In this document: in pieces, positions 1 to 64,000 of the stretch | Position numbering within the stretch: position 1 is the stretch's first letter | Layout: the number at the start of each line of letters is the position of its first letter | Assembly: GCA_021773135.1 (NCBI GenBank) | Contig: JAJFKP010000027.1 | Span: forward strand, 62,001-126,000 | From: Woeseiaceae bacterium | GTDB lineage: Bacteria; Pseudomonadota; Gammaproteobacteria; Steroidobacterales; Woeseiaceae | Reading direction: 5' to 3' | DNA length: 64,000 bases | Notes under the pieces: model-generated | Database searches by the model: none | The model's input: the letters and a program-made list of their open reading frames with translations, nothing else | What the model was told of the DNA's origin: nothing | Translations under genes and position numbers: made by a program

Positions 1-70
1 CAGCGTTTAATGTCAAAGAACAGTTTGCCGCTGGTTAGCCAGGAGTGGGTTGCTTACCCGACCTGTGCGC

Positions 71-460
71 CTACCGAAAAAGATTGTTCTTTCTCGCATA
101 TTGCCAACAGAGGAATCCCACGACGACAAACACGCCGCCATACGCCGGATAGAAAGCGGCGCCGAAAAACTGGCCGGGCCTCGCCGGACCTGCCCAAAAT
201 AACGCGAAAAATGTGTGGGCGGCCACCAGGAAAAACATCCAGAACAGCATATGTTTGGCCCAGCGTTCACCCTGTATGCCGAAGCGTGCGAGATTGCCGA
301 AAAACACTGCCAGCAACAGAACCATCGTCGGAATCACGAAGTGTTTGCCAATAATAAATGTCTGCAAGACGCCAAGTCCTGCGGCAACGGCAAAAAGTGC
401 CGCAATGGCCTCTAGAGAATTTTCTGCACTGAATAGTTTTTTCATCCGCTCGATCCCCAT
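71..460 (-). CDS. Small integral membrane protein, unknown function
   Basis: 129 residues, largely hydrophobic, with about four predicted membrane segments (roughly residues 15-35, 40-60, 70-95 and 100-120) and short charged ends (N-terminal MKKLF, C-terminal ARKNNLFR). I recognise no family motif, so no function is given. The start is uncertain: ATG at 460 gives MGIERMKKLF, and an in-frame ATG at 445 would trim five residues. It diverges from the sugar dehydrogenase gene, so the short space 461-555 probably holds both promoters. Confidence 0.6.
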   Translation of the reverse strand: MGIERMKKLFSAENSLEAIAALFAVAAGLGVLQTFIIGKHFVIPTMVLLLAVFFGNLARFGIQGERWAKHMLFWMFFLVAAHTFFALFWAGPARPGQFFGAAFYPAYGGVFVVVGFLCWQYARKNNLFR

Positions 461-568
461 CTTTCTTATTGTTCAGTGGTTGCACCTGCCGTTATTGTAC
501 CCGACGGGTTCGGCGCATGATTCATTTCGATATACTTAAGTTGCATTATTCTCGTGGAGGGTCAAACC

Positions 569-1762
569 TTGAATAGAATTGGCGTCAAATGGCTTGCACT
601 GGTGTTATTGCTGAACAGTGGCAGTGTTCTCGCTCAGGAGGCCGAGAATCCGCCAGTCCTGAAACTTGACCGAATTCCCTCCGCTCCGGCGTTTGCCGGC
701 CAGACGCGGGCGCCGGCGGCGCCACAGTCTATGTATACGGTTGCAACGGTAGCCGCAGGACTCAGCACGCCCTGGGCACTTGCCTTCCTGCCTGACGGGG
801 CGTTTCTCGTCAATGAGTACACCGCAGGACAGATGCGAATTATCGACGCTGACGGCAATGTATCGGCACCGTTAGGTGGCCTGCCCGACGTTTCGCATGA
901 GGGGTGGGCAGGACTCTTCGACTTAGCGCTTGATCCGCAGTTTGATACCAACAGGCGCGTCTATTTTTCGTATACCGCGCCGAGTGATAATGCGGACGCG
1001 CCGAATATACCGCGAGTGGCGCGCGCACGGCTGGATGTCGAATACTTACGGCTGGAAGACGTCGAGGTCATCGTGGATGGTGCCGGCCAGCAGGAATTAC
1101 ACTTCGGCGCCGACGGAACTCTTTATCTCTCAGGCGCCGCCGTTGTCGGTGACGGACAGGATATTCTGTCGCATGCCGGCAAATTATTGCGCCTCAATGC
1201 CGATGGTTCGATACCAGTCGACAATCCCGTATTTGGAGATTCGAATGCCCCCGGCGCGATCTATTCCATCGGGCATCGTGATATATCAGGCATCGCTACC
1301 CATCCGGAGACCGGCGAAATTTGGATTACCGAGCACGGTCCGCGCGGCGGCGATGAACTCAACCGTATCCGGGCAGGCGGCAACTACGGGTGGCCACTTA
1401 TTTCATTTGGTACCGAGTACAGCGGCGCTGACATCGGTGAAGGTGCTACAACCGGTGAGGGGCTGCTGCAACCGCGTTACTACTGGCGGCCGTCGATTGC
1501 CCCGTCCGGATTAATGTTTTATTCGGGCCAAATGTTCCCGGAATGGCGCGGCAACCTGTTTGTGACCGCACTGTCTGGTCAGCATATCAGTCGGCTGGTC
1601 ATGGCTGGCGATCGTGTAGTCGCGGAGGAACGACTGCTACTTGAACGTGGCCAACGCATACGTGAATTGCGCGAGGGACCCGACGGTGCGCTTTACGCCT
1701 TGACCAATGAAGAGAGCGATGCGCCGAAAGGTACCGGAGCACTCTTGCGTATCAGCAGATAG
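569..1762 (+). CDS. Exported PQQ-dependent sugar (aldose) dehydrogenase family protein
   Basis: A beta-propeller protein of the soluble glucose dehydrogenase / YliI (Asd) family, which oxidises aldose sugars in the periplasm using PQQ. An N-terminal signal peptide (about residues 1-23, ending VLA-Q) directs export. The mature part has the family hallmarks: STPWALAFLPDG near the start, then EHGPRGGDELN at about residue 252, the segment lining the active site in this family. I chose TTG at 569 because GGAGG (556-560) lies 8 nt upstream; a longer GTG start at 554 would overlap that ribosome site. No pqq biosynthesis genes are in the window, so the cofactor may be made elsewhere or imported. The SDR gene follows after 5 nt, suggesting co-transcription. 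The sugar substrate cannot be read from sequence. Confidence 0.87.
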   Translation: MNRIGVKWLALVLLLNSGSVLAQEAENPPVLKLDRIPSAPAFAGQTRAPAAPQSMYTVATVAAGLSTPWALAFLPDGAFLVNEYTAGQMRIIDADGNVSAPLGGLPDVSHEGWAGLFDLALDPQFDTNRRVYFSYTAPSDNADAPNIPRVARARLDVEYLRLEDVEVIVDGAGQQELHFGADGTLYLSGAAVVGDGQDILSHAGKLLRLNADGSIPVDNPVFGDSNAPGAIYSIGHRDISGIATHPETGEIWITEHGPRGGDELNRIRAGGNYGWPLISFGTEYSGADIGEGATTGEGLLQPRYYWRPSIAPSGLMFYSGQMFPEWRGNLFVTALSGQHISRLVMAGDRVVAEERLLLERGQRIRELREGPDGALYALTNEESDAPKGTGALLRISR

Positions 1763-1767
1763 CCGAC

Positions 1768-2592
1768 TTGAAAACGCCACTGAGAACGGCTGTTGTGACC
1801 GGTGGCGGACACGGCATCGGCCGAGCGCTTTGTCACCGACTCCGCAAGGAAAACTGCGATATCGTCGTTGCCGATATCGAGGAAACAGCGGCCAAGAAAG
1901 TCGCAGAGACTGTTGACGGGCGGGCATTTGCGCTGGACGTCGGCAACGAAACCGAACTCTCCGAATTCGTAAACCAGGTGGAACAGGAGATAGGGCCCAT
2001 TGACCTGTTTGTGTCGAACGCCGGAGTCGGGTTTGGTGATGCGGTGACTGGCGCCGCCTCTAAACAGGGTGGCCAGGTTGCTTGTGATGATCGCTGGGAA
2101 GCGTGCTGGCGGGTAAATGTCATGGCTCACGTTTATGCCGCTCGGGAATTGGTGCCGCGTATGCGAGAACGCGGTGGCGGTTACCTCGTCAATGTCGCGT
2201 CCGCGGCGGGTCTCCTCAGTCAGATCGGTGACGCAGCCTATTCGGCAACCAAGCATGCAGCGGTCGCCTTTGCTGAATCACTGGCTATTACGCACGGCGA
2301 ACAGGGGATCCACGTTTCGGTCGTCTGTCCACAGGCAGTGGCGACTCGAATGATTGGAATCGAAGATGATTCCGATCTGCGTGAAGGTGGCTTCGGCGGC
2401 AACGATGTCGATGGAATCCTGTCGCCTGAAGCTGTCGCAGAGTGCATTGTTGCAGGCATTGATGAACGCAGGTTCCTGATTTTGCCGCATTCGCCGGTGG
2501 CGACCTATTTCCAGCGCAAAGCGAATGATCATGATCGCTGGATTTCGGGCATGCAGCGATTTCAGCGCAAGCTGTCCGAAAAGAAAGCCTAG
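1768..2592 (+). CDS. Short-chain dehydrogenase/reductase (SDR)
   Basis: A classical NAD(P)-dependent SDR of 274 residues. The nucleotide-binding motif TGGGHGIG lies at about residues 11-18, the NAG motif in SNAGVGFGD at about 90, and the catalytic YSATK (Tyr about 158, Lys about 162) follows a serine in VNVASAAG. The start is TTG, 5 nt after the sugar dehydrogenase stop, so the two genes are probably co-transcribed. It ends one base before the convergent acyl-CoA dehydrogenase. The acidic residue after beta2 (VADIEE) favours NAD over NADP, by the general rule for classical SDRs. The substrate is unknown. Confidence 0.88.
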   Translation: MKTPLRTAVVTGGGHGIGRALCHRLRKENCDIVVADIEETAAKKVAETVDGRAFALDVGNETELSEFVNQVEQEIGPIDLFVSNAGVGFGDAVTGAASKQGGQVACDDRWEACWRVNVMAHVYAARELVPRMRERGGGYLVNVASAAGLLSQIGDAAYSATKHAAVAFAESLAITHGEQGIHVSVVCPQAVATRMIGIEDDSDLREGGFGGNDVDGILSPEAVAECIVAGIDERRFLILPHSPVATYFQRKANDHDRWISGMQRFQRKLSEKKA

Positions 2593-2593
2593 C

Positions 2594-3820
2594 TCAGTTG
2601 CGCGCCGGCTGGTACGGACGTAATTCCTGTCGCGCGATCACCATCCTGTGAACTTCGTCAGGGCCATCGGCAAGCCGCAGCGTCCGCGCATGCATGTACA
2701 TCTTCGCCAGCGGAAAATCCTGCGAAATGCCGGCTGCGCCGTGCATTTGAATGGCATCGTCGATGACGTCAAGTGCGATATTAGGCACGCTGGCCTTTAT
2801 TTTGGATATCCAGAGTTGCGCCTCCGGCACGCCGCGAGTGTCGATCGTCCAGGCAGTGCGAAGTGTCAGCAGCCGTGCCATGTCTATGCTCATGCGCGCG
2901 TTCGCAATCTTGTCGTAGTTGCCTCCCAGTTTGGCGAGAGGCCTGCCGAACGCCTTACGGGAAACCGATCGTTGGCACATTAGCTGTAATGCAAGTTCGG
3001 CCATGCCGATAGCACGCATGCAATGATGAATACGGCCCGGACCCAGGCGGCCCTGCGAAATTTCAAATCCTCGGCCCGGTCCCAGGATGATGTTGTCGGC
3101 AGGGACCCTTACGTCCGTGAAGCGGATATGCATATGCCCGTGGGGTGCGTCGTCCATCGAAAAGACCTGCATGGGACGCAGAATTTCAACACCTGGTGTA
3201 TCGATTGGCACAAGTATTTGCGAATGCTGCTGATGGCGTTCATTTTCAGGGTTAGTTTTGACCATACATATCAATATTTTACAGCGTTTATCTCCAGCAC
3301 CTGATATGTATGTTTTCTCACCGTTGATGACCCAGTGGTCATCCTCGAGCACAGCCGGCATCGACAGGTTGGTTGCATCCGAGGAAGCAACATCAGGTTC
3401 TGACATCGCGAACGCCGAGCGAATTTCTCCATTCAATAGCGGCTGCAGCCATTGTTTTTTCTGTTGTTCGTTGCCGAATCGCTCCAGGACCTCCATATTC
3501 CCGGTATCGGGAGCACTGCAATTGAAGGCCTCCGCTGCCAGGTGAGAGCGCCCGGTTTCTTCAGCGATATAGGCGTATTCAACCGTTGTCAGGCCGGGTC
3601 CGCGATCGCTGTCGGTCAGCCAGAAATTCCACAGCCCCTGTGAACGCGCAGCGGACTTCAGATTTTCAAGTAGCGCCTGCTGGCGCTTACTGAGTGCAAA
3701 GCGGTCACCGTTGTCGACCTCCGCGAAAAACTCCGCTTCTACCGGAGCAACACGGTCCTCAATAAACGCCCGAACCGAGTCCAGAATGGGGCGTAATCGA
3801 TCGCTTATGCCGAGGTTCAT
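2594..3820 (-). CDS. Acyl-CoA dehydrogenase family protein
   Basis: FAD-dependent acyl-CoA dehydrogenase of 408 residues from the chosen ATG, resembling the ACAD10/ACAD11 branch. Visible hallmarks are AFAMSEPDVASSDATN (FAD/substrate-binding segment), GEKTYISGAGD, and the C-terminal IQMHGAAGISQDFPL and DEVHRMVIARQEL segments typical of the dimer and FAD contact region. It catalyses alpha-beta desaturation of an acyl-CoA; chain length is not deducible. The open frame extends upstream to 3904, but the alignment-like start MNLGISDRLRP at 3820, preceded by AGGCGGA, is preferred. It is convergent with the SDR gene with a 1-nt gap, so no separate terminator fits between them. The divergent neighbour is the DUF937 gene. 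Confidence 0.9.
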   Translation of the reverse strand: MNLGISDRLRPILDSVRAFIEDRVAPVEAEFFAEVDNGDRFALSKRQQALLENLKSAARSQGLWNFWLTDSDRGPGLTTVEYAYIAEETGRSHLAAEAFNCSAPDTGNMEVLERFGNEQQKKQWLQPLLNGEIRSAFAMSEPDVASSDATNLSMPAVLEDDHWVINGEKTYISGAGDKRCKILICMVKTNPENERHQQHSQILVPIDTPGVEILRPMQVFSMDDAPHGHMHIRFTDVRVPADNIILGPGRGFEISQGRLGPGRIHHCMRAIGMAELALQLMCQRSVSRKAFGRPLAKLGGNYDKIANARMSIDMARLLTLRTAWTIDTRGVPEAQLWISKIKASVPNIALDVIDDAIQMHGAAGISQDFPLAKMYMHARTLRLADGPDEVHRMVIARQELRPYQPARN

Positions 3821-3983
3821 ACTTTTTAATTCCGCCTGTTTCTCACACATGCCGTACCGTACACGATTTGCTCCGATATTTGACATTCGCGGACAGACTG
3901 GCAAAGCCCCGATTGTGGGTTATCATCGTCAGCCGATCGGCCAACCTGGCGCGACAAAAAAGAAAAATGGAGAGAAAAGAATA

Positions 3984-4526
3984 ATGGACCTGATGGATTT
4001 ACTTAAAGATGCAGGCGGTGATGCCGGCATCGGCGCGATTTCAAAGAATCTTGGACTTTCGTCCGGCGATGCCGGCAATCTGCTGAAGGCCCTCACACCG
4101 GCCCTGACGCGAGGCTTGCAGCGGCAAAATCAGACCGCAGAGGACATGTCCGGTTTTGCCCGTGCGCTGGAGAAAGGCTCGCATCAGCAATACCTCGAGA
4201 ACCCTGAGCTATTGAGTCGCGAAGAAACGCGTGCCGATGGCAACAAGATTCTGGGGCATTTGTTTGGCAGCAAGGATGGCAGTCGCAATGTCGCCGCGCA
4301 TGCGGCGGAAAAAACGGGCATCAGTGCCAGTATGATCAAGAAAGCATTGCCGCTACTTGCAAGCCTGGTAATGGGCGCAGTCAGCAAGAAGACCGATTCC
4401 GGCAAGAAAATCGCGGAGTCCGGCGGCGGTGGGCTTGGCGGCCTCGCCGGAGTATTGCTCGGTGGCGGTGACGACGACGGCCTGGGCATGGACGACGTAA
4501 TCAACCTTGCACGGAAGTTCTTCTGA
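3984..4526 (+). CDS. DUF937 family protein
   Basis: 180 residues beginning MDLMDLLKDAGGDAGIGAISKNLGLSSG. The repeated helical pattern, with alternating Gly/Ala turns and a C-terminal glycine-rich stretch (about residues 148-168, GGGGLGGLAGVLLGGG), matches the DUF937 (YidB-like) family, whose function is not established. The start at 3984 is supported by GGAGAGA about 8 nt upstream. The frame is open further upstream to 3711, but that part is antisense to the acyl-CoA dehydrogenase and is not counted. The space 4527-4747 before the next gene shows nothing I can name. Confidence 0.8.
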   Translation: MDLMDLLKDAGGDAGIGAISKNLGLSSGDAGNLLKALTPALTRGLQRQNQTAEDMSGFARALEKGSHQQYLENPELLSREETRADGNKILGHLFGSKDGSRNVAAHAAEKTGISASMIKKALPLLASLVMGAVSKKTDSGKKIAESGGGGLGGLAGVLLGGGDDDGLGMDDVINLARKFF

Positions 4527-4747
4527 ACTCACTTTTACCGGTCTGCGGTTACGCGCCCACTGCGTTTTCAAGACTGCCGGAGATGCGGACAAAATTTAAT
4601 TTTGCGCAGACAGCGGCTTCCGGTGGTCGCCCAGTGCCTCCAGGGCAGAATTGGGGCGGCCGGGTTCGGGCCAATGACCTGCAAGTTGGTTTACGTACAA
4701 ACAGCTCAAACTGGTTGACACTGTGCGGGATTGAAATGAGGACCATT

Positions 4748-5599
4748 ATGCAATCGATCAGACTGCTTTGCTTTGTGGCGATGATAACGCTGTCGCTGGC
4801 TGATACGAGCTTTGCTCAGCTGGAAGCCGCTGGTGAGGGGCGTGTAGTTTACGGGCACCACCATTTTAATGTCACCGACCTGGATGAACAGCGGAGATTC
4901 TGGGTCGATACATTAGGTGGTACCGCCGCGCCATTCGGCGATTCTGAAATAATAAAATTCACTAACGTGATTTTATTCATGCGGGAAAAGGCACCTGAAG
5001 CTGGCACCAAGGGATCAACCGTTAATCACGTAGGCTTTACCGTACCGGACCTGCGGGCAACGCTGGATCGTATTGAGGAGGCGGGGTTTGCGGTAGTTAC
5101 CGAGGAGGAAGTTCCTGCCAGCATGCAGGTCAATGATGGTATTGCCTACAACGAAGTTCAGGAAGCTTACCTTGCCTTCGTAATGGCGCCGAATGACATC
5201 AAGATCGAATTTATCGGTGCTCCAGAGCAAACCGCGGTCGCAAAATTGCACCACATTCACTTTGCGACCCCCGATATCGCTGCAATGCAGACGTGGTACG
5301 CGTCGACACTTGGCGCAATTTCAGGCATGCGTGGAAATTTTCAGGCCGCAGATTTGCCTGGCGTCAATTTGACCTTTTCAGGATCGGACGCGCCGCTCGC
5401 AGCGACCAGGGGCCGCAGCCTCGATCATATTGGATTCGAAGTCGCCAATCTAAAAGCGTTCTGCGAAGACCTTGAGGCGCAGGGTATCGTATTTGACGTG
5501 CCATATCGCGAGATTGAAGGGCTGGGATTGGCGATTGCATTTTTCACGGATCCGTTCGGCACCTACATTGAGTTAACCGAAGGCCTGGACCGAATCTGA
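4748..5599 (+). CDS. Exported protein with two VOC (glyoxalase-like) domains
   Basis: 283 residues. A signal peptide (about 1-24, ending TSFA-Q) is followed by two tandem vicinal-oxygen-chelate modules. The first begins at HHHFNVTDLDEQRRFWVDTLGG; the second begins at KLHHIHFATPDIAAMQTWYA and ends DPFGTYIELTEG, the usual VOC C-terminal strand carrying the metal-ligand glutamate. VOC folds serve as glyoxalases, extradiol dioxygenases and isomerases, and as ligand binders; which applies here is unclear. Export is unusual for this fold. ATG at 4748 is chosen because GAGGA (4738-4742) sits 5 nt upstream; an earlier ATG at 4736 would give MRTIMQ. The dihydropyrimidinase-like gene follows 27 nt downstream and is probably in the same operon. 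Confidence 0.78.
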   Translation: MQSIRLLCFVAMITLSLADTSFAQLEAAGEGRVVYGHHHFNVTDLDEQRRFWVDTLGGTAAPFGDSEIIKFTNVILFMREKAPEAGTKGSTVNHVGFTVPDLRATLDRIEEAGFAVVTEEEVPASMQVNDGIAYNEVQEAYLAFVMAPNDIKIEFIGAPEQTAVAKLHHIHFATPDIAAMQTWYASTLGAISGMRGNFQAADLPGVNLTFSGSDAPLAATRGRSLDHIGFEVANLKAFCEDLEAQGIVFDVPYREIEGLGLAIAFFTDPFGTYIELTEGLDRI

Positions 5600-5626
5600 A
5601 CGACTGCCCAGCGGAGTAGACACACG

Positions 5627-7042
5627 ATGAGCAAAGTGCTGGTAAAGAACGGGCGTATCGTCACCGCTATCGACGATTACTTGGGCGACATCCTGATCGA
5701 AAATGGCCGGATCGATGCGATCGGCCGCTCACTGGATGTTGCTGATGCAGAGGTTCACGATGCCGATGGGCTCCTGGTGATGCCTGGCGGAATCGATGCA
5801 CATGTGCATATGGAAACGCCTATGGGCAACGGAGTAGAGACCTGCGATTCGTTTGAAACGGGCACTCGATCCGCAGCGTTTGGTGGCACGACAACCATTG
5901 TTGATTTCGCGCAGCAGTTCAAAGGCGATTCGCCGAAGGCGGCGCTTGAGCGTCGTTTGGCAGCCGCGGAGCCTCAGTGCAACATAGACTACGGATTTCA
6001 TGCCATTCTCACCGATGTCCACGAGCAGGCATTGAGTGAGCTTCCCGACATGGTCAACAGGGAGGGTGTTTCCAGTTTTAAGTTATACATGGCCTATCCC
6101 GACGTGCTGATGGTCGATGATGCTGATATTTATCGCACGATGCGTAAAGTGGGTGATCACGGCGGAATGGTGAACCTGCACGCCGAAAACGGTGTCGTAA
6201 TACAGGCCCTGATTGAAGAGGCGCTGGCTGCAGGCAACACCTCGCCGAAATACCATCAGTTAACGAGACCGCAACTGATGGAAGGAGAAGCCACGCATCG
6301 CGTCATACGCATAGCCGAGTTGGCAGAGGTGCCGGTTTACATTGTGCACCTCTCGGCCAGGGAGGCATTGGAAGCGGTCGTGGAGGCGCGCGATCGTGGC
6401 ATACATGCGTTTGCGGAAACCTGCCCGCATTACTTGTTCCTGGATAACTCTGAATACGACAGACCCGGCTTTGATAGCGCCAAATTTGTCATGACGCCGC
6501 CACTGCGTGATCGGGAGTGCCAGGAGGCGTTATGGCGCGGACTCAGGTTTGATGACCTGCAGGTCGTTTCAACGGATCACTGCCCTTTCTGTTTCAATGA
6601 AAAAGCTCATGGCCTCCTTAAGTCGAAACAGGTGGGACATGACGATTTTTCCAAAATTCCAAACGGTGCGCCCGGCGTGGAATTCCGCTTGCCGCTCCTG
6701 TTTGATGGCGGCGTAAAAGGGGGTCGTATCAACCTGAATCGTTTCGTACAGCTCATGTCAACTGCACCGGCGAAAATGTTCGGACTGTTCCCGCGTAAGG
6801 GCACGATAGCCGTTGGCAGCGACGCTGATCTGGTGTTATTTGACGCAAACGAAACACATACCTTAAGCGCGAAAACGCACCATTCAAACGTGGATTATTC
6901 TTTGTTCGAAGGACGAGAGGTGACGGGAAAAGTGCGCAAGGTGTTTCTGCGCGGCGAACTAATCGTAGATGGCGACCAGTGGCTGGGTCGCGCAGGAATG
7001 GGGCAATTTCAGAAACGGTCCGCGTCAGGCAGGGTTCTGTGA
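5627..7042 (+). CDS. Dihydropyrimidinase / D-hydantoinase family amidohydrolase
   Basis: 471 residues with the full cyclic-amidohydrolase layout. GGIDAHVHME (His58, His60) supplies the first metal ligands, SSFKLYMAYP carries Lys151, the carbamylated bridging lysine, and YIVHLS, TCPHYLFL and STDHCPF (Asp about 316) supply the remaining ligands. The family opens cyclic ureides such as dihydropyrimidines and hydantoins to N-carbamoyl amino acids. No beta-ureidopropionase or carbamoylase gene is adjacent, so the substrate is left open. The upstream double-VOC gene is 27 nt away. The 3-prime end overlaps the convergent GNAT gene by 18 nt. Confidence 0.9.
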   Translation: MSKVLVKNGRIVTAIDDYLGDILIENGRIDAIGRSLDVADAEVHDADGLLVMPGGIDAHVHMETPMGNGVETCDSFETGTRSAAFGGTTTIVDFAQQFKGDSPKAALERRLAAAEPQCNIDYGFHAILTDVHEQALSELPDMVNREGVSSFKLYMAYPDVLMVDDADIYRTMRKVGDHGGMVNLHAENGVVIQALIEEALAAGNTSPKYHQLTRPQLMEGEATHRVIRIAELAEVPVYIVHLSAREALEAVVEARDRGIHAFAETCPHYLFLDNSEYDRPGFDSAKFVMTPPLRDRECQEALWRGLRFDDLQVVSTDHCPFCFNEKAHGLLKSKQVGHDDFSKIPNGAPGVEFRLPLLFDGGVKGGRINLNRFVQLMSTAPAKMFGLFPRKGTIAVGSDADLVLFDANETHTLSAKTHHSNVDYSLFEGREVTGKVRKVFLRGELIVDGDQWLGRAGMGQFQKRSASGRVL

Positions 7043-7654
7043 GTGACCTGATCGACTGGGACTGGCTGTCAAACCCTCACCGTAGTGCCGCAGCGTTATT
7101 GTGCGCGACCATCGTTCGAACAGGCACACATGCAATCGCAGTTCTTCGTTGCGCGCCCCGAGTTTTTCTTTGAAGCGGCGCGCCGCGGCGTTGAAGAATT
7201 CGGTGTAACTGTAGAAACGGGATAGTCCCATTTCACTTAGCGCTTCGTAGCATCGAAGTCGCATCGTGGGTGCCAGGCTCTGGCCGCGATAGTCAGGATG
7301 GGAATAGGCCGCAAAAAGATAGACTTCGTTGCTTTTGAGGCGCCGATAGTTCGGCCCATAGCTGAATTCTTTGAAGTCGCACCACATATTGGCGATAAGT
7401 CTTTCACCATCCCAGACCGCGTAACACCGTTTTCCCTCCGCCAGCCATCGGCGTAGCGTGCCTCGGGGCTCCGACTGCTCGAAGTCAGCCAACGCGTCGA
7501 ATTCCTCTTCGGCAATAAATCCGAAGCGGAATCTCGCGTTCAGGAGCATTTGCTCTTTTTCCGTCGATCCCTCGAGAACGGTATAGAACGGCTCAATGTG
7601 AAGCCCGATTTTTCGCAATCGCCGAAGTATGGCCGGCACCAACCGGACACGCAT
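7025..7654 (-). CDS. GNAT-like acyltransferase, specificity unknown
   Basis: 209 residues from the ATG at 7654; the frame is open to 7711 and could add 19 residues. The central part EVYLFAAYSHPDYRGQSLAPTMRLRCYEALSEMGL reads as the GNAT strand beta4, acetyl-CoA-binding turn (a relaxed Q/RxxGxA/G, here YRGQSLA) and helix alpha3, followed by a NAAARRFKEKLGAR segment typical of the end of the fold. The substrate cannot be inferred. The stop codon lies inside the 3-prime end of the dihydropyrimidinase-like gene on the other strand. Confidence 0.68.
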   Translation of the reverse strand: MRVRLVPAILRRLRKIGLHIEPFYTVLEGSTEKEQMLLNARFRFGFIAEEEFDALADFEQSEPRGTLRRWLAEGKRCYAVWDGERLIANMWCDFKEFSYGPNYRRLKSNEVYLFAAYSHPDYRGQSLAPTMRLRCYEALSEMGLSRFYSYTEFFNAAARRFKEKLGARNEELRLHVCLFERWSRTITLRHYGEGLTASPSRSGHSQNPA

Positions 7655-8043
7655 GGAAGGCCCTTTTGACCGACCCTGACTTACGACAATCCTTTGCTGA
7701 GTTGAGTCCACGTCCCTGTCTCAATAACAATAGCGTCGGTGCCAAATTACGTTGCGGAGAAGGCGGAGCACAACCAAGCTGGTCACACCCGAAAACGGAC
7801 TTCCATTCGGGCCATGAGGGTCGAAATTGCCGCTATTTGGCGGGACCAGCAGGCCGCGGCGTTTGCCAACCGCCGCAAGGTGTTGATTTGTGCCCAAATA
7901 TACGCCACTCCTTCGCTTGAATATGTAAAGGGGCTTTGCATCGCGGTAACAAAAACATATAGTTAGCCCTGAATCGTCGACTGAGTCTCAGACCACGTCG
8001 GTACTTCCGGTATCCTAGGTCTGTTAAGAGATAAAATAATTAG
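7655..8043. other. Intergenic stretch with a weak candidate promoter
   Basis: 389 bases between the GNAT start and the exported deacylase. Small open frames here have no ribosome site or recognisable motif, and I do not call them. A possible sigma70 promoter reading right is TTGCAT (7936-7941), 16 nt, TATAGT (7958-7963), which would give the deacylase a leader of roughly 75 nt. Nothing else is seen. Confidence 0.3.
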
Positions 8044-9651
8044 ATGAGCAGCACGATGAGCCAGAGATGGTTTGCAAACATTTTCCTGAAATCCGAGTCG
8101 TATCAACGCACTGGGTCAGGCGCATTGGTGACCGCACTTTTTCTGTTGGCGGCCACGGCGGCAACTGTATATGCACAAGAAACGGTCAACTACGATGAGG
8201 TAGCAGCAGCCGATCCGACAGCCGATTGGATTTCCGATGAAGAGCTGGCGGATGATGCAGACGGTGGCGGCGATTTTCTCGCAAGCGATATTGTCGACGA
8301 CGAGCTCGGTGAACATATCGACACCCCTGAGGGCGCATTTGTCGGCCCACCAACGCCCGAACTCACAGGTGAACCAGGGCCGGAAAGCAGCAGCGCAAAA
8401 CCGCCGGTGGCGGCGAATATTGATTTATCGCAGCCTGTCGCTCCGTCGGAAGTGCTGGAAAGCATCGACATCGGCATGATTGCGCCTCCGGTGGAGCCAA
8501 CGCTGGCCGTGTACGCGCAAAAATCATTGTTAATGCTGGGCGCGGAGGTCGCTGCGAGCACCTCGACGCGACTAGCCTGGTCTCCGGCGCAAAGCTTTGC
8601 CGGAATTGCGGCACCCACGCCGGTACTGGTGGTCAATGGTGCCAATCGTGGGCCAACTTTATGCGTTACCGCGGCAATTCATGGTGATGAGCTAAATGGT
8701 ATCGAAGTGGTTCGACGTGTTCTGTATGACCTTGAGCCTGAACAATTATCCGGCGCGGTCATCGGCGTGCCGATCGTCAACCTGCAGGGCTTCCGCCGTT
8801 CATCGCGTTATCTGCCGGATCGTCGCGATCTGAATCGATATTTTCCGGGGAATCCGAACGGCAGTTCAGCGTCAAGACTTGCGTATTCATTTTTCACCGA
8901 AGTGATTTCGCAGTGTGATGCATTGGTTGATCTGCATACCGGTTCGTTTCAACGTACCAATCTCCCCCAGCTTCGCGCAGACTTGAGAAACCCGAAGGTT
9001 GTAGAACTGACCCAGGGTTTCGGTTCAACGGTTGTGTTGCACAGCGATGGCGCCAAAGGCACGTTGCGACGCGCGGCAACCGATGCGGGAATTCCCACCA
9101 TCACGCTGGAGGCAGGGGGGCCGGCAAGGGTGCAGGATGATGCCGTTTCTCACAGCACGAAGGGCGTGATGACGCTTCTGAATGAGCTGGAAATGTACGA
9201 CAACATTACCGAATGGGGAATCAGGGAACCTGTTTACTACCGCTCCCGATGGATTCGTGCCGACCAGGGCGGTGTCCTGTTCAGCAAGGTTGCCTTGGGC
9301 GAAACCGTCGAGCTGGACCAGCTGTTGGGCACGATTACCGATCCGATTACCAATGTTCAGACCGAGCTGCGGGCAGCGGACCGGGGACGTGTGCTCGGTA
9401 TGGCCCTTGATCAGTTCGTCATGCCAGGCTTCGCCGCATTTCGTATTGGCATCGAGGCGCCGCGTGCGATCGATTTACCGACTGAATCGATAGGTATGAA
9501 ATCGGATACTTCCGAGCAGGAGCAGATCATCCCCGGCGAGAATGCATCTCCTACGCTGGCAGAGATTGACGGCCAGAAAAGCGACGAATACGAAGATTAT
9601 GAGGATGACGAGATTCTCGACGAGCGCGACTATCTTGAGGATTCCGAATAA
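8044..9651 (+). CDS. Exported succinylglutamate desuccinylase / aspartoacylase-like deacylase
   Basis: 535 residues. An N-terminal hydrophobic segment ending YAQ (about residues 23-41) is followed by an acidic, proline-rich linker (about 45-150), then a zinc-dependent M14-like deacylase domain of the AstE/AspA family. Metal ligands are visible in AAIHGDELNG (His213, Glu216) and DLHTG (His298); the arginine-rich RRSSRYLPDRRDLNRYFPG segment is the usual carboxylate-binding region. The C-terminus is strongly acidic (DEYEDYEDDEILDERDYLEDSE pattern). The family hydrolyses N-acyl amino acids, but this branch is exported and lacks arginine-catabolism neighbours, so a periplasmic or surface substrate is more likely. 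ATG at 8056 is an alternative start. Confidence 0.8.
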   Translation: MSSTMSQRWFANIFLKSESYQRTGSGALVTALFLLAATAATVYAQETVNYDEVAAADPTADWISDEELADDADGGGDFLASDIVDDELGEHIDTPEGAFVGPPTPELTGEPGPESSSAKPPVAANIDLSQPVAPSEVLESIDIGMIAPPVEPTLAVYAQKSLLMLGAEVAASTSTRLAWSPAQSFAGIAAPTPVLVVNGANRGPTLCVTAAIHGDELNGIEVVRRVLYDLEPEQLSGAVIGVPIVNLQGFRRSSRYLPDRRDLNRYFPGNPNGSSASRLAYSFFTEVISQCDALVDLHTGSFQRTNLPQLRADLRNPKVVELTQGFGSTVVLHSDGAKGTLRRAATDAGIPTITLEAGGPARVQDDAVSHSTKGVMTLLNELEMYDNITEWGIREPVYYRSRWIRADQGGVLFSKVALGETVELDQLLGTITDPITNVQTELRAADRGRVLGMALDQFVMPGFAAFRIGIEAPRAIDLPTESIGMKSDTSEQEQIIPGENASPTLAEIDGQKSDEYEDYEDDEILDERDYLEDSE

Positions 9652-9753
9652 CGCGTTTGCCTGTGCGAAACCCCGATTGAGCAACTGCGCGATTTCTGTC
9701 AGAAAGCAGTATACTGAGGCCCTTGGGCAGAACTTTGTAGCAATTTCAATATT

Positions 9754-10410
9754 ATGCAGAGATTTTCGAGAAAGTCTCGTAGGTCTGGTGGGGGGCGAAT
9801 CTGGCTGGCATACCTGATGGTTGGCACGCTGTGGTTCGCCATGAGTGCCGCGTACAAAAGCAAAATGCCGAGCAATACTGAAGATATCTGTACTGTCTTC
9901 GAGGACCGGCGCGATTGGTACCAAGCGGCCAAAGACTCTGAAGCGCGTTGGGGCACTCCCGCGCACATACAGATGGCTATCGTGCAGCAGGAGTCATCGT
10001 TTCGCTTTAACGCCCGACCCCCGCGAACCAGCCTGTTGGGATTTATTCCATGGAAGCGTCAGTCCAACGCCTACGGATTCGCTCAGGCGCTGGACGGTAC
10101 CTGGGCTCGCTATCAAAAGGACACGGGCCGAGGGTCTGCGGATCGTGACGATTTCGACGATGCGATCGACTTCATCGGGTGGTACACGAACCTGTCGAAC
10201 CAATCTGAGGGCATCTCCAAGTGGGATCCCTATAACCAGTATCTTGCCTATCACGAGGGTCAGGCCGGCTGGCGCCGCGGCACCTACAACCAGAAAGGCT
10301 GGTTGAAAAAAGCTGCGAAGCGAGTTGATACCCGTGCTCGCCAATGGGGCACTCAGCTTAAACGCTGCGAGGCAGGCCTCAACGATATTTTCTGGATGTT
10401 CAGAAGTTAG
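9754..10410 (+). CDS. Membrane-anchored lysozyme-like (SLT-fold) protein
   Basis: 218 residues. A basic N-terminus and one membrane segment (about 17-33) anchor a periplasmic domain. MAIVQQESSFRFNA carries the catalytic-type glutamate (about Glu80) in the ES motif of soluble lytic transglycosylases, followed by AYGFAQALDGTWARY, which matches the GxxQ motif of that fold. It likely cleaves peptidoglycan glycan strands or is a lysozyme-like cell wall protein. It follows the exported deacylase by about 100 nt; a shared promoter is possible but not shown. Confidence 0.75.
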   Translation: MQRFSRKSRRSGGGRIWLAYLMVGTLWFAMSAAYKSKMPSNTEDICTVFEDRRDWYQAAKDSEARWGTPAHIQMAIVQQESSFRFNARPPRTSLLGFIPWKRQSNAYGFAQALDGTWARYQKDTGRGSADRDDFDDAIDFIGWYTNLSNQSEGISKWDPYNQYLAYHEGQAGWRRGTYNQKGWLKKAAKRVDTRARQWGTQLKRCEAGLNDIFWMFRS

Positions 10411-10469
10411 TTGCTGCCGCAAATTGCGGTGATATTTCACGAACTCGATTGCGCTGCACTATATAAATA

Positions 10470-10498
10470 TTGACATAGATGGCTTAACTGACTATATA
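10470..10498 (+). promoter_or_regulatory. Near-consensus sigma70 promoter for the DUF2306-like/padR pair
   Basis: TTGACA at 10470-10475, a 17-nt spacer, and TATATA at 10493-10498. This is the strongest promoter match seen in the window. It reads toward the membrane-protein gene at 10530 and overlaps the palindrome at 10492-10511. Confidence 0.7.
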
Positions 10499-10511
10499 CT
10501 TACTTATATAG
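10492..10511. promoter_or_regulatory. Perfect palindrome over the -10 box, probable PadR operator
   Basis: CTATATA (10492-10498), a 6-nt spacer, and TATATAG (10505-10511) form a perfect 7-bp inverted repeat covering the -10 element and likely transcription start. A further half-site CTATATA lies at 10459-10465, just upstream of the -35. PadR proteins commonly repress their own operon through such AT-rich palindromes, so the PadR encoded at 11252 is the obvious candidate; this is inference from position. Confidence 0.6.
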
Positions 10512-10529
10512 CTGAAAAAGGTCAGGCGA

Positions 10530-11255
10530 ATGCAATATTTCGGAGAGATCGCACGTTTCGTGCACGTACTATTTGGCGCGATCGGGCTGGTCGCATTCTG
10601 GGTTCCGGTGGTCACGAAAAAAGGGGCAACCACACACGTTCGGTATGGCCGGGTGTTTGTCTGGTCAGCGAATATTGTTCTCGGGTTCGCTGCGCTTGCA
10701 TTGCTTGTGCGAATCGCAGGCCTGGCAGGCCAGGGTGTTGGCCCGTCGGATGAGCCAGCCCAGTTCGCTTTTATTGTTTTCCTGGGATACCTCACTTTTG
10801 TCACCTACGTCGTGGTCCGCCACGGTATGGCCGTGTTGCGCAATAAGGGCAACCCGGGTGCCTTGCGAACATGTCTGAATATCGCACTGGCGTATGGGTC
10901 CCTCGCCGCAAGTCTCGGAATCGTTCTCTACGCCCTGATGTTATCGCCGCCGAACAAGATTCTGCTGTTTGCTTTGAGTCCAATCGGAATCGGTAACGGT
11001 GTGGGCATACTTCGTTACATGAATAGTGCAACACCTTCTCGCCGTGCCTGGATGTACGAGCATATTGGCGCGATGCTTGGTGCCGGCATCGCATTCCACA
11101 CCGCGTTTGCAGTTTTCGGTGCAGCACGCCTTTTCGATATCGGACTATCTGGCTGGGTCGCTGTCATTCCCTGGATTCTGCCAACGTTAGTAGGTATTCC
11201 AGCGATTACGCTCTGGACGCGGCACTATCGCCGTAAGTTCGGTGAAGTTGCGTGA
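10530..11255 (+). CDS. Polytopic membrane protein, DUF2306-like
   Basis: 241 residues with about six to seven membrane segments. The N-terminal helix FVHVLFGAIGLVAFWVPVV, then a loop with HVRYGRVFVWSANI, resembles the HRRLGR motif of DUF2306-type predicted membrane proteins, whose function is unknown. The gene is translationally coupled to the PadR regulator (4-nt GTGA overlap), and the pair sits behind a strong promoter with a palindrome. PadR-controlled membrane proteins are often transporters or stress proteins, but nothing here specifies a substrate. Confidence 0.65.
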   Translation: MQYFGEIARFVHVLFGAIGLVAFWVPVVTKKGATTHVRYGRVFVWSANIVLGFAALALLVRIAGLAGQGVGPSDEPAQFAFIVFLGYLTFVTYVVVRHGMAVLRNKGNPGALRTCLNIALAYGSLAASLGIVLYALMLSPPNKILLFALSPIGIGNGVGILRYMNSATPSRRAWMYEHIGAMLGAGIAFHTAFAVFGAARLFDIGLSGWVAVIPWILPTLVGIPAITLWTRHYRRKFGEVA

Positions 11256-11821
11256 GTCTGAAACACATCATGCTGGGCATGTTGCGCGAGCCGCACAGTG
11301 GTTACGACATCAAAAAGACTTTCGAAAAGTCGCTCAGGAGTTTCTGGCGAGCGGAGCTGTCGCAGATTTATCCGTTACTGCAGAAGATGGAGGATGAAGG
11401 GCTTCTGACGAGCAAGGCTGGCGCTTCCGAAAAAGGCCCGACGCGTCGTGTATATAAACGCTCCGCGAAAGGTCGGGAGCAACTTCAGTCGTGGCTGCTG
11501 GAGGGGCCGGTCGTCGGCACCGAGCGTATCGGTTATCTTGCGCAAACCTACTTTCTTGCCAACCTGAAAGACGACGATAAGGCGATCGAGTTCATGCAGG
11601 ACTTGCGCACCTACCTGAGCGACTGGCTGGCGTCACTTGAAGATGCCGAAGATGAGTGGCGTGCCAATGACCCCGGTTATCCCGATAAACTATCGGACGA
11701 ATCGTTTTATCCACAACTCACGCTTGATATGGGGCTTGCCAAAGTGCGCGTCGGCGTGGAATGGTGCGATCGTTCGATTGCACGGATTCGTGATCGACAG
11801 GCGAAAAGAAATAACGCCTAG
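11252..11821 (+). CDS. PadR family transcriptional regulator
   Basis: 189 residues. The N-terminal winged helix begins SLKHIMLGMLREPHSGYDIKKTF and continues SQIYPLLQKMEDEGLLTS, the characteristic PadR signature, ending with the wing KGPTRRVYKRSAKG. The C-terminal half (about 90-185) is the helical dimerisation domain (PadR family, Vir C-like). The start is GTG, overlapping the upstream stop by 4 nt. It probably controls its own operon through the palindrome at 10492-10511. The effector is unknown. Confidence 0.88.
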   Translation: MSLKHIMLGMLREPHSGYDIKKTFEKSLRSFWRAELSQIYPLLQKMEDEGLLTSKAGASEKGPTRRVYKRSAKGREQLQSWLLEGPVVGTERIGYLAQTYFLANLKDDDKAIEFMQDLRTYLSDWLASLEDAEDEWRANDPGYPDKLSDESFYPQLTLDMGLAKVRVGVEWCDRSIARIRDRQAKRNNA

Positions 11822-11946
11822 ACGGTATGCGCGTGGTCTGGTGGCATGATCATAGCCAACCGCATTGCTACTTCCGCTGTTGCTGCATCAGCTGCAATGC
11901 GATGTCGAATTATTGAAGTTGCTCGTGATTGAACTTCGAATTCCGC

Positions 11947-13236
11947 TCAGTGTTTCACCGGGTAAGCCGGTGAAGAACTCTTGATGCCAATTATTCTGAA
12001 GATGCGTTTCGCTGCACCGGCAATCAGTCTGCCGGCGAGGCGCAGGCCTGGCATCGGATCGTCCCACGCAAAATACATCCCGTTCCTTGGTTTGAATGCC
12101 AATTTTGCGTAAGACGCCAGCACTTTTAAAACCGGCGTCCGGTCAGCATGCAGGCTCATCAGGTCGAATTTCAGGTCCAGAAAATAGATGCCGTTTTCCT
12201 GTGTTGTTCCGGAGTGTTGGACCTCCTGTTCGACTGCCACCCTGTAGCTGTTCCAGACCGTTGGCATACCACAGGCCTCATCGAAGCCGACGTTGGCAGG
12301 GAGCCGCGGATTGATTTCGATGTATTTGTAGCACGAGTCCCTGTCGTCCCAGCGAAACTCGACCCCAGCATGGCCGACGTATTCCAGCTTCTCGCCCAGC
12401 TCCCGCGTCAGTTTTTCTATTTCAGGGTTGGCGGCGGATACTGCAAAGGTGCTGCCACCGAAATGCGCCGGGTATGCGCGAAGTTTCTGTTTGACGCCGC
12501 AGTCGAGCAGTTCATGCTTCCGGCTAAAGGTACAGCTGCTGACCCACGAATAACTGTCCGGTCCGGGTATGACTTCCTGCGCGAGCAGGCTGGGAATTGC
12601 ATCCCGCCATCGGTCGTAAAAAATTCTTAGAGATTCTGCATCCAGTACAACCTCATTTTTCTTGGGGAACTGGCTGCTAGCGACAAACAGATACGGTTTA
12701 AAAATCATTGGAAAACGGAGCTGTCGTTCGAGATCTGCCGGGTCTGGCGGCAAATCCTGAATGGTCTTTGGCAGGTCAAATCCCAGCGACGCAATCAGCC
12801 GCGTCTCCTGCCGTTTGTCATTCAACGCCTGCAACACACTTCGTTTGGGAATTGCAAAACGAAACTTTCGCCGTAGCGCTTCTTCGTGGCGCGATATGAG
12901 CTCAACCAGCCGGTCGGAGTTGGTCAGAATTACGGCGCCCTGAGCGGGCATTTCATCGAGTATCTTAAGCAGGCACTTCTCGCGTTCATCGTCGGTGCCA
13001 TACAGGCGAATGGATGACTGCGGATAGCGCGAGTCCAGTGACGGGTCGGTCGCATCGTAAGCAATGGTGGTAACCGCGATTCCCCGACGCGCGAGTGCGC
13101 GTACGGCACCCAGTCCGCCGGTGCCGTGTGACAACACAATTGCAGGAACATTCCTTGTCACGTTCTTATTATTATTTTGACCGAACCCGATGATTGATCC
13201 AGGTGACCAATCATCATTGAATCGTTTATTGAACAA
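11947..13236 (-). CDS. ATP-grasp ligase-like protein
   Basis: 429 residues. The N-terminal part (about 30-130) begins AIVLSHGTGGLGAVRALARRGIAVTTI, a pre-ATP-grasp Rossmann-like fold. The ATP-grasp core runs from about 140 to 330: FPMIFKPYLF (ATP-binding lysine strand), LAQEVIPGPDSYSW, and YKYIEINPRLPAN, the ExNxR metal-binding motif. The family joins a carboxylate to an amine or thiol using ATP. The C-terminal 80 residues are basic and amphipathic. It diverges from the glycosyltransferase fusion across a 110-bp AT-rich space. Related ATP-grasp proteins occur in capsule, peptide-natural-product and carbohydrate-modification loci; the neighbours here favour a surface-sugar role. Confidence 0.78.
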   Translation of the reverse strand: MFNKRFNDDWSPGSIIGFGQNNNKNVTRNVPAIVLSHGTGGLGAVRALARRGIAVTTIAYDATDPSLDSRYPQSSIRLYGTDDEREKCLLKILDEMPAQGAVILTNSDRLVELISRHEEALRRKFRFAIPKRSVLQALNDKRQETRLIASLGFDLPKTIQDLPPDPADLERQLRFPMIFKPYLFVASSQFPKKNEVVLDAESLRIFYDRWRDAIPSLLAQEVIPGPDSYSWVSSCTFSRKHELLDCGVKQKLRAYPAHFGGSTFAVSAANPEIEKLTRELGEKLEYVGHAGVEFRWDDRDSCYKYIEINPRLPANVGFDEACGMPTVWNSYRVAVEQEVQHSGTTQENGIYFLDLKFDLMSLHADRTPVLKVLASYAKLAFKPRNGMYFAWDDPMPGLRLAGRLIAGAAKRIFRIIGIKSSSPAYPVKH

Positions 13237-13346
13237 CAGTTTACTACGGGAAACATATGTAATTTATATTAATTTCGGGAATATGTAACAAATGCGTTGA
13301 AAAGCCGCGCTAACGTTTTCAAGGTAGGCGGAGTACGGAGAGTTTC

Positions 13347-14711
13347 ATGATTTCCATAATAATAAGAACAAAAAACGAAGAACGCTGGATCGGATCCTGT
13401 CTCGAAATGATATCCAGGCAGTCGCGCCAGGACTTCGAGGTGGTGCTGGTCGATAACAACAGCACGGATAGAACCGTCGACAAGGCCCTCCAGTATGGTG
13501 CGAAGCTCGTTACGATAGATCAGTTCATGCCCGGAGAAGCGATCAATCGGGGCATCAAAGCGTCGACGGGCGACCTGATTGTGGTACTTTCTGGCCACTG
13601 CATACCCGTTGACGAACACTGGCTACAGAACCTGGTGAGTGAGCTGGACGACGAGGAGGTTGGTGGCATCTACGGCCGACAGGAGCCGCTCGCTTTTACG
13701 CCAGACCTGGACAAGCGCGATCTATTGATTTCTTTTGGCCTGGATCGTCGGGAACAATTCAAAGACAGCTTCTTCCATAACGCGAACAGCGCGTTTCGGC
13801 GAAGCATGTGGGATCGATTCCCTTTTGACGCAACCGTGACGAATATCGAAGATCGCATCTGGGCACATACCGTTCAGAGCGCGGGATTCAAAATCGTTTA
13901 CGAGCCGAGCGCCAGTGTCTATCACTATCACGGTATTCACCAGGAAGCGGACCCGGATCGCTGTGGCAGCATCATCAGAATCGTCGAGTCGATCGATCCT
14001 CCGATTACCGGCACGGCCAATAATAGAATCGAGCCCTCGCACCTGAACGTGGTCATGGTGGTTCCCGTGCGGGAGGAGGGGTTGAGGTCTCTCGACGGAA
14101 AGCAACTCTACGAATACTCGATTGAACACGCGCGGGCGTCAAAATTTGTAAAAAAGATCGTGGTTTCGACGAACCTCGATGACGTCGCCAGGAAGTCGAC
14201 CGAGGCCGGTGCCGATATCGTGCTGCGACGTTCGAATGGACAATCGAGGTTCGACGTAATTCTGGAGTTGATGATGCAGGCTTCACTACAGGCACTCGAA
14301 GACCAGGGTGTTATTCCCGACGTCATCGTTATGCTGGAGCCGACATTTCCGTTCCGCGATGCGACAATCCTCGATACCTTGATTAGCCAATTTGCTCACG
14401 GTGGTTTCGATACGGTTATCCCGGCAAGAGTGGAATACAATTCCTGCTGGATGGAGGAAGACGGTGCCTTTCGACGCATGGACGACGGCTATATTTCGCG
14501 CGAGTTCAAGACGCCGTTCTACACAGGGCTAAAAGGCCTTTGCTGTGTATGCTCGCCAGCAACCGTGCGCTCTGGCAAGCTCTTTGGTGACAATGTAGGT
14601 CTTTACAAAATGGACGACACGCTGCCGATGTTTGAGGTTCGATCTGACTCAGATGCGCAGATTGCCCAAGCGTTGCTGCAAACGAAGAACAACGTGGCGA
14701 GTGTCCATTAA
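13347..14711 (+). CDS. Fusion of GT2 glycosyltransferase and CMP-sugar synthetase-like domain
   Basis: 454 residues in two parts. Residues 1-220 are a family-2 glycosyltransferase: MISIIIRTKNEERWI, VLVDNNSTDRTVD, then SGHCIPVDEHWL where most GT2 enzymes have a DxD. Residues 230-454 resemble the acylneuraminate cytidylyltransferase (NeuA) family: LNVVMVVPVREEGLRSLDGK at the position of the nucleotide-binding loop, and VIVMLEPTFPFRDATILDTL matching the family LQPTSPLR region. The usual ARxGSK loop is degenerate (VREEGLRS), so catalytic competence is uncertain. Such a protein could activate a sugar acid with CMP and transfer it, or the two halves could be regulatory. No NeuB or NeuC homologue is nearby. 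The Gfo/Idh gene overlaps the 3-prime end by 11 nt. Confidence 0.75.
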   Translation: MISIIIRTKNEERWIGSCLEMISRQSRQDFEVVLVDNNSTDRTVDKALQYGAKLVTIDQFMPGEAINRGIKASTGDLIVVLSGHCIPVDEHWLQNLVSELDDEEVGGIYGRQEPLAFTPDLDKRDLLISFGLDRREQFKDSFFHNANSAFRRSMWDRFPFDATVTNIEDRIWAHTVQSAGFKIVYEPSASVYHYHGIHQEADPDRCGSIIRIVESIDPPITGTANNRIEPSHLNVVMVVPVREEGLRSLDGKQLYEYSIEHARASKFVKKIVVSTNLDDVARKSTEAGADIVLRRSNGQSRFDVILELMMQASLQALEDQGVIPDVIVMLEPTFPFRDATILDTLISQFAHGGFDTVIPARVEYNSCWMEEDGAFRRMDDGYISREFKTPFYTGLKGLCCVCSPATVRSGKLFGDNVGLYKMDDTLPMFEVRSDSDAQIAQALLQTKNNVASVH

Positions 14712-15696
14712 TAGTCGTTCAATCGAAACCTGCGGCGTAGGAATCGTCGGTCTCGGTCACGTCGCCACGCATCAGATAGATGCGCTGCGCCGCTTGGATG
14801 ATTTTGCACTGGTTGCCGCCTGCGATCATGATCAGGAAGCACGTGCAACGATTTCATCTTCGATCGATTCCTACGAGAACCTCGAATCTATGCTCGAGCG
14901 ACGCGATCTGGACGTGGTCATTGTCGCTACACCGAACAAGCTGCACGTCGAGCACGGCATCCTTGTTATGGAAGCCGGAAAACGGCTGGTTATTGAAAAG
15001 CCTGTCGCGGAGACGTTGGCGGAATTCGAGATTCTTGCTGACAGGAAGAAACGCCTGTCAGCGCATTGCACCGTTGCGCTGCACGCGGCGTTCGGTGTAG
15101 AAGTTGAGTGGTTTGTCACTGAACTGGCAAACGGCAGGTTCGATGAGTTGGCGTTCGATTCGTTTCATTGTCAATTCTATGATCCGTACATCCAGGATAA
15201 TCAGCTACAACCCGGCGCAAACTCGCTAGGTGGATCCTGGATCGATAGTGGCGTCAATGCATTAAGCGTCGTCTGCAGGATTCTGGATCCGGCCACGCTG
15301 GATCTGTCCAACAGCAGGATCAGTCGGCGCTCCGACCTGGATTGCCTCGAGGTCAGCGGCAGCGCGAATTTCACCGTGTCTGATCGGAAGTTGTCGGGAT
15401 TGGGAACAATAGAAACGGACTGGACCACCGGCCAAGATCGGAAAGTGACAACGCTCGGGATTGCAAGAGATTCTCGAAAACTCGTTCTGCACCATTCAAA
15501 CCAGACTGTAGCTTTGGTTGATGGCGGCAAAGAAGAAGTGATTTTCGAATGTAACAACAGCCTGCCACGGTTGACCAATCACTACATTGGCGTGTTCAAC
15601 GACCTGGCGCGTCAGATCCGATTTGATAAAGACAATCTGGATTACAGCCGTCGACTGCATGAGTTTCTATACCGAGCGGAAACGTGGCGCGAGTGA
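14701..15696 (+). CDS. Gfo/Idh/MocA family oxidoreductase
   Basis: 331 residues from a GTG at 14701 that lies inside the end of the preceding gene, implying translational coupling. The N-terminal NAD(P) fold shows CGVGIVGLGHVATHQIDAL, and the catalytic EKPVAETLAEFE segment (EKP motif) follows at about residue 100. The C-terminal sheet domain occupies the rest. The family oxidises, reduces or epimerises sugar hydroxyls, often on nucleotide sugars in surface-polysaccharide pathways. Coupling with the GT2/CMP-sugar fusion suggests it makes or modifies the sugar that protein uses. Confidence 0.82.
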   Translation: MSINSRSIETCGVGIVGLGHVATHQIDALRRLDDFALVAACDHDQEARATISSSIDSYENLESMLERRDLDVVIVATPNKLHVEHGILVMEAGKRLVIEKPVAETLAEFEILADRKKRLSAHCTVALHAAFGVEVEWFVTELANGRFDELAFDSFHCQFYDPYIQDNQLQPGANSLGGSWIDSGVNALSVVCRILDPATLDLSNSRISRRSDLDCLEVSGSANFTVSDRKLSGLGTIETDWTTGQDRKVTTLGIARDSRKLVLHHSNQTVALVDGGKEEVIFECNNSLPRLTNHYIGVFNDLARQIRFDKDNLDYSRRLHEFLYRAETWRE

Positions 15697-16119
15697 CGTG
15701 AGTCTGTGCGGAGTCGGGCCAGACTCTGAAGGTGAGGGCTTTCCATTCACAAACGATTGCGGCCATTCGGTTGGCGTAGACGGCTGTCATCGTGGTCCTA
15801 TGTCCATTCGAATAAAGATCATTCCGCACCGGGCTTTTGCGGATAAATCGAGCTGTCGTTATCCAATCGCCCAACCATCATCGTCGTTGTAGCGAAGAAA
15901 ATAATTGACGCTTGGTCGATTCCGCAGCGAACCTATTGTGAAAACTCGCAGATTGGTTTTACGGTTGAGACACCGGTCGCCCGAAAAGGAAGGGCTGCCT
16001 GCCGGGAAGGTTGAATAAAACTGACAACTCAAACGTTTGCTGTCATCCTGTGACCGCCGATTAAAAGGGTCATTGGCGATTTTAACCAACCTGCTGCCAA
16101 CCAGTAATTCAGGTGCCTA
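15697..16119. other. Intergenic stretch without a gene
   Basis: 423 bases between the oxidoreductase and ligA. Short open frames on both strands have no ribosome site or recognisable content. A GAGTCTG/CAGACTC short inverted repeat just after the oxidoreductase stop could be a weak terminator. I see no convincing promoter, although one for ligA is expected near the right end. Confidence 0.4.
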
Positions 16120-16521
16120 GTGGACAACGAAAACATTCCGACTGATCAGTTACTCGAACCCCCAAATACATTTATGTTTTCCGTCCGTGAATGTGTCAGT
16201 GCTTTTCAGCTCAACCAGTTTTCAATTGGACTAAAAAATCCACAGGAGAGGGCATTGTTTCTGGCCGACGAACGGGCGGCGATGACCGCTTATCGACTTA
16301 GCGATGTTCAAATGGAAATGATTGAGCAGCGAGATTGGACAGGCCTGATTGCCGGTGGCGGTCATGTCCTGGCGATTGTCAAGATCGCGTATTCTCTCGG
16401 CATATTGCATCATGAAGTTGGTGCCCATATGTGCGGGATGTCGTACCAGGAAATGAAAGCACAATTGCCTTGCGAATCTGATTTATTGCCTCAGGATATC
16501 GACTCCCGAGGACAACAATAG
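16120..16521 (+). CDS. ligA: Protocatechuate 4,5-dioxygenase alpha-chain-like (LigA)
   Basis: 133 residues matching the small LigA chain: NQFSIGLKNPQERALFLADERAAMTAYRL followed by MIEQRDWTGLIAGGGHVLAIVKIAYSLG, the helical layout that caps the active site of the catalytic beta chain. LigA and LigB together form type II extradiol dioxygenases that open protocatechuate or related catechols between carbons 4 and 5. The start is GTG. The stop shares one base with the ligB start, so the two are co-translated. The true ring substrate is not fixed by sequence. Confidence 0.88.
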   Translation: MDNENIPTDQLLEPPNTFMFSVRECVSAFQLNQFSIGLKNPQERALFLADERAAMTAYRLSDVQMEMIEQRDWTGLIAGGGHVLAIVKIAYSLGILHHEVGAHMCGMSYQEMKAQLPCESDLLPQDIDSRGQQ

Positions 16522-17366
16522 TGGGAGTTGTACTCGGTGGCATGGGCATTGCGCACACGCCGACGATGGGTCACGCATATGATGGTCGCGAGGGAATCGA
16601 TTTTAAGGATCGGTGGAAGCAGTGGTTCAAAGGTCTCGCTCCGGTTAAGCAATGGATTTCGGAAATCGCGCCTACTCATATTATCGTTGTCTACAATGAC
16701 CATCTGAACTACTTTGATTTTTCAACCTACCCCACGTTCGCCATTGGTATGTCTGACCATTTTCCTCAGGCAGATGAAGGTTGGGGAAAGCGTGCCTATC
16801 CCGGTATGGATGGTGACGTCGATTTCTCGGCGTCGGTCGCTGAGTCACTGGTTGCCAACGGATTCGACCTCACTTTCTGCCAGGAGCTTGAGATTGATCA
16901 CGGTATTTATTCGTGGTTACCGTGCCTGATTGACCATCCCTGGCCAGTCAAGTTTTTGCCAATAGCAGTGAACATGGTTATGCAACCCGTGCCGACGCCA
17001 GCTCGGCTGCTGGCGCTTGGGTCGGCGCTTCGAAGTAGCGTGGTTGACACGGCTGACGACAGTAGAGTGCTTATTGTGGCGACCGGCGGCATGTCACACC
17101 AGATCACCGGGCGTCGCTTTGGATTGACCAACCCTAAGTTTGATCAGTTTTTCCTGAGCAAAATTACCCATGAATGGGATGAATTAATCAGTATTCCAAT
17201 GTCACGGATCATGCAGGTTGCCGGCACCGAAGCCGGCGAGCTCGCAATGTGGTATGCCATGCGAGGTGCTTTGTCTGGCAGTGTGCGGGAAGTCTATTCA
17301 TTTCATATCCGCCCCGAAATTACCGGGTGTGGCGTTATCGCGATAGAGGAAAGCAATGACAAATAG
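16521..17366 (+). CDS. ligB: Protocatechuate 4,5-dioxygenase beta-chain-like (LigB)
   Basis: 281 residues, the catalytic chain of a class III (type II) extradiol dioxygenase. Iron-ligand residues sit at the positions known in LigB: His12 in GIAHTPTMG, His61 in YNDHLNYF, and Glu237 in GTEAGELAMW; the catalytic histidine is His193 in TGGMSHQ. GTG start coupled to ligA. An alpha/beta hydrolase gene overlaps the 3-prime end by 11 nt. The usual partners for protocatechuate meta-cleavage (ligC, ligI, ligJ, ligK) are absent, so the pathway is incomplete here or the substrate differs. Confidence 0.9.
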   Translation: MGVVLGGMGIAHTPTMGHAYDGREGIDFKDRWKQWFKGLAPVKQWISEIAPTHIIVVYNDHLNYFDFSTYPTFAIGMSDHFPQADEGWGKRAYPGMDGDVDFSASVAESLVANGFDLTFCQELEIDHGIYSWLPCLIDHPWPVKFLPIAVNMVMQPVPTPARLLALGSALRSSVVDTADDSRVLIVATGGMSHQITGRRFGLTNPKFDQFFLSKITHEWDELISIPMSRIMQVAGTEAGELAMWYAMRGALSGSVREVYSFHIRPEITGCGVIAIEESNDK

Positions 17367-18060
17367 TCATGCGCTGGTCCTGATCCCGGGCATACTCTGC
17401 AACGAAGAGGTTTGGTCTGATCAACGGGCAGCGTTGTCGGATATCGCGGTGATCCAGGTCCCTGATTTGAGAGGGAAGTCGACATTGTCGGATATGGCCG
17501 CCGCAATTCTTGACTCAGCGCCGCCTGTATTTGCTCTTGCGGGACACTCAATGGGTGGCCGTGTAGCGCTGGAAATTCTGGACCAGGCACCTGCCCGGAT
17601 TTCGAGTCTGGCACTGCTAAACACCGGTGTTCATCCCGTAGGTGAAAATGAACCTGCCCGCCGCCAGGCATCCATGGCGACCGTTGCCAAAAGCGGTCTG
17701 GACGCTTTCGTCGACCCCTGGTTGAAGGCAATCTTGCCAGACTATAGATTGCACGACGACGACATCGTAAGTGCAGTGCGCAGGATGATATTGAGTTTTT
17801 CGCCCGAGGATTTCAATAACCAGACGGAAGCCATGTTGACACGCCGCGATAGCAGTCTGTTGCTTGACGGCATTGTCTGCCCGACATTGTTATTGTGCGG
17901 CGAAGATGATGCTTATAGTCCGCCTAAGCAACATCAATTGATACAAGAGAAAATACCGAATGCGAAACTCATTGTGCTGGAACATTGCGGGCACATGTCC
18001 CCAATGGAGGCACCAGAGGAAGTCTCCGCGGCTCTACGCGACTGGCTGCTGTCGAGTTGA
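17356..18060 (+). CDS. Alpha/beta hydrolase, possibly acting on the ring-cleavage product
   Basis: 234 residues with an intact triad: nucleophile serine in AGHSMGGRVALE, acid in LLCGEDDAYSPP, and histidine in EHCGHMSPMEAP. It resembles enol-lactonase and meta-cleavage-product hydrolases in length and layout. Its start lies inside ligB (11-nt overlap), so it is made together with the dioxygenase and probably acts in the same pathway. The exact bond cleaved is not known. Confidence 0.85.
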   Translation: MTNSHALVLIPGILCNEEVWSDQRAALSDIAVIQVPDLRGKSTLSDMAAAILDSAPPVFALAGHSMGGRVALEILDQAPARISSLALLNTGVHPVGENEPARRQASMATVAKSGLDAFVDPWLKAILPDYRLHDDDIVSAVRRMILSFSPEDFNNQTEAMLTRRDSSLLLDGIVCPTLLLCGEDDAYSPPKQHQLIQEKIPNAKLIVLEHCGHMSPMEAPEEVSAALRDWLLSS

Positions 18061-18189
18061 TCCCCGCTTGGAAAAACTCGGACCTCATCAGTTACTACTG
18101 GGAATCGAGCTTTAGTGATGCTCAGAAATCCGGAGCTGCGACACGGACAAGGGGAAGCTGCACTGATCGGGTTCGTACCATGGAGGACG

Positions 18190-18255
18190 CCTCTTCTCGG
18201 CACCAAATAAAAAGGCCCCAATAAGGGGCCTTACTTATTTGGTGCCGAGAAGAGG
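18190..18255. repeat. 21-nt perfect inverted repeat copying the tRNA-Leu 3-prime end
   Basis: Bases 18190-18210 are the exact reverse complement of 18235-18255. The right arm covers the last 16 nt of tRNA-Leu (T-stem side, acceptor strand and CCA) plus 5 flanking bases. The 24-nt spacer holds the tRNA terminator. The copy therefore places an inverted duplicate of the tRNA end beyond its own terminator. Confidence 0.9.
18212..18232 (-). terminator. Rho-independent terminator of tRNA-Leu
   Basis: A perfect 8-bp stem (AAGGCCCC / GGGGCCTT) with a 5-nt loop. Read on the minus strand it is followed by a T-rich run (TTTATTT), directly downstream of the tRNA. Read on the plus strand it may also end the ligAB-hydrolase transcript. 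Confidence 0.75.
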
Positions 18256-18326
18256 ACTTGAACCTCCACAGGGTTACCCCTACTAGCACCTGAAGCTAGC
18301 GCGTCTACCAATTCCGCCACCTCGGC
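18240..18326 (-). tRNA. tRNA-Leu(CAG)
   Basis: 87 nt with encoded CCA (18240-18242). The acceptor stem is GCCGAGG paired with TCTCGGC, the D-arm has GGTAGACGC, the anticodon loop is TTCAGGT with anticodon CAG, there is a long variable arm typical of class II tRNAs, and the T-arm has GGTTCAAGTCC. It reads CUG codons. It lies alone between the ligAB cluster and rnr. Confidence 0.96.
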
Positions 18327-18367
18327 ATGGCTTTATCCGCGTACAATGCGATACTCGCGGGTGGCGC

Positions 18368-18397
18368 ACTGTACTCAAAGCGTCCTCAGTCTGTCAA
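18368..18397 (-). promoter_or_regulatory. Candidate sigma70 promoter for tRNA-Leu
   Basis: On the minus strand, TTGACA (18392-18397), an 18-nt spacer, and TACAGT (18368-18373), about 40 nt before the tRNA 5-prime end. Confidence 0.55.
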
Positions 18398-18436
18398 TTA
18401 TCTACCCGCACTGACCCCACCCCGGAGCAATACAGC

Positions 18437-20638
18437 TTGGCAAAGCAGAAGAAAAACGAGTCAAAAAAATCAAAGTCTTATAAACACCCCATTCCGAAGC
18501 GGGGCAAAATCCTGGCCTTTTTGCGTGATGCCGGTCGTCCACTGACGCTCGACGCACTTTTCGGTGAGTATGGATTGAAGGCTCCGGAGAAGAAGAAACT
18601 GCTTGTCGAAAAGCTGCGTAACATGGTGCGGGCCGGCCAGATTATTGAGAACCGGCGTGGCGAATTTTGCCTCATCGAACGGCTGAATCTCGTGACGGGG
18701 ACAGTGAGTGGGCACCGCGACGGTTTTGGCTTTGTGGCCAGGGATGACGGGACGGAAGACGTTTATTTGTCGGCGCGTGAAATGCGGGCCCTGTTTGACG
18801 GGGACCGGGTTGCGATCAAAGTGGTTGGCAATGACCGCAGGGGGCGCCCCGAAGGCAAACTGGTCGAGGTGCTGCAGCGAGGCGTTCGTGAGATTGCCGG
18901 TCAGTTTATTCGCGAACGAGGCATAGGTGTTGTCATACCGGATAACCCGCGGTTGTCGCATCGGGTACTGATTGCCAAAGGTGCAGCCGGCAACGCGAAA
19001 CACGGTCAGATCGTCGTTGCGAGAATCCTCGACTATCCGACGCATGTGGAGCAGGCGACTGGGGAAATCATCGAAGTCATGGGGCATCCCGATGACAAGG
19101 GCATTGCAACAGACATAGCAATTCAGTCGCATGGGATTCCAACAGACTGGCCGCGTGAGGTAACCGAGCAAGCTGAAGCCTTTGGCAGCGAAGTTCCGAA
19201 AAAAGGATTGCACGAGCGAGTTGATTTACGCGACACCCATCTTTTGACAATCGATGGTGCCGACGCTCGTGACTTTGATGATGCCGTATTTTGCGAGCCG
19301 GCCGGCGATGGATTTAGACTGTTGGTGGCCATCGCAGATGTTGCCCACTATGTTGAGCAGAGTACGCCTCTGGACGAGCAGGCGGTGCGACGTGGCACGT
19401 CGGTTTACTTTCCTGACAGAGTCGTGCCGATGTTGCCGGAAGCCTTGTCAAATGGACTCTGTTCGCTGAATCCGAATGTTGACCGACTTTGCATGGTCTG
19501 CGAGATGCGGGTTGAGCCTGACGGCAAGGTTGCTCACGCAAAGTTTTATGAAGCTGTAATGCAATCGTTTGCCCGCCTGACCTACACCCAGGTCAGCAAT
19601 TTTCTTGACGGTGAAAAACAAGAAGAAGTGCGCAGTGAACTGCATCAGGACCTGCAGAATCTGCGCTTAGTTTTTCGCGCATTCGCAACGAATCGGCGCA
19701 AGCGCGGGGCGGTAGAACTCGATATTCCCCAGACGCGAATCGAAATTGGCAAAGACGGTTCGGTACAAAGCATCAAAGCTGTACAGCGCAACGATGCGCA
19801 TCGGCTGATCGAGGAATGCATGATTGCTGCAAACGTTCAGGCAGCCAAATTTATTCTTAAACACCGGATCCCCGGATTGTTTCGCGTGCACGCGAAACCG
19901 GATCCTGATCGTTTTGATGACCTGCGGCAGTATCTCGTAAGCCTCGGGCTCAAGGTGCCACATTCGGATCACGTGAAGCCACGTGATTTTAGCAAAATGA
20001 TCGAGCAGGTCAGTGACCGTCCTGATGCAGCTGCGATTTCGATGGCGATGCTGCGTTCGATGTCCCATGCGGAGTACACGCCGAAAAACATAGGACATTT
20101 CGGATTGGCGTTGGATGCCTATGCGCATTTTACGTCACCGATTCGCCGCTATCCCGACCTGCTGGTGCACCGGGCAATTCGACACATCTTACGCGGCGGT
20201 AAGGCTGGGAATTACGGATACAAGAGCGATAAAATGGAACAGCTCGGCACCATCTGCTCAGCGCATGAGCGGCGTGCGGAGGAAGCGACGCGAGAGGTTG
20301 AAGCGTGGCTTAAGTGTGAGTACATGGAGGACAAGGTCGGCGAGCAGTTCTCCGGTGTCATTACAGGAGTTACCAGTTTTGGTGCGTTTGTGCAGATCAC
20401 TTCACTGCAAATTGATGGCCTCGTACACGTATCGAGTCTCGCGAACGACTACTACCAGTTCGATGCCGGCAGCCAGTCACTGGTCGGTGAAAAAACCGGC
20501 AAGCGCTACCAGCTTGGCGAATCCCTGGAGGTCGTCGTGGCCAAAGTAGACCTGGAAACGAAACGCATTGACTTCCACCTGGTTGACGACGGCTCCGGCA
20601 GGACGTCGCGCAAACGCAAAAAGAAACGGCGCAGATGA
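18437..20638 (+). CDS. rnr: Ribonuclease R
   Basis: 733 residues, a 3-prime to 5-prime exoribonuclease that degrades structured RNA and takes part in rRNA quality control. Order of domains: basic N-terminal tail and winged helix (about 15-85), cold-shock domains (about 85-230), RNB catalytic domain (about 250-580) with TIDGADARDFDDAV carrying the metal-binding aspartates, S1 domain (about 640-720), and a basic tail ending RTSRKRKKKRRR. The start is TTG with GGAG 9 nt upstream. rlmB overlaps its stop by 4 nt, the usual gammaproteobacterial rnr-rlmB pairing. Confidence 0.96.
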   Translation: MAKQKKNESKKSKSYKHPIPKRGKILAFLRDAGRPLTLDALFGEYGLKAPEKKKLLVEKLRNMVRAGQIIENRRGEFCLIERLNLVTGTVSGHRDGFGFVARDDGTEDVYLSAREMRALFDGDRVAIKVVGNDRRGRPEGKLVEVLQRGVREIAGQFIRERGIGVVIPDNPRLSHRVLIAKGAAGNAKHGQIVVARILDYPTHVEQATGEIIEVMGHPDDKGIATDIAIQSHGIPTDWPREVTEQAEAFGSEVPKKGLHERVDLRDTHLLTIDGADARDFDDAVFCEPAGDGFRLLVAIADVAHYVEQSTPLDEQAVRRGTSVYFPDRVVPMLPEALSNGLCSLNPNVDRLCMVCEMRVEPDGKVAHAKFYEAVMQSFARLTYTQVSNFLDGEKQEEVRSELHQDLQNLRLVFRAFATNRRKRGAVELDIPQTRIEIGKDGSVQSIKAVQRNDAHRLIEECMIAANVQAAKFILKHRIPGLFRVHAKPDPDRFDDLRQYLVSLGLKVPHSDHVKPRDFSKMIEQVSDRPDAAAISMAMLRSMSHAEYTPKNIGHFGLALDAYAHFTSPIRRYPDLLVHRAIRHILRGGKAGNYGYKSDKMEQLGTICSAHERRAEEATREVEAWLKCEYMEDKVGEQFSGVITGVTSFGAFVQITSLQIDGLVHVSSLANDYYQFDAGSQSLVGEKTGKRYQLGESLEVVVAKVDLETKRIDFHLVDDGSGRTSRKRKKKRRR

Positions 20639-21399
20639 GCAAGTCAAAATACGTCACCGGGCTGAGGTCCGTTGAACAGCTGCTGTCGCAGCGCGCAACC
20701 GAGGTTCTCAAGCTGTATGCCGAATATCAGACTGCCAATCCCCGTCTTGAGGCTGTCATCAATCAGGCGAACGTCCAGGGCATAGAGATTCAGTCTGCCA
20801 ATCGTGCTCGGCTGCACCAGATCAGTGGTGAGAATCGGCACCAGGGCGTTGTCGCTGAAATTCGCCGCAGTCAGACCCTGGACGAGTCCGCACTACGAAC
20901 GCTGGTGGAGGAGCGCCTGACCGCCGACAGTTCTTTGCTGCTGCTGGTGCTGGATGGCATTCAGGATCCGCATAATCTCGGGGCCTGTCTGCGTACCGCA
21001 GATGCCGCAGGAGTCGATGCTGTCGTCGTGCCAAGGCATGGCGCAGCCGGACTGGGCCCCACTGTCAGCAAGGTGGCCGCTGGCGCTGCCGAAAATATTC
21101 CGTTTGCCGCCGTTTCCAATACCCGCAAAATGCTGGCCTGGGTAGCGGAATACGGGATTACGGTCATTGGCACGAGCGACACTGGTACCAAGAGCCTCTA
21201 TGACTGTGACCTGTCCGGGCCGGTCGCGCTGGTCATGGGGCGTGAACATACCGGCCTGCGCAAGCATGTAGCTCAAAGCTGCGATGAGCTGGTCAGTCTG
21301 CCGATGCAGGGAGCTGTGTCGAGCCTGAATGTCTCTGTTGCCACGGGTATATGCCTGTATGAGGTCGTTCGGCAGCGTCACGACCGGCGTGGCAGCTAA
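20635..21399 (+). CDS. rlmB: 23S rRNA (guanosine-2-prime-O-)-methyltransferase RlmB
   Basis: 254 residues. SpoU-family (SPOUT) methyltransferase that methylates the ribose of G2251 in 23S rRNA. The N-terminal substrate-binding domain starts KYVTGLRSVEQLL. The C-terminal knotted domain shows LLVLDGIQDPHNLGACLRTADAAG, VALVMGREHTGLR and LPMQGAVSSLNVSVATGICLYE, the three SpoU motifs. The ATGA overlap couples it to rnr. Confidence 0.95.
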   Translation: MSKSKYVTGLRSVEQLLSQRATEVLKLYAEYQTANPRLEAVINQANVQGIEIQSANRARLHQISGENRHQGVVAEIRRSQTLDESALRTLVEERLTADSSLLLLVLDGIQDPHNLGACLRTADAAGVDAVVVPRHGAAGLGPTVSKVAAGAAENIPFAAVSNTRKMLAWVAEYGITVIGTSDTGTKSLYDCDLSGPVALVMGREHTGLRKHVAQSCDELVSLPMQGAVSSLNVSVATGICLYEVVRQRHDRRGS

Positions 21400-21501
21400 A
21401 GCGGCTCGCACTAATCCAGTGGAGACGGGGGATTGTCTGCCAAAGCGACTCCCATAATGGTCTGAACTGGGCGTGGGCGCAGTTTTAGCCCCGATTCGAG
21501 C

Positions 21502-21530
21502 TTGATTAGACGCCGTCGCTCCGTTAGCAT
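21502..21530 (+). promoter_or_regulatory. Candidate promoter of the rpsF operon
   Basis: TTGATT (21502-21507), a 17-nt spacer, and TAGCAT (21525-21530). It leaves a leader of about 120 nt before rpsF, room for an S6:S18 autoregulatory structure of the kind known in other bacteria; I could not confirm the conserved CCG box. Confidence 0.45.
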
Positions 21531-21657
21531 GCGCCTCCCCGTCAATAAGGCGGAAAAAACCCTTGCTTCACCGGTTGGTTCGGGAAGCTGTAGTCCCTGA
21601 GGTCGCTCGATTCAGAGTTTAGAGAAGCCGAAGAGATTTCACCCAAAAGGCAAAACA

Positions 21658-22284
21658 ATGAGACATTATGAAATCGTGTTTCTGGTCCACCCGGATCAGA
21701 GCGAACAAGTGCCTGCCATGGTAGAAAAATACCAGGGCCTGGTCACTGATTCCGGCGGCGCTATTCATCGCACCGAGGACTGGGGAAGGCGGCAGCTCGC
21801 GCACCCGATCAACAAAGTTCACAAGGCCCATTACGTATTGATGAACGTCGAAAGCAATCACGACGCCGTCAAGGAAATTACAGCGGCATTCAAATTCAAT
21901 GATGCCGTACTCCGGCATTTGGTAATCAGTCGCAAAGATGCGATTACCGAGCCATCTCACATGGCCGTTGCCGTTGAGGAAGAGAAGGCGCGCGAGAAGG
22001 AATCGCAGCGTCGCCGTGACGCAAAGGCCGCGGCAGAATCTGCCATGCTGGCAGACGCAAAGCCTGAACCAACACAGCCTGACGAGGAGGCGCCGCCTGC
22101 CGAAGAGTCACCCGCGGTCGAGGAGCCACCGGCTGTCAAGGATTCACCCGAGGTCGAGGAGCCACCGGCGGTCGAGGAGCCACCTGCTGTAGAGGAGGCT
22201 CCGGAAGCTGCAGCCGCAATTGAACAGAAATCGGAATCCACGGAAGAATCAGCTGAGCCGCCGGCGAAAGCTGAGAGCGCCTGA
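21658..22284 (+). CDS. rpsF: 30S ribosomal protein S6 with long acidic C-terminal extension
   Basis: 208 residues. The first 100 are a normal S6 ([41 protein letters not shown]), which pairs with S18 on the 30S platform. Residues 101-208 are an Ala/Glu/Pro-rich tail with repeated VEEPPAV-like units, far longer than the roughly 30-residue tail of E. coli S6. It is first in the rpsF-rpsR-DUF2232-rplI order. The tail is in frame and the gene intact; low-complexity repeats make its length likely to vary between strains. Confidence 0.95.
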
Positions 22285-22298
22285 CGGAGGGGTATGAA

Positions 22299-22523
22299 AT
22301 GAGTCGATATTCACGCAGACGTAAGTATTGCCGCTTCACGGCGGAAGGAATCACGGAGATCGATTACAAGGATCTCAACCTGTTGAAGGCGTACGTGACG
22401 GAAACGGGAAAAATTGTGCCCAGTCGAATTACTGGCACCAAGGCGCACTACCAGCGCCAGTTATCCACTGCAGTCAAGCGTGCACGTTTTCTTGCGCTGC
22501 TGCCGTACACCGATCGCCATTGA
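22299..22523 (+). CDS. rpsR: 30S ribosomal protein S18
   Basis: 74 residues, full length for S18: [14 protein letters not shown], then [34 protein letters not shown], the rRNA-binding core. GGAGGGG lies 6 nt upstream of the ATG at 22299. It partners S6 encoded just before. Confidence 0.97.
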
Positions 22524-22548
22524 TTCCTGCTAAAGCAGGGCAAAGGAC

Positions 22549-23469
22549 ATGCAGCCGCTAGCCGCATGGCTTGTTGCCCGGCCACTTAACGGTGGTCTTG
22601 GACTGGTCTTGTCGCTGATAGTGCCGATGCTGACGCCGGCAACGAGCGGTCTGGGTCCGATCGTTGGAGGACTGGTGCTGTCGTTCCTTGTTCTTGCCAA
22701 TGGCGTTAGCGTCGCGGTGATGCAGGGCATCGGTGCTGTCATGGTGCTGGCCGCGCTAGCGGTTGTTTTAGAAGCATCTGCAGTACAGATTGTAGCAACG
22801 GCGGTTGTTATATGGGCACCGGCTGCGGCGCTTGCGGCCCTGGCAGCACGCCTTAAGTCACTGACTTTGACATTGCAGGTCACAGTCATCATGGCAATGG
22901 TTGGCGTGTTGGCGTTTTTTGTGCTCCTCGGCGACCCGGCCGTATTCTGGGCGGAAATGCTGACGCAGTGGACCACATTGGTGCGCGAAAACGGCCAGCC
23001 GGAGTACGCTGACCAACTGTTGGCATCATCGGCTTTGATTGTGCCGCAGATGACCATGATGGCAGTGTTCACGATCTGGACATGGTTGATTGTAGTGTTA
23101 TTGCTCGGGTACGGACTGTTTCAGATGTTGCCCGAGAAACAGGCCATTTACGGCCGCTTCTGCGACCTTAACTACGGGCGCGTGCTGGCGGCGATAATGG
23201 CGGTGACGTCTTTGATAGCCGTCGTGACCGGTGCGACCTGGCTGCAAAATGTGGCGTTTGTGGTATTCGTAGTATTTTGGTTGCAGGGACTGGCGATCAT
23301 GCATTGGCTGCAGAACGAGAAGTTGCTGCCGTTATTCGTGGTCATAGCAACCTACGCTTTTTTGCTGGTGCCGGTTTTGAATGGATTGTTGGTTGTTGCG
23401 CTGGCCATATTAGGTTATATGGATGCGTGGTTTAATTTTCGCGCTCGGCGCGCGGCGAGGCAGCCCTGA
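22549..23469 (+). CDS. DUF2232 membrane protein
   Basis: 306 residues with about eight to nine membrane segments and few charged loops. The position between rpsR and rplI and the pattern at the C-terminus (LQGLAIMHWLQNEK, FLLVPVLNGLLVVALAILGYMDAWFNFR) match the DUF2232 family, found at this locus in many gammaproteobacteria. Function is not established. AAAGGA precedes the start by a few bases. Confidence 0.85.
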   Translation: MQPLAAWLVARPLNGGLGLVLSLIVPMLTPATSGLGPIVGGLVLSFLVLANGVSVAVMQGIGAVMVLAALAVVLEASAVQIVATAVVIWAPAAALAALAARLKSLTLTLQVTVIMAMVGVLAFFVLLGDPAVFWAEMLTQWTTLVRENGQPEYADQLLASSALIVPQMTMMAVFTIWTWLIVVLLLGYGLFQMLPEKQAIYGRFCDLNYGRVLAAIMAVTSLIAVVTGATWLQNVAFVVFVVFWLQGLAIMHWLQNEKLLPLFVVIATYAFLLVPVLNGLLVVALAILGYMDAWFNFRARRAARQP

Positions 23470-23522
23470 AAGGGTTGCCGGTTCGCGGTGGAGCGCACAT
23501 TGAAGAAACAGGGTTTAAGAAT

Positions 23523-23972
23523 ATGAACGTGATATTGCTCGACAAAGTTGAAAACCTCGGCGAGATTGGCGACATGGTCAATGTCAAACCCGGCTATGGT
23601 CGCAACTATCTGCTGCCGCAGGGAAAAGCGGCGCTGGCGACGCATCAGAACCTGGCCGAGTTTGAAGCGCGCCGAGCCGACCTCGAAAAAGCCGCGGCGG
23701 CGGAACTTGCCAGCGCAAAAGATCGCGCCAAATTACTCGATGGCATGGACCTGATTATTCCGGCAAACGTCGGTACTGAGGGTAAGCTTTTTGGCTCGGT
23801 TGGTCCGATCGACATCGCTGACGCCTTCGAAAAAGTTGGCGTCGAAGTTGCCAGATCCGAAGTGCGTATGCCAGACGGGCCTATCCACGAAGTGGGCGAG
23901 TTTAGCGTTGGCCTGCACCTGCACACTGACGTCAATGTCGACATCAATCTCAAGATCGTTCCCGAGGAATAA
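23523..23972 (+). CDS. rplI: 50S ribosomal protein L9
   Basis: 149 residues, the usual length. The N-terminal rRNA-binding domain MNVILLDKVENLGEIGDMV and VKPGYGRNYLLPQGKA is followed by the long connecting helix and the C-terminal domain starting about residue 80. The frame is open upstream to 23475, but the conserved start is at 23523 with AGGG shortly before. Confidence 0.97.
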   Translation: MNVILLDKVENLGEIGDMVNVKPGYGRNYLLPQGKAALATHQNLAEFEARRADLEKAAAAELASAKDRAKLLDGMDLIIPANVGTEGKLFGSVGPIDIADAFEKVGVEVARSEVRMPDGPIHEVGEFSVGLHLHTDVNVDINLKIVPEE

Positions 23973-24032
23973 GCCAATCTATCTGTGGTACGGTATGCGG
24001 CCGTGCCTTTAAAGGCGCACCGTGATTTTAGA

Positions 24033-24056
24033 GCAGACGGCTGTCCGGTCGTCTGC
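24033..24056 (+). other. Leader hairpin upstream of dnaB
   Basis: GCAGACG (24033-24039) pairs with CGTCTGC (24050-24056); two more inner pairs (one G-U) give a 9-bp stem and 6-nt loop. No T-run follows, so it is unlikely to be a terminator. It lies about 30 nt before the dnaB start and could affect translation, or be chance. Confidence 0.35.
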
Positions 24057-24085
24057 CTGCAAAATGTCCGGAGAGACAGGTCCGT

Positions 24086-25483
24086 ATGGTTCGAGCACTG
24101 GATGATGGTATTCCAATAGACGCGGCTGAGCGTCGCCTGAAGGTGCCACCCAATTCAATTGAGGCAGAGCAGTCCCTGATTGGCGGCCTTATGCAGGACA
24201 ATGAAGCCTGGGACAAAGTCGCCGACCTGATCTTGTCGCACGATTTTTATCGCAAAGATCATCAGCTAATTTTCAAGGCTATTGCCGAACTTGCAGAAGA
24301 TGGCCATCCCTGTGATGTCGTCACGGTGTCGGAGTTTCTCGGCAATCGCAGCGAGCTCGATGCAGCGGGTGGACTCGAGTACCTGGCAACCCTGACCAAC
24401 GAAACACCGGGCGCCGCCAACGTCAGGGCCTACGCGAAGATATTGCGGGAGCGATCTACGTTGCGCTCGCTCATATCAGCAGGCAACGAAATCAGTGGCA
24501 ACGCATATACGAGCGACGGCAGAACCGCGTCCGAGCTTGTGGATGAAGCAGAGCGACTGGTATTCGAAATCGCTGAAAAAGGTTCGCGTGGCAAGGCGGG
24601 TTTCAAGTCGTTGAAGCAAATTCTGCCGGAGGCAGTCGATCGGATTGATTTGCTGCATCAGTCCGGCGGCGATATCACCGGTATTCCGACAGGTTTTAAC
24701 GAATTCGATAAGCTGACCGCGGGACTGCAGCCAGGAGACCTGATAATCGTTGCGGGTCGCCCGTCCATGGGCAAGACAACGCTTGCCATTAACATCGCAG
24801 AGAACGCTGCTATCGGGGCGCGCATTCCAACGGCCGTATTCTCCATGGAGATGCCGTCGCAGCAGCTGGCATTTCGCATGATTTCATCGCTTGGCAGAGT
24901 AGACCAGACGCATCTCAGGACCGGCAAGTTTCCCGACGAAGACTGGTCACGAATTAACACCGCGGTGCAGCTGATGTCTGATGCGCCAATCTTCATCGAC
25001 GATTCACCCGGATTGTCGCCAACAGAAATTCGTGCCCGCGCCAGACGGCTCAAACGAGAGTCGAATCTGGGCCTAATCGTGCTTGACTATTTGCAACTGA
25101 TGCAGGTGCACGGCAACACTGAAAATCGCGCCACCGAAATTTCGGAAATTTCCAGGTCTTTGAAGTCACTCGCAAAAGAACTGAGCGTGCCGATCATCGC
25201 ATTGTCGCAGTTGAATCGAAGTGTTGAACAGCGACAGGACAAACGTCCGGTGATGTCTGATCTGCGCGAGTCAGGCGCAATTGAACAGGACGCCGATCTC
25301 ATCATCTTTATCTACCGTGAAGAGGTGTACAAACCGGACACGCCGAGGAAAGGCATCGCAGATATCAGCATCGCTAAACAACGAAACGGACCGATCGGAG
25401 AATTTCCGCTCACTTTCGTCGGCCGCTTTACCAAGTTTGAAAATTTTGTGCCGGATTCTTATGCGGATGAGTCTTTTCAGTGA
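24086..25483 (+). CDS. dnaB: Replicative DNA helicase DnaB
   Basis: 465 residues. The N-terminal DnaG-interacting domain starts at PPNSIEAEQSLIGGLMQD. The RecA-like motor holds the Walker A GRPSMGKTTLA (about residues 224-234), Walker B LIVLDYLQLM, and SQLNRSVEQR with arginine-finger region. It unwinds DNA 5-prime to 3-prime at the fork. GGAGAGA precedes the ATG. alr follows with a 4-nt overlap, as in many gammaproteobacteria. Confidence 0.97.
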   Translation: MVRALDDGIPIDAAERRLKVPPNSIEAEQSLIGGLMQDNEAWDKVADLILSHDFYRKDHQLIFKAIAELAEDGHPCDVVTVSEFLGNRSELDAAGGLEYLATLTNETPGAANVRAYAKILRERSTLRSLISAGNEISGNAYTSDGRTASELVDEAERLVFEIAEKGSRGKAGFKSLKQILPEAVDRIDLLHQSGGDITGIPTGFNEFDKLTAGLQPGDLIIVAGRPSMGKTTLAINIAENAAIGARIPTAVFSMEMPSQQLAFRMISSLGRVDQTHLRTGKFPDEDWSRINTAVQLMSDAPIFIDDSPGLSPTEIRARARRLKRESNLGLIVLDYLQLMQVHGNTENRATEISEISRSLKSLAKELSVPIIALSQLNRSVEQRQDKRPVMSDLRESGAIEQDADLIIFIYREEVYKPDTPRKGIADISIAKQRNGPIGEFPLTFVGRFTKFENFVPDSYADESFQ

Positions 25484-26589
25484 CCGCGAGTGCTCGCGCA
25501 CATATCAATCTAGGCGCGATTCGTAAAAACTTCCAGCTCATTAAAGCCCTTGAGCCGCGTGCGCGCACTATGGCTGTTGTCAAAGGTAACGCGTACGGCC
25601 ACGGTCTGATCAGGGCGGCGGAAGTATTGTCAGACGCTGACAGTCTTGCGGTCGCGCGACTGTCTGAAATAAAACAACTTCGCGATGCCGGGATTGATCA
25701 GCCGGTCGTTCTGCTGGGCGGTGTCGTGACGTCTGCTGATCTCGATGAAGCAGTGAAACTTGACGCAGCACTCTGCGTTCATAGTGAAGTGCAGCTGCAG
25801 TGGCTGGAGGCCTTCGCCGGGTCGCAGTTTGATGTCTGGCTGAAAGTCGACACGGGCATGAATCGACTTGGTTTTTCGACCAAGGAGGCGCCTGATGCAA
25901 TCGCGCGACTACAAGCCTGCAAGTCCGTTGCGACTTTGCGCATCATGTCGCACTTCGCCAACGCGGACGATCGGCAGGACCCGATGACACTGGATCAGAT
26001 CGAGCGATTCAGGGATGTAACCACCCACTTCGGCGGAGATTTGAGTATCGCAAACTCGGCGGGTCTCTTCGGATTTGACGCCGCACTCAACGTTTTCGAG
26101 CGAGCGGCAGATGCGGGGCGACTTTGGATTCGCCCGGGAATTGCGCTGTACGGCGTATCGCCACTGAGCGATGCGACCGCGGCAGAGCTGGGACTGTACC
26201 CGGCGATGACCTTCGCATCCCGTCTCCTCGAGGTAAAACAATTACAGGCAGGCGATCGAGTTGGCTATGGGGGTGAGTGGCAGACGCAACAGGACACAAA
26301 GCTCGGTGTGGTCGCGGCAGGCTATGGAGATGGTTATGCGCGCTATATGCCCACCGGTACGCCGGTGCTGGTCAACGGTCGTGAGGTGCCCGTGGTTGGC
26401 AATATTTCAATGGACCTGACGACCGTAGACCTGGGACCGGATGCGACAGATGCGGTTGGCGACAAGGCCGTGTTATGGGGCGAAAATCTGCCGGTAGAAA
26501 AAATTGCGCGCATCGCAGGTATTGCCGCTTACCAGCTCGTGACAGGCGTAATCCATCGCGAGGCGCCGGTTTTCATCGACCACCAGTAA
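25480..26589 (+). CDS. alr: Alanine racemase
   Basis: 369 residues. PLP enzyme that makes D-alanine for peptidoglycan. The PLP lysine is Lys34 in VVKGNAYGHG; the second catalytic base lies in RVGYGGEW. WLKVDTGMNRLGF and PGIALYGVSPL are further conserved blocks, and VGNISMDLTTVDL is near the C-terminus. The GTG start overlaps the dnaB stop (GTGA). Confidence 0.95.
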   Translation: MTASARAHINLGAIRKNFQLIKALEPRARTMAVVKGNAYGHGLIRAAEVLSDADSLAVARLSEIKQLRDAGIDQPVVLLGGVVTSADLDEAVKLDAALCVHSEVQLQWLEAFAGSQFDVWLKVDTGMNRLGFSTKEAPDAIARLQACKSVATLRIMSHFANADDRQDPMTLDQIERFRDVTTHFGGDLSIANSAGLFGFDAALNVFERAADAGRLWIRPGIALYGVSPLSDATAAELGLYPAMTFASRLLEVKQLQAGDRVGYGGEWQTQQDTKLGVVAAGYGDGYARYMPTGTPVLVNGREVPVVGNISMDLTTVDLGPDATDAVGDKAVLWGENLPVEKIARIAGIAAYQLVTGVIHREAPVFIDHQ

Positions 26590-26599
26590 CTCAAAAAAT

Positions 26600-26651
26600 T
26601 GGGACATTCTTAATTTCTTCCCTGCAACCGAAGGAAATCAAGAATGTCCCA
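26600..26651. repeat. REP-like hairpin between convergent genes
   Basis: An 18-bp near-perfect inverted repeat (26600-26617 against 26634-26651, with one G-U pair) around a 16-nt loop. The arm starts TGGGACATTCTT. No T-run follows, so it is not a typical terminator. Its form matches repetitive extragenic palindromes of the kind mobilised by REP-associated transposases; other copies would lie outside this window. Confidence 0.6.
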
Positions 26652-26691
26652 GTCATCCAGGTGTCACGCGAAATCGCCGCGATGATCGGTC

Positions 26692-27540
26692 TCAGCTTGA
26701 GAAGAAACCCATTTTGACGCCGGCTAATTGCAGCACGTCATTGTCGTTGAGCTTGCGCGCCTGCGCGCCGATCGGCTGACCGTTCACCAGCGGATAATCG
26801 CCTTCCTCGCCACTTTCCACATGCACGACAAAATAGCCCTCGGCACGTCGGGTAATCGCAGCAACCTGAACGCCCGGACGACCAAGCGTCGTCAGCGCTT
26901 TGGTCAACTCGAGTTCGCGACCGGCAAAGGATCCACTCAGCACCTGCAGCTTCGCAAGCGGCAGTGCATTAGGTGCGTTGCTTGGGTCAATTCCGGCAGA
27001 GGTTTCGGTGTGCGCGGCAGGCTCCGGTTTCGGCCGCACTTGCGGTGCGGGCTCCGGCCGTGGCGGCGGGTCAGAATCCGGCATGTCGACTTTCAGGTCA
27101 TCACGCTCCAGCGACGCTGCCGCCGGCTCACCGGCGGCAATTTCGGCTGCTTTTTCAGTGGCTTTTTCGGCGGCGGCCAACTGGTCTGCGTTTTGCTGTC
27201 CGGCCGGGATAACCATGGTTTTTTCAAACTCATCCTGCTCGGTTTCATTGGTTTGCTGATCCGAGAAGCGCAGCTGATGATGGCCGATGGTGATCACGTC
27301 TCCGTGCTGCAGGGCATGTTTCTTAATCAGCTTGCCGTTGACGTAAGTGCCGTTGGTACTATTAAGATCCTCAAGAAACGAATCGTTGAGGATATTAATA
27401 ATCAGCGAATGGTGACCACTGACTGCCGGGTTATCGATGCGCACATCATTGTCTGGAAGGCGGCCAATCGTGTACCGCTCTTTCGACATGTTGTACTCAG
27501 CCAGAACCTGTCCGTCCAGACTCAGGATTAAACGTGCCAT
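26692..27540 (-). CDS. Protein with an N-terminal FHA domain and a second FHA-like domain
   Basis: 282 residues. The first FHA domain (about 20-95) shows YTIGRLPDNDVRIDNPAVSGHHS, LEDLNSTNGTYVNGK and HQLRF, the full phosphothreonine-binding signature. A proline/alanine-rich linker (about 110-190) leads to a second, degenerate FHA-like region (about 195-282) with TLGRPGVQVAAITR and PLVNGQPIG. FHA domains read threonine phosphorylation. The gene sits 3-prime of a PP2C phosphatase and a Ser/Thr kinase on the same strand, so it is the likely reader of that kinase. About 70 nt separate it from the phosphatase. Confidence 0.88.
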   Translation of the reverse strand: MARLILSLDGQVLAEYNMSKERYTIGRLPDNDVRIDNPAVSGHHSLIINILNDSFLEDLNSTNGTYVNGKLIKKHALQHGDVITIGHHQLRFSDQQTNETEQDEFEKTMVIPAGQQNADQLAAAEKATEKAAEIAAGEPAAASLERDDLKVDMPDSDPPPRPEPAPQVRPKPEPAAHTETSAGIDPSNAPNALPLAKLQVLSGSFAGRELELTKALTTLGRPGVQVAAITRRAEGYFVVHVESGEEGDYPLVNGQPIGAQARKLNDNDVLQLAGVKMGFFSS

Positions 27541-27609
27541 ATTAGTTGTATCGCTCTATTAAGACGGTGTTCATTGCAGAGTGTCTGCCTTGACGCTCTG
27601 CCTCCCTAA

Positions 27610-28446
27610 TCAACGGAACATTCCTGTCAATCGCGTCAGCAAACCCTTCTTCGCCGCGAATGAATCAATGACTTGTGCCAGTTGCACCGACACGTTGTCT
27701 CGTCCGCCATGGTCGTTGGCCAGATCAACTAATTGTTGACCAACTACATCAAGGCTAGCATTAAACGTGCTGATAGTTAAGTGAATATCCTCATCTTCGA
27801 CCATGTCAGGGAGGCCGTCCGAGCAGAGCAGATAGATATCGTCCGGCAGTACCTCGAACTCCTGGACCTCTACTTCGACAGTGGGCTCGACGCCCAGGGC
27901 CCGCGTGACGTAGTTTCGATTGGTCGACCGTTGTGCTTCCTCTTCGGAATAGAAGCCACGATCCACAAGCTCCTGTAACAGCGAGTGGTCCATGGTCAGC
28001 TGCTCGAATTGTCCACCCCGCAGGCGATAGGCACGGGAGTCTCCAACATGGGCGATCGAGACCTTGTCGTCATAGAACATGGCCGTGACCAGCGTCGTTC
28101 CCATGCCCTCACAGTGACTCTGGCTCTGCGCAGTCTGGTATATGATTTTGTTCGATCGTGCCACCGCGTCGCGTAGCACGATGGTCTGGCGCATCAATCC
28201 TGTCGTCGGGTCGGTATCATTGCGATCTTCCCGTACGGCACCTGCAGCGGCCAGCTCGGTTATCGTCTGTACCGCGATGCCGCTGGCAACCTCGCCCGCG
28301 TTGTAGCCGCCCATGCCATCTGCCAGGACCAAAAGCCCAATGTCGGTGTCCAAGCCAATCGCATCCTCATTGTGCTCGCGGACCTTACCCGTATGGGTAA
28401 TTTCCGCAAACTTGATCTTCCCACGCAGGCTCTTGTCTTTGCTCAT
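27610..28446 (-). CDS. PP2C-family serine/threonine phosphatase
   Basis: 278 residues. Metal-dependent phosphatase with all bacterial PP2C blocks: REHNEDAIG, LLVLADGMGGYNAGEVAS (two metal-binding Asp), IAHVGDSRAYRL, MDHSLLQELV, LLCSDGLPDMVED and GGRDNVSVQLAQV. It should reverse the neighbouring kinase. ATG at 28446 gives MSKDKSLRG and starts 11 nt after the kinase stop; a longer frame to 28479 would overlap the kinase gene. Confidence 0.92.
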   Translation of the reverse strand: MSKDKSLRGKIKFAEITHTGKVREHNEDAIGLDTDIGLLVLADGMGGYNAGEVASGIAVQTITELAAAGAVREDRNDTDPTTGLMRQTIVLRDAVARSNKIIYQTAQSQSHCEGMGTTLVTAMFYDDKVSIAHVGDSRAYRLRGGQFEQLTMDHSLLQELVDRGFYSEEEAQRSTNRNYVTRALGVEPTVEVEVQEFEVLPDDIYLLCSDGLPDMVEDEDIHLTISTFNASLDVVGQQLVDLANDHGGRDNVSVQLAQVIDSFAAKKGLLTRLTGMFR

Positions 28447-28457
28447 TCTTGTTCGGC

Positions 28458-30554
28458 TCAGGATGCGTACTTGGCACAATTTCGTAATGCAATAGCCATT
28501 TCGCCGCCATTTGTAAAGCGATTTTCGGGGCGCTTCGCAAGGGCTTTGAAAAGAACTGCATCTACACTCGGCGGAATCCCCGGGCGTCTGTTGGAAACGG
28601 GCGCCGGATCCTCCGTCGTAATTTTGGTCATCAGTACGGCAATATTCGTCGCCTTAAACGGGACTTCGCCGACCAGCAATTCGTATAGCGTAACACCAAG
28701 CGAGAACAAGTCCGAGTGGCCGGTTAAAGTTTCGGCGCCAAGCTGTTCGGGGGACATATACATCGGCGTGCCGAGGACGATGCCGGTTTTGGTTCGGTTG
28801 TTGTCGGTCAGCCGCGCTACTCCGAAATCGCTGATTTTCAAATGGTCCTGCCGCAGGCTGTAGAGAATGTTCGCGGGTTTGATGTCGCGGTGAATAACGC
28901 CCTGATTGTGAGCATAATCAAGGGCTTCAGCCGTCCTGGCACACATTTCAAGCGCCTTGTTGGGGGCCAGCAATTTCTTTGGATCGGTAAAAGTTGTCAG
29001 CGGTACCCCTTGCGTGTATTCCATGGCGATGTAGGCCAGGTGTTTGTCTTCGCCACAGTCATAAACGGTTATGATATTCGGATGCGTCAGGCGACCGGCC
29101 GACTCCGCTTCACGGAAAAATCGCAGTCGGGCTTCGGCCAGGTCTTCGTCCTCAAATTCTTTTTCGATGGGAATGACTTTCAGCGCAACGGCGCGATTGA
29201 TGCGAGGATCCCGCGCCAGGTACACCGCACCCATGGCACCGCGTCCAATACGTCGTTCAATGACGTACCTGCCGAGCCGCTTTGGCGTACCCTCTTTGCC
29301 GCCGAGCGAGAATTTGTTCGGCACATTGGTTGAGCCCTGAGTTCGCTTCATCCAGTCAATTACTGCTTCAGCTCTCTCCGGCATGGCCTGTTCCTCGAAA
29401 GCGAGAGAAAGCTTGTACATGGCAGATGCCAGCGGTTCATTCGCCTCGCAGCGTCGAAATTCGGCGAAAGCCGGTTCCAGTCGGCCTGCGGCGAGAAAAT
29501 CAGAGCCGCGCTTGAATGCGGTAACCGACGCTTTCCTGATCGTACCCACCAGCCACCAGCTGAGAATCGATGCGCCCAGAAACATAACAACCGCGCGGCC
29601 CATATCCAGGCGCATCCTGCCGATCAGCAGAAACAGCCCTTCGACCAGGATGACGACCAGTACGGTAACGGTGCACAGCAAGATAACGTCGCGTCGATTG
29701 CGTGCGGGCAGAAACAGCGCGGCTACAATGGCGAGTAGTGCAGGCACCAGCAGTTCGATGGCTCGCAGCCAGGTCGGTGAAATAACGGATTGGCCCTGTT
29801 CTACATCCGCCAGCAGCTGGGCCGTAATCTCGGACTGCGTCGCATACTGACGGGACGGCAACTGAGCGACCGCGCCTACATATTCGGGTGCCGCATCCAG
29901 CAATATTGTCTTGCCACTGAGTGCAGCGGACGGAAAGTCTGCCCGCAGTACCTCATCCGGATCCAGGCGCTCGATAGGCTCGTAATTTGTCAGGAAAATA
30001 GCCGTATCAGCCAGTGACACACGAGGGTCTGCAGAATAGTCCTGGGAGGCGAGTGCGACCGCCAGAGGCAGGGATGGCGCCATGGTGCCGCCCTGCAGCT
30101 GCCAAAGACGCGACTCCCGTAAAATATCGTCTGAATCCGGGCGCAGGTCCAGGATTCCAGTGCGGCTCGCCGCCGCCGCTAGTCGGTGACTTGCTGGTAA
30201 GAAAACGGGTGTATCACCATTGAGCAATGTCGACCAGTCGGGCAGCTCTGCGGCATCGTCGATTACCGGTGGCTCAGCGAGGATGATTCTCTTAACATCT
30301 TGATTAGTAAGTGTTTCCAGTATCCGCCCATATTCCCTGATAATCTCGTCCTGCGATTTTCGGGACGGATCAATGCTGATGATGATGCCATCTTCCAGCG
30401 GGGAACTGCGGACACTTGCCGCGAAACGGTCGAACACAAAACGGTCAGCCGCCACAAACCACGACGCAAGCGGGCCATAGATCAAAACCAGCAGCACACT
30501 GACGAAGCTGAGCACAACCAGGCGGTCGCGATGCTCTTTAGGTTTTTCGCTCAA
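28458..30554 (-). CDS. CHASE2-domain transmembrane Ser/Thr protein kinase
   Basis: 698 residues. One membrane helix (about 12-32) is followed by an extracytoplasmic CHASE2 sensor domain (about 35-265), then about three membrane helices (270-345), a linker with helical repeats that read TPR-like (350-410), and a PknB-type kinase domain (about 425-685). Kinase motifs are complete: IGRGAMGAVYLARD, VALKVI, HRDIKPANILY, ISDFGVARL and GTPMYMSPEQLG. The ligand of the sensor is unknown. The start is TTG with an AGAGAG ribosome site. A TATACT-like -10 lies at 30581-30586 (minus). It heads a kinase-phosphatase-FHA transcription unit. Confidence 0.92.
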   Translation of the reverse strand: MSEKPKEHRDRLVVLSFVSVLLVLIYGPLASWFVAADRFVFDRFAASVRSSPLEDGIIISIDPSRKSQDEIIREYGRILETLTNQDVKRIILAEPPVIDDAAELPDWSTLLNGDTPVFLPASHRLAAAASRTGILDLRPDSDDILRESRLWQLQGGTMAPSLPLAVALASQDYSADPRVSLADTAIFLTNYEPIERLDPDEVLRADFPSAALSGKTILLDAAPEYVGAVAQLPSRQYATQSEITAQLLADVEQGQSVISPTWLRAIELLVPALLAIVAALFLPARNRRDVILLCTVTVLVVILVEGLFLLIGRMRLDMGRAVVMFLGASILSWWLVGTIRKASVTAFKRGSDFLAAGRLEPAFAEFRRCEANEPLASAMYKLSLAFEEQAMPERAEAVIDWMKRTQGSTNVPNKFSLGGKEGTPKRLGRYVIERRIGRGAMGAVYLARDPRINRAVALKVIPIEKEFEDEDLAEARLRFFREAESAGRLTHPNIITVYDCGEDKHLAYIAMEYTQGVPLTTFTDPKKLLAPNKALEMCARTAEALDYAHNQGVIHRDIKPANILYSLRQDHLKISDFGVARLTDNNRTKTGIVLGTPMYMSPEQLGAETLTGHSDLFSLGVTLYELLVGEVPFKATNIAVLMTKITTEDPAPVSNRRPGIPPSVDAVLFKALAKRPENRFTNGGEMAIALRNCAKYAS

Positions 30555-30759
30555 AGTTTGTCTCTCTACATAACGTGGCGAGTATAGGAAATTACAAGGG
30601 TTTTTAATGAGATACGGTTAGCATTTTTGGGTGGCTAAGGGGCGCCAACACAGTGCTAGTATTGGCCTCAGGCCCGCTGGTGACAGGCCATCAGCCAACT
30701 CAAGAAAATTTCCTAATTGGTCCAAATTCAATCCAGCAACATAGGAGGGATATTCTCGT

Positions 30760-32103
30760 ATGGCTCGACCCAAGACCGCTTACCTGTGCACGGAGTGTGG
30801 CGCACATGCAGTGAAATGGCAGGGGCAGTGTCCTGACTGCGATGCGTGGAATACGCTGACCAGGACGACGGTCTCGTCAACCTCTGCGGCGAGCACCGAT
30901 GTTCGGACGGCAACCGCACTCAGTGACCTTGCCGACGATGCGGGCCTGCGTTACTCAACCGGCTTCGGTGAGTTCGACCGGGCGCTGGGCGGCGGTCTCG
31001 TTCCCGGCTCGGTCGTACTGCTGGGAGGCGACCCCGGAGTCGGCAAGTCGACACTGTTGCAGCAGGTGGCAGCTCGCCTGCCGGGTGAATTGAACACCTG
31101 TTATGCAACCGGTGAGGAATCACTGCGCCAGATTGCGCAACGTGCCCATCGCCTTGGACTGGATAGTCCTTCGCTACATTTACTGTCTGACACCTCTCTG
31201 AACAATATTCTGGAACAGGCGCGCGCGACAAAATCGAAAGCGCTGGTAATCGACTCGATTCAGACCATGGCTACGGCCGATGTGCCATCGGCACCCGGGT
31301 CAGTGTCGCAACTGCGGGAATGCGTCAGTCGCATCGTCAGTTTCGCGAAACAGGAGGAGGTCGCCGTATTCCTGATCGGGCACGTGACCAAAGAAGGCGC
31401 CATCGCCGGACCGCGAGTTGTAGAACATATGGTTGATACTGTCCTGTATTTCGAGACGGATCCCGGAAGTCGCTACACGATAGTACGTGCCGTCAAGAAT
31501 CGTTTCGGTGCGAGCAGTGAGATGGGCGTTTTCGCGATGCTTGAGAGCGGCTTCAAAGAAGTTACCAATCCGTCTGCAATTTTCCTCTCACGAGAGGATG
31601 CCGGTGGGTCTGGCAGCGTGATCGCAACAGCATGGGAAGGCAGTCGTCCGCTGTTAGTCGAAATTCAGGCGTTGGTCGCTGACGCCAATAGCAACTACCC
31701 GAAGCGCCTCGCGCAGGGTATTGACCAGAACAGGCTCGCGCTGCTGGTTGCGGTTTTGCAGCGTCATGGTGGTATTGCGCTGTCAGGTGAAGATATTTTT
31801 GTCAATGTCGTCGGCGGCCTGAGAATAGGGGAAACATCCGCCGATTTGCCGGTGCTGTTGGCGATCGCGTCAAGCTTTCGCGACAGGCCATGCCGTCAAA
31901 AACTCGTGAGCTTCGGGGAAATCGGCCTTGCCGGTGAGGTGCGCCCGGTTCGCTTCGGCGCCGAACGAATTCAGGAAGCCCAGAAACAGGGTTTTACAAC
32001 GGCGATTGTTCCCTTCGCAAATATCCCGCGAGACCCGATAAAAGGCATGCAAGTGGTGGGTGTGCGCAGGCTACAGGACGCACTCGATCAGGCGTTGGAC
32101 TAG
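30760..32103 (+). CDS. radA: DNA repair protein RadA
   Basis: 447 residues. RecA-like branch-migration ATPase. The N-terminal zinc finger is CTECGAHAVKWQGQCPDC. Walker A is GGDPGVGKSTLLQQ, the RadA-specific KNRFG motif is present, and the C-terminal Lon-like domain contains GEDIFVNVVGGLRIGE. AGGAGGGA precedes the ATG. It diverges from the kinase operon. Confidence 0.96.
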   Translation: MARPKTAYLCTECGAHAVKWQGQCPDCDAWNTLTRTTVSSTSAASTDVRTATALSDLADDAGLRYSTGFGEFDRALGGGLVPGSVVLLGGDPGVGKSTLLQQVAARLPGELNTCYATGEESLRQIAQRAHRLGLDSPSLHLLSDTSLNNILEQARATKSKALVIDSIQTMATADVPSAPGSVSQLRECVSRIVSFAKQEEVAVFLIGHVTKEGAIAGPRVVEHMVDTVLYFETDPGSRYTIVRAVKNRFGASSEMGVFAMLESGFKEVTNPSAIFLSREDAGGSGSVIATAWEGSRPLLVEIQALVADANSNYPKRLAQGIDQNRLALLVAVLQRHGGIALSGEDIFVNVVGGLRIGETSADLPVLLAIASSFRDRPCRQKLVSFGEIGLAGEVRPVRFGAERIQEAQKQGFTTAIVPFANIPRDPIKGMQVVGVRRLQDALDQALD

Positions 32104-32133
32104 ATGATCTGCGACTGTTGCCGCAGTGACCTG

Positions 32134-33417
32134 TCAGGCGTTGGCTGGCGCGCTGATTGCAGTCGGTTGATGTATTCGCGCTAGTCGAACCCGATTCTCT
32201 TTCGTTTCGATAATCTCGATAGAGTAGTCGGAGATCTTCAGACAGGTTCCTGATTCGGGAATAGTTTCTAGATATTCAACGATTACGCCATTAAGTGTCT
32301 TCGGCCCCTCCATAGGCAGGGTCCAGTTCATAACGCGATTCATCTCGCGAACATTTGCACCACCATCAACTAACCATGTCTTGTCCGTTTCCTTGACGAT
32401 TTCATCGTCAACATTTGCAGGATCAGTCGTGAACTCGCCGACAATTTCTTCCAATATATCTTCCAAGGTCACGATGCCTTGGATGTCGCCGTATTCATCA
32501 ACAACCAGCGCAAATCGTTTGCGACCTTTTTGAAACTGCAGTAGCTGCGTGCTGAGCGGCGTGCCTTCCGGAACAAAATAGGGTTCGTCCAGGAGGCCCT
32601 TCAGGTCATCTTTGGAGAACTCAAGTTGCGTGAAAATATTGGCGAGGCGGCGAAGGTGAAGTAAGCCGAGTACGTTGTCGATGGAGTCCTGGTAAACGGG
32701 CAATCGCGTATGCTCGCTGCCGCGAATAATGGCTGCGATCTCCTCAATGTCGTCGTCCAGATCGATGCCGACAATTTCATTGTGCGGGACCATGACATCA
32801 TCGACAGTTACTTTTTCGAGATCGAGAATGCTAACCAGCATTTGCCTGTACTTGCTTGATATACGCGCGCCGGCCTCGTAGACGACGGTTCTCAATTCTT
32901 CCCGACTCAGTGCATTTCCGTCGGCGTCGGGTCGGCCTAATCCCAAAATGAAAAGTACGGCATTAGCCATCGTATTGGTCAGCCATACCACCGGATAAGT
33001 GACCTTCAGCAATGCGTAGTATATGTAAGCCGCAGGGAAGGCAATACGTTCGGGATTTAACGCGGCCGCTGTCTTGGGTGCGGTCTCTGCGAATATCAGC
33101 ACGACCAGTGTGAAAATTCCGGTACCGATAGCCAGGCCAAACTCCCCTCCGAGTTCGATTGAAACGACCCCCACCAGGGCGGAGGCAAAAATATTGACAG
33201 CGTTGTTGCCAAGCAGGATAAGTCCGATAAGTCGGTCTGGCTTTCGAAGTAGTTTTTCCGCCATTTCGGCACCGCGATGGCCGGAGCGCGCTTTGTGGCG
33301 CAGCTTGTAGCGGTTGAGGCTCATTAGCGCAGTTTCCGAGCCAGAAAAGAACGCGGAAAGTATAAGAAGAACAACAAGCAGACTAATTAGTGCTGCCAGT
33401 GATATGTCATCGCCCAA
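32134..33417 (-). CDS. CNNM/CorB-like protein with DUF21 and CBS domains
   Basis: 427 residues from TTG at 33417, chosen because AGGAGG lies 10 nt upstream; the frame is open to 33480. DUF21 membrane part (about 1-200) with FFSGSETALMSLNRYKLRH, a CBS pair (about 205-330) with VMVPHNEIVGIDLDDD and RKRFALVVDEYGDIQGIVTLEDILEEIVGE, and a CorC-like C-terminal domain. The family is linked to Mg2+ and Co2+ efflux or resistance (YfjD/CorB type). The next gene upstream on the same strand is ypjD, the same order seen with yfjD-ypjD in E. coli. Confidence 0.88.
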   Translation of the reverse strand: MGDDISLAALISLLVVLLILSAFFSGSETALMSLNRYKLRHKARSGHRGAEMAEKLLRKPDRLIGLILLGNNAVNIFASALVGVVSIELGGEFGLAIGTGIFTLVVLIFAETAPKTAAALNPERIAFPAAYIYYALLKVTYPVVWLTNTMANAVLFILGLGRPDADGNALSREELRTVVYEAGARISSKYRQMLVSILDLEKVTVDDVMVPHNEIVGIDLDDDIEEIAAIIRGSEHTRLPVYQDSIDNVLGLLHLRRLANIFTQLEFSKDDLKGLLDEPYFVPEGTPLSTQLLQFQKGRKRFALVVDEYGDIQGIVTLEDILEEIVGEFTTDPANVDDEIVKETDKTWLVDGGANVREMNRVMNWTLPMEGPKTLNGVIVEYLETIPESGTCLKISDYSIEIIETKENRVRLARIHQPTAISAPANA

Positions 33418-33495
33418 AGGATGGGCACCTCCTGAAATCGAAACCCCTGCCAGTTCATCAGTCTGGGTTTGACCTGTCAAGGAACTGGCTGGAAG

Positions 33496-34341
33496 TTAGC
33501 TCCAACTGCGTCCCAGCATTTCTTCCAGTATGAACCTGCTGCCAAAATAGGCGAGACACAAGACCACGAATCCCCACAGGTACAGGTACACGGCACGCTT
33601 GCCTCGCCAGCCGGCAAACCAGCGCGCAGCGAGCAGTGCGCCGAACAACACCAGCGCCAGCAACGATAACGCGGTCTTGTGCACCAAATGTTGGGCGAAC
33701 AGGTTGTCGACAAAGGCTACGCCAGACAAGACGGCAATCAGAAGTACCAGGAAGCCGGCTGTTGTAATGCCAAACAGCAGACCCTCGGTGGTTTCCAGGG
33801 GGGCAAATAGCTGATTGACTGCGGAAATCCGCCCAGCCTGTAAACGTCGCTCCTGCACCAGCGCGAATAACGCAACGATAACGCCGACAGTGAGCAACCC
33901 GTAGGCGAACAACGAAATCAGTATGTGCGACTGAATTTGCCAGGTCATTGGCGAGATTAGCCCATCGGGTGCCTGTGGGCCGGTTAATACTGCCATTGCC
34001 GCGGCGAGTAACAAGAGGCCACCAGCAAGTCCGCGCAGCGTCTTTTCGGCCGCGCCGATCAATGCCGTGACGGCAAGCTGCAGCCCGATGAAAGACGCGG
34101 TGTTGGCGATTGAGAGGGCAATTCCGTCTGGAGTCGCTATCGCGATCCAGAGCGTCCAGGCGTGCCAGATAAGCCCTGACAGCCCCAGGGAATATGCGAC
34201 CACAAGCAGCATATTCTGCTGTGAGGCATAGCGCGGCAGGCGGACTGCGGCAAATATTCCGCCAGCCATTATGTACAAGAAAAAAATTGTGATTTGAAAC
34301 ACAGACACTAAGCTGGCTAACCCATTATTTTGGCCTCTCAA
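33496..34341 (-). CDS. ypjD: YpjD/CcsA-type inner membrane protein
   Basis: 281 residues with eight or so membrane helices. SPMTWQIQSHILISLFAYGLLTVGVIVALFALVQERRL and the C-terminal AQHLVHKTALSLLALVLFGALLAARWFAGWRGKRAVYLYLWGF match the YpjD/HemX branch of cytochrome-c-assembly-like proteins, with conserved histidines in helices that bind haem in relatives. Function in E. coli is not settled. The start is TTG and uncertain. It adjoins ffh in many gammaproteobacteria; here a metallo-beta-lactamase gene lies between. Confidence 0.8.
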   Translation of the reverse strand: MRGQNNGLASLVSVFQITIFFLYIMAGGIFAAVRLPRYASQQNMLLVVAYSLGLSGLIWHAWTLWIAIATPDGIALSIANTASFIGLQLAVTALIGAAEKTLRGLAGGLLLLAAAMAVLTGPQAPDGLISPMTWQIQSHILISLFAYGLLTVGVIVALFALVQERRLQAGRISAVNQLFAPLETTEGLLFGITTAGFLVLLIAVLSGVAFVDNLFAQHLVHKTALSLLALVLFGALLAARWFAGWRGKRAVYLYLWGFVVLCLAYFGSRFILEEMLGRSWS

Positions 34342-34396
34342 TCATCCCATATGGGGTTGATCAATAGAACCCTCGGCACCGTGAGGCCGCAATTTG

Positions 34397-35164
34397 ATGC
34401 GCATTAGAACGCTGGGCTGCAGCGGTGGAATAGGTGCCGGGTCACGCACTTCCGCAATGCTCGTAGATAAAGATGTCCTGATCGATGCCGGCACCGGTAT
34501 TGGAGACCTGTGCTTGAGCGATCTGCACGAGATTCGTCACGTATTCCTTACGCATGCGCATCTTGATCATATCGCTGGTTTGCCCATGTTGATCGATGCG
34601 AATTTCGAAGAAGATTTTGAGCAACCGATTACGGTCTACGCCCGCGAGGAAACGCTGGCGGCAATCAAGGCACATGTGTTTAATGATGTTATCTGGCCCG
34701 ATTTCGCAAAAATTCCCAACGCAAATCGGGCGATTCTGCAATACGTTGTCTGCAATCCCGGCGATACGGTGACGATTGCTCACCGTGATTTTAATGCCAT
34801 CGACGTAAGCCACAGCGTACCGTCGCTTGGGTTTACCGTGCAGAATTCTGGCGGAGTCTTCGCAGTCAGCGGCGATACAAAAACAAACGAAACACTTTGG
34901 CCGGCGTTGAACGCGGTTGATGACCTTCGTGTGTTGGTGATTGAAGTGTCGTTTCCCAACGAGCAGGAGTCGCTGGCGACAACGGCCGGCCATTACTGTC
35001 CTGAGACAATGGTTCGCGATCTCAGGCGGCTGCGACACAATCCGGAAATTTGGTTGACCGGCATGAAGCCCGGCCAGGAGGCCAAAATCCTTGAGCAGGT
35101 GATGCAGGCCGAGCCGGACAAGGATATCCGTATGCTGTCGCTAGGCACGGTCATAAACGTTTAA
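34397..35164 (+). CDS. Metallo-beta-lactamase-fold hydrolase, class II cAMP phosphodiesterase-like
   Basis: 255 residues. HxHxDH metal motif in VFLTHAHLDHIAGLP, SHSVPSLGFTV for a further histidine, and FAVSGDTKTN for the bridging aspartate. The layout resembles class II 3-prime,5-prime-cyclic-nucleotide phosphodiesterases and RNase Z relatives. The substrate is therefore likely a phosphodiester, possibly a cyclic nucleotide, but this is inference. A TTG at 34394 is an alternative start. Confidence 0.78.
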   Translation: MRIRTLGCSGGIGAGSRTSAMLVDKDVLIDAGTGIGDLCLSDLHEIRHVFLTHAHLDHIAGLPMLIDANFEEDFEQPITVYAREETLAAIKAHVFNDVIWPDFAKIPNANRAILQYVVCNPGDTVTIAHRDFNAIDVSHSVPSLGFTVQNSGGVFAVSGDTKTNETLWPALNAVDDLRVLVIEVSFPNEQESLATTAGHYCPETMVRDLRRLRHNPEIWLTGMKPGQEAKILEQVMQAEPDKDIRMLSLGTVINV

Positions 35165-35353
35165 GGGCCCACCAGCGGCAGACGACGCGCTGCTTAAGGC
35201 CTAATCCGCCCGCAATGTCGAACCTGGTTGTCCTGCCTGGCGCGGATTGATCTTTACGGCATTGACCGCTGTAATTCCCGATCTCCATCAACCTGGCCAT
35301 ACGCGAGCCCGGTTACGGTACACTTCGCGAATCCTCCTGATAACTGCGAAGCC

Positions 35354-36718
35354 ATGTTCGAAACGCTCTCAGAACGCCTCACAAATACGGCGCGAAACCT
35401 GACCGGAAAAGGTCGGCTCAGCGAAGCCAACATCAAGGATACCGTCCGCCAGGTACGGCTTGCCCTGCTTGAGGCGGATGTCGCCTTGCCTGTCGTAAAG
35501 ACATTCATCGAGCGAATTCGGGTACGCGCCATTGGCGAGGAAGTAGGGAAGAGTCTTTCCCCTGGTCAGGCGCTCGTAAAAATCATTCACAACGAACTCG
35601 TTGCGGTCCTCGGCAGCGACTCAGTGCCACTTGATTTAAGGGCCCAGCCACCGGTCGTCATCTTTCTTGCCGGACTGCAGGGAGCGGGCAAAACGACCAC
35701 CGCCGCGAAACTGGCGCGACGTTTGATCGAGAAAGAAAAAAAGCGCGTAATGCTGGTCAGCGTCGACGTGCATCGACCGGCAGCGATACAGCAGCTTCAA
35801 ACTCTCGCCGGCGAGGTCGGCGCAACGCATTGCCCGAGTACTGAAAAAGAAAAGCCGGAAGCCATTGTCGAGCGGGCTCTGGATGAAAGTCGGCGCCAGC
35901 ATATGGACGTATTGATCGTGGATACGGCCGGTCGTTTGCATATTGACGAGGCAATGATGGGCGAGGCGACGCGCGTGCATGCCAAAGCTGCGCCACACGA
36001 AACGCTTTTCGTGGTCGACAGCATGGCCGGTCAGGACGCGGTCAACTCCGCCCGCGCGTTCAACGAGGCATTGCCGCTGACCGGTGTCATCCTGACGAAA
36101 GCAGACGGTGACGCGAAGGGTGGCGTTGCACTCTCGGTTCGCGAGGTCACGGGGCAACCGATTCGCTTTATCGGCACCGGCGAAAAAACCGACGCGCTGG
36201 AGGTCTTCCACCCTGACCGCATGGCATCGCGCATCCTGGGTATGGGCGACGTCTTGTCCCTGGTCGAAGAGATCGAAGATAAGGTCAATCGAGACGACGC
36301 GGAAAAACTGGCGAAGAAGCTCAAGAAGGGCAGAGGTTTCGACCTGTCGGATCTGAAATCACAATTGGAGCAGATGATGAACATGGGCGGCATGGCCGCC
36401 ATGCTGGAAAAGCTGCCTTTGCCGGGGAACGTCAATCCGGCCGCGCTCAAGGACGCCGCCAACGAAAAGCAGTTCAGGCGTCAGATCGCAATCATCAATT
36501 CGATGACTCCTGGCGAACGGCGTTTTCCAAAAACGATTAATGGTTCGAGAAAGAAACGCATTGCTGCCGGTGCGGGCCTCCAGATTCAGGATGTGAATCG
36601 GCTCCTGAAGCAGCATCTGCAGATGGAAAAAATGATGAAAAAAATGTCCAAGGGCGGCATGAAAAAGATGATGCGGGGCATGCCCGGCGGCGGCATGCCA
36701 CCACCCGGCATGCGCTAG
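35354..36718 (+). CDS. ffh: Signal recognition particle GTPase Ffh
   Basis: 454 residues. N domain from MFETLSERLTNTARNLTGKG, G domain with GLQGAGKTTTAAKLA (about 106-120), DTAGR, TKADGDAKGG, and the methionine-rich M domain (about 300-454) ending in KKMSKGGMKKMM and a glycine/methionine/proline tail. It binds signal sequences of nascent membrane proteins with 4.5S RNA. The frame is open upstream to 35228, but the conserved start is at 35354. Confidence 0.97.
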   Translation: MFETLSERLTNTARNLTGKGRLSEANIKDTVRQVRLALLEADVALPVVKTFIERIRVRAIGEEVGKSLSPGQALVKIIHNELVAVLGSDSVPLDLRAQPPVVIFLAGLQGAGKTTTAAKLARRLIEKEKKRVMLVSVDVHRPAAIQQLQTLAGEVGATHCPSTEKEKPEAIVERALDESRRQHMDVLIVDTAGRLHIDEAMMGEATRVHAKAAPHETLFVVDSMAGQDAVNSARAFNEALPLTGVILTKADGDAKGGVALSVREVTGQPIRFIGTGEKTDALEVFHPDRMASRILGMGDVLSLVEEIEDKVNRDDAEKLAKKLKKGRGFDLSDLKSQLEQMMNMGGMAAMLEKLPLPGNVNPAALKDAANEKQFRRQIAIINSMTPGERRFPKTINGSRKKRIAAGAGLQIQDVNRLLKQHLQMEKMMKKMSKGGMKKMMRGMPGGGMPPPGMR

Positions 36719-36747
36719 GGGTCCGCAACGGCGGCAGGCGTTCATGC

Positions 36748-36768
36748 AAAAGGGCCGGGGCCGTTTTT
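36748..36768 (+). terminator. Possible terminator of ffh
   Basis: A 9-position stem with one mismatch (AAAAGGGCC / GGCCGTTTT), a 2-nt loop, and TTTTT at the 3-prime end. The tight loop makes it only a candidate. Confidence 0.4.
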
Positions 36769-36856
36769 CCTGATCACTTTCAGATCCTTGAATGCTAACG
36801 ATAAAACGGGCCCTGAGTCGGTCCGTTTATGACCCTCTATTTCGCCCGTTTTTTGC

Positions 36857-36884
36857 TTCACATTCGCCCGAAAATGCGTACAAT
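36857..36884 (+). promoter_or_regulatory. Candidate promoter of rpsP-rimM-trmD-rplS
   Basis: TTCACA (36857-36862), a 16-nt spacer, and TACAAT (36879-36884), about 70 nt before rpsP. Confidence 0.6.
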
Positions 36885-36952
36885 GCGGCGTTTACTCGGC
36901 CCGGTCCGAGTTGTGGCATGTCTGCCTCTCTATAGTCTAAAGCGGAATTGTA

Positions 36953-37213
36953 ATGGTTAGTATTCGTCTTTCGCGCGCTGGCGCGAAAAAGCGGCCTTTT
37001 TACCACCTGGTGGTAACCGACAGTCGGAATCGTCGGGACGGTCGGTATCTGGAGCGTCTGGGCTTCTTTAACCCTGTGGGCAAAGAAGATGAGGAAAATG
37101 TGCGCATTGACCTGGAACGTGTGGATTATTGGCTTGGCCAGGGTGCACAGCCTTCAGAGCGCGTCAGATCACTTCTGAAAGCGCATCGCAAAGCAGTCAC
37201 GGCGGCGAGCTGA
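36953..37213 (+). CDS. rpsP: 30S ribosomal protein S16
   Basis: 86 residues, full length: [21 protein letters not shown], then [16 protein letters not shown] and [15 protein letters not shown], all S16 hallmarks. First gene of the rpsP-rimM-trmD-rplS operon. Confidence 0.97.
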
Positions 37214-37247
37214 TCCGGATTCGCCGCATGGCAAGGAGCGGCGTTGC

Positions 37248-37751
37248 GTGTCCGACACGAAGCCGGTTGTTTTGGGTCACATTGCGGGTCTTTTCGGTGT
37301 CAAAGGGTGGGTGAAAGTCCATTCGTACACGAAGCCCAGAGAAGCAATTCTCGACTACGCTGACTGGTTGATCGAATGTGCGGGCGAGTCACGACTCAGC
37401 AGGGTTGCCGAGGGTCAGCGCCACGGCAAGTCGGTTATTGCTCGCTTAAGCGGCATTGACGACCGGGATGAGGCTGCGGCGTTAATTGATGGTGTCATCA
37501 GCGTTTCGAGGGATTCTCTGCCCGAAACAGCGGATGACGAGCACTACTGGGCCGATCTTGAGGGTCTGCAGGTAGTGCATCTGGATGGGACCGTGCTTGG
37601 CAAGGTCAGCTATCTGCTGGAGACAGGAGCGAACGACGTTCTTGTCGTCCGGGGGAATCAGGAAATACTGATTCCGTATGTAAAAGATGACGTAATTAAA
37701 AACGTTGATCTCGATAAAGGGATTATCAACGTTGACTGGGAATGGCGCTGA
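37248..37751 (+). CDS. rimM: Ribosome maturation factor RimM
   Basis: 167 residues. VVLGHIAGLFGVKGWVKVHSYT starts the RimM N-terminal domain; DEHYWADLEGLQV and the PRC-barrel ILIPYVKDDVIKNVDLDKGIINVDW complete it. Helps 30S assembly by binding S19. GTG start with AAGGAGCGG about 8 nt upstream. Confidence 0.96.
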   Translation: MSDTKPVVLGHIAGLFGVKGWVKVHSYTKPREAILDYADWLIECAGESRLSRVAEGQRHGKSVIARLSGIDDRDEAAALIDGVISVSRDSLPETADDEHYWADLEGLQVVHLDGTVLGKVSYLLETGANDVLVVRGNQEILIPYVKDDVIKNVDLDKGIINVDWEWR

Positions 37752-37755
37752 GACG

Positions 37756-38499
37756 ATGCACATGCAGGTCGTCACGATATTTCCAGACATGGTTAAGACG
37801 ATCGCCGAGTACGGTGTCGTGGGGCGGGCGGCAGAACGCGGTATTTTGTCGCTTAACTGCCTGAACCCACGGGACTATACGACGGATGCCCATCGCACGG
37901 TCGATGCTCGACCCTACGGCGGTGGGCCGGGCATGGTGATGAAGTATGAGCCGGCGGCCGCGGCGCTTGGTGCTGCCCGCGCGGCGATACCGTCGGGATC
38001 ACCAGTGGTCTGCCTGACGCCACAGGGCGCGGTGTTTGACCAGGCGATGGCGAAACGGTTTGCTGGCCTGCCGGGCATGGTGTTTCTGGCAGGCAGATAC
38101 GAAGGCATCGACGAAAGACTGCTTCAGTCTGAAGTTGATGAAGAGCTATCACTCGGGGACTTTGTATTAAGTGGTGGCGAGATTGCGGCAATGGCCGTGA
38201 TTGATGCGGTTGTGCGGCTATTGCCAGGGGTGCTCGGTGACGAGGACTCGGCTCAGCAGGACTCTTTTATGCAGGGCCTGCTGGATCATCCGCATTACAC
38301 GCGCCCGGAGGAGATCGACGGGCAGAGGGTACCGGAGGTGCTGTTGTCCGGTGACCACGCAAGGATTGAAAAATGGCGTTATCAGCAGTCCCTCGGCAGG
38401 AGCTTCCTGCGCCGGCCGGACCTGCTGGAACAGCTTGAATTGAATGCAGAGCAGCGCAAGTTGCTTGATGAGTTTCTAAACGAACGTGAAACGGTTTAG
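37756..38499 (+). CDS. trmD: tRNA (guanine-N1-)-methyltransferase TrmD
   Basis: 247 residues. Methylates G37 of tRNAs. [12 protein letters not shown] at the start, [29 protein letters not shown] and [16 protein letters not shown] form the trefoil-knot SAM site. The frame is open upstream to 37705 within rimM; the conserved start is at 37756. Confidence 0.96.
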
Positions 38500-38530
38500 C
38501 CAGCACTTCAGCCTGGCAGGTGGATTGGAA

Positions 38531-38875
38531 ATGAGCAAAATAATCGACGCAATTGAACAGGAACAAATGACGAAGGAAGTGCCTGACTTCTCACCGGGCG
38601 ACACAGTCGTTGTGCAGGTTAAGGTCAGAGAGGGCACTCGGGAACGTTTGCAGGCATTCGAAGGCATCGTGATCGCGAAACGCAATCGCGGCCTCAATTC
38701 GTCATTCACTGTGCGAAAAATCTCCCATGGTGAAGGTGTCGAGCGTGTCTTCCAGACCTACAGCCCGGTCGTGAGCGGTATCCAGGTCAAGCGACGCGGT
38801 GACGTTCGACGTGCCAAGCTGTACTATCTCCGGGGTCGCACGGGCAAGGCCGCGAGGATCAAGGAAAAGATCTAG
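38531..38875 (+). CDS. rplS: 50S ribosomal protein L19
   Basis: 114 residues, full length: [50 protein letters not shown] and [14 protein letters not shown]. The ATG at 38531 is the conserved start although the frame opens at 38486. Last gene of the canonical operon. Confidence 0.97.
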
Positions 38876-38977
38876 GATCAGCGGGAATTTTCGCTGCTAT
38901 CGAGTCATGAGCTCGCATTTGACATAATGCTGTGGACGAGCCTGAACCAATCACCCTTCTATAGGGTCCTTCGAGGC

Positions 38978-39865
38978 ATGAGCATTTTGCAAAGAATCAG
39001 GGCGCAATCCACGCGTTGGGCTGGCCGGCTGGCGGTCATTGGCGTTCTCATGGTGAATGCCGGCTGCGCGTCTCTCGTATCCTCGGCAGCCAGTAAATTT
39101 GCCGATAATCTCTCGGCAGCAGTCCTCAATCAGAATGATCCCGAGATCGTGCGTGATGGAGCACCCGCCTATCTTCTGCTGCTCGACAGCCTGCTCGAGG
39201 GCAGCCCGGAAGATCCGGCGCTGCTGGCCGCCGCGGCATCGCTGTACGCGACCTACGGTACGGTATTTGCCGCTGACCCGGACCGCGCGGCCAGGTTGAC
39301 TGACCGGGCGCGAACTTACAGTACCAAAGCGATGTGCGTCAGTTACCGGGCATCCTGCGAGTGGGATGGCATGCTGTTCGAAGACTATGCGCAAACGCTC
39401 GACGGGCTCAGCGAAAAACACGCCGACGTGGTTTTCAGTCACGGGCTGGCGTCGCTGGCGTACATCAGGGCGCACAGTTCAGATTATGCTGCAATCGCAC
39501 TGCTACCCTATAGCGAGGCGCTGTTCGAACGCTATATGGATATCAATGACGGCAGCGACGATGGTGTGGTTCATACCTACCTGGGCATCCTGAATACCCT
39601 GATTCCGCCTGCTTTGGGCGGCAAGCCTGATAAGGGGCAGGAGCACTTTTTGCGAGCAATTGAGTTATCGGGTGGAACTGATCTGAGCGCAAAGGTCGAA
39701 TATGCTAACGGCTATGCGCGCCTGCTTTACGAACGGGACCTGCACGACAGACTGCTAACTGAGGTGCTCGCTGCGGACGCAGACGTGCCGGGTGTCACAT
39801 TATTGAACGTACTTGCTCAACGGCAGGCGAAAATTCTGCTTGAATCGGCAGATGATTACTTTTGA
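38978..39865 (+). CDS. TatT-type TRAP-transporter-associated lipoprotein
   Basis: 295 residues. Lipoprotein signal with lipobox VNAGC (cysteine about 29), then an all-helical TPR-like body: EGSPEDPALLAAAASLYATYGTVF, MCVSYRASCEWDG, and ALGGKPDKGQEHFLRAIELSGG. This is the TatT (T component of TPAT) family, first described in Treponema as a partner of DctP-type binding proteins. It directly precedes dctP here, which supports that call. It may form a trimer in the periplasm that passes hydrophobic ligands to DctP. The frame is open from 38927. Confidence 0.82.
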   Translation: MSILQRIRAQSTRWAGRLAVIGVLMVNAGCASLVSSAASKFADNLSAAVLNQNDPEIVRDGAPAYLLLLDSLLEGSPEDPALLAAAASLYATYGTVFAADPDRAARLTDRARTYSTKAMCVSYRASCEWDGMLFEDYAQTLDGLSEKHADVVFSHGLASLAYIRAHSSDYAAIALLPYSEALFERYMDINDGSDDGVVHTYLGILNTLIPPALGGKPDKGQEHFLRAIELSGGTDLSAKVEYANGYARLLYERDLHDRLLTEVLAADADVPGVTLLNVLAQRQAKILLESADDYF

Positions 39866-39903
39866 ACGGTCGTGAAGGCGACTGGCATCATCGGAGGATG
39901 AGG

Positions 39904-40926
39904 ATGCGTTATTCGAGAACATTGTTAACAGTTGCTGTGCTTCTGCTCGGCTTCGGTGCGTCTGTAGCCAATGCCGTTGAAATCAAAATCGCTACACTCC
40001 TGCCAAACCAGTCGCAGTGGATGCAGGATATGCGTGCTGCGGGAAAGGAAATTGAGGAGCGCACATCGGGACGCGTCAAGCTCAAGTTTTACGGCGGCGG
40101 GGTGCAGGGTTCTGAAGCGGGTGTCCTGCGTAAGATTCGCATTGGGCAACTGCATGGCGGCACGTTCGCACCAACCGATTTCATGAAACAGAACAAAGCA
40201 GTCAACATTTACGGGCTGCCGTTTGTTTTCGAAAGCTGGGACGAAATGCGCTATGTGCGCGAGAGAATGGATCCACTGCTCGAGGCCGGGTTCGATGACC
40301 TTAACTTTGTGACTTTCGGCTTTGTCGGTTCATTTTCAATGGTCCTGTCAAATGAACCGATCAGCAATCACGCCGACATGAAAGGAAAAAAGGTCTGGCT
40401 TCCACAGGGCGATACCGTTAGCTATGAAGCCATGAGGCGATTGCAGCTTTCACCGGTCGCTTTGCCGGTAACCGACGTATTGACCGGACTGCAGACCGGA
40501 CTTCTGGATATTGCCGCCATTCCCCCTGAAGTTGCAGTCGCGCTGCAGTGGCACACGCGCGTAAAATACTTCACTGATATGCCGGTTGCCTATGCGATGT
40601 CGTTTCTTGCCGTCAACAAACGAACATTCAATAAACTGTCAGCAGGTGATCAGGCGGTGATGAAGGAAGTGCTGACGGACGTCTACACGAAGATCGATCG
40701 TAATGCATCCGCAGAATCGATGAATGCGATGCAGGCACTTGAGAAAATCGGCATCGAAAAAGTTGCGCCGGACGCGGGTCAATTCGCGGAGCTGCAGAAC
40801 ACGATGGCCGAATCGAATCGAGCGATGGCGGACGAAGGCGTTTATCCCATTGAGTTGTACGATCAAATGCTGGCGTACCTGGCGGAATTTCGCAACGGTG
40901 ATGCGGTAGTATCCAGCGGCCAGTAA
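39904..40926 (+). CDS. dctP: TRAP transporter substrate-binding protein (DctP)
   Basis: 340 residues. Signal peptide (about 1-23, ending VANA-V), then EIKIATLLPNQSQWMQDM, the typical DctP opening, GRVKLKFYGGG, and the carboxylate-binding region with KVWLPQGDTVSYEAMRRL. GGAGG (39892-39896) sits 7 nt before the ATG at 39904, which decides the start over an upstream ATG at 39898. The ligand is not known; linkage to a TatT lipoprotein in other bacteria suggests hydrophobic organic acids. Confidence 0.92.
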   Translation: MRYSRTLLTVAVLLLGFGASVANAVEIKIATLLPNQSQWMQDMRAAGKEIEERTSGRVKLKFYGGGVQGSEAGVLRKIRIGQLHGGTFAPTDFMKQNKAVNIYGLPFVFESWDEMRYVRERMDPLLEAGFDDLNFVTFGFVGSFSMVLSNEPISNHADMKGKKVWLPQGDTVSYEAMRRLQLSPVALPVTDVLTGLQTGLLDIAAIPPEVAVALQWHTRVKYFTDMPVAYAMSFLAVNKRTFNKLSAGDQAVMKEVLTDVYTKIDRNASAESMNAMQALEKIGIEKVAPDAGQFAELQNTMAESNRAMADEGVYPIELYDQMLAYLAEFRNGDAVVSSGQ

Positions 40927-40928
40927 GA

Positions 40929-41450
40929 TTGTCCACACAGCCTGGCATTGCCGCACGCCTCGAAAAATGGGGCACTGCGCTCGAGAGCGCAGCACTCGTT
41001 CTGCTGTTGGGCGCGATGATGCTGCTCGCCGTTGGTCAGATTGTTCTGCGCATCTTCTTCAATTTCGGCTTTATCTGGGCCGATGAACTCGTCAAACTTT
41101 TTGTTCTCTGGATCGCCCTGATCGCTTCGATTGCTGCGAGTCGCAGCAACCGGCACCTGAGAATCGACCTGCTGTCACACTTTGTTGCTGACAAATATGC
41201 CCGCTTCCCGCGAATCATTGTCGACGCCTTTGCTGCCGCAATGTGCGGCTTGCTGGCCTGGCATTCATGGCGCTACGTGCAGTTAACGCTCGAGTTCGAA
41301 GATTCATTACTGGTCGACTTTCCGGCATGGATTGCCTACTCACTATTGCCGTTGTCGTTCGTACTGATGAGCTACCGGTTCGCGCTATCGTGTGGTGGCG
41401 AGGTGGTCCGGGTGTTTCGGCCGGATGAAACCACCGAGGCTGCGGAATGA
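40929..41450 (+). CDS. dctQ: TRAP transporter small permease (DctQ)
   Basis: 173 residues with four membrane helices. FNFGFIWADELVKLFVLWIALIASIAASRSNRHLRID matches the DctQ core, including the HLRID motif. TTG start 2 nt after dctP; the 3-prime end overlaps dctM by 4 nt. Together with DctM it forms the sodium-driven membrane part. Confidence 0.9.
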   Translation: MSTQPGIAARLEKWGTALESAALVLLLGAMMLLAVGQIVLRIFFNFGFIWADELVKLFVLWIALIASIAASRSNRHLRIDLLSHFVADKYARFPRIIVDAFAAAMCGLLAWHSWRYVQLTLEFEDSLLVDFPAWIAYSLLPLSFVLMSYRFALSCGGEVVRVFRPDETTEAAE

Positions 41451-42703
41451 TATTCAGTATCGCATTAATCATTCTTGCGATATTCGGTGCACCACTATTC
41501 ACGGTCATCGCGGCGAGTGCCATGCTCGGCTATCAGAAAGAAGGTATCGACCTGATGGCAATAGCGATCGAAGTGCTTGGCATTGCCAGCATGCCGATGC
41601 TGTCAGCGATTCCGCTATTCACGTTTGCAGGTTATCTTCTCAGTCACAGCAACGCGCCGCATCGACTGGTACGCATGACCAATGCGCTGCTGGGTTGGAT
41701 GCCGGGCGGACTGGCACTGGTGGCACTCGCAGCGTGCGCATTTTTTACCGCATTTACGGGCGCCTCCGGCGTGACGATAATCGCATTAGGCGCGATCCTG
41801 TATCCGGCACTGAAACAGGATGGCTATCCCGATAATTTCAATCTTGGGCTGGTCACTACGTCCGGAAGTCTTGGGCTTTTGTTTGCGCCATCGTTGCCAC
41901 TGATTCTTTACGGCGTGGTTGCCGAAATATCCATTGATGATCTGTTCAAGGCAGGCGTGCTGCCGGGCATGCTGATGTTGGTATTGTTGTCAGGTTACAG
42001 TCTCTGGATTAATCGTCACAACAGAAAACCGCTTGCTTCGTTTTCCTGGAAAGAGGTCGGCGGCGCCTTTTGGGAGGCGAAATGGGAACTGCCGTTGCCG
42101 ATCGTCGTGCTCGGTGGAATTTACTCCGGCTTTTTTGCGGTCTCCGAGGCGGCAGCCGTCACGGCCCTGTATGTACTCGTCGTGGAAGTCTTCATCCTGC
42201 GTGAGATAAAGTTACGCGAGCTGCCCGCAGTGATGCGTGAATCCATGCTCCTGGTCGGCGGCATCCTGATTATTCTGGGCGTGTCCCTGGCCTCGACCAA
42301 CTACATGATTGACGCTGGCGTGCCCCAACAAATACTCGCGTACATTACTGAATTCGTTTCAAGTCCGGCCAGTTTCCTGTTCCTGCTGTTCATCTTCCTA
42401 CTGATACTCGGGGCGATCCTCGACATTTTTTCCGCGATCGTGCTGGTTGTGCCGTTGATTTTGCCAATCGCCGCGCAATACGGCATAAACGATTTTCATC
42501 TCGGAATCGTTTTTCTCGCCGCCATGCAGCTGGGTTATTTGACGCCACCGGTTGGTTTGAATTTATTCATCGCCAGCTACCGCTTCGACCGGTCAATCAT
42601 GAACGTGTACTCGGCGACCTTTCCGTTTCTCATGATATTGATGCTGTCAGTTCTCATGATCATGTATTGGCCAGGATTGTCGCTGTGGTTATTGTCAGAG
42701 TGA
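41447..42703 (+). CDS. dctM: TRAP transporter large permease (DctM)
   Basis: 418 residues with 11 to 12 membrane helices. FFTAFTGASGVTIIALGAILYPAL is the DctM signature; AAVTALYVLVVEVFI and GYLTPPVGLNLFIASYRF are further conserved blocks. It carries the solute and sodium. ATGA overlap with dctQ. Confidence 0.94.
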   Translation: MIFSIALIILAIFGAPLFTVIAASAMLGYQKEGIDLMAIAIEVLGIASMPMLSAIPLFTFAGYLLSHSNAPHRLVRMTNALLGWMPGGLALVALAACAFFTAFTGASGVTIIALGAILYPALKQDGYPDNFNLGLVTTSGSLGLLFAPSLPLILYGVVAEISIDDLFKAGVLPGMLMLVLLSGYSLWINRHNRKPLASFSWKEVGGAFWEAKWELPLPIVVLGGIYSGFFAVSEAAAVTALYVLVVEVFILREIKLRELPAVMRESMLLVGGILIILGVSLASTNYMIDAGVPQQILAYITEFVSSPASFLFLLFIFLLILGAILDIFSAIVLVVPLILPIAAQYGINDFHLGIVFLAAMQLGYLTPPVGLNLFIASYRFDRSIMNVYSATFPFLMILMLSVLMIMYWPGLSLWLLSE

Positions 42704-42836
42704 TATTGTTCGTGAACCTCGATCTATGACAGGAATGCAGCAAAATTGAGCCGCTAAACGGTCAGCGTGATTTGTTGTATTACTCTATCCCGATACGCTG
42801 CTCAGCGTAGCTGCATCGGATTACTGGAAAACCTAT

Positions 42837-44696
42837 ATGGCACTTAAGAATTCTATCTACCGGCTCTTCTCGGCACTTTGGCGCGGCGCTGACGGGCTTC
42901 GAAAGATACTGCACCTGCTGGTCCTGCTCTTTATTTTCTCGATAATAATCAGTGCGTTGTCCTCGTCGACGCCGGTAGTCCCCAGCTCCGCTGCGCTCGT
43001 CATCAGTCCAGCAGGCACTATTGTCGAGGAACTTGCCGGTGATCCGTTCGATCGGGCGCTGGCGGAAATTCTTGGCGATGCGCCCGTGCAGACGCTGGTG
43101 AAGGATGTAGTGGACGGACTCGCATACGCCAAGGAAGACGATCGGATAACGGTGGTTGTCCTTGACCTTTCGGCGATGCCTGGCGGTGGGCTTAGCAAAC
43201 TCAAGCAAATTGCTGACGCCATACTTGACTACCGAGAATCAGGAAAAAAAGTCATTGCGACAGCGGATTATTTCGGCCAGGGGTCCTATTACCTGGCCTC
43301 CCATGCAGATGAAATTTATATGCATCCGGACGGTGCATTGGTTCTGAGCGGATTCGGTGCGTACCTGAATTTCTACAACAGCGCCCTGGAGAAATTAAAA
43401 ATTGACTGGAACATATTCCGTGTCGGCACCTACAAGGCTGCCGTCGAGCCGTTCATGCGCGATGACATGTCGGCGGAATATCGTGAGGCGCTGGGTGGCG
43501 TGCTGGACCAGCTGTGGGGGCAATACAAGTCGGATATCGAGCGCGCGCGCAAACTGGATGTGGGCACCATCGACGCTGTCCTCGGTAACCTTATTCAAAA
43601 TGTGGAAGCATCGAACGGAGACCTGGCACAACTGGCGCAATCGACCGGGTTTGTCGACAAGCTGGTTACGCGCGCCGAGCTGCGAGATATCGTTGTGGGC
43701 ATTGCAGGCAAAGCCGACGACGATGAGCAAGGCGATGAATATCCGTCTACGTCGCTGCGGGAATATTTGCAGCATATGCGACTGCTGAAAAGTGACACGA
43801 CCAAAGAAGAAAATATCGCGGTCGTCGTGGCCGTCGGTGAAATCATGAATGGCGTGCAGCCGCCAGGAACAATTGGTGGAGATTCGACGGCAAAATTACT
43901 GCGTAAGGCGCGACTGGATGAATCGGTCAAGGCAGTTGTTTTCAGAGTCGATAGTCCGGGCGGCAGCGCGTTCGCATCAGAAGTCATCCTGAACGAAATC
44001 GAGGCCATCAAGGACGCAGGCAAGCCGGTTGTTGTGTCGATGAGCAGTGTCGCCGCGTCGGGCGGCTACTGGGTTTCGATGGCGGCTGACAGTATCTATG
44101 CATCTCCCTACACGATTACCGGATCAATTGGCATCTTCGGCATGTTTCCGACATTCCAACGTTCGCTCGACACCCTGGGCATCTCAACTGACGGTGTCGG
44201 TACGACGACCTGGGCCGGGCAGCTGCGGCCCGACCGGGAGATGTCCGAGGATATGAAAGCGTTATTTCAGCTGTACATTAACAAGGGCTATGACGACTTT
44301 ATCTCCGGGGTAGCCGCCAATCGCGGCATGGACAAAGAAGCCGTCGATAGTATTGCTCAGGGCAGAATCTGGACTGGCAAAGATGCCTATGAAAACGGGC
44401 TCATCGATGGCATCGGCGATCTTGAAGATGCAATTGTTGCCGCTGCCGAGCTGGCGAGTCTTGGAACCGATGAGTACGGCCAAAAATACTTTGAACAGGA
44501 ACTCAGTCCCGGAGAACAGCTGGCCCTCGATCTCATGGCGGGCGTAAATACGCTCGGTCTGGACGTCGCTGTGTTCCGGAGAACGCCGACAACATTGGAT
44601 CGACTGGCTGGCGCAGTGGAGGAATCGTTATCGCCGCTGGTGCGTTTCAACGACCCTCGCGGCATTTACGCGCACTGCTTCTGCGACTTCAACTAA
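42837..44696 (+). CDS. sppA: Signal peptide peptidase SppA, 67K type
   Basis: 619 residues. Membrane-anchored serine protease (anchor about 20-45) that degrades cleaved signal peptides. The catalytic lysine is Lys200 in FRVGTYKAAVEPFMR and the nucleophile Ser407 in MSSVAASGGYW, close to their positions in E. coli SppA (209 and 409). Both tandem protease-fold halves are present. It is convergent with tdh, with only three bases between. Confidence 0.94.
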   Translation: MALKNSIYRLFSALWRGADGLRKILHLLVLLFIFSIIISALSSSTPVVPSSAALVISPAGTIVEELAGDPFDRALAEILGDAPVQTLVKDVVDGLAYAKEDDRITVVVLDLSAMPGGGLSKLKQIADAILDYRESGKKVIATADYFGQGSYYLASHADEIYMHPDGALVLSGFGAYLNFYNSALEKLKIDWNIFRVGTYKAAVEPFMRDDMSAEYREALGGVLDQLWGQYKSDIERARKLDVGTIDAVLGNLIQNVEASNGDLAQLAQSTGFVDKLVTRAELRDIVVGIAGKADDDEQGDEYPSTSLREYLQHMRLLKSDTTKEENIAVVVAVGEIMNGVQPPGTIGGDSTAKLLRKARLDESVKAVVFRVDSPGGSAFASEVILNEIEAIKDAGKPVVVSMSSVAASGGYWVSMAADSIYASPYTITGSIGIFGMFPTFQRSLDTLGISTDGVGTTTWAGQLRPDREMSEDMKALFQLYINKGYDDFISGVAANRGMDKEAVDSIAQGRIWTGKDAYENGLIDGIGDLEDAIVAAAELASLGTDEYGQKYFEQELSPGEQLALDLMAGVNTLGLDVAVFRRTPTTLDRLAGAVEESLSPLVRFNDPRGIYAHCFCDFN

Positions 44697-44699
44697 CAG

Positions 44700-45725
44700 T
44701 CAGTCCCAGCGCAGGATAATCTTGCCCGACTGACCGGACTCCATGAGTTCGAATGCTTCACGGAAATCGGCGAGCGGGAAGCGGTGCGTGATGATTGGTT
44801 CAATAGCGAGACCGCTCTGCAGCATGCTGGACATTTTGTACCACGTCTCGAACATCTCTCGCCCATAGATGCCCTTGATTTGCAGCCCCTTGAAGATGAT
44901 CTGGGTCCAGTCAATTGCCGTGTCGTCCGGCGGAATACCGAGTAGTGCGACCTTGCCGCCATGGTGCATTGATGCAAGCATGTCGCGGATCGCCTGTGGA
45001 TTGCCGGACATTTCCATGCCCACATCAAAGCCTTCTTCCATGCCGAGGTCATGCATGGTCTGTTCGATCGTGCCCTGTGTCACGTTCAATGCCACAGTCG
45101 CACCCATTTTTCTGGCCAGGTCGAGCCGATAGTCATTCACGTCGGTGATGACGACGTGCCGTGCACCGGCAAACCGCGCTATTGCAACCGCCATAATTCC
45201 AATCGGTCCGGCGCCGGTGATCAGGATATCTTCTCCAACCAGGTCGAATGACAATGCCGTGTGCGTCGCGTTGCCAAGCGGGTCGAGAATCGATGCCATT
45301 TCATCACTGATGGCATCCGGCAGCTTGAAGATGTTAAACGCGGGCACTGAGATGTAATCGGCAAACGCGCCAGCGCGATCAACGCCGATGCCCACTGTGT
45401 TCATGCACAGGTGGCGCCTGCCAGCGCGGCAGTTGCGGCAGACACCGCAGGTTACATGACCTTCCGCAGACACCCGATCGCCAATTCGGTAACCGCTGAC
45501 TTCTTCACCGCAGGCTACAATCTCGCCGGAGAACTCGTGTCCTACGGCAATCGGGACAGGGATGGTTCTGCTTGCCCAGTCATCCCATTTATAGATATGG
45601 ATATCGGTGCCGCAGATTGCGGTTCGACGAACTTTTATCAGGACATCGTTGTGCCCGATTTCAGGCTGATCGATTTCCTGCAGCCAGATACCTCTTTCTG
45701 CTTTTGCTTTCACCAGTGCGCGCAT
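44700..45725 (-). CDS. tdh: L-threonine 3-dehydrogenase
   Basis: 341 residues from ATG at 45725, the E. coli Tdh length. Zinc-dependent, NAD-linked: [14 protein letters not shown] (catalytic Zn Cys), [10 protein letters not shown], structural zinc [15 protein letters not shown], and [21 protein letters not shown] for NAD. It oxidises threonine to 2-amino-3-ketobutyrate, which Kbl (upstream, 10 nt) splits to glycine and acetyl-CoA. The frame opens at 45758, but the shorter start fits the family. Confidence 0.95.
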
Positions 45726-45735
45726 GGTCATGGTC

Positions 45736-46935
45736 TCAGTGAATGATGCCCAGGTCACGGCCGACGTCGCCGAAGGCCTGGATTGCCTGGTCTATATCCT
45801 CAGGTGTCAGCCCCGCAGACATTTGGGTGCGAATGCGGGCTGCTCCTTTTGGCACGACCGGGAACGCGAACCCGATTACGTAAATTCCGTGGCTCATCAG
45901 CCTGTCGGCCATGTCGGTGGCCAGCCTTGCGTCACCGAGCATTACGGGAATGATCGGATGCTCGCCTGGTTTCAATTCGAATCCCATTGCGGTCATTCCC
46001 CGTCGGAAATGTGCTGCGTTCTCGTGTAATCGTTTTCTTAGTGAACTGTCTTCTTCGAGCAGATCGAGAACGGCAATGGACGTCGCGGCGATTGCAGGCG
46101 CCACCGAGTTGGAAAACAGGTATGGCCGTGACCGTTGTCGCAGCCAGCCGACGATTTCCCCGCGTCCGGAAGTGAAGCCGCCCGACGCGCCACCCAGTGC
46201 CTTGCCGAGCGTGCCGGTAATGATGTCGATTCGACCCATGACGTCATGGTATTGATGGGTGCCGCGTCCGGACTCTCCAACAAACCCGCTGGCGTGGCAG
46301 TCGTCGACCATTGTCAGAGCGCCATAGCGGTCGGCAAGATCACAGATGTCGGCGAGGTTGGCGATCGTGCCATCCATCGAGAATACGCCATCCGTCACAA
46401 TAAGCTTTTGTTGTGTTCCCGCCGCGCGCTTCAATTGCGCTTCCAGGTCGTTCATATCATTGTTCTGGTAGCGAAATCGCTGTGCTTTGCATAACCGAAT
46501 GCCGTCGATGATGCTGGCGTGATTGAGGGCGTCGCTGATCACCGCATCTTCGTCCGTCAGGAGTGTTTCAAACAATCCGCCGTTGGCATCGAAACAGGAC
46601 GGGTACAGGATCGTGTCTTCGGTGCCCAGGTACTGGCTGATTCTTGCCTCAAGTTCCTTGTGAATGGTTTGCGTGCCGCAAATGAATCTCACTGACGCCA
46701 TGCCGTAACCAAATTCATCCAGAGCACGGTGTGCCGCATCAATTACGGCCGGATGATTGGCAAGGCCCAGGTAATTGTTGGCGCAAAGATTAAGCACAGT
46801 GGAAGTGCTGCGGTCTCCGCGAACTTCAATGGTTGCCTGTTGGGGTCCGACGATGAGACGCTCGTGCTTGTAAAGGCCTTCGTCTTTGAGCGCCTCCGTT
46901 CTTGAAGCGAGCGTGGCAAGGAATTCATGGGGCAC
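45736..46935 (-). CDS. kbl: 2-amino-3-ketobutyrate CoA ligase
   Basis: 399 residues from a GTG at 46935 (frame open to 46965). PLP-dependent alpha-oxoamine synthase: [43 protein letters not shown], and the PLP lysine in [17 protein letters not shown]. Forms the threonine-to-glycine pathway with Tdh. Transcribed as kbl-tdh. Confidence 0.95.
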
Positions 46936-47020
46936 AGGATTGCTCTCTGTCAGGAAAGGTCGCAAAGTATATCAGGACAGAACGCTGCTTCAGCGAACCG
47001 TGTCAGGTGGTTTTACGCTT

Positions 47021-47395
47021 ATGCGAATTGACAAGTGGTTATGGTTTACGCGGTTTTACAAAACCCGGGGCCTGGCGGGGAGTGCCGTTTCGGGCGGCCA
47101 TGTCAGGATCAATGACGCTCGTGCCAAGGCCGCAAACAGAGTCTCGGTTGGTGACAGAATTAGACTGGTCCGCGACCAACTGCAGTTTAACCTGGTGGTC
47201 GAAGCTATACCGACCCGGCGCGGGCCGGCCGCGGAAGCAAGCCGCTGTTACTCGGAGGATGAGGCGTCCGTGGCCTCCAGAAAGAAGATGCTCGCGGAAA
47301 TCAGTGCTGATCGACGCAGCATGCCACGCACACCGGGAAGGCCGGATAAGCATACCCAACGCAAGCTGCGGCAGCGCAATCGAGAGGCGGAGTGA
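47021..47395 (+). CDS. hslR: Heat shock protein 15, S4-domain RNA-binding protein
   Basis: 124 residues. S4 RNA-binding domain MRIDKWLWFTRFYKTRGLA with GGHVRINDARAK, then a basic C-terminal helix ending RKLRQRNREAE, as in Hsp15, which rescues stalled 50S subunits carrying nascent chains. AGGTGG is 11 nt upstream of the ATG. Convergent with sixA. Confidence 0.9.
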   Translation: MRIDKWLWFTRFYKTRGLAGSAVSGGHVRINDARAKAANRVSVGDRIRLVRDQLQFNLVVEAIPTRRGPAAEASRCYSEDEASVASRKKMLAEISADRRSMPRTPGRPDKHTQRKLRQRNREAE

Positions 47396-47442
47396 AATTG
47401 GCGGCACATCGAGTCGCGCGGACCTGGATGTTTCAGGTCTGC

Positions 47443-47940
47443 CTATGCCTGTTGCTTTTTCGGGTAGTTGTATTCGATCAGGTCCGCAGAGCGCCTGCCG
47501 CGAAGATCCCACGTATCCGTATCCACAAGCACGGCAACGAATGCTGCAGTCGGCATATTTGTCGTTAGTCCAGGCAGAAGCTCGTTGGCCAGATCGGTCA
47601 GCCCCGGATTGTGGCCAACAACGAGAATGCTGTTAAAGCCTTCGTCCTGGGTGGCAATGACGTCAAACAACTGCTGCAAGCCGGCATGGTAGAGATTTCT
47701 GTCTCGCTGTAAAAACTCCAGCGGATACGAAATTTCCCGGGCAAAAATTTTGGCCGTGCTCCAGGCGCGTTTTGCCGGACTACTCAGAATGAGCGATGGG
47801 CGAATGCCGGCAGCGCGCAGTCGATGTGCCATTTCCGGCGAATTTGTTCTGCCGCGTTCGTTTAGCGGCCGGTCGAAGTCGACGATTGTCGAATCATCCC
47901 AGCTCGATTTAGCGTGGCGCAATAGCGTGATGGTCTTCAT
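47443..47940 (-). CDS. sixA: SixA-type phosphohistidine phosphatase
   Basis: 165 residues. Histidine-phosphatase fold with LLRHAKSSWDD (RHA/G motif) and the second histidine in ILVVGHNPGLTDLANEL. SixA removes phosphate from HPt histidines, including PtsO in E. coli. Last gene after the SUF set, 14 nt from sufT; it may be transcribed with that operon, but a functional link is not known. Confidence 0.88.
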   Translation of the reverse strand: MKTITLLRHAKSSWDDSTIVDFDRPLNERGRTNSPEMAHRLRAAGIRPSLILSSPAKRAWSTAKIFAREISYPLEFLQRDRNLYHAGLQQLFDVIATQDEGFNSILVVGHNPGLTDLANELLPGLTTNMPTAAFVAVLVDTDTWDLRGRRSADLIEYNYPKKQQA

Positions 47941-47953
47941 GGCGCCCGCTATT

Positions 47954-48505
47954 TTACATCAGACCAGTCTGGAGTCTCGCTTCGTCAGACATCATGCCCT
48001 GGTTCCAGGGCGGATCGAAGACCAGGTCAACGCGCACGTCAGCAATCGTAGGAATTACCGCAATCTTCTCCTGCGCGTCCTGCACCAGGATCTCTCCCAT
48101 CCCACATCCTGGAGCCGTCAACGTCATATCGACGCTGACCGATCTGTCACCACTCGGGAGCGACTCGACATCGCACCGATAGATGAGTCCCAGGTCAACG
48201 ATGTTCACCGGAATTTCAGGGTCATAGCAGGTCTTCAATTGCGCCCAAATGACGGCTTCAATGTCTTCGTCGGTTGCGTTTTCCGGTATCGGTGGTGGTG
48301 GTACAGATTCCTTGCCCAGCGCATCTGCGTCGGCCCCCGAGATGCGGAACAGGTTTCCTTCGATATAGACAGTAAAGCTGCCGCCTAACGCCTGGGTGAT
48401 AAAGCCGGGTGTGCCTGCACGCAACGTGACGGTCTCCCCGGCAGGAATAATGACTGCGGTGACATCGCGTTCCAATGATATTGCTTCGTTCGTGTTTCCA
48501 AACAT
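47954..48505 (-). CDS. sufT: SufT-like Fe-S maturation protein (DUF59)
   Basis: 183 residues. The C-terminal two-thirds is a DUF59/MIP18 domain: VIWAQLKTCYDPEIPVNIVDLGLIYRCDV, then VDMTLTAPGCGMGEILVQDAQEKI. The extra N-terminal 80 residues (FGNTNEAISLERDVTAVIIPAGETVTL) are the SufT-specific barrel. SufT assists Fe-S maturation. It lies downstream of sufU in the SUF operon. Confidence 0.9.
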   Translation of the reverse strand: MFGNTNEAISLERDVTAVIIPAGETVTLRAGTPGFITQALGGSFTVYIEGNLFRISGADADALGKESVPPPPIPENATDEDIEAVIWAQLKTCYDPEIPVNIVDLGLIYRCDVESLPSGDRSVSVDMTLTAPGCGMGEILVQDAQEKIAVIPTIADVRVDLVFDPPWNQGMMSDEARLQTGLM

Positions 48506-48559
48506 TTTCAGGTCTCTGAGTTTCCCGGCGTGGCTCGATTACGCCAGCATCCTTTGTGT

Positions 48560-49036
48560 CTACTCTGTTGTTACCAGTCCGTTATCGCTGTTAATCGCCG
48601 AGGCCAGGGCGTGCCATGCGAGAGTCGCGCATTTGACGCGTGACGGAAAATCCCTGACACCCGCAAGGGACTTTAATTTGCCCAGGTCGGGGCCCGCAGC
48701 CGGCTCCTCATTGCCTGCGAGGAGCGTCCGAATGTCGTCTACAAACTTAAGTGCTGCAGCGCAATTGAGGCCCATGACGGTCTCGGTCAGCAATGATGCC
48801 GAGGCGACAGAAATGGCACACCCGGACCCTTCAAATGCGACAGCAGAAATCGTGCGATCTGCGTCTATGTTCAAATACAGCTTCAGTTTGTCCCCACACA
48901 ACGGATTGATGCCTTCCGCCGTGTGTGTGATGTCGTCCAGTTTGCCGAAATGCCGCGGGCTGCGCGCATGATCCAGTATCAGCTCTCGATACAGGTCTCG
49001 AAGTTCGTCCTGCGCTGGCGACGCTGCCACGATCAT
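48560..49036 (-). CDS. sufU: SufU-type Fe-S assembly protein
   Basis: 158 residues. NifU/IscU-fold with three cysteines: INPLCGDKL, FEGSGCAISVASASLL and PSRVKCATLAW. The insertion between the second and third cysteine (about residues 85-125) marks SufU rather than IscU. SufU passes sulfur from SufS or serves as scaffold. The 5-prime end overlaps sufS by 4 nt. No sufE is present, consistent with SufU taking its role. Confidence 0.92.
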   Translation of the reverse strand: MIVAASPAQDELRDLYRELILDHARSPRHFGKLDDITHTAEGINPLCGDKLKLYLNIDADRTISAVAFEGSGCAISVASASLLTETVMGLNCAAALKFVDDIRTLLAGNEEPAAGPDLGKLKSLAGVRDFPSRVKCATLAWHALASAINSDNGLVTTE

Positions 49037-50289
49037 GCAAATATTTTTCGAGCGGCGACGAGGGCAGTTACCAGCGCGTCTATATCGCTCTCAGTATTGT
49101 ACAGGGCAAGAGACGCACGTGCGGTTCCCGGAATCCCGAAATAGTCCATAACCGGCATCGCACAATGATGACCGGTGCGAATGGCAACTCCCTGATGATC
49201 CAGAATAGTGCCCACATCGTGTGGGTGAATATCGCCAAGCATGAATGATTGTACGCTGGCCTTGTTCGTTGCCGTGCCTATTAACCGTATACCCTCGATA
49301 TCGCTCAGCCGCGCCGTCATGTAGGCCAGTAGGTCCGCTTCATGCTCGGCTACGCGGGTCATTCCGGCGACCTGCAAATAATCAATTGCAGCGCCCAGTC
49401 CGACCGCGCCCGAGATATTGGGTGTGCCGGCTTCAAACTTGTAAGGAAGTTCGTTGTAAGTCGTGCCATCGAAATGCACTTCCAGGATCATGTCACCGCC
49501 GCCCTGGTAAGGCGGCATGTCCTCGAGCAGCCGTTCTTTGCCAAAGAGAATACCGATGCCTGTCGGGCCGAACATCTTGTGTCCGGAAAACGCATAAAAA
49601 TCGCAGTCCAGGTCCTGCACATCGACAGGCATGTGCGGAACGGCCTGCGCGCCATCGAGCAAAACCGGAATATCCAGTGAGTGCGCGTGCTGAATCAGGC
49701 TTTTTACCGGTAAGACGGTGCCAAGCGCGTTTGATACGTGCGCGATGGCAAGCATGCAAACATCTCCGTCAAGCAATCCCTTTACTTCATCGAGATCAAC
49801 CTGGCCGGCACTGTCGATCGATGCGACGACGAGTTCGGCACCCGTTTGTTCACACAGAATTTGCCACGGGACAATATTTGAGTGATGTTCCAGGTGCGTA
49901 ATAACGATGCGGTCCCCGGAAGACAGCGCAGGCCGGCAGTAGCTTTGCGCAACGAGGTTGATGCTCTCGGTCGTGCCGCGAGTGAATACAATTTCACTTC
50001 GACCGGTCGCATTGATGAAAGATACGACCTTGTCTCGCGCACCTTCGTACGCTTCAGTAGCGCGATGACTGAGCGTGTGTACGCCGCGATGGACATTGGC
50101 GTGGTCCTGTCGCTGGTAGGCCGCAACCGCGTCGATGACAGACACGGGTTGTTGAGACGACGCGGCGCTGTCGAGATAGACCAGAGGATGATTGTTAACC
50201 TCTTGATGCAGGGCAGGGAAGTCTGTTCGCCAGGCGGGCGCCGTCCCTGGCGTAGCTTCAGCCATCGTTCTGCCATGCAGCCCGGTCAT
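49033..50289 (-). CDS. sufS: Cysteine desulfurase SufS
   Basis: 418 residues. PLP enzyme that takes sulfur from cysteine. PLP lysine in FYAFSGHKMFGPTGIGIL and the sulfur-carrying cysteine in RTGHHCAMPVMDYFG near the C-terminus. FTRGTTESINLVA and HLEHHSNIVPWQ are further markers. Overlaps sufD and sufU by 4 nt each, so the SUF genes are tightly coupled. Confidence 0.95.
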   Translation of the reverse strand: MTGLHGRTMAEATPGTAPAWRTDFPALHQEVNNHPLVYLDSAASSQQPVSVIDAVAAYQRQDHANVHRGVHTLSHRATEAYEGARDKVVSFINATGRSEIVFTRGTTESINLVAQSYCRPALSSGDRIVITHLEHHSNIVPWQILCEQTGAELVVASIDSAGQVDLDEVKGLLDGDVCMLAIAHVSNALGTVLPVKSLIQHAHSLDIPVLLDGAQAVPHMPVDVQDLDCDFYAFSGHKMFGPTGIGILFGKERLLEDMPPYQGGGDMILEVHFDGTTYNELPYKFEAGTPNISGAVGLGAAIDYLQVAGMTRVAEHEADLLAYMTARLSDIEGIRLIGTATNKASVQSFMLGDIHPHDVGTILDHQGVAIRTGHHCAMPVMDYFGIPGTARASLALYNTESDIDALVTALVAARKIFA

Positions 50290-51587
50290 GTGGAATCGTC
50301 CCCAAGGAGTTCTGCCAGGCGTGCGTCCAGCAACTTCTGGACATACTCATGCGCCTCTTCGACGACCAGTGAAGAGAGAATCTCGGCAGCAAATGCACGG
50401 GTCAGCAGATGGTTCGCTTCGGCGACATCGAGACCCCGAGTGCGCAGATAGAAAAGCGACTTTTCATCCAGTTGCCCCACCGTTGCGCCGTGACTGCACT
50501 TGACATCGTCGGCGTAGATTTCCAGCTCCGGTTTGGTGTCTATTTCCGCTTTATCCGACAGCAGGAGGTTGTGATTCGCCTGGTTCGCGTCAGTGCCGTC
50601 AGCACCCTCGAAAACAATGGCCTGGCCGTTAAAGACGCCGCGCGCCTGTCCGGTCAGAATGCCGCGATAGATCTCTTTGCTGACCGCCGGGCCGACCCGG
50701 TGTTCAACGCGCGTATGGTTGTCGATGTGTTGTTTTCCAGAGCCCAGATAAAGCCCATGCAGATTTACGCTAGCTCCTGAGCCCACGATTCGTGCGATCA
50801 CATCGTTGCGGGTGAGTGCTCCCCCGAAGTCAAAGGCGTTATGGCTAAAAGTTGCTTCGGCCTGAACTTCGGCGATGAGGCGATGAGTGCCGATGTGCTC
50901 TTTGCCGCGATCCTGCAGGCGCAGGTGGTCGACCTGTGCCCCGGCTGCAAGGTCAATCTGGGTGACGGCATTGGTAAACTGGTTGCCATCGACTGCGGAC
51001 CGGGCAACCTCGATTACGCGTAGCGACGCGTTTTTACCGACATCGATGACAATACGAGTCTGTGATGTACGCAACGACGGGTCATCGATGAGCAAAATTC
51101 CAAGCGGGCGTTCAATTCGCAGGTCGGCGTCGACCCGAATGTGAATTCCATCTTCCAGCAGTGCCGCGTTAAATGCGGACAGCGCCGTGTCGATCGCGAT
51201 ATCAGGAAGATTTAAGCTGTCTGCAAGTGTCGATATCGTTAACCCATGTTGCAATTCAAGCGATTGCAGCTGAAGCGAATCAACCACTCCGTTACGCACG
51301 ATCAGCCAGGTCGCATCGATCTGCGCGGAAATCTCCTGCAAAGTTGCCTGGTTTTGCTGCGCGTTAACGTCGATGGTTGCGCTGGTGCGATACTCACTCA
51401 GCCAGTCATTGCTGGCGGTCGTGGCGGCCGACATATTCGTATACTTCCAGTCCTCGTCCCTGGTCGAGGGAAATCCCTCGTTCGAGAATAGCACTGCGGC
51501 GCGATTCCGAACCGGTGCCAGCTGGTCTGCGGGCAACGTTGCCACTGCGGCTTCGAACAACGCCTGATTGAGGACGACAGTATTCAT
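50286..51587 (-). CDS. sufD: Fe-S assembly protein SufD
   Basis: 433 residues. SufB/SufD superfamily beta-helix core: [48 protein letters not shown], and the C-terminal [25 protein letters not shown]. Works with SufB and SufC as the SufBC2D scaffold. Overlaps sufC by 4 nt. Confidence 0.93.
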
Positions 51588-52345
51588 CCCGCCGCAGCCT
51601 CACGGATCCACTCGTACCCTTTTTCTTCGAGTTCCAGCGCCAGCGACTTGTCACCGGAGCGCGCGATTTTTCCATCCGACAGCACGTGTACAAAATCCGG
51701 TTCAACGTAATCGAGCAGACGTTGATAGTGTGTGACCAGCACAATTGCGCGAGCTGGATCACGTAGTGCATTAACGCCTGCCGCAACAGCCTTCAGCGCA
51801 TCGATGTCCAGCCCGGAATCCGTTTCGTCGAGGATTGCCAGCTCCGGTTCAAGCATTGCCATTTGCAGTATCTCGTTACGTTTCTTCTCTCCGCCCGAGA
51901 ACCCCTCGTTTACGCCGCGATTGAGAAACACAGGATCCATGCCCAGGTCGCTCATTTTCTTGCGGGCGAGCTGCAGGAATTCAAAGGCGTCGATTTCTGC
52001 CAGGCCGTTGTGGCGGCGTTTCGCATTAAGCGCCGCTTTCAGCAGGTAGGCGTTGTTCACGCCCGGGATCTCTACCGGATACTGGAAGCCAAGAAAGATG
52101 CCGCGGCGCGCCCGTTCCTCCGGTTCATACTCGAGGAGATCCTCGCCTTTGTACGAAACGGTGCCCGCGGATACTCTGTAATCGGCATGCCCGGCGATGA
52201 CCTGGGCCAGCGTGCTCTTGCCGGATCCGTTCGGCCCCATTATCGCGTGAATTTCGCCCGAGTTGACCGTGAGATCAAGCCCGTTAAGGATCTGGGTCTC
52301 GCCGATTCCGGCATGCAAATTATTGATTTCTAACATATTGCTCAT
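51584..52345 (-). CDS. sufC: Fe-S assembly ATPase SufC
   Basis: 253 residues. ABC ATPase: Walker [20 protein letters not shown], signature [15 protein letters not shown], Walker [17 protein letters not shown]. Provides ATPase activity to the SufBCD complex. Confidence 0.96.
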
Positions 52346-52353
52346 GAGCTGTT

Positions 52354-53802
52354 TTATCCTACAGCGCCTTCGAGACTCACGTTCAGCAGTGCCTGGGCCT
52401 CGACGGCGAATTCCATGGGGAGTTGCTTGAAGACATCTTTACAGAAGCCATTCACAATCATGTTGACGGCGTCTTCTTCAGAAATGCCGCGTTGCCGGCA
52501 GTAAAAGAGCTGGTCGGCCGAGATTTTTGACGTCGTTGCCTCATGCTCGATTTTCGCTGTCGGGTTTTTGATTTCCATGTAAGGGAATGTATGCGCGCCA
52601 CATTCCTTGCCAATGAGCAACGAGTCGCACTGTGCGTGATTTCTTGCGCCGCTCGCTTGCGGCAACACCCGAACCAATCCCCGGTACGACTGCTGCGCAC
52701 GACCGGCAGATATTCCCTTGCTGACAATCGTGCTGGTCGTGTTTCGTCCGATATGGATCATCTTGGTGCCGGTATCGGCCTGCTGCATATTGTTGGTTAC
52801 CGCGACAGAATAGAATTCACCGACCGAATTCTCACCGCGCAGAATGCAACTTGGATATTTCCACGTAATCGCTGACCCGGTTTCGACCTGCGTCCAGGAA
52901 ATTTTGGAACTAGCACCGCGACAGTCACCACGCTTCGTAACGAAATTGTAGATACCGCCTTTGCCTTCTTCATCTCCCGGATACCAGTTCTGCACCGTCG
53001 AGTACTTTATTTCTGCATCCTTGAGCGCGACCAGTTCGACAACAGCAGCATGCAGCTGGTTCTCATCACGCATTGGTGCCGTGCAGCCTTCCAGGTAACT
53101 CACATGACTGCCTTCGTCGGCAACGATCAGCGTGCGTTCAAATTGTCCGGTATTCGCAGCGTTAATGCGGAAGTAGGTCGACAGTTCCATCGGACAACGG
53201 ACACCCTTCGGAATGTAGACGAACGATCCGTCGCTGAATACGGCGGAATTTAGCGCAGCAAAGTAGTTGTCCCGACGCGGCACGACTGAGCCCAGGTATT
53301 TCTTTATCAGCTCCGGGTGTTCCATTACCGCCTCGGAAAATGGACAGAAGATGACACCCGCATCATTCAGTTTTTCTTTGAAAGTCGTTGCAACCGACAC
53401 ACTATCGAATACGGCGTCGACGGCGACACCCGCCAGCCTTGCCCGCTCGTGCAACGGGATGCCGAGCTTGTCATAGGTTTCCAGCAGCTTTGGATCGACG
53501 TCGGCGAGGCTCTGCGGTTTGTCTTTGTCAGATTTCGGCGCCGCGAAATAGGATATTTCCTGGTAGTCAATTTTCGGGTAGTGCAGGTGTGCCCACTCCG
53601 GTTCCTGCATCGTCAGCCAGTGTCGGTACGCCTTCAGGCGCCATTCGAGCATGAATTCCGGCTCGTTCTTGCGCGCTGAAATCGCCCGAATTACGTCCTC
53701 GTCAAGGCCCGGCGGCAGCGAGTCAGTTTCAATGTCGGTGACAAAGCCGTGCTCATAGCGGCGGTTGACGAGCGAATCGAGGTTGCTTGGATCAGTAGAC
53801 AT
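52354..53802 (-). CDS. sufB: Fe-S assembly protein SufB
   Basis: 482 residues. SufB core with [65 protein letters not shown] and the C-terminal [20 protein letters not shown] at 53802 ([11 protein letters not shown]) with AAAGG 8 nt upstream; the frame is open to 53868 inside the regulator gene. It starts 4 nt after the regulator stop. Confidence 0.95.
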
Positions 53803-53806
53803 AGGC

Positions 53807-54268
53807 TTAACCTTTACGCTCCACGTGTATCGGGGTTCCGGCCAGCTCAAATCGCGGCACTGGCGCACGGGCCCGCTGTAACTCGGTCAAATTAATTTCC
53901 TGCAGGGCCCGCCTGATGGCGACGTTTATGCGCTGCCAGGCGTTACCAACACTACAGACCGACTCCAGATCGCAATGGCTGTCTGTCGCGCTGCATTCGG
54001 TAATGGATACCGGCCCTTCCAGCGCGTCGATAATCTCGGCGGCACTGATTCTGGCTGCATCCCGGGCGAGTCTGTAGCCGCCCTGGGCGCCGCGTCCTGA
54101 CGCAACCAATTTCGCCTTAGTCAATGATTTCAATAACTTGCTGACAGTTGGCAGGTTTATTCCGGTTGCAGCAGCAACTTCCGCTGCGCTCATGAGTTCG
54201 GCCTCTCTGGCTGGCAAATGAGCGAGAACCAGGGTGCCGTAGTCGGTCAGTCTGCTGATGCGTAGCAC
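53807..54268 (-). CDS. Rrf2-family SUF operon regulator
   Basis: 153 residues. Rrf2/IscR-type winged helix: [40 protein letters not shown], and [15 protein letters not shown]. Three cysteines in [18 protein letters not shown] are placed as the [2Fe-2S] ligands of IscR. It is first in the SUF operon and very likely senses Fe-S status and controls it through the site at 54295-54311. GTG start with GGAG about 9 nt upstream. Confidence 0.92.
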
Positions 54269-54294
54269 CTTAATTTCTCCGTCAGGAATAAAAG

Positions 54295-54311
54295 AGGACT
54301 ATTTTAGTCCT
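54295..54311. promoter_or_regulatory. IscR/Rrf2-type operator before the SUF operon
   Basis: A perfect palindrome, AGGACTA-TTT-TAGTCCT, whose core GACTAAAATAGTC (minus strand) fits the type I IscR site pattern. It lies about 27 nt before the regulator start, and the TAAAAT within it could be the -10 box, so binding would block transcription. Confidence 0.75.
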
Positions 54312-54518
54312 ATTTGAATTTCGAGGCTAGTGTTGCGCACCAAAAGCCCGGGTCCGGGCGCCAAACCGACGGCTGGGATGGGTCGAATCCTGCCTATGTA
54401 TCTGGGGTTTTTTGTTATGCTAGGCGGTCGCTAAATTCGTCAGTCAAATAACATGCTCGCTGGCAAACCAGGGTGACCGCACAGTTAAGACCTGCGACGG
54501 GCGAACAAGGGCGCATCT

Positions 54519-55334
54519 ATGAATGACCAATCTGACAACCTGATCGAGATTCGTAATCTCAATTATTCCCGTGGGCAACGACAAATATTCAAGAATCTGA
54601 ATATTACGATCGCAAAGGGACAGGTCACGGCGATCATGGGCCCCAGCGGCACCGGTAAAACTACGTTGTTGAGACTAATTACGCGGGAACTAAACCCCGA
54701 CAGCGGGACGATTCTGGTTGAAGGCATAGATATCGCCAAACTGAGTCAGAAAGACCTGTATAAGCTGAGAAAACGAATGGGCATGCTGTTTCAAAATGGC
54801 GCGCTCCTCACTGACATCTCGGTGTTTGAAAACGTTGCGTTCCCGCTGCGGGAACACACGCGTCTGCCAAATCGACTTATACGACACATCGTGCTTACGA
54901 AACTACACGCTGTCGGGCTGCGTGGAGCAGCGGATATGATGCCCTCGGAGTTGTCTGGCGGCATGGCGCGTCGCGTAGCCTTGGCCAGGGCAATGGTAAT
55001 GGATCCGGCTATTTTAATTTATGACGAGCCTTTCGTGGGGCTCGATCCAATCTCGATGGGCGTGATTGTTCGCCTGGTCAGAAAGATGAATGACGCGCTG
55101 GGAATATCGAGTATTCTCGTCAGCCACGATGTCCAGGAAATCGCAACCGTCGCCGACTGCAGTTACCTGATATCAGACGGCAAGGTAGCCGCTTCCGGCA
55201 GTCCCGATGAATTGAGCAACACCAGGTCAGATCTCGTCAGGCAGTTCATGCACGGCATGGCTGACGGTCCGGTCGCATTTCATTATTCGGCCCCGAACTA
55301 CGCTGAGCAGCTGCTCGGCCGAGACGCTGAGTAA
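54519..55334 (+). CDS. mlaF: Phospholipid transport ABC ATPase MlaF
   Basis: 271 residues. Walker A IMGPSGTGKTTLLRL, signature LSGGMARRVALARAMVMDPAIL, Walker B YDEPFVGLDPIS. Drives lipid transport between the inner and outer membrane with MlaE, D and B. First of mlaFEDCB, all spaced under 20 nt. Confidence 0.94.
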   Translation: MNDQSDNLIEIRNLNYSRGQRQIFKNLNITIAKGQVTAIMGPSGTGKTTLLRLITRELNPDSGTILVEGIDIAKLSQKDLYKLRKRMGMLFQNGALLTDISVFENVAFPLREHTRLPNRLIRHIVLTKLHAVGLRGAADMMPSELSGGMARRVALARAMVMDPAILIYDEPFVGLDPISMGVIVRLVRKMNDALGISSILVSHDVQEIATVADCSYLISDGKVAASGSPDELSNTRSDLVRQFMHGMADGPVAFHYSAPNYAEQLLGRDAE

Positions 55335-55339
55335 CTGAT

Positions 55340-56104
55340 ATGTTGCGAGACCTATGGTACGCCCTCGACGATTTCCTGCGCACGCTTGGCCAGCTGCTGA
55401 TCTTTTTCCTGCGCCTCGTCGCAAATTCGCCATCAATCCTTTTTCGTCGCGCTGGCCTGGTAGTGAAACAGGTCTACAATGCCGGCGCGCTCTCGCTGGT
55501 CATTATTATGGTCAGCGGTTTTTTTGTAGGTGGCGTTTTAGGTCTGCAGGGATTCAGTATTCTGTCCAAGTTCAATGCGGAGGATTCTATCGGCACCTTT
55601 GCCGCGTTTTCTCTATTGAAGGAGCTCGGCCCCGTGGTCACTGCTCTGCTATTTGCGGGCCGGGCGGGCACGGCGCTGGCATCAGAAATCGGTCTGATGA
55701 AAGCAACTGATCAACTTTCCGCTATGGAGATGATGGCGACGAATCCACTACGTCGCGTGCTTGTGCCGAGGTTTCTCGGCGGCGTAATTTCGATGCCAAT
55801 GCTCGCCGCCGTTTTTAGCGTGATCGGACTGTTCGGCGCACATTTGGTTGGCGTCAATTTGCTGGGTGTTGACCAGGGGGCATTCTGGCAGCAGATACAA
55901 ACTACTCTTGAGCTAAAGGACGTTTACGAAGGCATATTCAAAAGCGTCGTATTCGGTGTTGTCGCCAGCTTGCTGGCAGTTTGGGAGGGGTATAATGCGG
56001 TTCCAACGGCCGAGGGCGTCAGTCGTGCGACTACGCGTTCGGTGGTTAATTCGGCAATCGCAGTCTTGATTCTTGATTTCATTATCACTGCTAGGTTTAT
56101 CTGA
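55340..56104 (+). CDS. mlaE: Phospholipid transport permease MlaE
   Basis: 254 residues with five to six membrane helices. The MlaE signature spans FSLLKELGPVVTALLFAGRAGTALASEIGLMKATDQLSAMEMMATNP, here in its usual place (about residues 90-140). Pairs with MlaF. Confidence 0.95.
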   Translation: MLRDLWYALDDFLRTLGQLLIFFLRLVANSPSILFRRAGLVVKQVYNAGALSLVIIMVSGFFVGGVLGLQGFSILSKFNAEDSIGTFAAFSLLKELGPVVTALLFAGRAGTALASEIGLMKATDQLSAMEMMATNPLRRVLVPRFLGGVISMPMLAAVFSVIGLFGAHLVGVNLLGVDQGAFWQQIQTTLELKDVYEGIFKSVVFGVVASLLAVWEGYNAVPTAEGVSRATTRSVVNSAIAVLILDFIITARFI

Positions 56105-56113
56105 GGTTTTGCA

Positions 56114-56581
56114 ATGCGACAGACAAGATCAGTTGAATTAGGCACCGGCCTTTTTGTCCTACTGGGCATGGCGGCCCTTTTATTCCTGACCACGCAAACG
56201 ACGGGTTCGCAGGCGTTTTCTGCCGCGGAGTCATATTCCGTTACCGCCCGTTTCGAGAACGTTGGCAGCCTGAAGGACCGTGCGCCGGTCGCGATGTCGG
56301 GTGTCACAATCGGCCGGGTGACCGCTGTGGAATTTGACCCGCAGATGCTTAACGCGCAGGTAACCTTTCAGATAGACAGCCGTTTCGACCAGATTCCGGA
56401 TGATTCAGATGCGAGCATCCTGACAGCGGGCCTGCTCGGCAGCCAGTATATTGGCTTGCAGGCGGGTGGTTCTGATCTTTACCTTGAAGAGGGCAGTGAG
56501 ATTCAGTTTACTCAATCCGCCATCGTCATCGAGAACCTGATAAGCAAGTACCTGTTCAACAGTGGCGGTGATTCAGAGTAA
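56114..56581 (+). CDS. mlaD: MCE-domain lipid-binding protein MlaD
   Basis: 155 residues. One N-terminal membrane helix (about 10-30), then a single MCE domain: VTARFENVGSLKDRAPVAMSGVTIGRV and SILTAGLLGSQYIGLQAGG. Forms the hexameric periplasmic ring that carries phospholipid. Confidence 0.94.
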   Translation: MRQTRSVELGTGLFVLLGMAALLFLTTQTTGSQAFSAAESYSVTARFENVGSLKDRAPVAMSGVTIGRVTAVEFDPQMLNAQVTFQIDSRFDQIPDDSDASILTAGLLGSQYIGLQAGGSDLYLEEGSEIQFTQSAIVIENLISKYLFNSGGDSE

Positions 56582-56600
56582 AGTTATGGAGAAACTAAAG

Positions 56601-57191
56601 ATGAAGGTTTTGTTTACAACGCTGATACTGCTGTGCTTTAGCGTTACGTCATTCGCGCAGACACCGAATGAAGTTATTCAGGATGCTGCAGACGAACTGG
56701 CGGTAGAACTCGATGGTCGCAAGGAAGTGCTGGCAGCCAACCGGGCGGAATTGTACAAAGTGATCGACAAGCTTCTGCTGCCGCGATTCGATAGGCGCTA
56801 TGCAGCGCAGTTGGTACTTGGGCGACACTGGCGTACTGCCAACGCTGAACAGCGCGATAGTTTTATCAACGCGTTCTATGGCACCTTGCTGCGAAAATAT
56901 GCTGACGGCGTGCTGGAGTTCAATCAGGAGCGCGTCGAAATTCTGCCGTTTCGCGGCGATCTGACGAAAGACAGAACCACTGTGAAAAGTATCGTGCAAC
57001 TCGATGATGGCACAAAAGTGCCCGTCAATTACGGCATGGTTCGCCGGGACACGGGCTGGATGATGTTCGATGTCACGATCGAGGGTATATCTTATGTGCG
57101 AAATTTCAGGACCGAGCTGAATGCGGAAATTCAGGCGAAAAACCTGGACGCCGTGATCTCGAGACTTGAATCCGAAATAGCTGCGGACTAA
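56601..57191 (+). CDS. mlaC: Periplasmic lipid-binding protein MlaC
   Basis: 196 residues. Signal peptide ending TSFA-Q, then the MlaC/Ttg2D fold: YKVIDKLLLPRFDRRYAAQLVLGRHWRTA, FINAFYGTLLRKYADGVLEF, and VNYGMVRRDTGWMMFDVTIEGIS. Shuttles phospholipid between MlaD and MlaA. ATG at 56601 is chosen because GGAG is 9 nt upstream; the frame opens at 56562. Confidence 0.92.
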   Translation: MKVLFTTLILLCFSVTSFAQTPNEVIQDAADELAVELDGRKEVLAANRAELYKVIDKLLLPRFDRRYAAQLVLGRHWRTANAEQRDSFINAFYGTLLRKYADGVLEFNQERVEILPFRGDLTKDRTTVKSIVQLDDGTKVPVNYGMVRRDTGWMMFDVTIEGISYVRNFRTELNAEIQAKNLDAVISRLESEIAAD

Positions 57192-57529
57192 TGAGCGAAT
57201 TTACGCTCGAGGATCGTGGCAATGGGCAATTCGCCCTTAGCGGGCGGATGTCGTTCGACACTGCTGGACAGATTCTCGCAAAGAGCGAGGAACTGTTCGA
57301 AGAGCACACACTTCTTGAGGTTGACCTTTCCGGCGTGACGTACACGGATTCGGCGGGACTCGCGCTAATGCTTGAGTGGATCACCTGGGCAAACCACACC
57401 GTTCGCGAGATTCGGTTTGAAGGAACACCGGAAAAAATCGATGCCATTGCGAAAACAACGGAAGTTGATGGCCTGCTAAAAAGAGGCGAGCGCTGGGTCG
57501 GGTTTATCGAGGCGCCTGCAGAAGAATAG
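57191..57529 (+). CDS. mlaB: STAS-domain protein MlaB
   Basis: 112 residues, all STAS domain: FALSGRMSFDTAGQIL and LEVDLSGVTYTDSAGLALMLEW. Small cytoplasmic subunit that stabilises MlaF. Starts in the mlaC stop (1-nt overlap). Its last codons form half of a bidirectional terminator with mlaA. Confidence 0.88.
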   Translation: MSEFTLEDRGNGQFALSGRMSFDTAGQILAKSEELFEEHTLLEVDLSGVTYTDSAGLALMLEWITWANHTVREIRFEGTPEKIDAIAKTTEVDGLLKRGERWVGFIEAPAEE

Positions 57530-57550
57530 CGGTCACATTCAGCTATTCTT
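57522..57550. terminator. Bidirectional terminator made of the ends of mlaB and mlaA
   Basis: A perfect 9-bp stem (AAGAATAGC / GCTATTCTT) with an 11-nt loop spans both stop codons of the convergent genes. The T-rich side is weak on both strands. Confidence 0.5.
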
Positions 57551-58316
57551 GCGATTGCTCCCCAGCAAAGTCTTCGTCTTCGAAGTCTTCAAAATCATCA
57601 TAGAAATCGTCGTCTACGGGCGGATCCCCATCGTATATAAGGAATTCCCGGTTCTGCAGGTACGATTCACGAATCGCCAGGTAACGGTCATACGAATTCT
57701 CGATCAGCGCCTCGGCCGCAAATAATTGCTGCCGCGTATTGACCAAATCCAGAAATTTGACTGTTAGCCGGGTTCGGTCGTGATCAATGTAGAAAATGGG
57801 ATCGGCGGCCGAGTCAAACGGAATCGAGAATGCACCACGAACGGTGCTCGGTCCAAGGAAGGGCACGACGAAATAGGGACCGTCAGAGATGCCCCAGACA
57901 GCGAACGTTTGATCGAAATCCTCCCGATAGGTTTCGAACCCCATCGCAGTGCCGGCGTCTATGAGACCGCCAATGCCAACCGATGAATTCACTATGAATC
58001 TTCCGGTCTCCGAAACGCTGCGTATTACTTTGCCTTGCAGCAAGTTGTTTACAATGTGCAAAGGGGTTCGGAGATTGTTGAAGAAATTGTTTATGCCGGT
58101 TCGGGCGAAGCGCGGAAAGATCGTCTCGTATCCCTTCGCAAGAGGTTTGAGCGTAACGCGGTCAACTGAATCGTTGAACGAGCTTATCCGGCGATTAAGG
58201 GGTTCCCATGGGTCGTATTCTGCACGCTCTTCCGGCGGGGCGGCCGGAATAGAAGTTGCGCACCCGGACACCAGCAAGATTGTCAGAATGAGGCAAACGG
58301 CGGTATAACCGCGCAT
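57543..58316 (-). CDS. mlaA: MlaA/VacJ outer-membrane lipoprotein
   Basis: 257 residues from ATG at 58316 (frame open to 58367). Lipobox LLVSGC, then YDPWEPLNRRISSFNDSVDRVTLKPLAKGYETIFPR, the MlaA signature, and GPYFVVPFLGPSTVRGAF. Removes phospholipid from the outer leaflet and passes it to MlaC. It has a strongly acidic tail. Placed convergent to mlaFEDCB instead of inside it. Confidence 0.93.
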   Translation of the reverse strand: MRGYTAVCLILTILLVSGCATSIPAAPPEERAEYDPWEPLNRRISSFNDSVDRVTLKPLAKGYETIFPRFARTGINNFFNNLRTPLHIVNNLLQGKVIRSVSETGRFIVNSSVGIGGLIDAGTAMGFETYREDFDQTFAVWGISDGPYFVVPFLGPSTVRGAFSIPFDSAADPIFYIDHDRTRLTVKFLDLVNTRQQLFAAEALIENSYDRYLAIRESYLQNREFLIYDGDPPVDDDFYDDFEDFEDEDFAGEQSQE

Positions 58317-58400
58317 GGTTTTCGAGATTTGTGCCAAGTTGCTATTCTTTTCGTTGTTGTCAGGCAAATACTAACAAATCGTTGGAAGATCCTGTCGGTC

Positions 58401-59909
58401 TCAGCCGATGCCGCGCCCCCGCTGCAACTGTTGCAGCTGTTCCTCACTCATGAAGTCACGGACAAAATCGATGCGCGCTTCAAAGCGTATACGCTGGATT
58501 TCGTCAAGGTCAGGAACGCGCAGGGCCTGCTGTAAAAACTGGATGCCTCCCACGAGGTCGCCGATCATAAACCGATATTCGGCCATGTAATATCTTGCTT
58601 CGGCATCCTCTCCCGCTTCCGTTGCTGCACGCGCGATCATACGTACCTGTTCAGGGGTTGGCGTGACGTTGTTAAACAGATCGAGCAGCATTGCGTGCGC
58701 CTTAACCGGGTTGCCGATCTTCATTAGTGCATCGGCATAGTGAATCACCAGCGGGATATTGCGAGGAAACAGTTCCCGTGCGCGCTCGAACGTGCTGACT
58801 GCCTCAGCAATCAACTCCATGGCCATCTGGGCATCCGCCAGCCCGATATGGTAGGCAATAACTTTGGAGTCTTTGCTTGCCAGTTCTTCGAAAATTCGAA
58901 GCGCTTCATCATTGCGTTCCGCACGCAGGTAAGCGGTCGCACGGCCGTATCGCTGTACGTCAGATTGAAATTCATAGGGCTCGCGCTCGAAGTAGCTGAC
59001 AGCCGCTTCCGGCGTTTTCTGGCGATCGACGATTACCCTGGTGCGGGCGATACCATAAGTGATCGTATCGGCGGTATGCACCGGCGCGTAATTGCGCGCG
59101 CGCCCACGGGCCTCGGCTATTCTCGCGCTGCTTACCGGGTGTGTGCGCAGAAACTCGGGCATGCGTGCCTCGGACGGTGAGCTGCCCCGGGAAATTACCT
59201 CGAAAAACGACCCCATGCCCTGCGGGTCGAAGCCGGCGGCCGCCAGTGACGAGATGCCCACCCGATCCGCTTCATACTCATTCGCGCGTGTGAAATTAAT
59301 CTGCTGCTGAGCGGCCGAGCCTTGTGCCACGGCAATCGCTCCCTGCATGACCTCGCTGCTGCCGCCGACGGCCCCCGCGAGAATCGCACCCAGCATGATT
59401 GCGGTGCTGAGGATGCTCTGCCGCTGGCCCGAATGAATGCGGCGCGCGATGTGACGCTGCGTAACGTGCGCAACTTCATGCGCCAATACGCCGGCGAGTT
59501 CGTCTTCGTTGCGCGTGGCTTCGAGCAAGCCGGTATGCACGCCGATATATCCACCGGGCAGTGCAAAAGCATTGATGACCGGATTATCGACCACAAAGAA
59601 CGAGAATTCGTAGTTTCCGTCCGCGTTCGCCTGGGCTGCAAGACGATGACCGACTTCGTTAATGTATTCGGTGATCTGCGGATCTTCGACCAGATCGCCG
59701 CTGGCACGGATTTGCTGCATGATCGCGCTGCCCAGCCGCGCCTCATCGTTTTTCGACAGGACCGCGTCTGCCGGGCTGCCTATGTCCGGCAGATTAACCT
59801 CGGCCGCAGGCGAACCCACAGCGAGCGTCAACCCGGTGCAGAGCAGCAGGACTGCAAGTCTTTTGGCGTTCCCAGATCTCACGACGTTGCTATTCCGGTC
59901 ATAATTCAA
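58401..59909 (-). CDS. bepA: BepA-like periplasmic M48 metalloprotease with TPR repeats
   Basis: 502 residues. Signal peptide (about 15-37), M48 peptidase domain with zinc motif HEVAHVTQRH (about 135-145) and the third ligand in EYEADRVGI, then TPR helices to the C-terminus. It resembles BepA (YfgC), which processes or degrades outer-membrane assembly intermediates such as LptD. The start is TTG and uncertain; a GTG at 59882 is possible. Confidence 0.9.
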   Translation of the reverse strand: MNYDRNSNVVRSGNAKRLAVLLLCTGLTLAVGSPAAEVNLPDIGSPADAVLSKNDEARLGSAIMQQIRASGDLVEDPQITEYINEVGHRLAAQANADGNYEFSFFVVDNPVINAFALPGGYIGVHTGLLEATRNEDELAGVLAHEVAHVTQRHIARRIHSGQRQSILSTAIMLGAILAGAVGGSSEVMQGAIAVAQGSAAQQQINFTRANEYEADRVGISSLAAAGFDPQGMGSFFEVISRGSSPSEARMPEFLRTHPVSSARIAEARGRARNYAPVHTADTITYGIARTRVIVDRQKTPEAAVSYFEREPYEFQSDVQRYGRATAYLRAERNDEALRIFEELASKDSKVIAYHIGLADAQMAMELIAEAVSTFERARELFPRNIPLVIHYADALMKIGNPVKAHAMLLDLFNNVTPTPEQVRMIARAATEAGEDAEARYYMAEYRFMIGDLVGGIQFLQQALRVPDLDEIQRIRFEARIDFVRDFMSEEQLQQLQRGRGIG

Positions 59910-60037
59910 AGTAATCCGACCGATATCGTCGGAGCCCGTTCACAATGATACCTGTAACCAGAGATGCCCGAGCACCTCATTGCGTCACGACTGACCAGTT
60001 ATTTCACATAAGTTACTGAATCTTAATGACTTGCCGG

Positions 60038-60505
60038 CTAGCAATTCTTGACACTTTCAAGCACCTCTGCCGCATGACCTTTGACTCTAACCTTGCGCCA
60101 TTCCTGCCTGAGCTTGCCGTCTTCATCGATGAGAAACGTACTGCGCTCGATGCCCATGAATTTACGCCCGTACAAAGACTTTTCCTTGATGACATCAAAC
60201 TGCTTGCAGAGCTTTTCATCGGGATCTGATAGCAGGTCAAAACGAAATTTGTGCTTGTCACGAAATCTCTCGTGTGACGCCAAGCTATCGCGCGACGCAC
60301 CGAGAACGACCGTGTTTTGACGCTTGAATTTTGCGTGCAGGTCACGGAAGTCCTGACCTTCAGTCGTGCAGCCCGGGGTTGAGTCCTTGGGGTAGAAATA
60401 CAGCACGACTTTCTGTCCGCGCAGCGTCTTTAACTGGATCGTCTGATCTCCCGTTGCGGCGCATTTGAAGTCTTTGACGACTCGATTTAATACTGGACCA
60501 GACAA
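60038..60505 (-). CDS. bcp: Thiol peroxidase Bcp
   Basis: 155 residues. Peroxiredoxin of the PrxQ/Bcp class: VLYFYPKDSTPGCTTEGQDFRDL with the peroxidatic cysteine. The nearby resolving cysteine of E. coli Bcp (five residues later) is missing, so it would act as a 1-Cys or use a distant thiol. Follows gcvR, a conserved gammaproteobacterial pair. Confidence 0.92.
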   Translation of the reverse strand: MSGPVLNRVVKDFKCAATGDQTIQLKTLRGQKVVLYFYPKDSTPGCTTEGQDFRDLHAKFKRQNTVVLGASRDSLASHERFRDKHKFRFDLLSDPDEKLCKQFDVIKEKSLYGRKFMGIERSTFLIDEDGKLRQEWRKVRVKGHAAEVLESVKNC

Positions 60506-60538
60506 TGGTCTGCCTCCTTAGACGTATGATTCTAGAGA

Positions 60539-61069
60539 TTACGCTTTTATCGGCTCGAGAATCGAGTCGAGATTGAGTTGTTCGCAAAGGTCATGGAAAT
60601 TGTCGCGCAGCTGTCCGATCGGAGCAGAGGCCGGAATGCTGACGGTCATTTGTACCGAAAACATGGGCGCGCCGGTGTGCGGGGCAGCATAGCGACGAGT
60701 GACCAGGTCGGATATTTCGATGTCGCGCGAGGCAAAAAATTCCGAAAGATTGAATACGATGCCTGCCTGATCAAGGCAGATCACATCAACGCCGTAGGGT
60801 ATACAGTCCTCGCGGTCGTTTCTTGCGCCCGTTTTTTTCAGGTTGATGCTGAGATTGTGTTCCTTGCCTAGCTCATCCAGCGCCTTTTCAAGCTTGGTTG
60901 GCGTGTGCCAATTGCCGGAAATAAGCATCAATACCGCAAACTCGGCGCCAAGCGACGTCATACGGCTCTCTTCGATATTGCCACCGCAGTCTAGAATAGA
61001 CTTGCTGATGTCCTTGACGATGCCCGGTCGGTCGGTGCCAAGTACTGATAAAACAATTAGTTGTGACAT
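60539..61069 (-). CDS. gcvR: Glycine cleavage system regulator GcvR-like (ACT domains)
   Basis: 176 residues with two ACT domains: LIVLSVLGTDRPGIVKDISKSILDCGGNIEESRM (about 3-80) and GVDVICLDQAGIVFNLSEFFASRDIEI (about 90-170). GcvR binds glycine and modulates GcvA in E. coli. The order gcvR-bcp supports the call. No gcv genes are in the window. Confidence 0.85.
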   Translation of the reverse strand: MSQLIVLSVLGTDRPGIVKDISKSILDCGGNIEESRMTSLGAEFAVLMLISGNWHTPTKLEKALDELGKEHNLSINLKKTGARNDREDCIPYGVDVICLDQAGIVFNLSEFFASRDIEISDLVTRRYAAPHTGAPMFSVQMTVSIPASAPIGQLRDNFHDLCEQLNLDSILEPIKA

Positions 61070-61260
61070 ATTTATAACAAAATAGATTAATTATTGTTTT
61101 GACAGGATAGCATTGCCGGAGAGGCCACGTTCCCCGGTTTTTCTGCCTTGCCAGTAACCTTGCAGAACAGTAACATCGCCGCGTTGTTTTGGGCACGGAT
61201 TTTCATGCGCAGACAGCGGTCTCATTCAGCAAGGATTGGAAAGTGAATTCTGGAGCAGGT

Positions 61261-61536
61261 ATGCAGCGTGGTTTTATCCTCGGTATTCTCGGGGCAACAT
61301 TGGGTATCGCCGGCTGTGGCGGACAGGAGCTGTGTGAAGAGCCGGAATTCTATGAGTATGCCCAGGCGGGCAAGCGGATTGAGCCGCCTGATGACCTTGA
61401 CGCTCTGTCCGTGGACAGAGAACTCGTCATTCCTGAGGCGTCTCCACGCGCGCCGCGGCCGCCGGGTTCCGGGTGTCTCGATCGTCCGCCGACACTGAGG
61501 ATCGACGGCGACGAGGACGAAGAGACAGAATCTTAA
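61261..61536 (+). CDS. Small putative lipoprotein, unknown function
   Basis: 91 residues. Lipobox LGIAGCGG (cysteine about 17), then a short acidic, proline-rich body with CEEPEFYEYAQAGKRIEPPDDLDALS and an acidic tail DGDEDEETES. GGAG lies 5 nt before the ATG at 61261; a GTG at 61243 would add six residues. No family recognised. The second and third cysteines could form a disulfide. Confidence 0.6.
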   Translation: MQRGFILGILGATLGIAGCGGQELCEEPEFYEYAQAGKRIEPPDDLDALSVDRELVIPEASPRAPRPPGSGCLDRPPTLRIDGDEDEETES

Positions 61537-61640
61537 TCGGCGCGGCGAATCAGGAACTAAGCGGAGTGGTGGCGGTGCGGCTGACAAGATCGCCGGGAGC
61601 GAGTTTGGATGCTTGAACGCAGTGAAAGCGCCCGCAGGGT

Positions 61641-61783
61641 GTAGCGCAGGAAGCGCTACGTCAACGCGCTCGCTTGGAAAGCGAGTGTACGTTTATAGCG
61701 TACCGCGGGTTCGACAAAACGCGACAGCGTTTTAGACGCACGTAGTGCGCCCCGAAGGGGTGAGGATCGCTCAGGAGCGATCC
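61641..61783. repeat. String of short perfect hairpins around a tRNA-Ser fragment
   Basis: Perfect stems at 61641-61659 (7 bp, 5-nt loop), 61716-61733 (7 bp, 4-nt loop), 61750-61760 (CCCC-GAA-GGGG) and 61764-61783 (8 bp, 4-nt loop), plus a smaller GCAC/GTGC near 61738-61748. The 49-nt tRNA-Ser fragment lies between the first and second. No open frame with a ribosome site covers the stretch. Function unknown. Confidence 0.7.
61666..61714 (+). pseudogene. Truncated copy of tRNA-Ser(GGA)
   Basis: 49 nt identical to 61850-61898 of the intact tRNA: end of the D-arm, anticodon arm with GGA, variable arm, and the 5-prime half of the T-arm. The acceptor stem and most of the D-arm are missing, so it cannot make a working tRNA. 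It lies 184 nt upstream of the true copy on the same strand. Confidence 0.9.
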
Positions 61784-61825
61784 GAATCAATCCCGCCGCG
61801 GGACGACTGAGATTTTAGATGATTT

Positions 61826-61928
<103 letters not shown>

Positions 61929-61958
<30 letters not shown>

Positions 61959-62041
61959 CCGGATATGGTGCAGGCTTTCGAACCCCGTTCGAGCCGAGCA
62001 GTGGCGTAGCCACCTTCGGCGCCGCGCAGCGGCCATCCCGC
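61929..62041 (+). repeat. 113-bp direct repeat, copy A
   Basis: Near-identical to 62064-62176 with a 135-bp period. It begins in the tRNA-Ser terminator stem. Inside are short perfect hairpins: TCGAA/TTCGA (61978-61992), GTGGC-GTA-GCCAC (62001-62013) and GCCGC-GCA-GCGGC (62021-62033). Confidence 0.9.
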
Positions 62042-62063
62042 GTCCACCACCAGAAGCACAAAT

Positions 62064-62176
62064 GCCCCTTCACGGGGCCTTCTCTTTGTCTGGACGGATA
62101 TGGTGCGGGCCTTCGAACCCCGTTCGAGCCGAGCAGTGGCGTAGCCACCCTCGGTGCCGCGCAGCGGCCATCCCGC
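62064..62176 (+). repeat. 113-bp direct repeat, copy B
   Basis: Second copy, differing from copy A by a few substitutions (for example CAGGCTTTCG to CGGGCCTTCG, and TTCGGCG to CTCGGTG). It keeps the three hairpins. After it, ATCCCGCCCTCTC (62170-62182) matches the 3-prime end of tRNA-Ser, so another tRNA piece marks the right edge. Confidence 0.9.
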
Positions 62177-62213
62177 CCTCTCTACAAACTTAATACGTGT
62201 TTGTGGCCGGCTT

Positions 62214-62792
62214 TCAGTGCGGAAAATCAGCAAACAGCAACCGAACACCTGCTTCGATTGCCTCAGTTGGGTCCTGGCGGTCACTTTCGGTGACGGTTTT
62301 TTCAGCCCAGCCGTGCCAAACGGGTTTGGATGACTCATTGTCAAAGATATCAACGCCAAGCGTCCCTTTCGTGTAGGTGTGCGCGGGAATATCACGGTAT
62401 GAGTAGTAGCTGTAGGGCACATGCCAGCCCCAGCGTCCTCGGTATTCAACAGGATAGGAGTCGATCCGAATTTTTTCTCTTGTGCCCACGGTGTATGAAA
62501 CGACAAAATCTGCGTTCCCCCGATCCTGAGTAAATGAATAGCCTTTCTGCTGTAGTTGAATCTGGATAGCGTCTTTGATTTGTTGTTGTGCCAGCGGACT
62601 GACGAGTAACGACGCTTCACCCGTGATATACGGGTCTTCGTCGATCCAGGAGAACGAGCGATACTCAGCAAAATTTGTGGTTTCGTCGTAATGCGAGCCT
62701 GTCTGGATTGTTGCGCAGGCGCCGATGAGAAGGGTCAGCAGTGCGAGCGGGCCACCAAAGCGAAATTTCTCAAAACGATTGGAATGCTGCAT
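62214..62792 (-). CDS. DUF4136 lipoprotein
   Basis: 192 residues. Signal with lipobox LLIGAC (cysteine about 27), then YDETTNFAEYRSFSW, IQIQLQQKGYSFTQDRGNADFVVSYTVGTREK and a C-terminal PTEAIEAGVRLLFADFPH, the DUF4136 layout. Function not established. ATG at 62792 is chosen because AGGAGG lies about 9 nt upstream; the frame is open to 62921. Confidence 0.85.
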   Translation of the reverse strand: MQHSNRFEKFRFGGPLALLTLLIGACATIQTGSHYDETTNFAEYRSFSWIDEDPYITGEASLLVSPLAQQQIKDAIQIQLQQKGYSFTQDRGNADFVVSYTVGTREKIRIDSYPVEYRGRWGWHVPYSYYSYRDIPAHTYTKGTLGVDIFDNESSKPVWHGWAEKTVTESDRQDPTEAIEAGVRLLFADFPH

Positions 62793-63116
62793 GAGTTCAG
62801 GCCTCCTGTTGTTTGCGGCTGCAGAAAGTAATGGGGCAGATTGGCGCTTTTTCCATACACTGGGCAGTTGCGGATAGTACGTACTTGGCCTTGCGTAATT
62901 GCAGCGAGCAATGATCTGCAAAGCTGGAGGTTTTCTGGAACTCAGTACATGATTGATCGCGACTGCGTCAGCTGCTCTCGGCCAAAGCTAAGTCGACGGT
63001 AGAATTACCGGTTTGTCACAGCCCCACCACCTGCTACTATTTCAAAGGGGATCGGGTGCCAAGCGGTTGTTTCTATTCCGATTAAACATAAGGGAATATG
63101 ATCAGAGTCTGTTCGC
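62793..63116. other. Intergenic stretch between divergent genes
   Basis: 324 bases. Apart from the DUF4136 ribosome site near 62801-62806 (minus) I see no gene. Promoters for both flanking genes are expected here, but none is clear. Confidence 0.4.
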
Positions 63117-63845
63117 ATGGAACCGTTCTACTTTGGAAAGAACAACAGTCTTTTTGGGGCATTCCACCTGGCGGAGGGAACTCCACGCGGACACGGGCTT
63201 CTGATTGCCGGGCCCCTGCTTGCGGAGGGTATTCGCGCACAGTTCGCACTGCGCCAGATTGCCAACCGTTGTGCCGCACTCGGTTATGACGTTCTGCGAT
63301 TCGACTATGCGGGTCTTGGCAACAGCGTTGGTAAGACCTGCGACGCAAGCATTTCAGATTGGACAGAAAACCTCTGCGAAGCCTTCGACGAACTCCGGAA
63401 CGCGGCAGGCTCAAAGACCCAGTCTGTGGTTGCCGTGCGCTTTGCCGCGAATCTCGCAGTTGAACTCAGCCGGAAAAAAAGCATTGAGAATCTCGTCTTT
63501 TGGGACCCTCTGTTCGACGGGCAACATTGGCTTGATCACCTGCGTGAAGGGCAGCGAAATCTGCCAGAAGCCTGGCTCGATTCTGTCGAGGATATCGACC
63601 GCGAGTTTATGGGGCATTTCATGTGCACGGGTTTTGTTGACGAGCTGGTTTCCCGACACCCCGCAACGCCCCGAGCCACGCAGCTGTCCGCGGTGCTGAC
63701 AAAAGACTACAAGCATGTTGAGACAGTTCAGTCAGTTGCGACCGAGGTGCAGCGCATCGATGCCGACTGTTTGTGGCAGGGCATTGCCTCCGAAGTCCTC
63801 TATCCGGTCGAAGTGATTAACGCGATATGCGATCGATTGACCTGA
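63117..63845 (+). CDS. Alpha/beta-hydrolase-like protein, exosortase-A-associated hydrolase 2 type
   Basis: 242 residues. HLAEGTPRGHGLLIAGPLLAEG and YDVLRFDYAGLGNSVG match the N-terminal half of exosortase-A-associated hydrolase 2. The expected nucleophile turn reads VVAVRFAANLAVE, with no serine, as in that group, where GLRxG-like sequences replace GxSxG. So it may not be a conventional esterase. It overlaps the next hydrolase by 19 nt, as in exosortase loci, where the pair is found beside polysaccharide genes. No exosortase is in the window. Confidence 0.65.
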   Translation: MEPFYFGKNNSLFGAFHLAEGTPRGHGLLIAGPLLAEGIRAQFALRQIANRCAALGYDVLRFDYAGLGNSVGKTCDASISDWTENLCEAFDELRNAAGSKTQSVVAVRFAANLAVELSRKKSIENLVFWDPLFDGQHWLDHLREGQRNLPEAWLDSVEDIDREFMGHFMCTGFVDELVSRHPATPRATQLSAVLTKDYKHVETVQSVATEVQRIDADCLWQGIASEVLYPVEVINAICDRLT

Positions 63846-64000
63846 AGACCACGCCATTATTGCTGAATGATGCCGGGCTTTTCGGCATACGCACCGCGCC
63901 CGTGGCAGATAATTCGGCGCTTGGCGTGGTTATTTTGAACGCGGGCATGGTTTCCAATGTAGGCCCGTTCCGTCTTGGCGTGCAGTTAGCCGATGCGCTC
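63827..64000 (+). CDS. Alpha/beta hydrolase, exosortase-A-associated hydrolase 1 type (partial)
   Basis: Runs off the window after 58 codons. It starts MRSIDLKTTPLLLNDAG and continues LGVVILNAGMVSNVGPFRLGVQLADAL, which resembles the oxyanion-turn region of exosortase-A-associated hydrolase 1 (GGPxxRVGxHR). It starts inside the preceding gene, implying coupling. Only the N-terminus is visible, so the call is tentative. Confidence 0.55.
   Translation, partial: MRSIDLKTTPLLLNDAGLFGIRTAPVADNSALGVVILNAGMVSNVGPFRLGVQLADAL

Follow-up and report, generated by a model that had tools for sequence, protein, structure and literature searches.

A family of GT2-fold glycosyltransferases with S-x-H in place of DxD and a loop-less NeuA-like domain: candidate transferases of CMP-activated acid sugars

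Results

The window analysed here, a stretch of 64,000 nucleotides from a Woeseiaceae genome, carries three genes that an earlier note had assigned to named families, and the Pfam profile matches in Table 1 bear out those assignments. As that note had it, the ATP-grasp gene is divergent from the other two; a scan of the intergenic region found no sigma-70-like site. The Gfo/Idh oxidoreductase had been described as coupled to the fusion of a GT2 and a NeuA-fold domain, and their reading frames do overlap; at family level, pairing with Gfo/Idh enzymes recurs in other genomes (see below). The GTG at 14701, which overlaps the stop codon of the fusion (14709-14711), is favoured as the oxidoreductase start, the listed TTG at 14632 being less likely. 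This protein has a Rossmann domain (through PF01408) and an EKP motif. In the ATP-grasp protein K180, Q220, E307, N309 and R311, which we take to be the catalytic signature of ATP-grasp enzymes, are invariant across 15 aligned rows (14 distinct). All three frames are intact. The G+C of the trio is close to that of its surroundings, and base composition showed nothing unusual that would mark an island.

Table 1. Features of the locus (positions in the window)
Feature	Position	Strand	Basis and remarks
ATP-grasp ligase-like protein, 429 aa from TTG	11947..13236	-	PF02655 ATP-grasp_3; start and first ~28 residues uncertain
Divergent intergenic region	13237..13346	.	110 bp between listed starts
GT2 and NeuA-fold fusion protein, 454 aa	13347..14711	+	PF00535 and PF02348, single open frame
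GT-A/GT2 domain, residues ~1-224	13347..14018	+	PF00535, E 3.5e-25; structural matches to GT2 enzymes
S82-G83-H84-C85 where the DxD metal motif is expected	13590..13601	+	Family alignment
I167-E168-D169-R170, xED catalytic-base motif kept	13845..13856	+	76-row alignment
CMP-sialate-synthetase (NeuA) fold without nucleotide loop, residues ~233-446	14043..14684	+	PF02348, E 1e-8
Site of the missing CTP-phosphate loop, residues 240-252	14064..14102	+	7 empty alignment columns in the window, 8 in the relatives shown
Gfo/Idh/MocA oxidoreductase, 331 aa from probable GTG	14701..15696	+	PF01408, E 7.6e-22

Fourteen further genomes of the phylum encode near-full-length relatives of the fusion, at 41-42% identity, and a scan of genome contigs gave 167 relatives, the best 80 of which (38-52% identity; this set overlaps with the former) were used for the analyses below. 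Since such relatives recur in other genomes, the fusion is not a product of chance or of assembly. The family occurs in Prochlorococcus, Pelagibacter, Magnetococcales, Desulfobacula and Omnitrophota, among others. Among plasmids 47 records matched, none covering more than 80% of the protein; in viral contigs a single-protein scan gave no relative, and a profile scan gave one relative, which is unfused (L175).

Neighbours were counted within 7 kb of the fusion in the best 80 of 167 loci, on mechanical ORF calls. A separate NeuA-like gene, in a cluster that includes KdsB-like genes, was present in 60 of the 80 loci, Gfo/Idh in 50, Ldh_2 in 30 and NeuB in 20; the 20 loci with no NeuA inside this distance are partly explained by contig ends. 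The earlier note had proposed a neighbourhood search for its three families, and the outcome was divided: a Gfo/Idh-family gene often accompanies the fusion, but a profile search of the ORFs found ATP-grasp in 0 of these best 80 loci and gave no support for the ligase being part of the set. The neighbours fall into three recurrent contexts, two of which (contexts A and B) are marked by Gfo/Idh with Ldh_2 and by DAHP-synthase-like with AroE-like genes. In the 36 of the best 80 loci that had about 10 kb on either side, matches became fewer with distance from the fusion: per 2.5 kb bin outward they were 33, 8, 5 and 5 for NeuA, 24, 2, 2 and 1 for Gfo/Idh, 16, 1, 0 and 0 for Ldh_2, and 9, 0, 0 and 0 for DAHP synthase.

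The structure prediction that the note had also suggested yielded a confident AlphaFold model (mean pLDDT 92.5) in which both halves were recognized by structure search. The C-terminal half matched 6ifd_B (Z 26.1, rmsd 2.9, 218 residues aligned). However, none of the 81 fused proteins (the window and the best 80 of 167) matched the nucleotide-loop pattern (R..S....KN type), which is present in 62 of the 76 synthetase-like genes that stand separately in their loci. Inspected by eye, the 14 separate genes that failed the pattern comprised nine with a KdsB-type loop, one (L078) whose loop the pattern had missed, two with wrong starts in the ORF call and two cut by contig ends. In a profile alignment with the CMP-Pse synthetase 9ftb, the fused domain shows a gap of eight residues. 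By contrast, R295 is retained in 80/80 fused domains (from the window and the best 80, L113 being left out) and in 59/59 separate NeuAs; the latter were selected with a pattern requiring the loop, so that their loop residues (59/59) are present by construction and the fair count for the loop is 62/76. The C-terminal Asp pair (IDxD region) of CMP-sugar-acid synthetases is a Mg ligand. At this place the window reads FEVRSDSD and the fused members mostly xE[VI]R; of the three control synthetases one has IDID and another LDIH here, and the controls (IDIDT, VNLDT and LDIHT) themselves vary. Pfam still calls PF02348 in 53 of the 76 aligned fused members, an alignment (with its model) that includes the window and leaves out five of the 80 loci (L059, L113, L121, L125 and L127); the tree of the fusion omits L113 and uses L125 minus its first 370 residues. 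From these comparisons the C-terminal domain is probably a non-catalytic synthetase that has lost its activity.

The N-terminal half was matched by PF00535 in 76/76 members and resembled 6yv7_B in structure (Z 21.9, rmsd 2.8, 209 aligned). Past the fourth strand, where a GT2 would have its DxD (or NxD) metal motif, all 81 proteins (the window and the best 80 of 167) carry S-x-H instead, followed by C in 79 and forming SAHA in the other two, as in unfused Gloeothece relatives with no NeuA in the locus. Five other GT2s of the window genome read by eye DAD, ADD, DGDD, DAD and NPD near this site. In contrast, E168-D169 is unchanged in 76/76 rows, and about 40 GT2 columns are invariant in the same alignment. 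As stated in passages of PMC7185993, xED is the catalytic-base motif, and DxH stands in for DxD in GT27 and GT60; by this analogy H84 might still bind a metal. A passage of PMC11231755 holds that GT2 enzymes use nucleotide-diphosphate sugars as donors and need DxD for that. That DxD is lost need not imply a CMP donor, since bacterial GT6 is described in part of PMC3961637 as metal-independent yet uses UDP-GalNAc. None of the sialyltransferase families GT29, 38, 42, 52 and 80 was among the matches listed in the sequence and fold searches, an absence that excludes nothing.

We then compared motif and neighbourhood in 25 loci with unfused relatives (12 genomes matching the GT2 half alone, 12 of the 47 plasmid records and the viral L175). 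In a first test with 13 of them, NeuA was present in 9/9 loci with S[AG]HC and 0/4 without; on extension to 25 loci, the rule that S-x-H-C means NeuA stood in two added cases, and that an acidic motif means none in five. Overall, NeuA was found in 11/11 S-x-H-C loci, in 2/7 with another S-x-H (S-x-H-V 2/2, S-x-H-S 0/3, S-x-H-A 0/2) and in 0/7 with an acidic motif. The rule that there is no NeuA without the C fails in the two S-x-H-V loci. S-x-H alone is not a marker of NeuA neighbours, because 5 of the 18 unfused S-x-H loci, two of Gloeothece and three of lactobacilli, have none. In L175, a stretch that also carries a tail tape-measure gene, NeuB, a SAHC-bearing GT2 and NeuA follow one another, and the run contains no further transferase.

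These data bear on a conventional reading, in which the protein is a GT2 with an NDP-sugar donor, the NeuA-fold domain has been added for structural reasons or to bind the acceptor, and the neighbouring NeuA serves a sugar elsewhere in the same glycan. The conserved xED, the unfused S-x-H relatives lacking NeuA (2/2 SAHA, 3/3 SGHS) and an S-x-H that could work like the DxH of GT27 are all compatible with it. We nevertheless regard it as rather unlikely: the association with NeuA is complete in the unfused loci bearing the motif of 79/81 fused proteins and nil in those with an acidic one, the phage run offers no other transferase, and the fused domain itself resembles NeuA.

The window copy is an orphan. 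The earlier note had seen no sialic or pseudaminic acid synthase nearby, and this extends to the whole genome (99.67% complete, 64 contigs), in which PF03102 (NeuB/PseI/LegI) had no match, against 9 of 14 control genomes matched. The only PF02348 proteins there are the fusion, GlmU and a KdsB that passes the TIGR00466 cut-off, and the fusion has no NeuA neighbour. In a tree with very long branches, whose 11 controls include five chosen because they resemble the window protein, the window Gfo/Idh falls in neither of the two well-supported partner clades (contexts A and B), and its own branch is very long. Its best context-B match is at 1.3e-13, the best of six own-genome controls at 1.5e-12, and four of the five similarity-picked controls match it at 1e-15 to 1e-14; it is not clearly an ortholog of the usual partners. 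Synteny followed through LigB within the genus gave 38-41% paralogues only and was uninformative, and the full fusion was found in none of 99 relatives searched nor in 369 genomes drawn from the class. An acquired remnant, devoid of its pathway and of present function, might be suspected from this distribution, the missing NeuB and NeuA and the atypical partners. We consider it improbable, in view of the three intact frames, the invariant GT2 columns, the retained ATP-grasp signature and a G+C near that of the surroundings.

Discussion

With the domain architecture, the loss of the loop and of DxD, the kept xED and the genomic association established by computation, we lean towards the view that the fusion transfers CMP-activated ulosonic acids and that its synthetase domain is non-catalytic. 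That it both makes and transfers the CMP-sugar, as the term bifunctional in the earlier note implied, is very improbable despite the remaining NeuA fold, the conserved R295 and the Pfam call, since the loop is missing from the window protein and all of its best 80 relatives, the C-terminal segment mostly departs from that of two of the three controls, and the separate synthetase-like genes of 60 of these 80 loci would be redundant. Of the claim that the set makes and attaches a CMP-sugar acid, the link to such sugars is supported at family level and the synthesis by the fusion is not supported.

Under the transferase reading, the fusion would most likely take a 2-keto-3-deoxy (ulosonic) sugar acid from its CMP-linked form, the product of an intact CMP-synthetase encoded separately, and attach it to a surface glycan. 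The dead domain may serve for docking or for binding the donor; it could pair with the true synthetase, which would then pass on the labile CMP-sugar. For the coupled Gfo/Idh the probable role is to set the oxidation level of the sugar or of a precursor, and the ATP-grasp protein, predicted to join a carboxylate and an amine, is only a candidate member of the pathway. In the window genome CMP-Kdo would be the most available donor, because KdsB is the sole other synthetase of this kind found, an assignment that rests only on the absence of alternatives.

The loci of the relatives, usually beside working synthetase copies, suggest a little-noticed family of acid-sugar transferases, and the literature searches found no described counterpart, in agreement with the earlier note, which had not recognized the pathway. 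More tentatively, we propose a widespread, undescribed GT2 lineage that may have passed from NDP-sugars to CMP-ulosonic acids, with S-x-H-C taking the place of DxD, and may have acquired and inactivated a synthetase domain that would now dock the true synthetase and channel the unstable CMP-sugar. It would serve at least three acid-sugar routes (NeuB; DAHP-synthase-like with AroE-like; Gfo/Idh with Ldh_2), with a minimal unfused version in a phage and the window copy working on CMP-Kdo. If right, this would name a likely acid-sugar transferase of abundant marine and sediment bacteria, and provide a signature for finding such clusters (a GT2 with S-x-H-C, in many cases joined to a NeuA domain that lacks the loop), contexts A and B pointing to putative acid-sugar routes. 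It also corrects an annotation trap, as Pfam labels the domain a cytidylyltransferase though the CTP loop is missing.

Among known systems, the NeuA synthetases of CMP-N-acetylneuraminate, CMP-Pse and CMP-Kdn (6ifd, 9ftb, 9t4z, 1eyr) have the fold of the C-terminal half (Z 22-26; profile match to 9ftb, E 1.6e-15) and one Arg common throughout; the fused domain differs in lacking the nucleotide loop, in sitting behind a GT2 and in having a separate NeuA/KdsB-like gene nearby in most of the best 80 loci. SpsA, TarS, K4CP, PcManGT and WrtF (1h7l, 5tzi, 2z86, 6yv7, 9omh) share the GT-A fold (Z ~20-22) and xED with the N-terminal half, but the fusion has S-x-H-C for DxD; according to PMC7439481, a doublet resembling DxD is present in SpsA, and the authors conclude that SpsA is not the CMP-Leg transferase. 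The CMP-Kdo-dependent Klebsiella ORF7-O4 (GT137) draws on a CMP-ulosonate donor in building a surface glycan, the function proposed here, but was modelled, in the relevant part of PMC11231755, as GT-B-like with altered topology and not as GT2. A similar arrangement is that of Thalassovita, Sulfitobacter and Gemmobacter clusters, where an S-G-H-C GT2 is directly followed by a loop-bearing NeuA gene, with a separate dehydrogenase gene: two separate genes, unlike the fusion with its loop-less domain.

The three genes in the window

The three open frames that the earlier note had claimed were confirmed in place and assigned to Pfam families (see the table); for none of the three proteins did any NCBIfam model meet its cut-off. 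For the Gfo/Idh frame, the predicted start is the GTG, which overlaps the stop codon of the fusion, rather than the TTG, as the beginning of the Rossmann fold fits there. Pfam placed a PadR regulator upstream of the trio and LigA/LigB dioxygenase subunits with a hydrolase downstream, the LigB displaying only 38-41% identity to genus homologues.

Coordinates of the features in the window and in the fetched loci (L-numbers)
Feature	Position	Strand	Source or remark
ATP-grasp_3 protein	11947-13236	-	Pfam
Fusion, Glycos_transf_2 + CTP_transf_3 in a single frame	13347-14711	+	Pfam
GFO_IDH_MocA protein, frame after the fusion	opens TTG 14632, better start GTG 14701		Pfam
LigA + LigB dioxygenase subunits, alpha/beta hydrolase	16120-18060		window
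NeuB + SAHC-type GT2 + loop-bearing NeuA run	L175:4207-6331		environmental viral contig
Context B loci	L079:9932-13134 and onward; likewise L082, L090, L092, L098, L103, L120, L127
Cluster c7 protein	L053:6573-8498		example
ATP-grasp relatives with adjoining genes	L143:8868-12761, L144:9010-12878

Distribution of the fusion

No other genome carried the fusion among 99 relatives or among 369 genomes drawn from the class, the matches in both sets being to the GT2 half alone. Another class within the phylum supplied 14 genomes with a near-full-length fusion, and a profile scan of genome contigs yielded 167 relatives, of which the best 80 (38-52% identity) include Omnitrophota, Planctomycetes, Desulfobacula, Pelagibacter, Prochlorococcus, Roseibium, Legionellaceae, Magnetococcales and others. 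Because relatives are spread over so many lineages, the sequences indicate that the pairing of GT2 with a NeuA-like domain is old and has been maintained.

The NeuA-fold domain

The AlphaFold model of the fusion, built with 76 sequences (mean pLDDT 92.5, pTM 0.77), presented a GT-A and a NeuA-fold domain, and the top structural match of the latter was the Vibrio cholerae CMP-NeuAc synthetase with CDP (Z 26.1, rmsd 2.9, 218 aligned). The loop that we take to wrap the CTP phosphates is absent from the window fusion and from all 80 relatives, its pattern occurring in 0 of 81 fused members versus 62 of the 76 NeuA/KdsB-like genes that stand separately in their loci; the alignment of the fused-domain profile with the CMP-Pse synthetase 9ftb left an 8-residue gap there too. 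R295 is retained in 80/80 fused and 59/59 separate proteins and Pfam still matches PF02348 in 53 of 76 members, so that part of the synthetase site survives. From these residues, the fused synthetase domain is probably dead, and the bifunctional mechanism of the earlier note, by which the fusion would both make and transfer the CMP-sugar, is probably wrong in that form given the missing loop.

Neighbourhoods of the fusion relatives

We clustered the ORFs lying within 7 kb of the fusion in the best 80 of the 167 relatives (loci L048-L127). NeuA/KdsB-like genes were present in 60 loci, Gfo/Idh in 50, Ldh_2 in 30, NeuB in 20, a 2-hydroxyacid dehydrogenase in 17, a DAHP-synthase-like gene in 16 and an AroE-like gene in 15. 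As a distance control, hits were counted per 2.5 kb in the 36 loci whose flanks reached about 10 kb in both directions: NeuA (33, 8, 5, 5) and Gfo/Idh (24, 2, 2, 1) fell steeply, and NeuB much more weakly (7, 3, 4, 3). Up to 7.5 kb, NeuA was found in 34 of these 36 loci. Thus, with NeuA/KdsB-like genes in three quarters of the loci, the earlier note's theme, a CMP-activated sugar acid, probably holds at the family level.

By our own definitions, context A carries Ldh_2, context B a DAHP-synthase-like gene with AroE-like or Gfo/Idh, and context C NeuB plus the 2-hydroxyacid dehydrogenase. Context A comprises 30/80 loci (Gfo/Idh in 29 and NeuA in 27 of these), none of which also satisfies the definition of B or C; B comprises 14/80 and C 12/80, and NeuA occurs in half of the 24/80 loci outside all three. 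The contexts track the fusion tree, with 10, 6 and 3 changes versus shuffled means of 24.4, 13.1 and 11.4. In context A (for example, loci L048 and L109), Ldh_2 is usually accompanied by NeuA and a Gfo/Idh of about 400 aa. A protein of about 640 aa without any Pfam match (cluster c7, 16 loci) adjoins the fusion, mostly in this context. The context B set, found in Prochlorococcus, Pelagibacter and others, joins NeuA, fusion, Gfo/Idh, DAHP-synthase-like and AroE-like genes, and looks like a route to a CMP-activated acid sugar.

The GT2 motif in fused and unfused proteins

At the DxD position, 81/81 fused members carry S-x-H, followed by C in 79/81, and the xED base shows no variation (76/76); by eye, the five remaining GT2s encoded in the window's genome have DxD-, ADD- or NxD-type motifs. 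Unfused relatives of the GT2 half were compared in 25 loci, mostly with flanks of about 8 kb, from 12/12 GT2-half-only genomes of the genome searches, 12/47 plasmid records and the viral contig L175. A loop-bearing NeuA was in the locus for 11/11 S-x-H-C and 2/2 S-x-H-V proteins, and for 0/3 S-x-H-S (lactobacilli), 0/2 S-x-H-A (Gloeothece) and 0/7 acidic-motif proteins (NSDA three times, VGDA, TQDA, THDA, DADC). Acidic-motif loss and NeuA presence therefore coincide in these counts, to which no probability is attached because the sequences share kinship, and S-x-H by itself is insufficient. NeuA lay no more than 50 bases from the unfused GT2, or overlapped it, in 10/13 cases (2.5, 3.3 and 8.0 kb in the others). 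The clearest unfused case is L175, where NeuB, the GT2 and NeuA are consecutive and a tail tape-measure gene lies on the same stretch; from its gene content, the run appears to be a phage-borne acid-sugar set. The Lactobacillus plasmid loci L186, L187 and L189 hold capsule genes with the S-G-H-S variant and no NeuA nearby; a different donor is possible for this variant.

Possible donor and partners in the window's genome

In the fusion tree, the window's fusion sits on a long branch that is not placed anywhere with good support; by path length, the closest rows are Omnitrophota belonging to context A or to none of the contexts. NeuB had 0 matches in the window's genome, and PF02348 matched KdsB, the fusion and GlmU. 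This KdsB (TIGR00466 score 254.7 bits, cut-off 155.2) adjoins LpxK. Should the fusion draw on a CMP-activated donor, CMP-Kdo would be the one available.

The window Gfo/Idh keeps EKP. In a tree with long branches it joins neither the context A nor the context B partner clade; context-B proteins and other Gfo/Idhs match it about equally, and it found a match, mainly in the Rossmann part, in 5/148 other relatives. The ATP-grasp protein retains its signature and is one of a diverse set: proteins related to it at 25-30% occur in 10/148 other relatives and also on Priestia plasmids, where they lie next to a glycosyltransferase and a deacetylase. In the fetched loci L143 and L144, relatives of it adjoin genes that, by eye, we take to resemble LarB/LarC/LarE of the nickel-pincer cofactor. 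Its profile matched no ORF of the 80 fusion loci, which leaves its suggested role as a pathway partner unsupported. Because of this, and of the Gfo/Idh position outside the partner clades, the ATP-grasp, and perhaps the Gfo/Idh, is a local association.

Comparison with known glycosyltransferases

GT2 enzymes are described as depending on DxD for binding the metal ion, which in turn stabilises the nucleotide diphosphate (PMC11231755), and sialyltransferases as usually lacking it (PMC7439481). The loss allows no simple conclusion on the donor: families with independent DxD loss and DxH variants, as reported in PMC7185993, and bacterial GT6, described as metal-independent yet using UDP-GalNAc (PMC3961637), count against one. 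Searches of the open-licence literature, which leaves subscription papers and preprints mostly outside, turned up no account of a GT2 joined to a NeuA-like domain. The fusion family looks like a new form of GT2.
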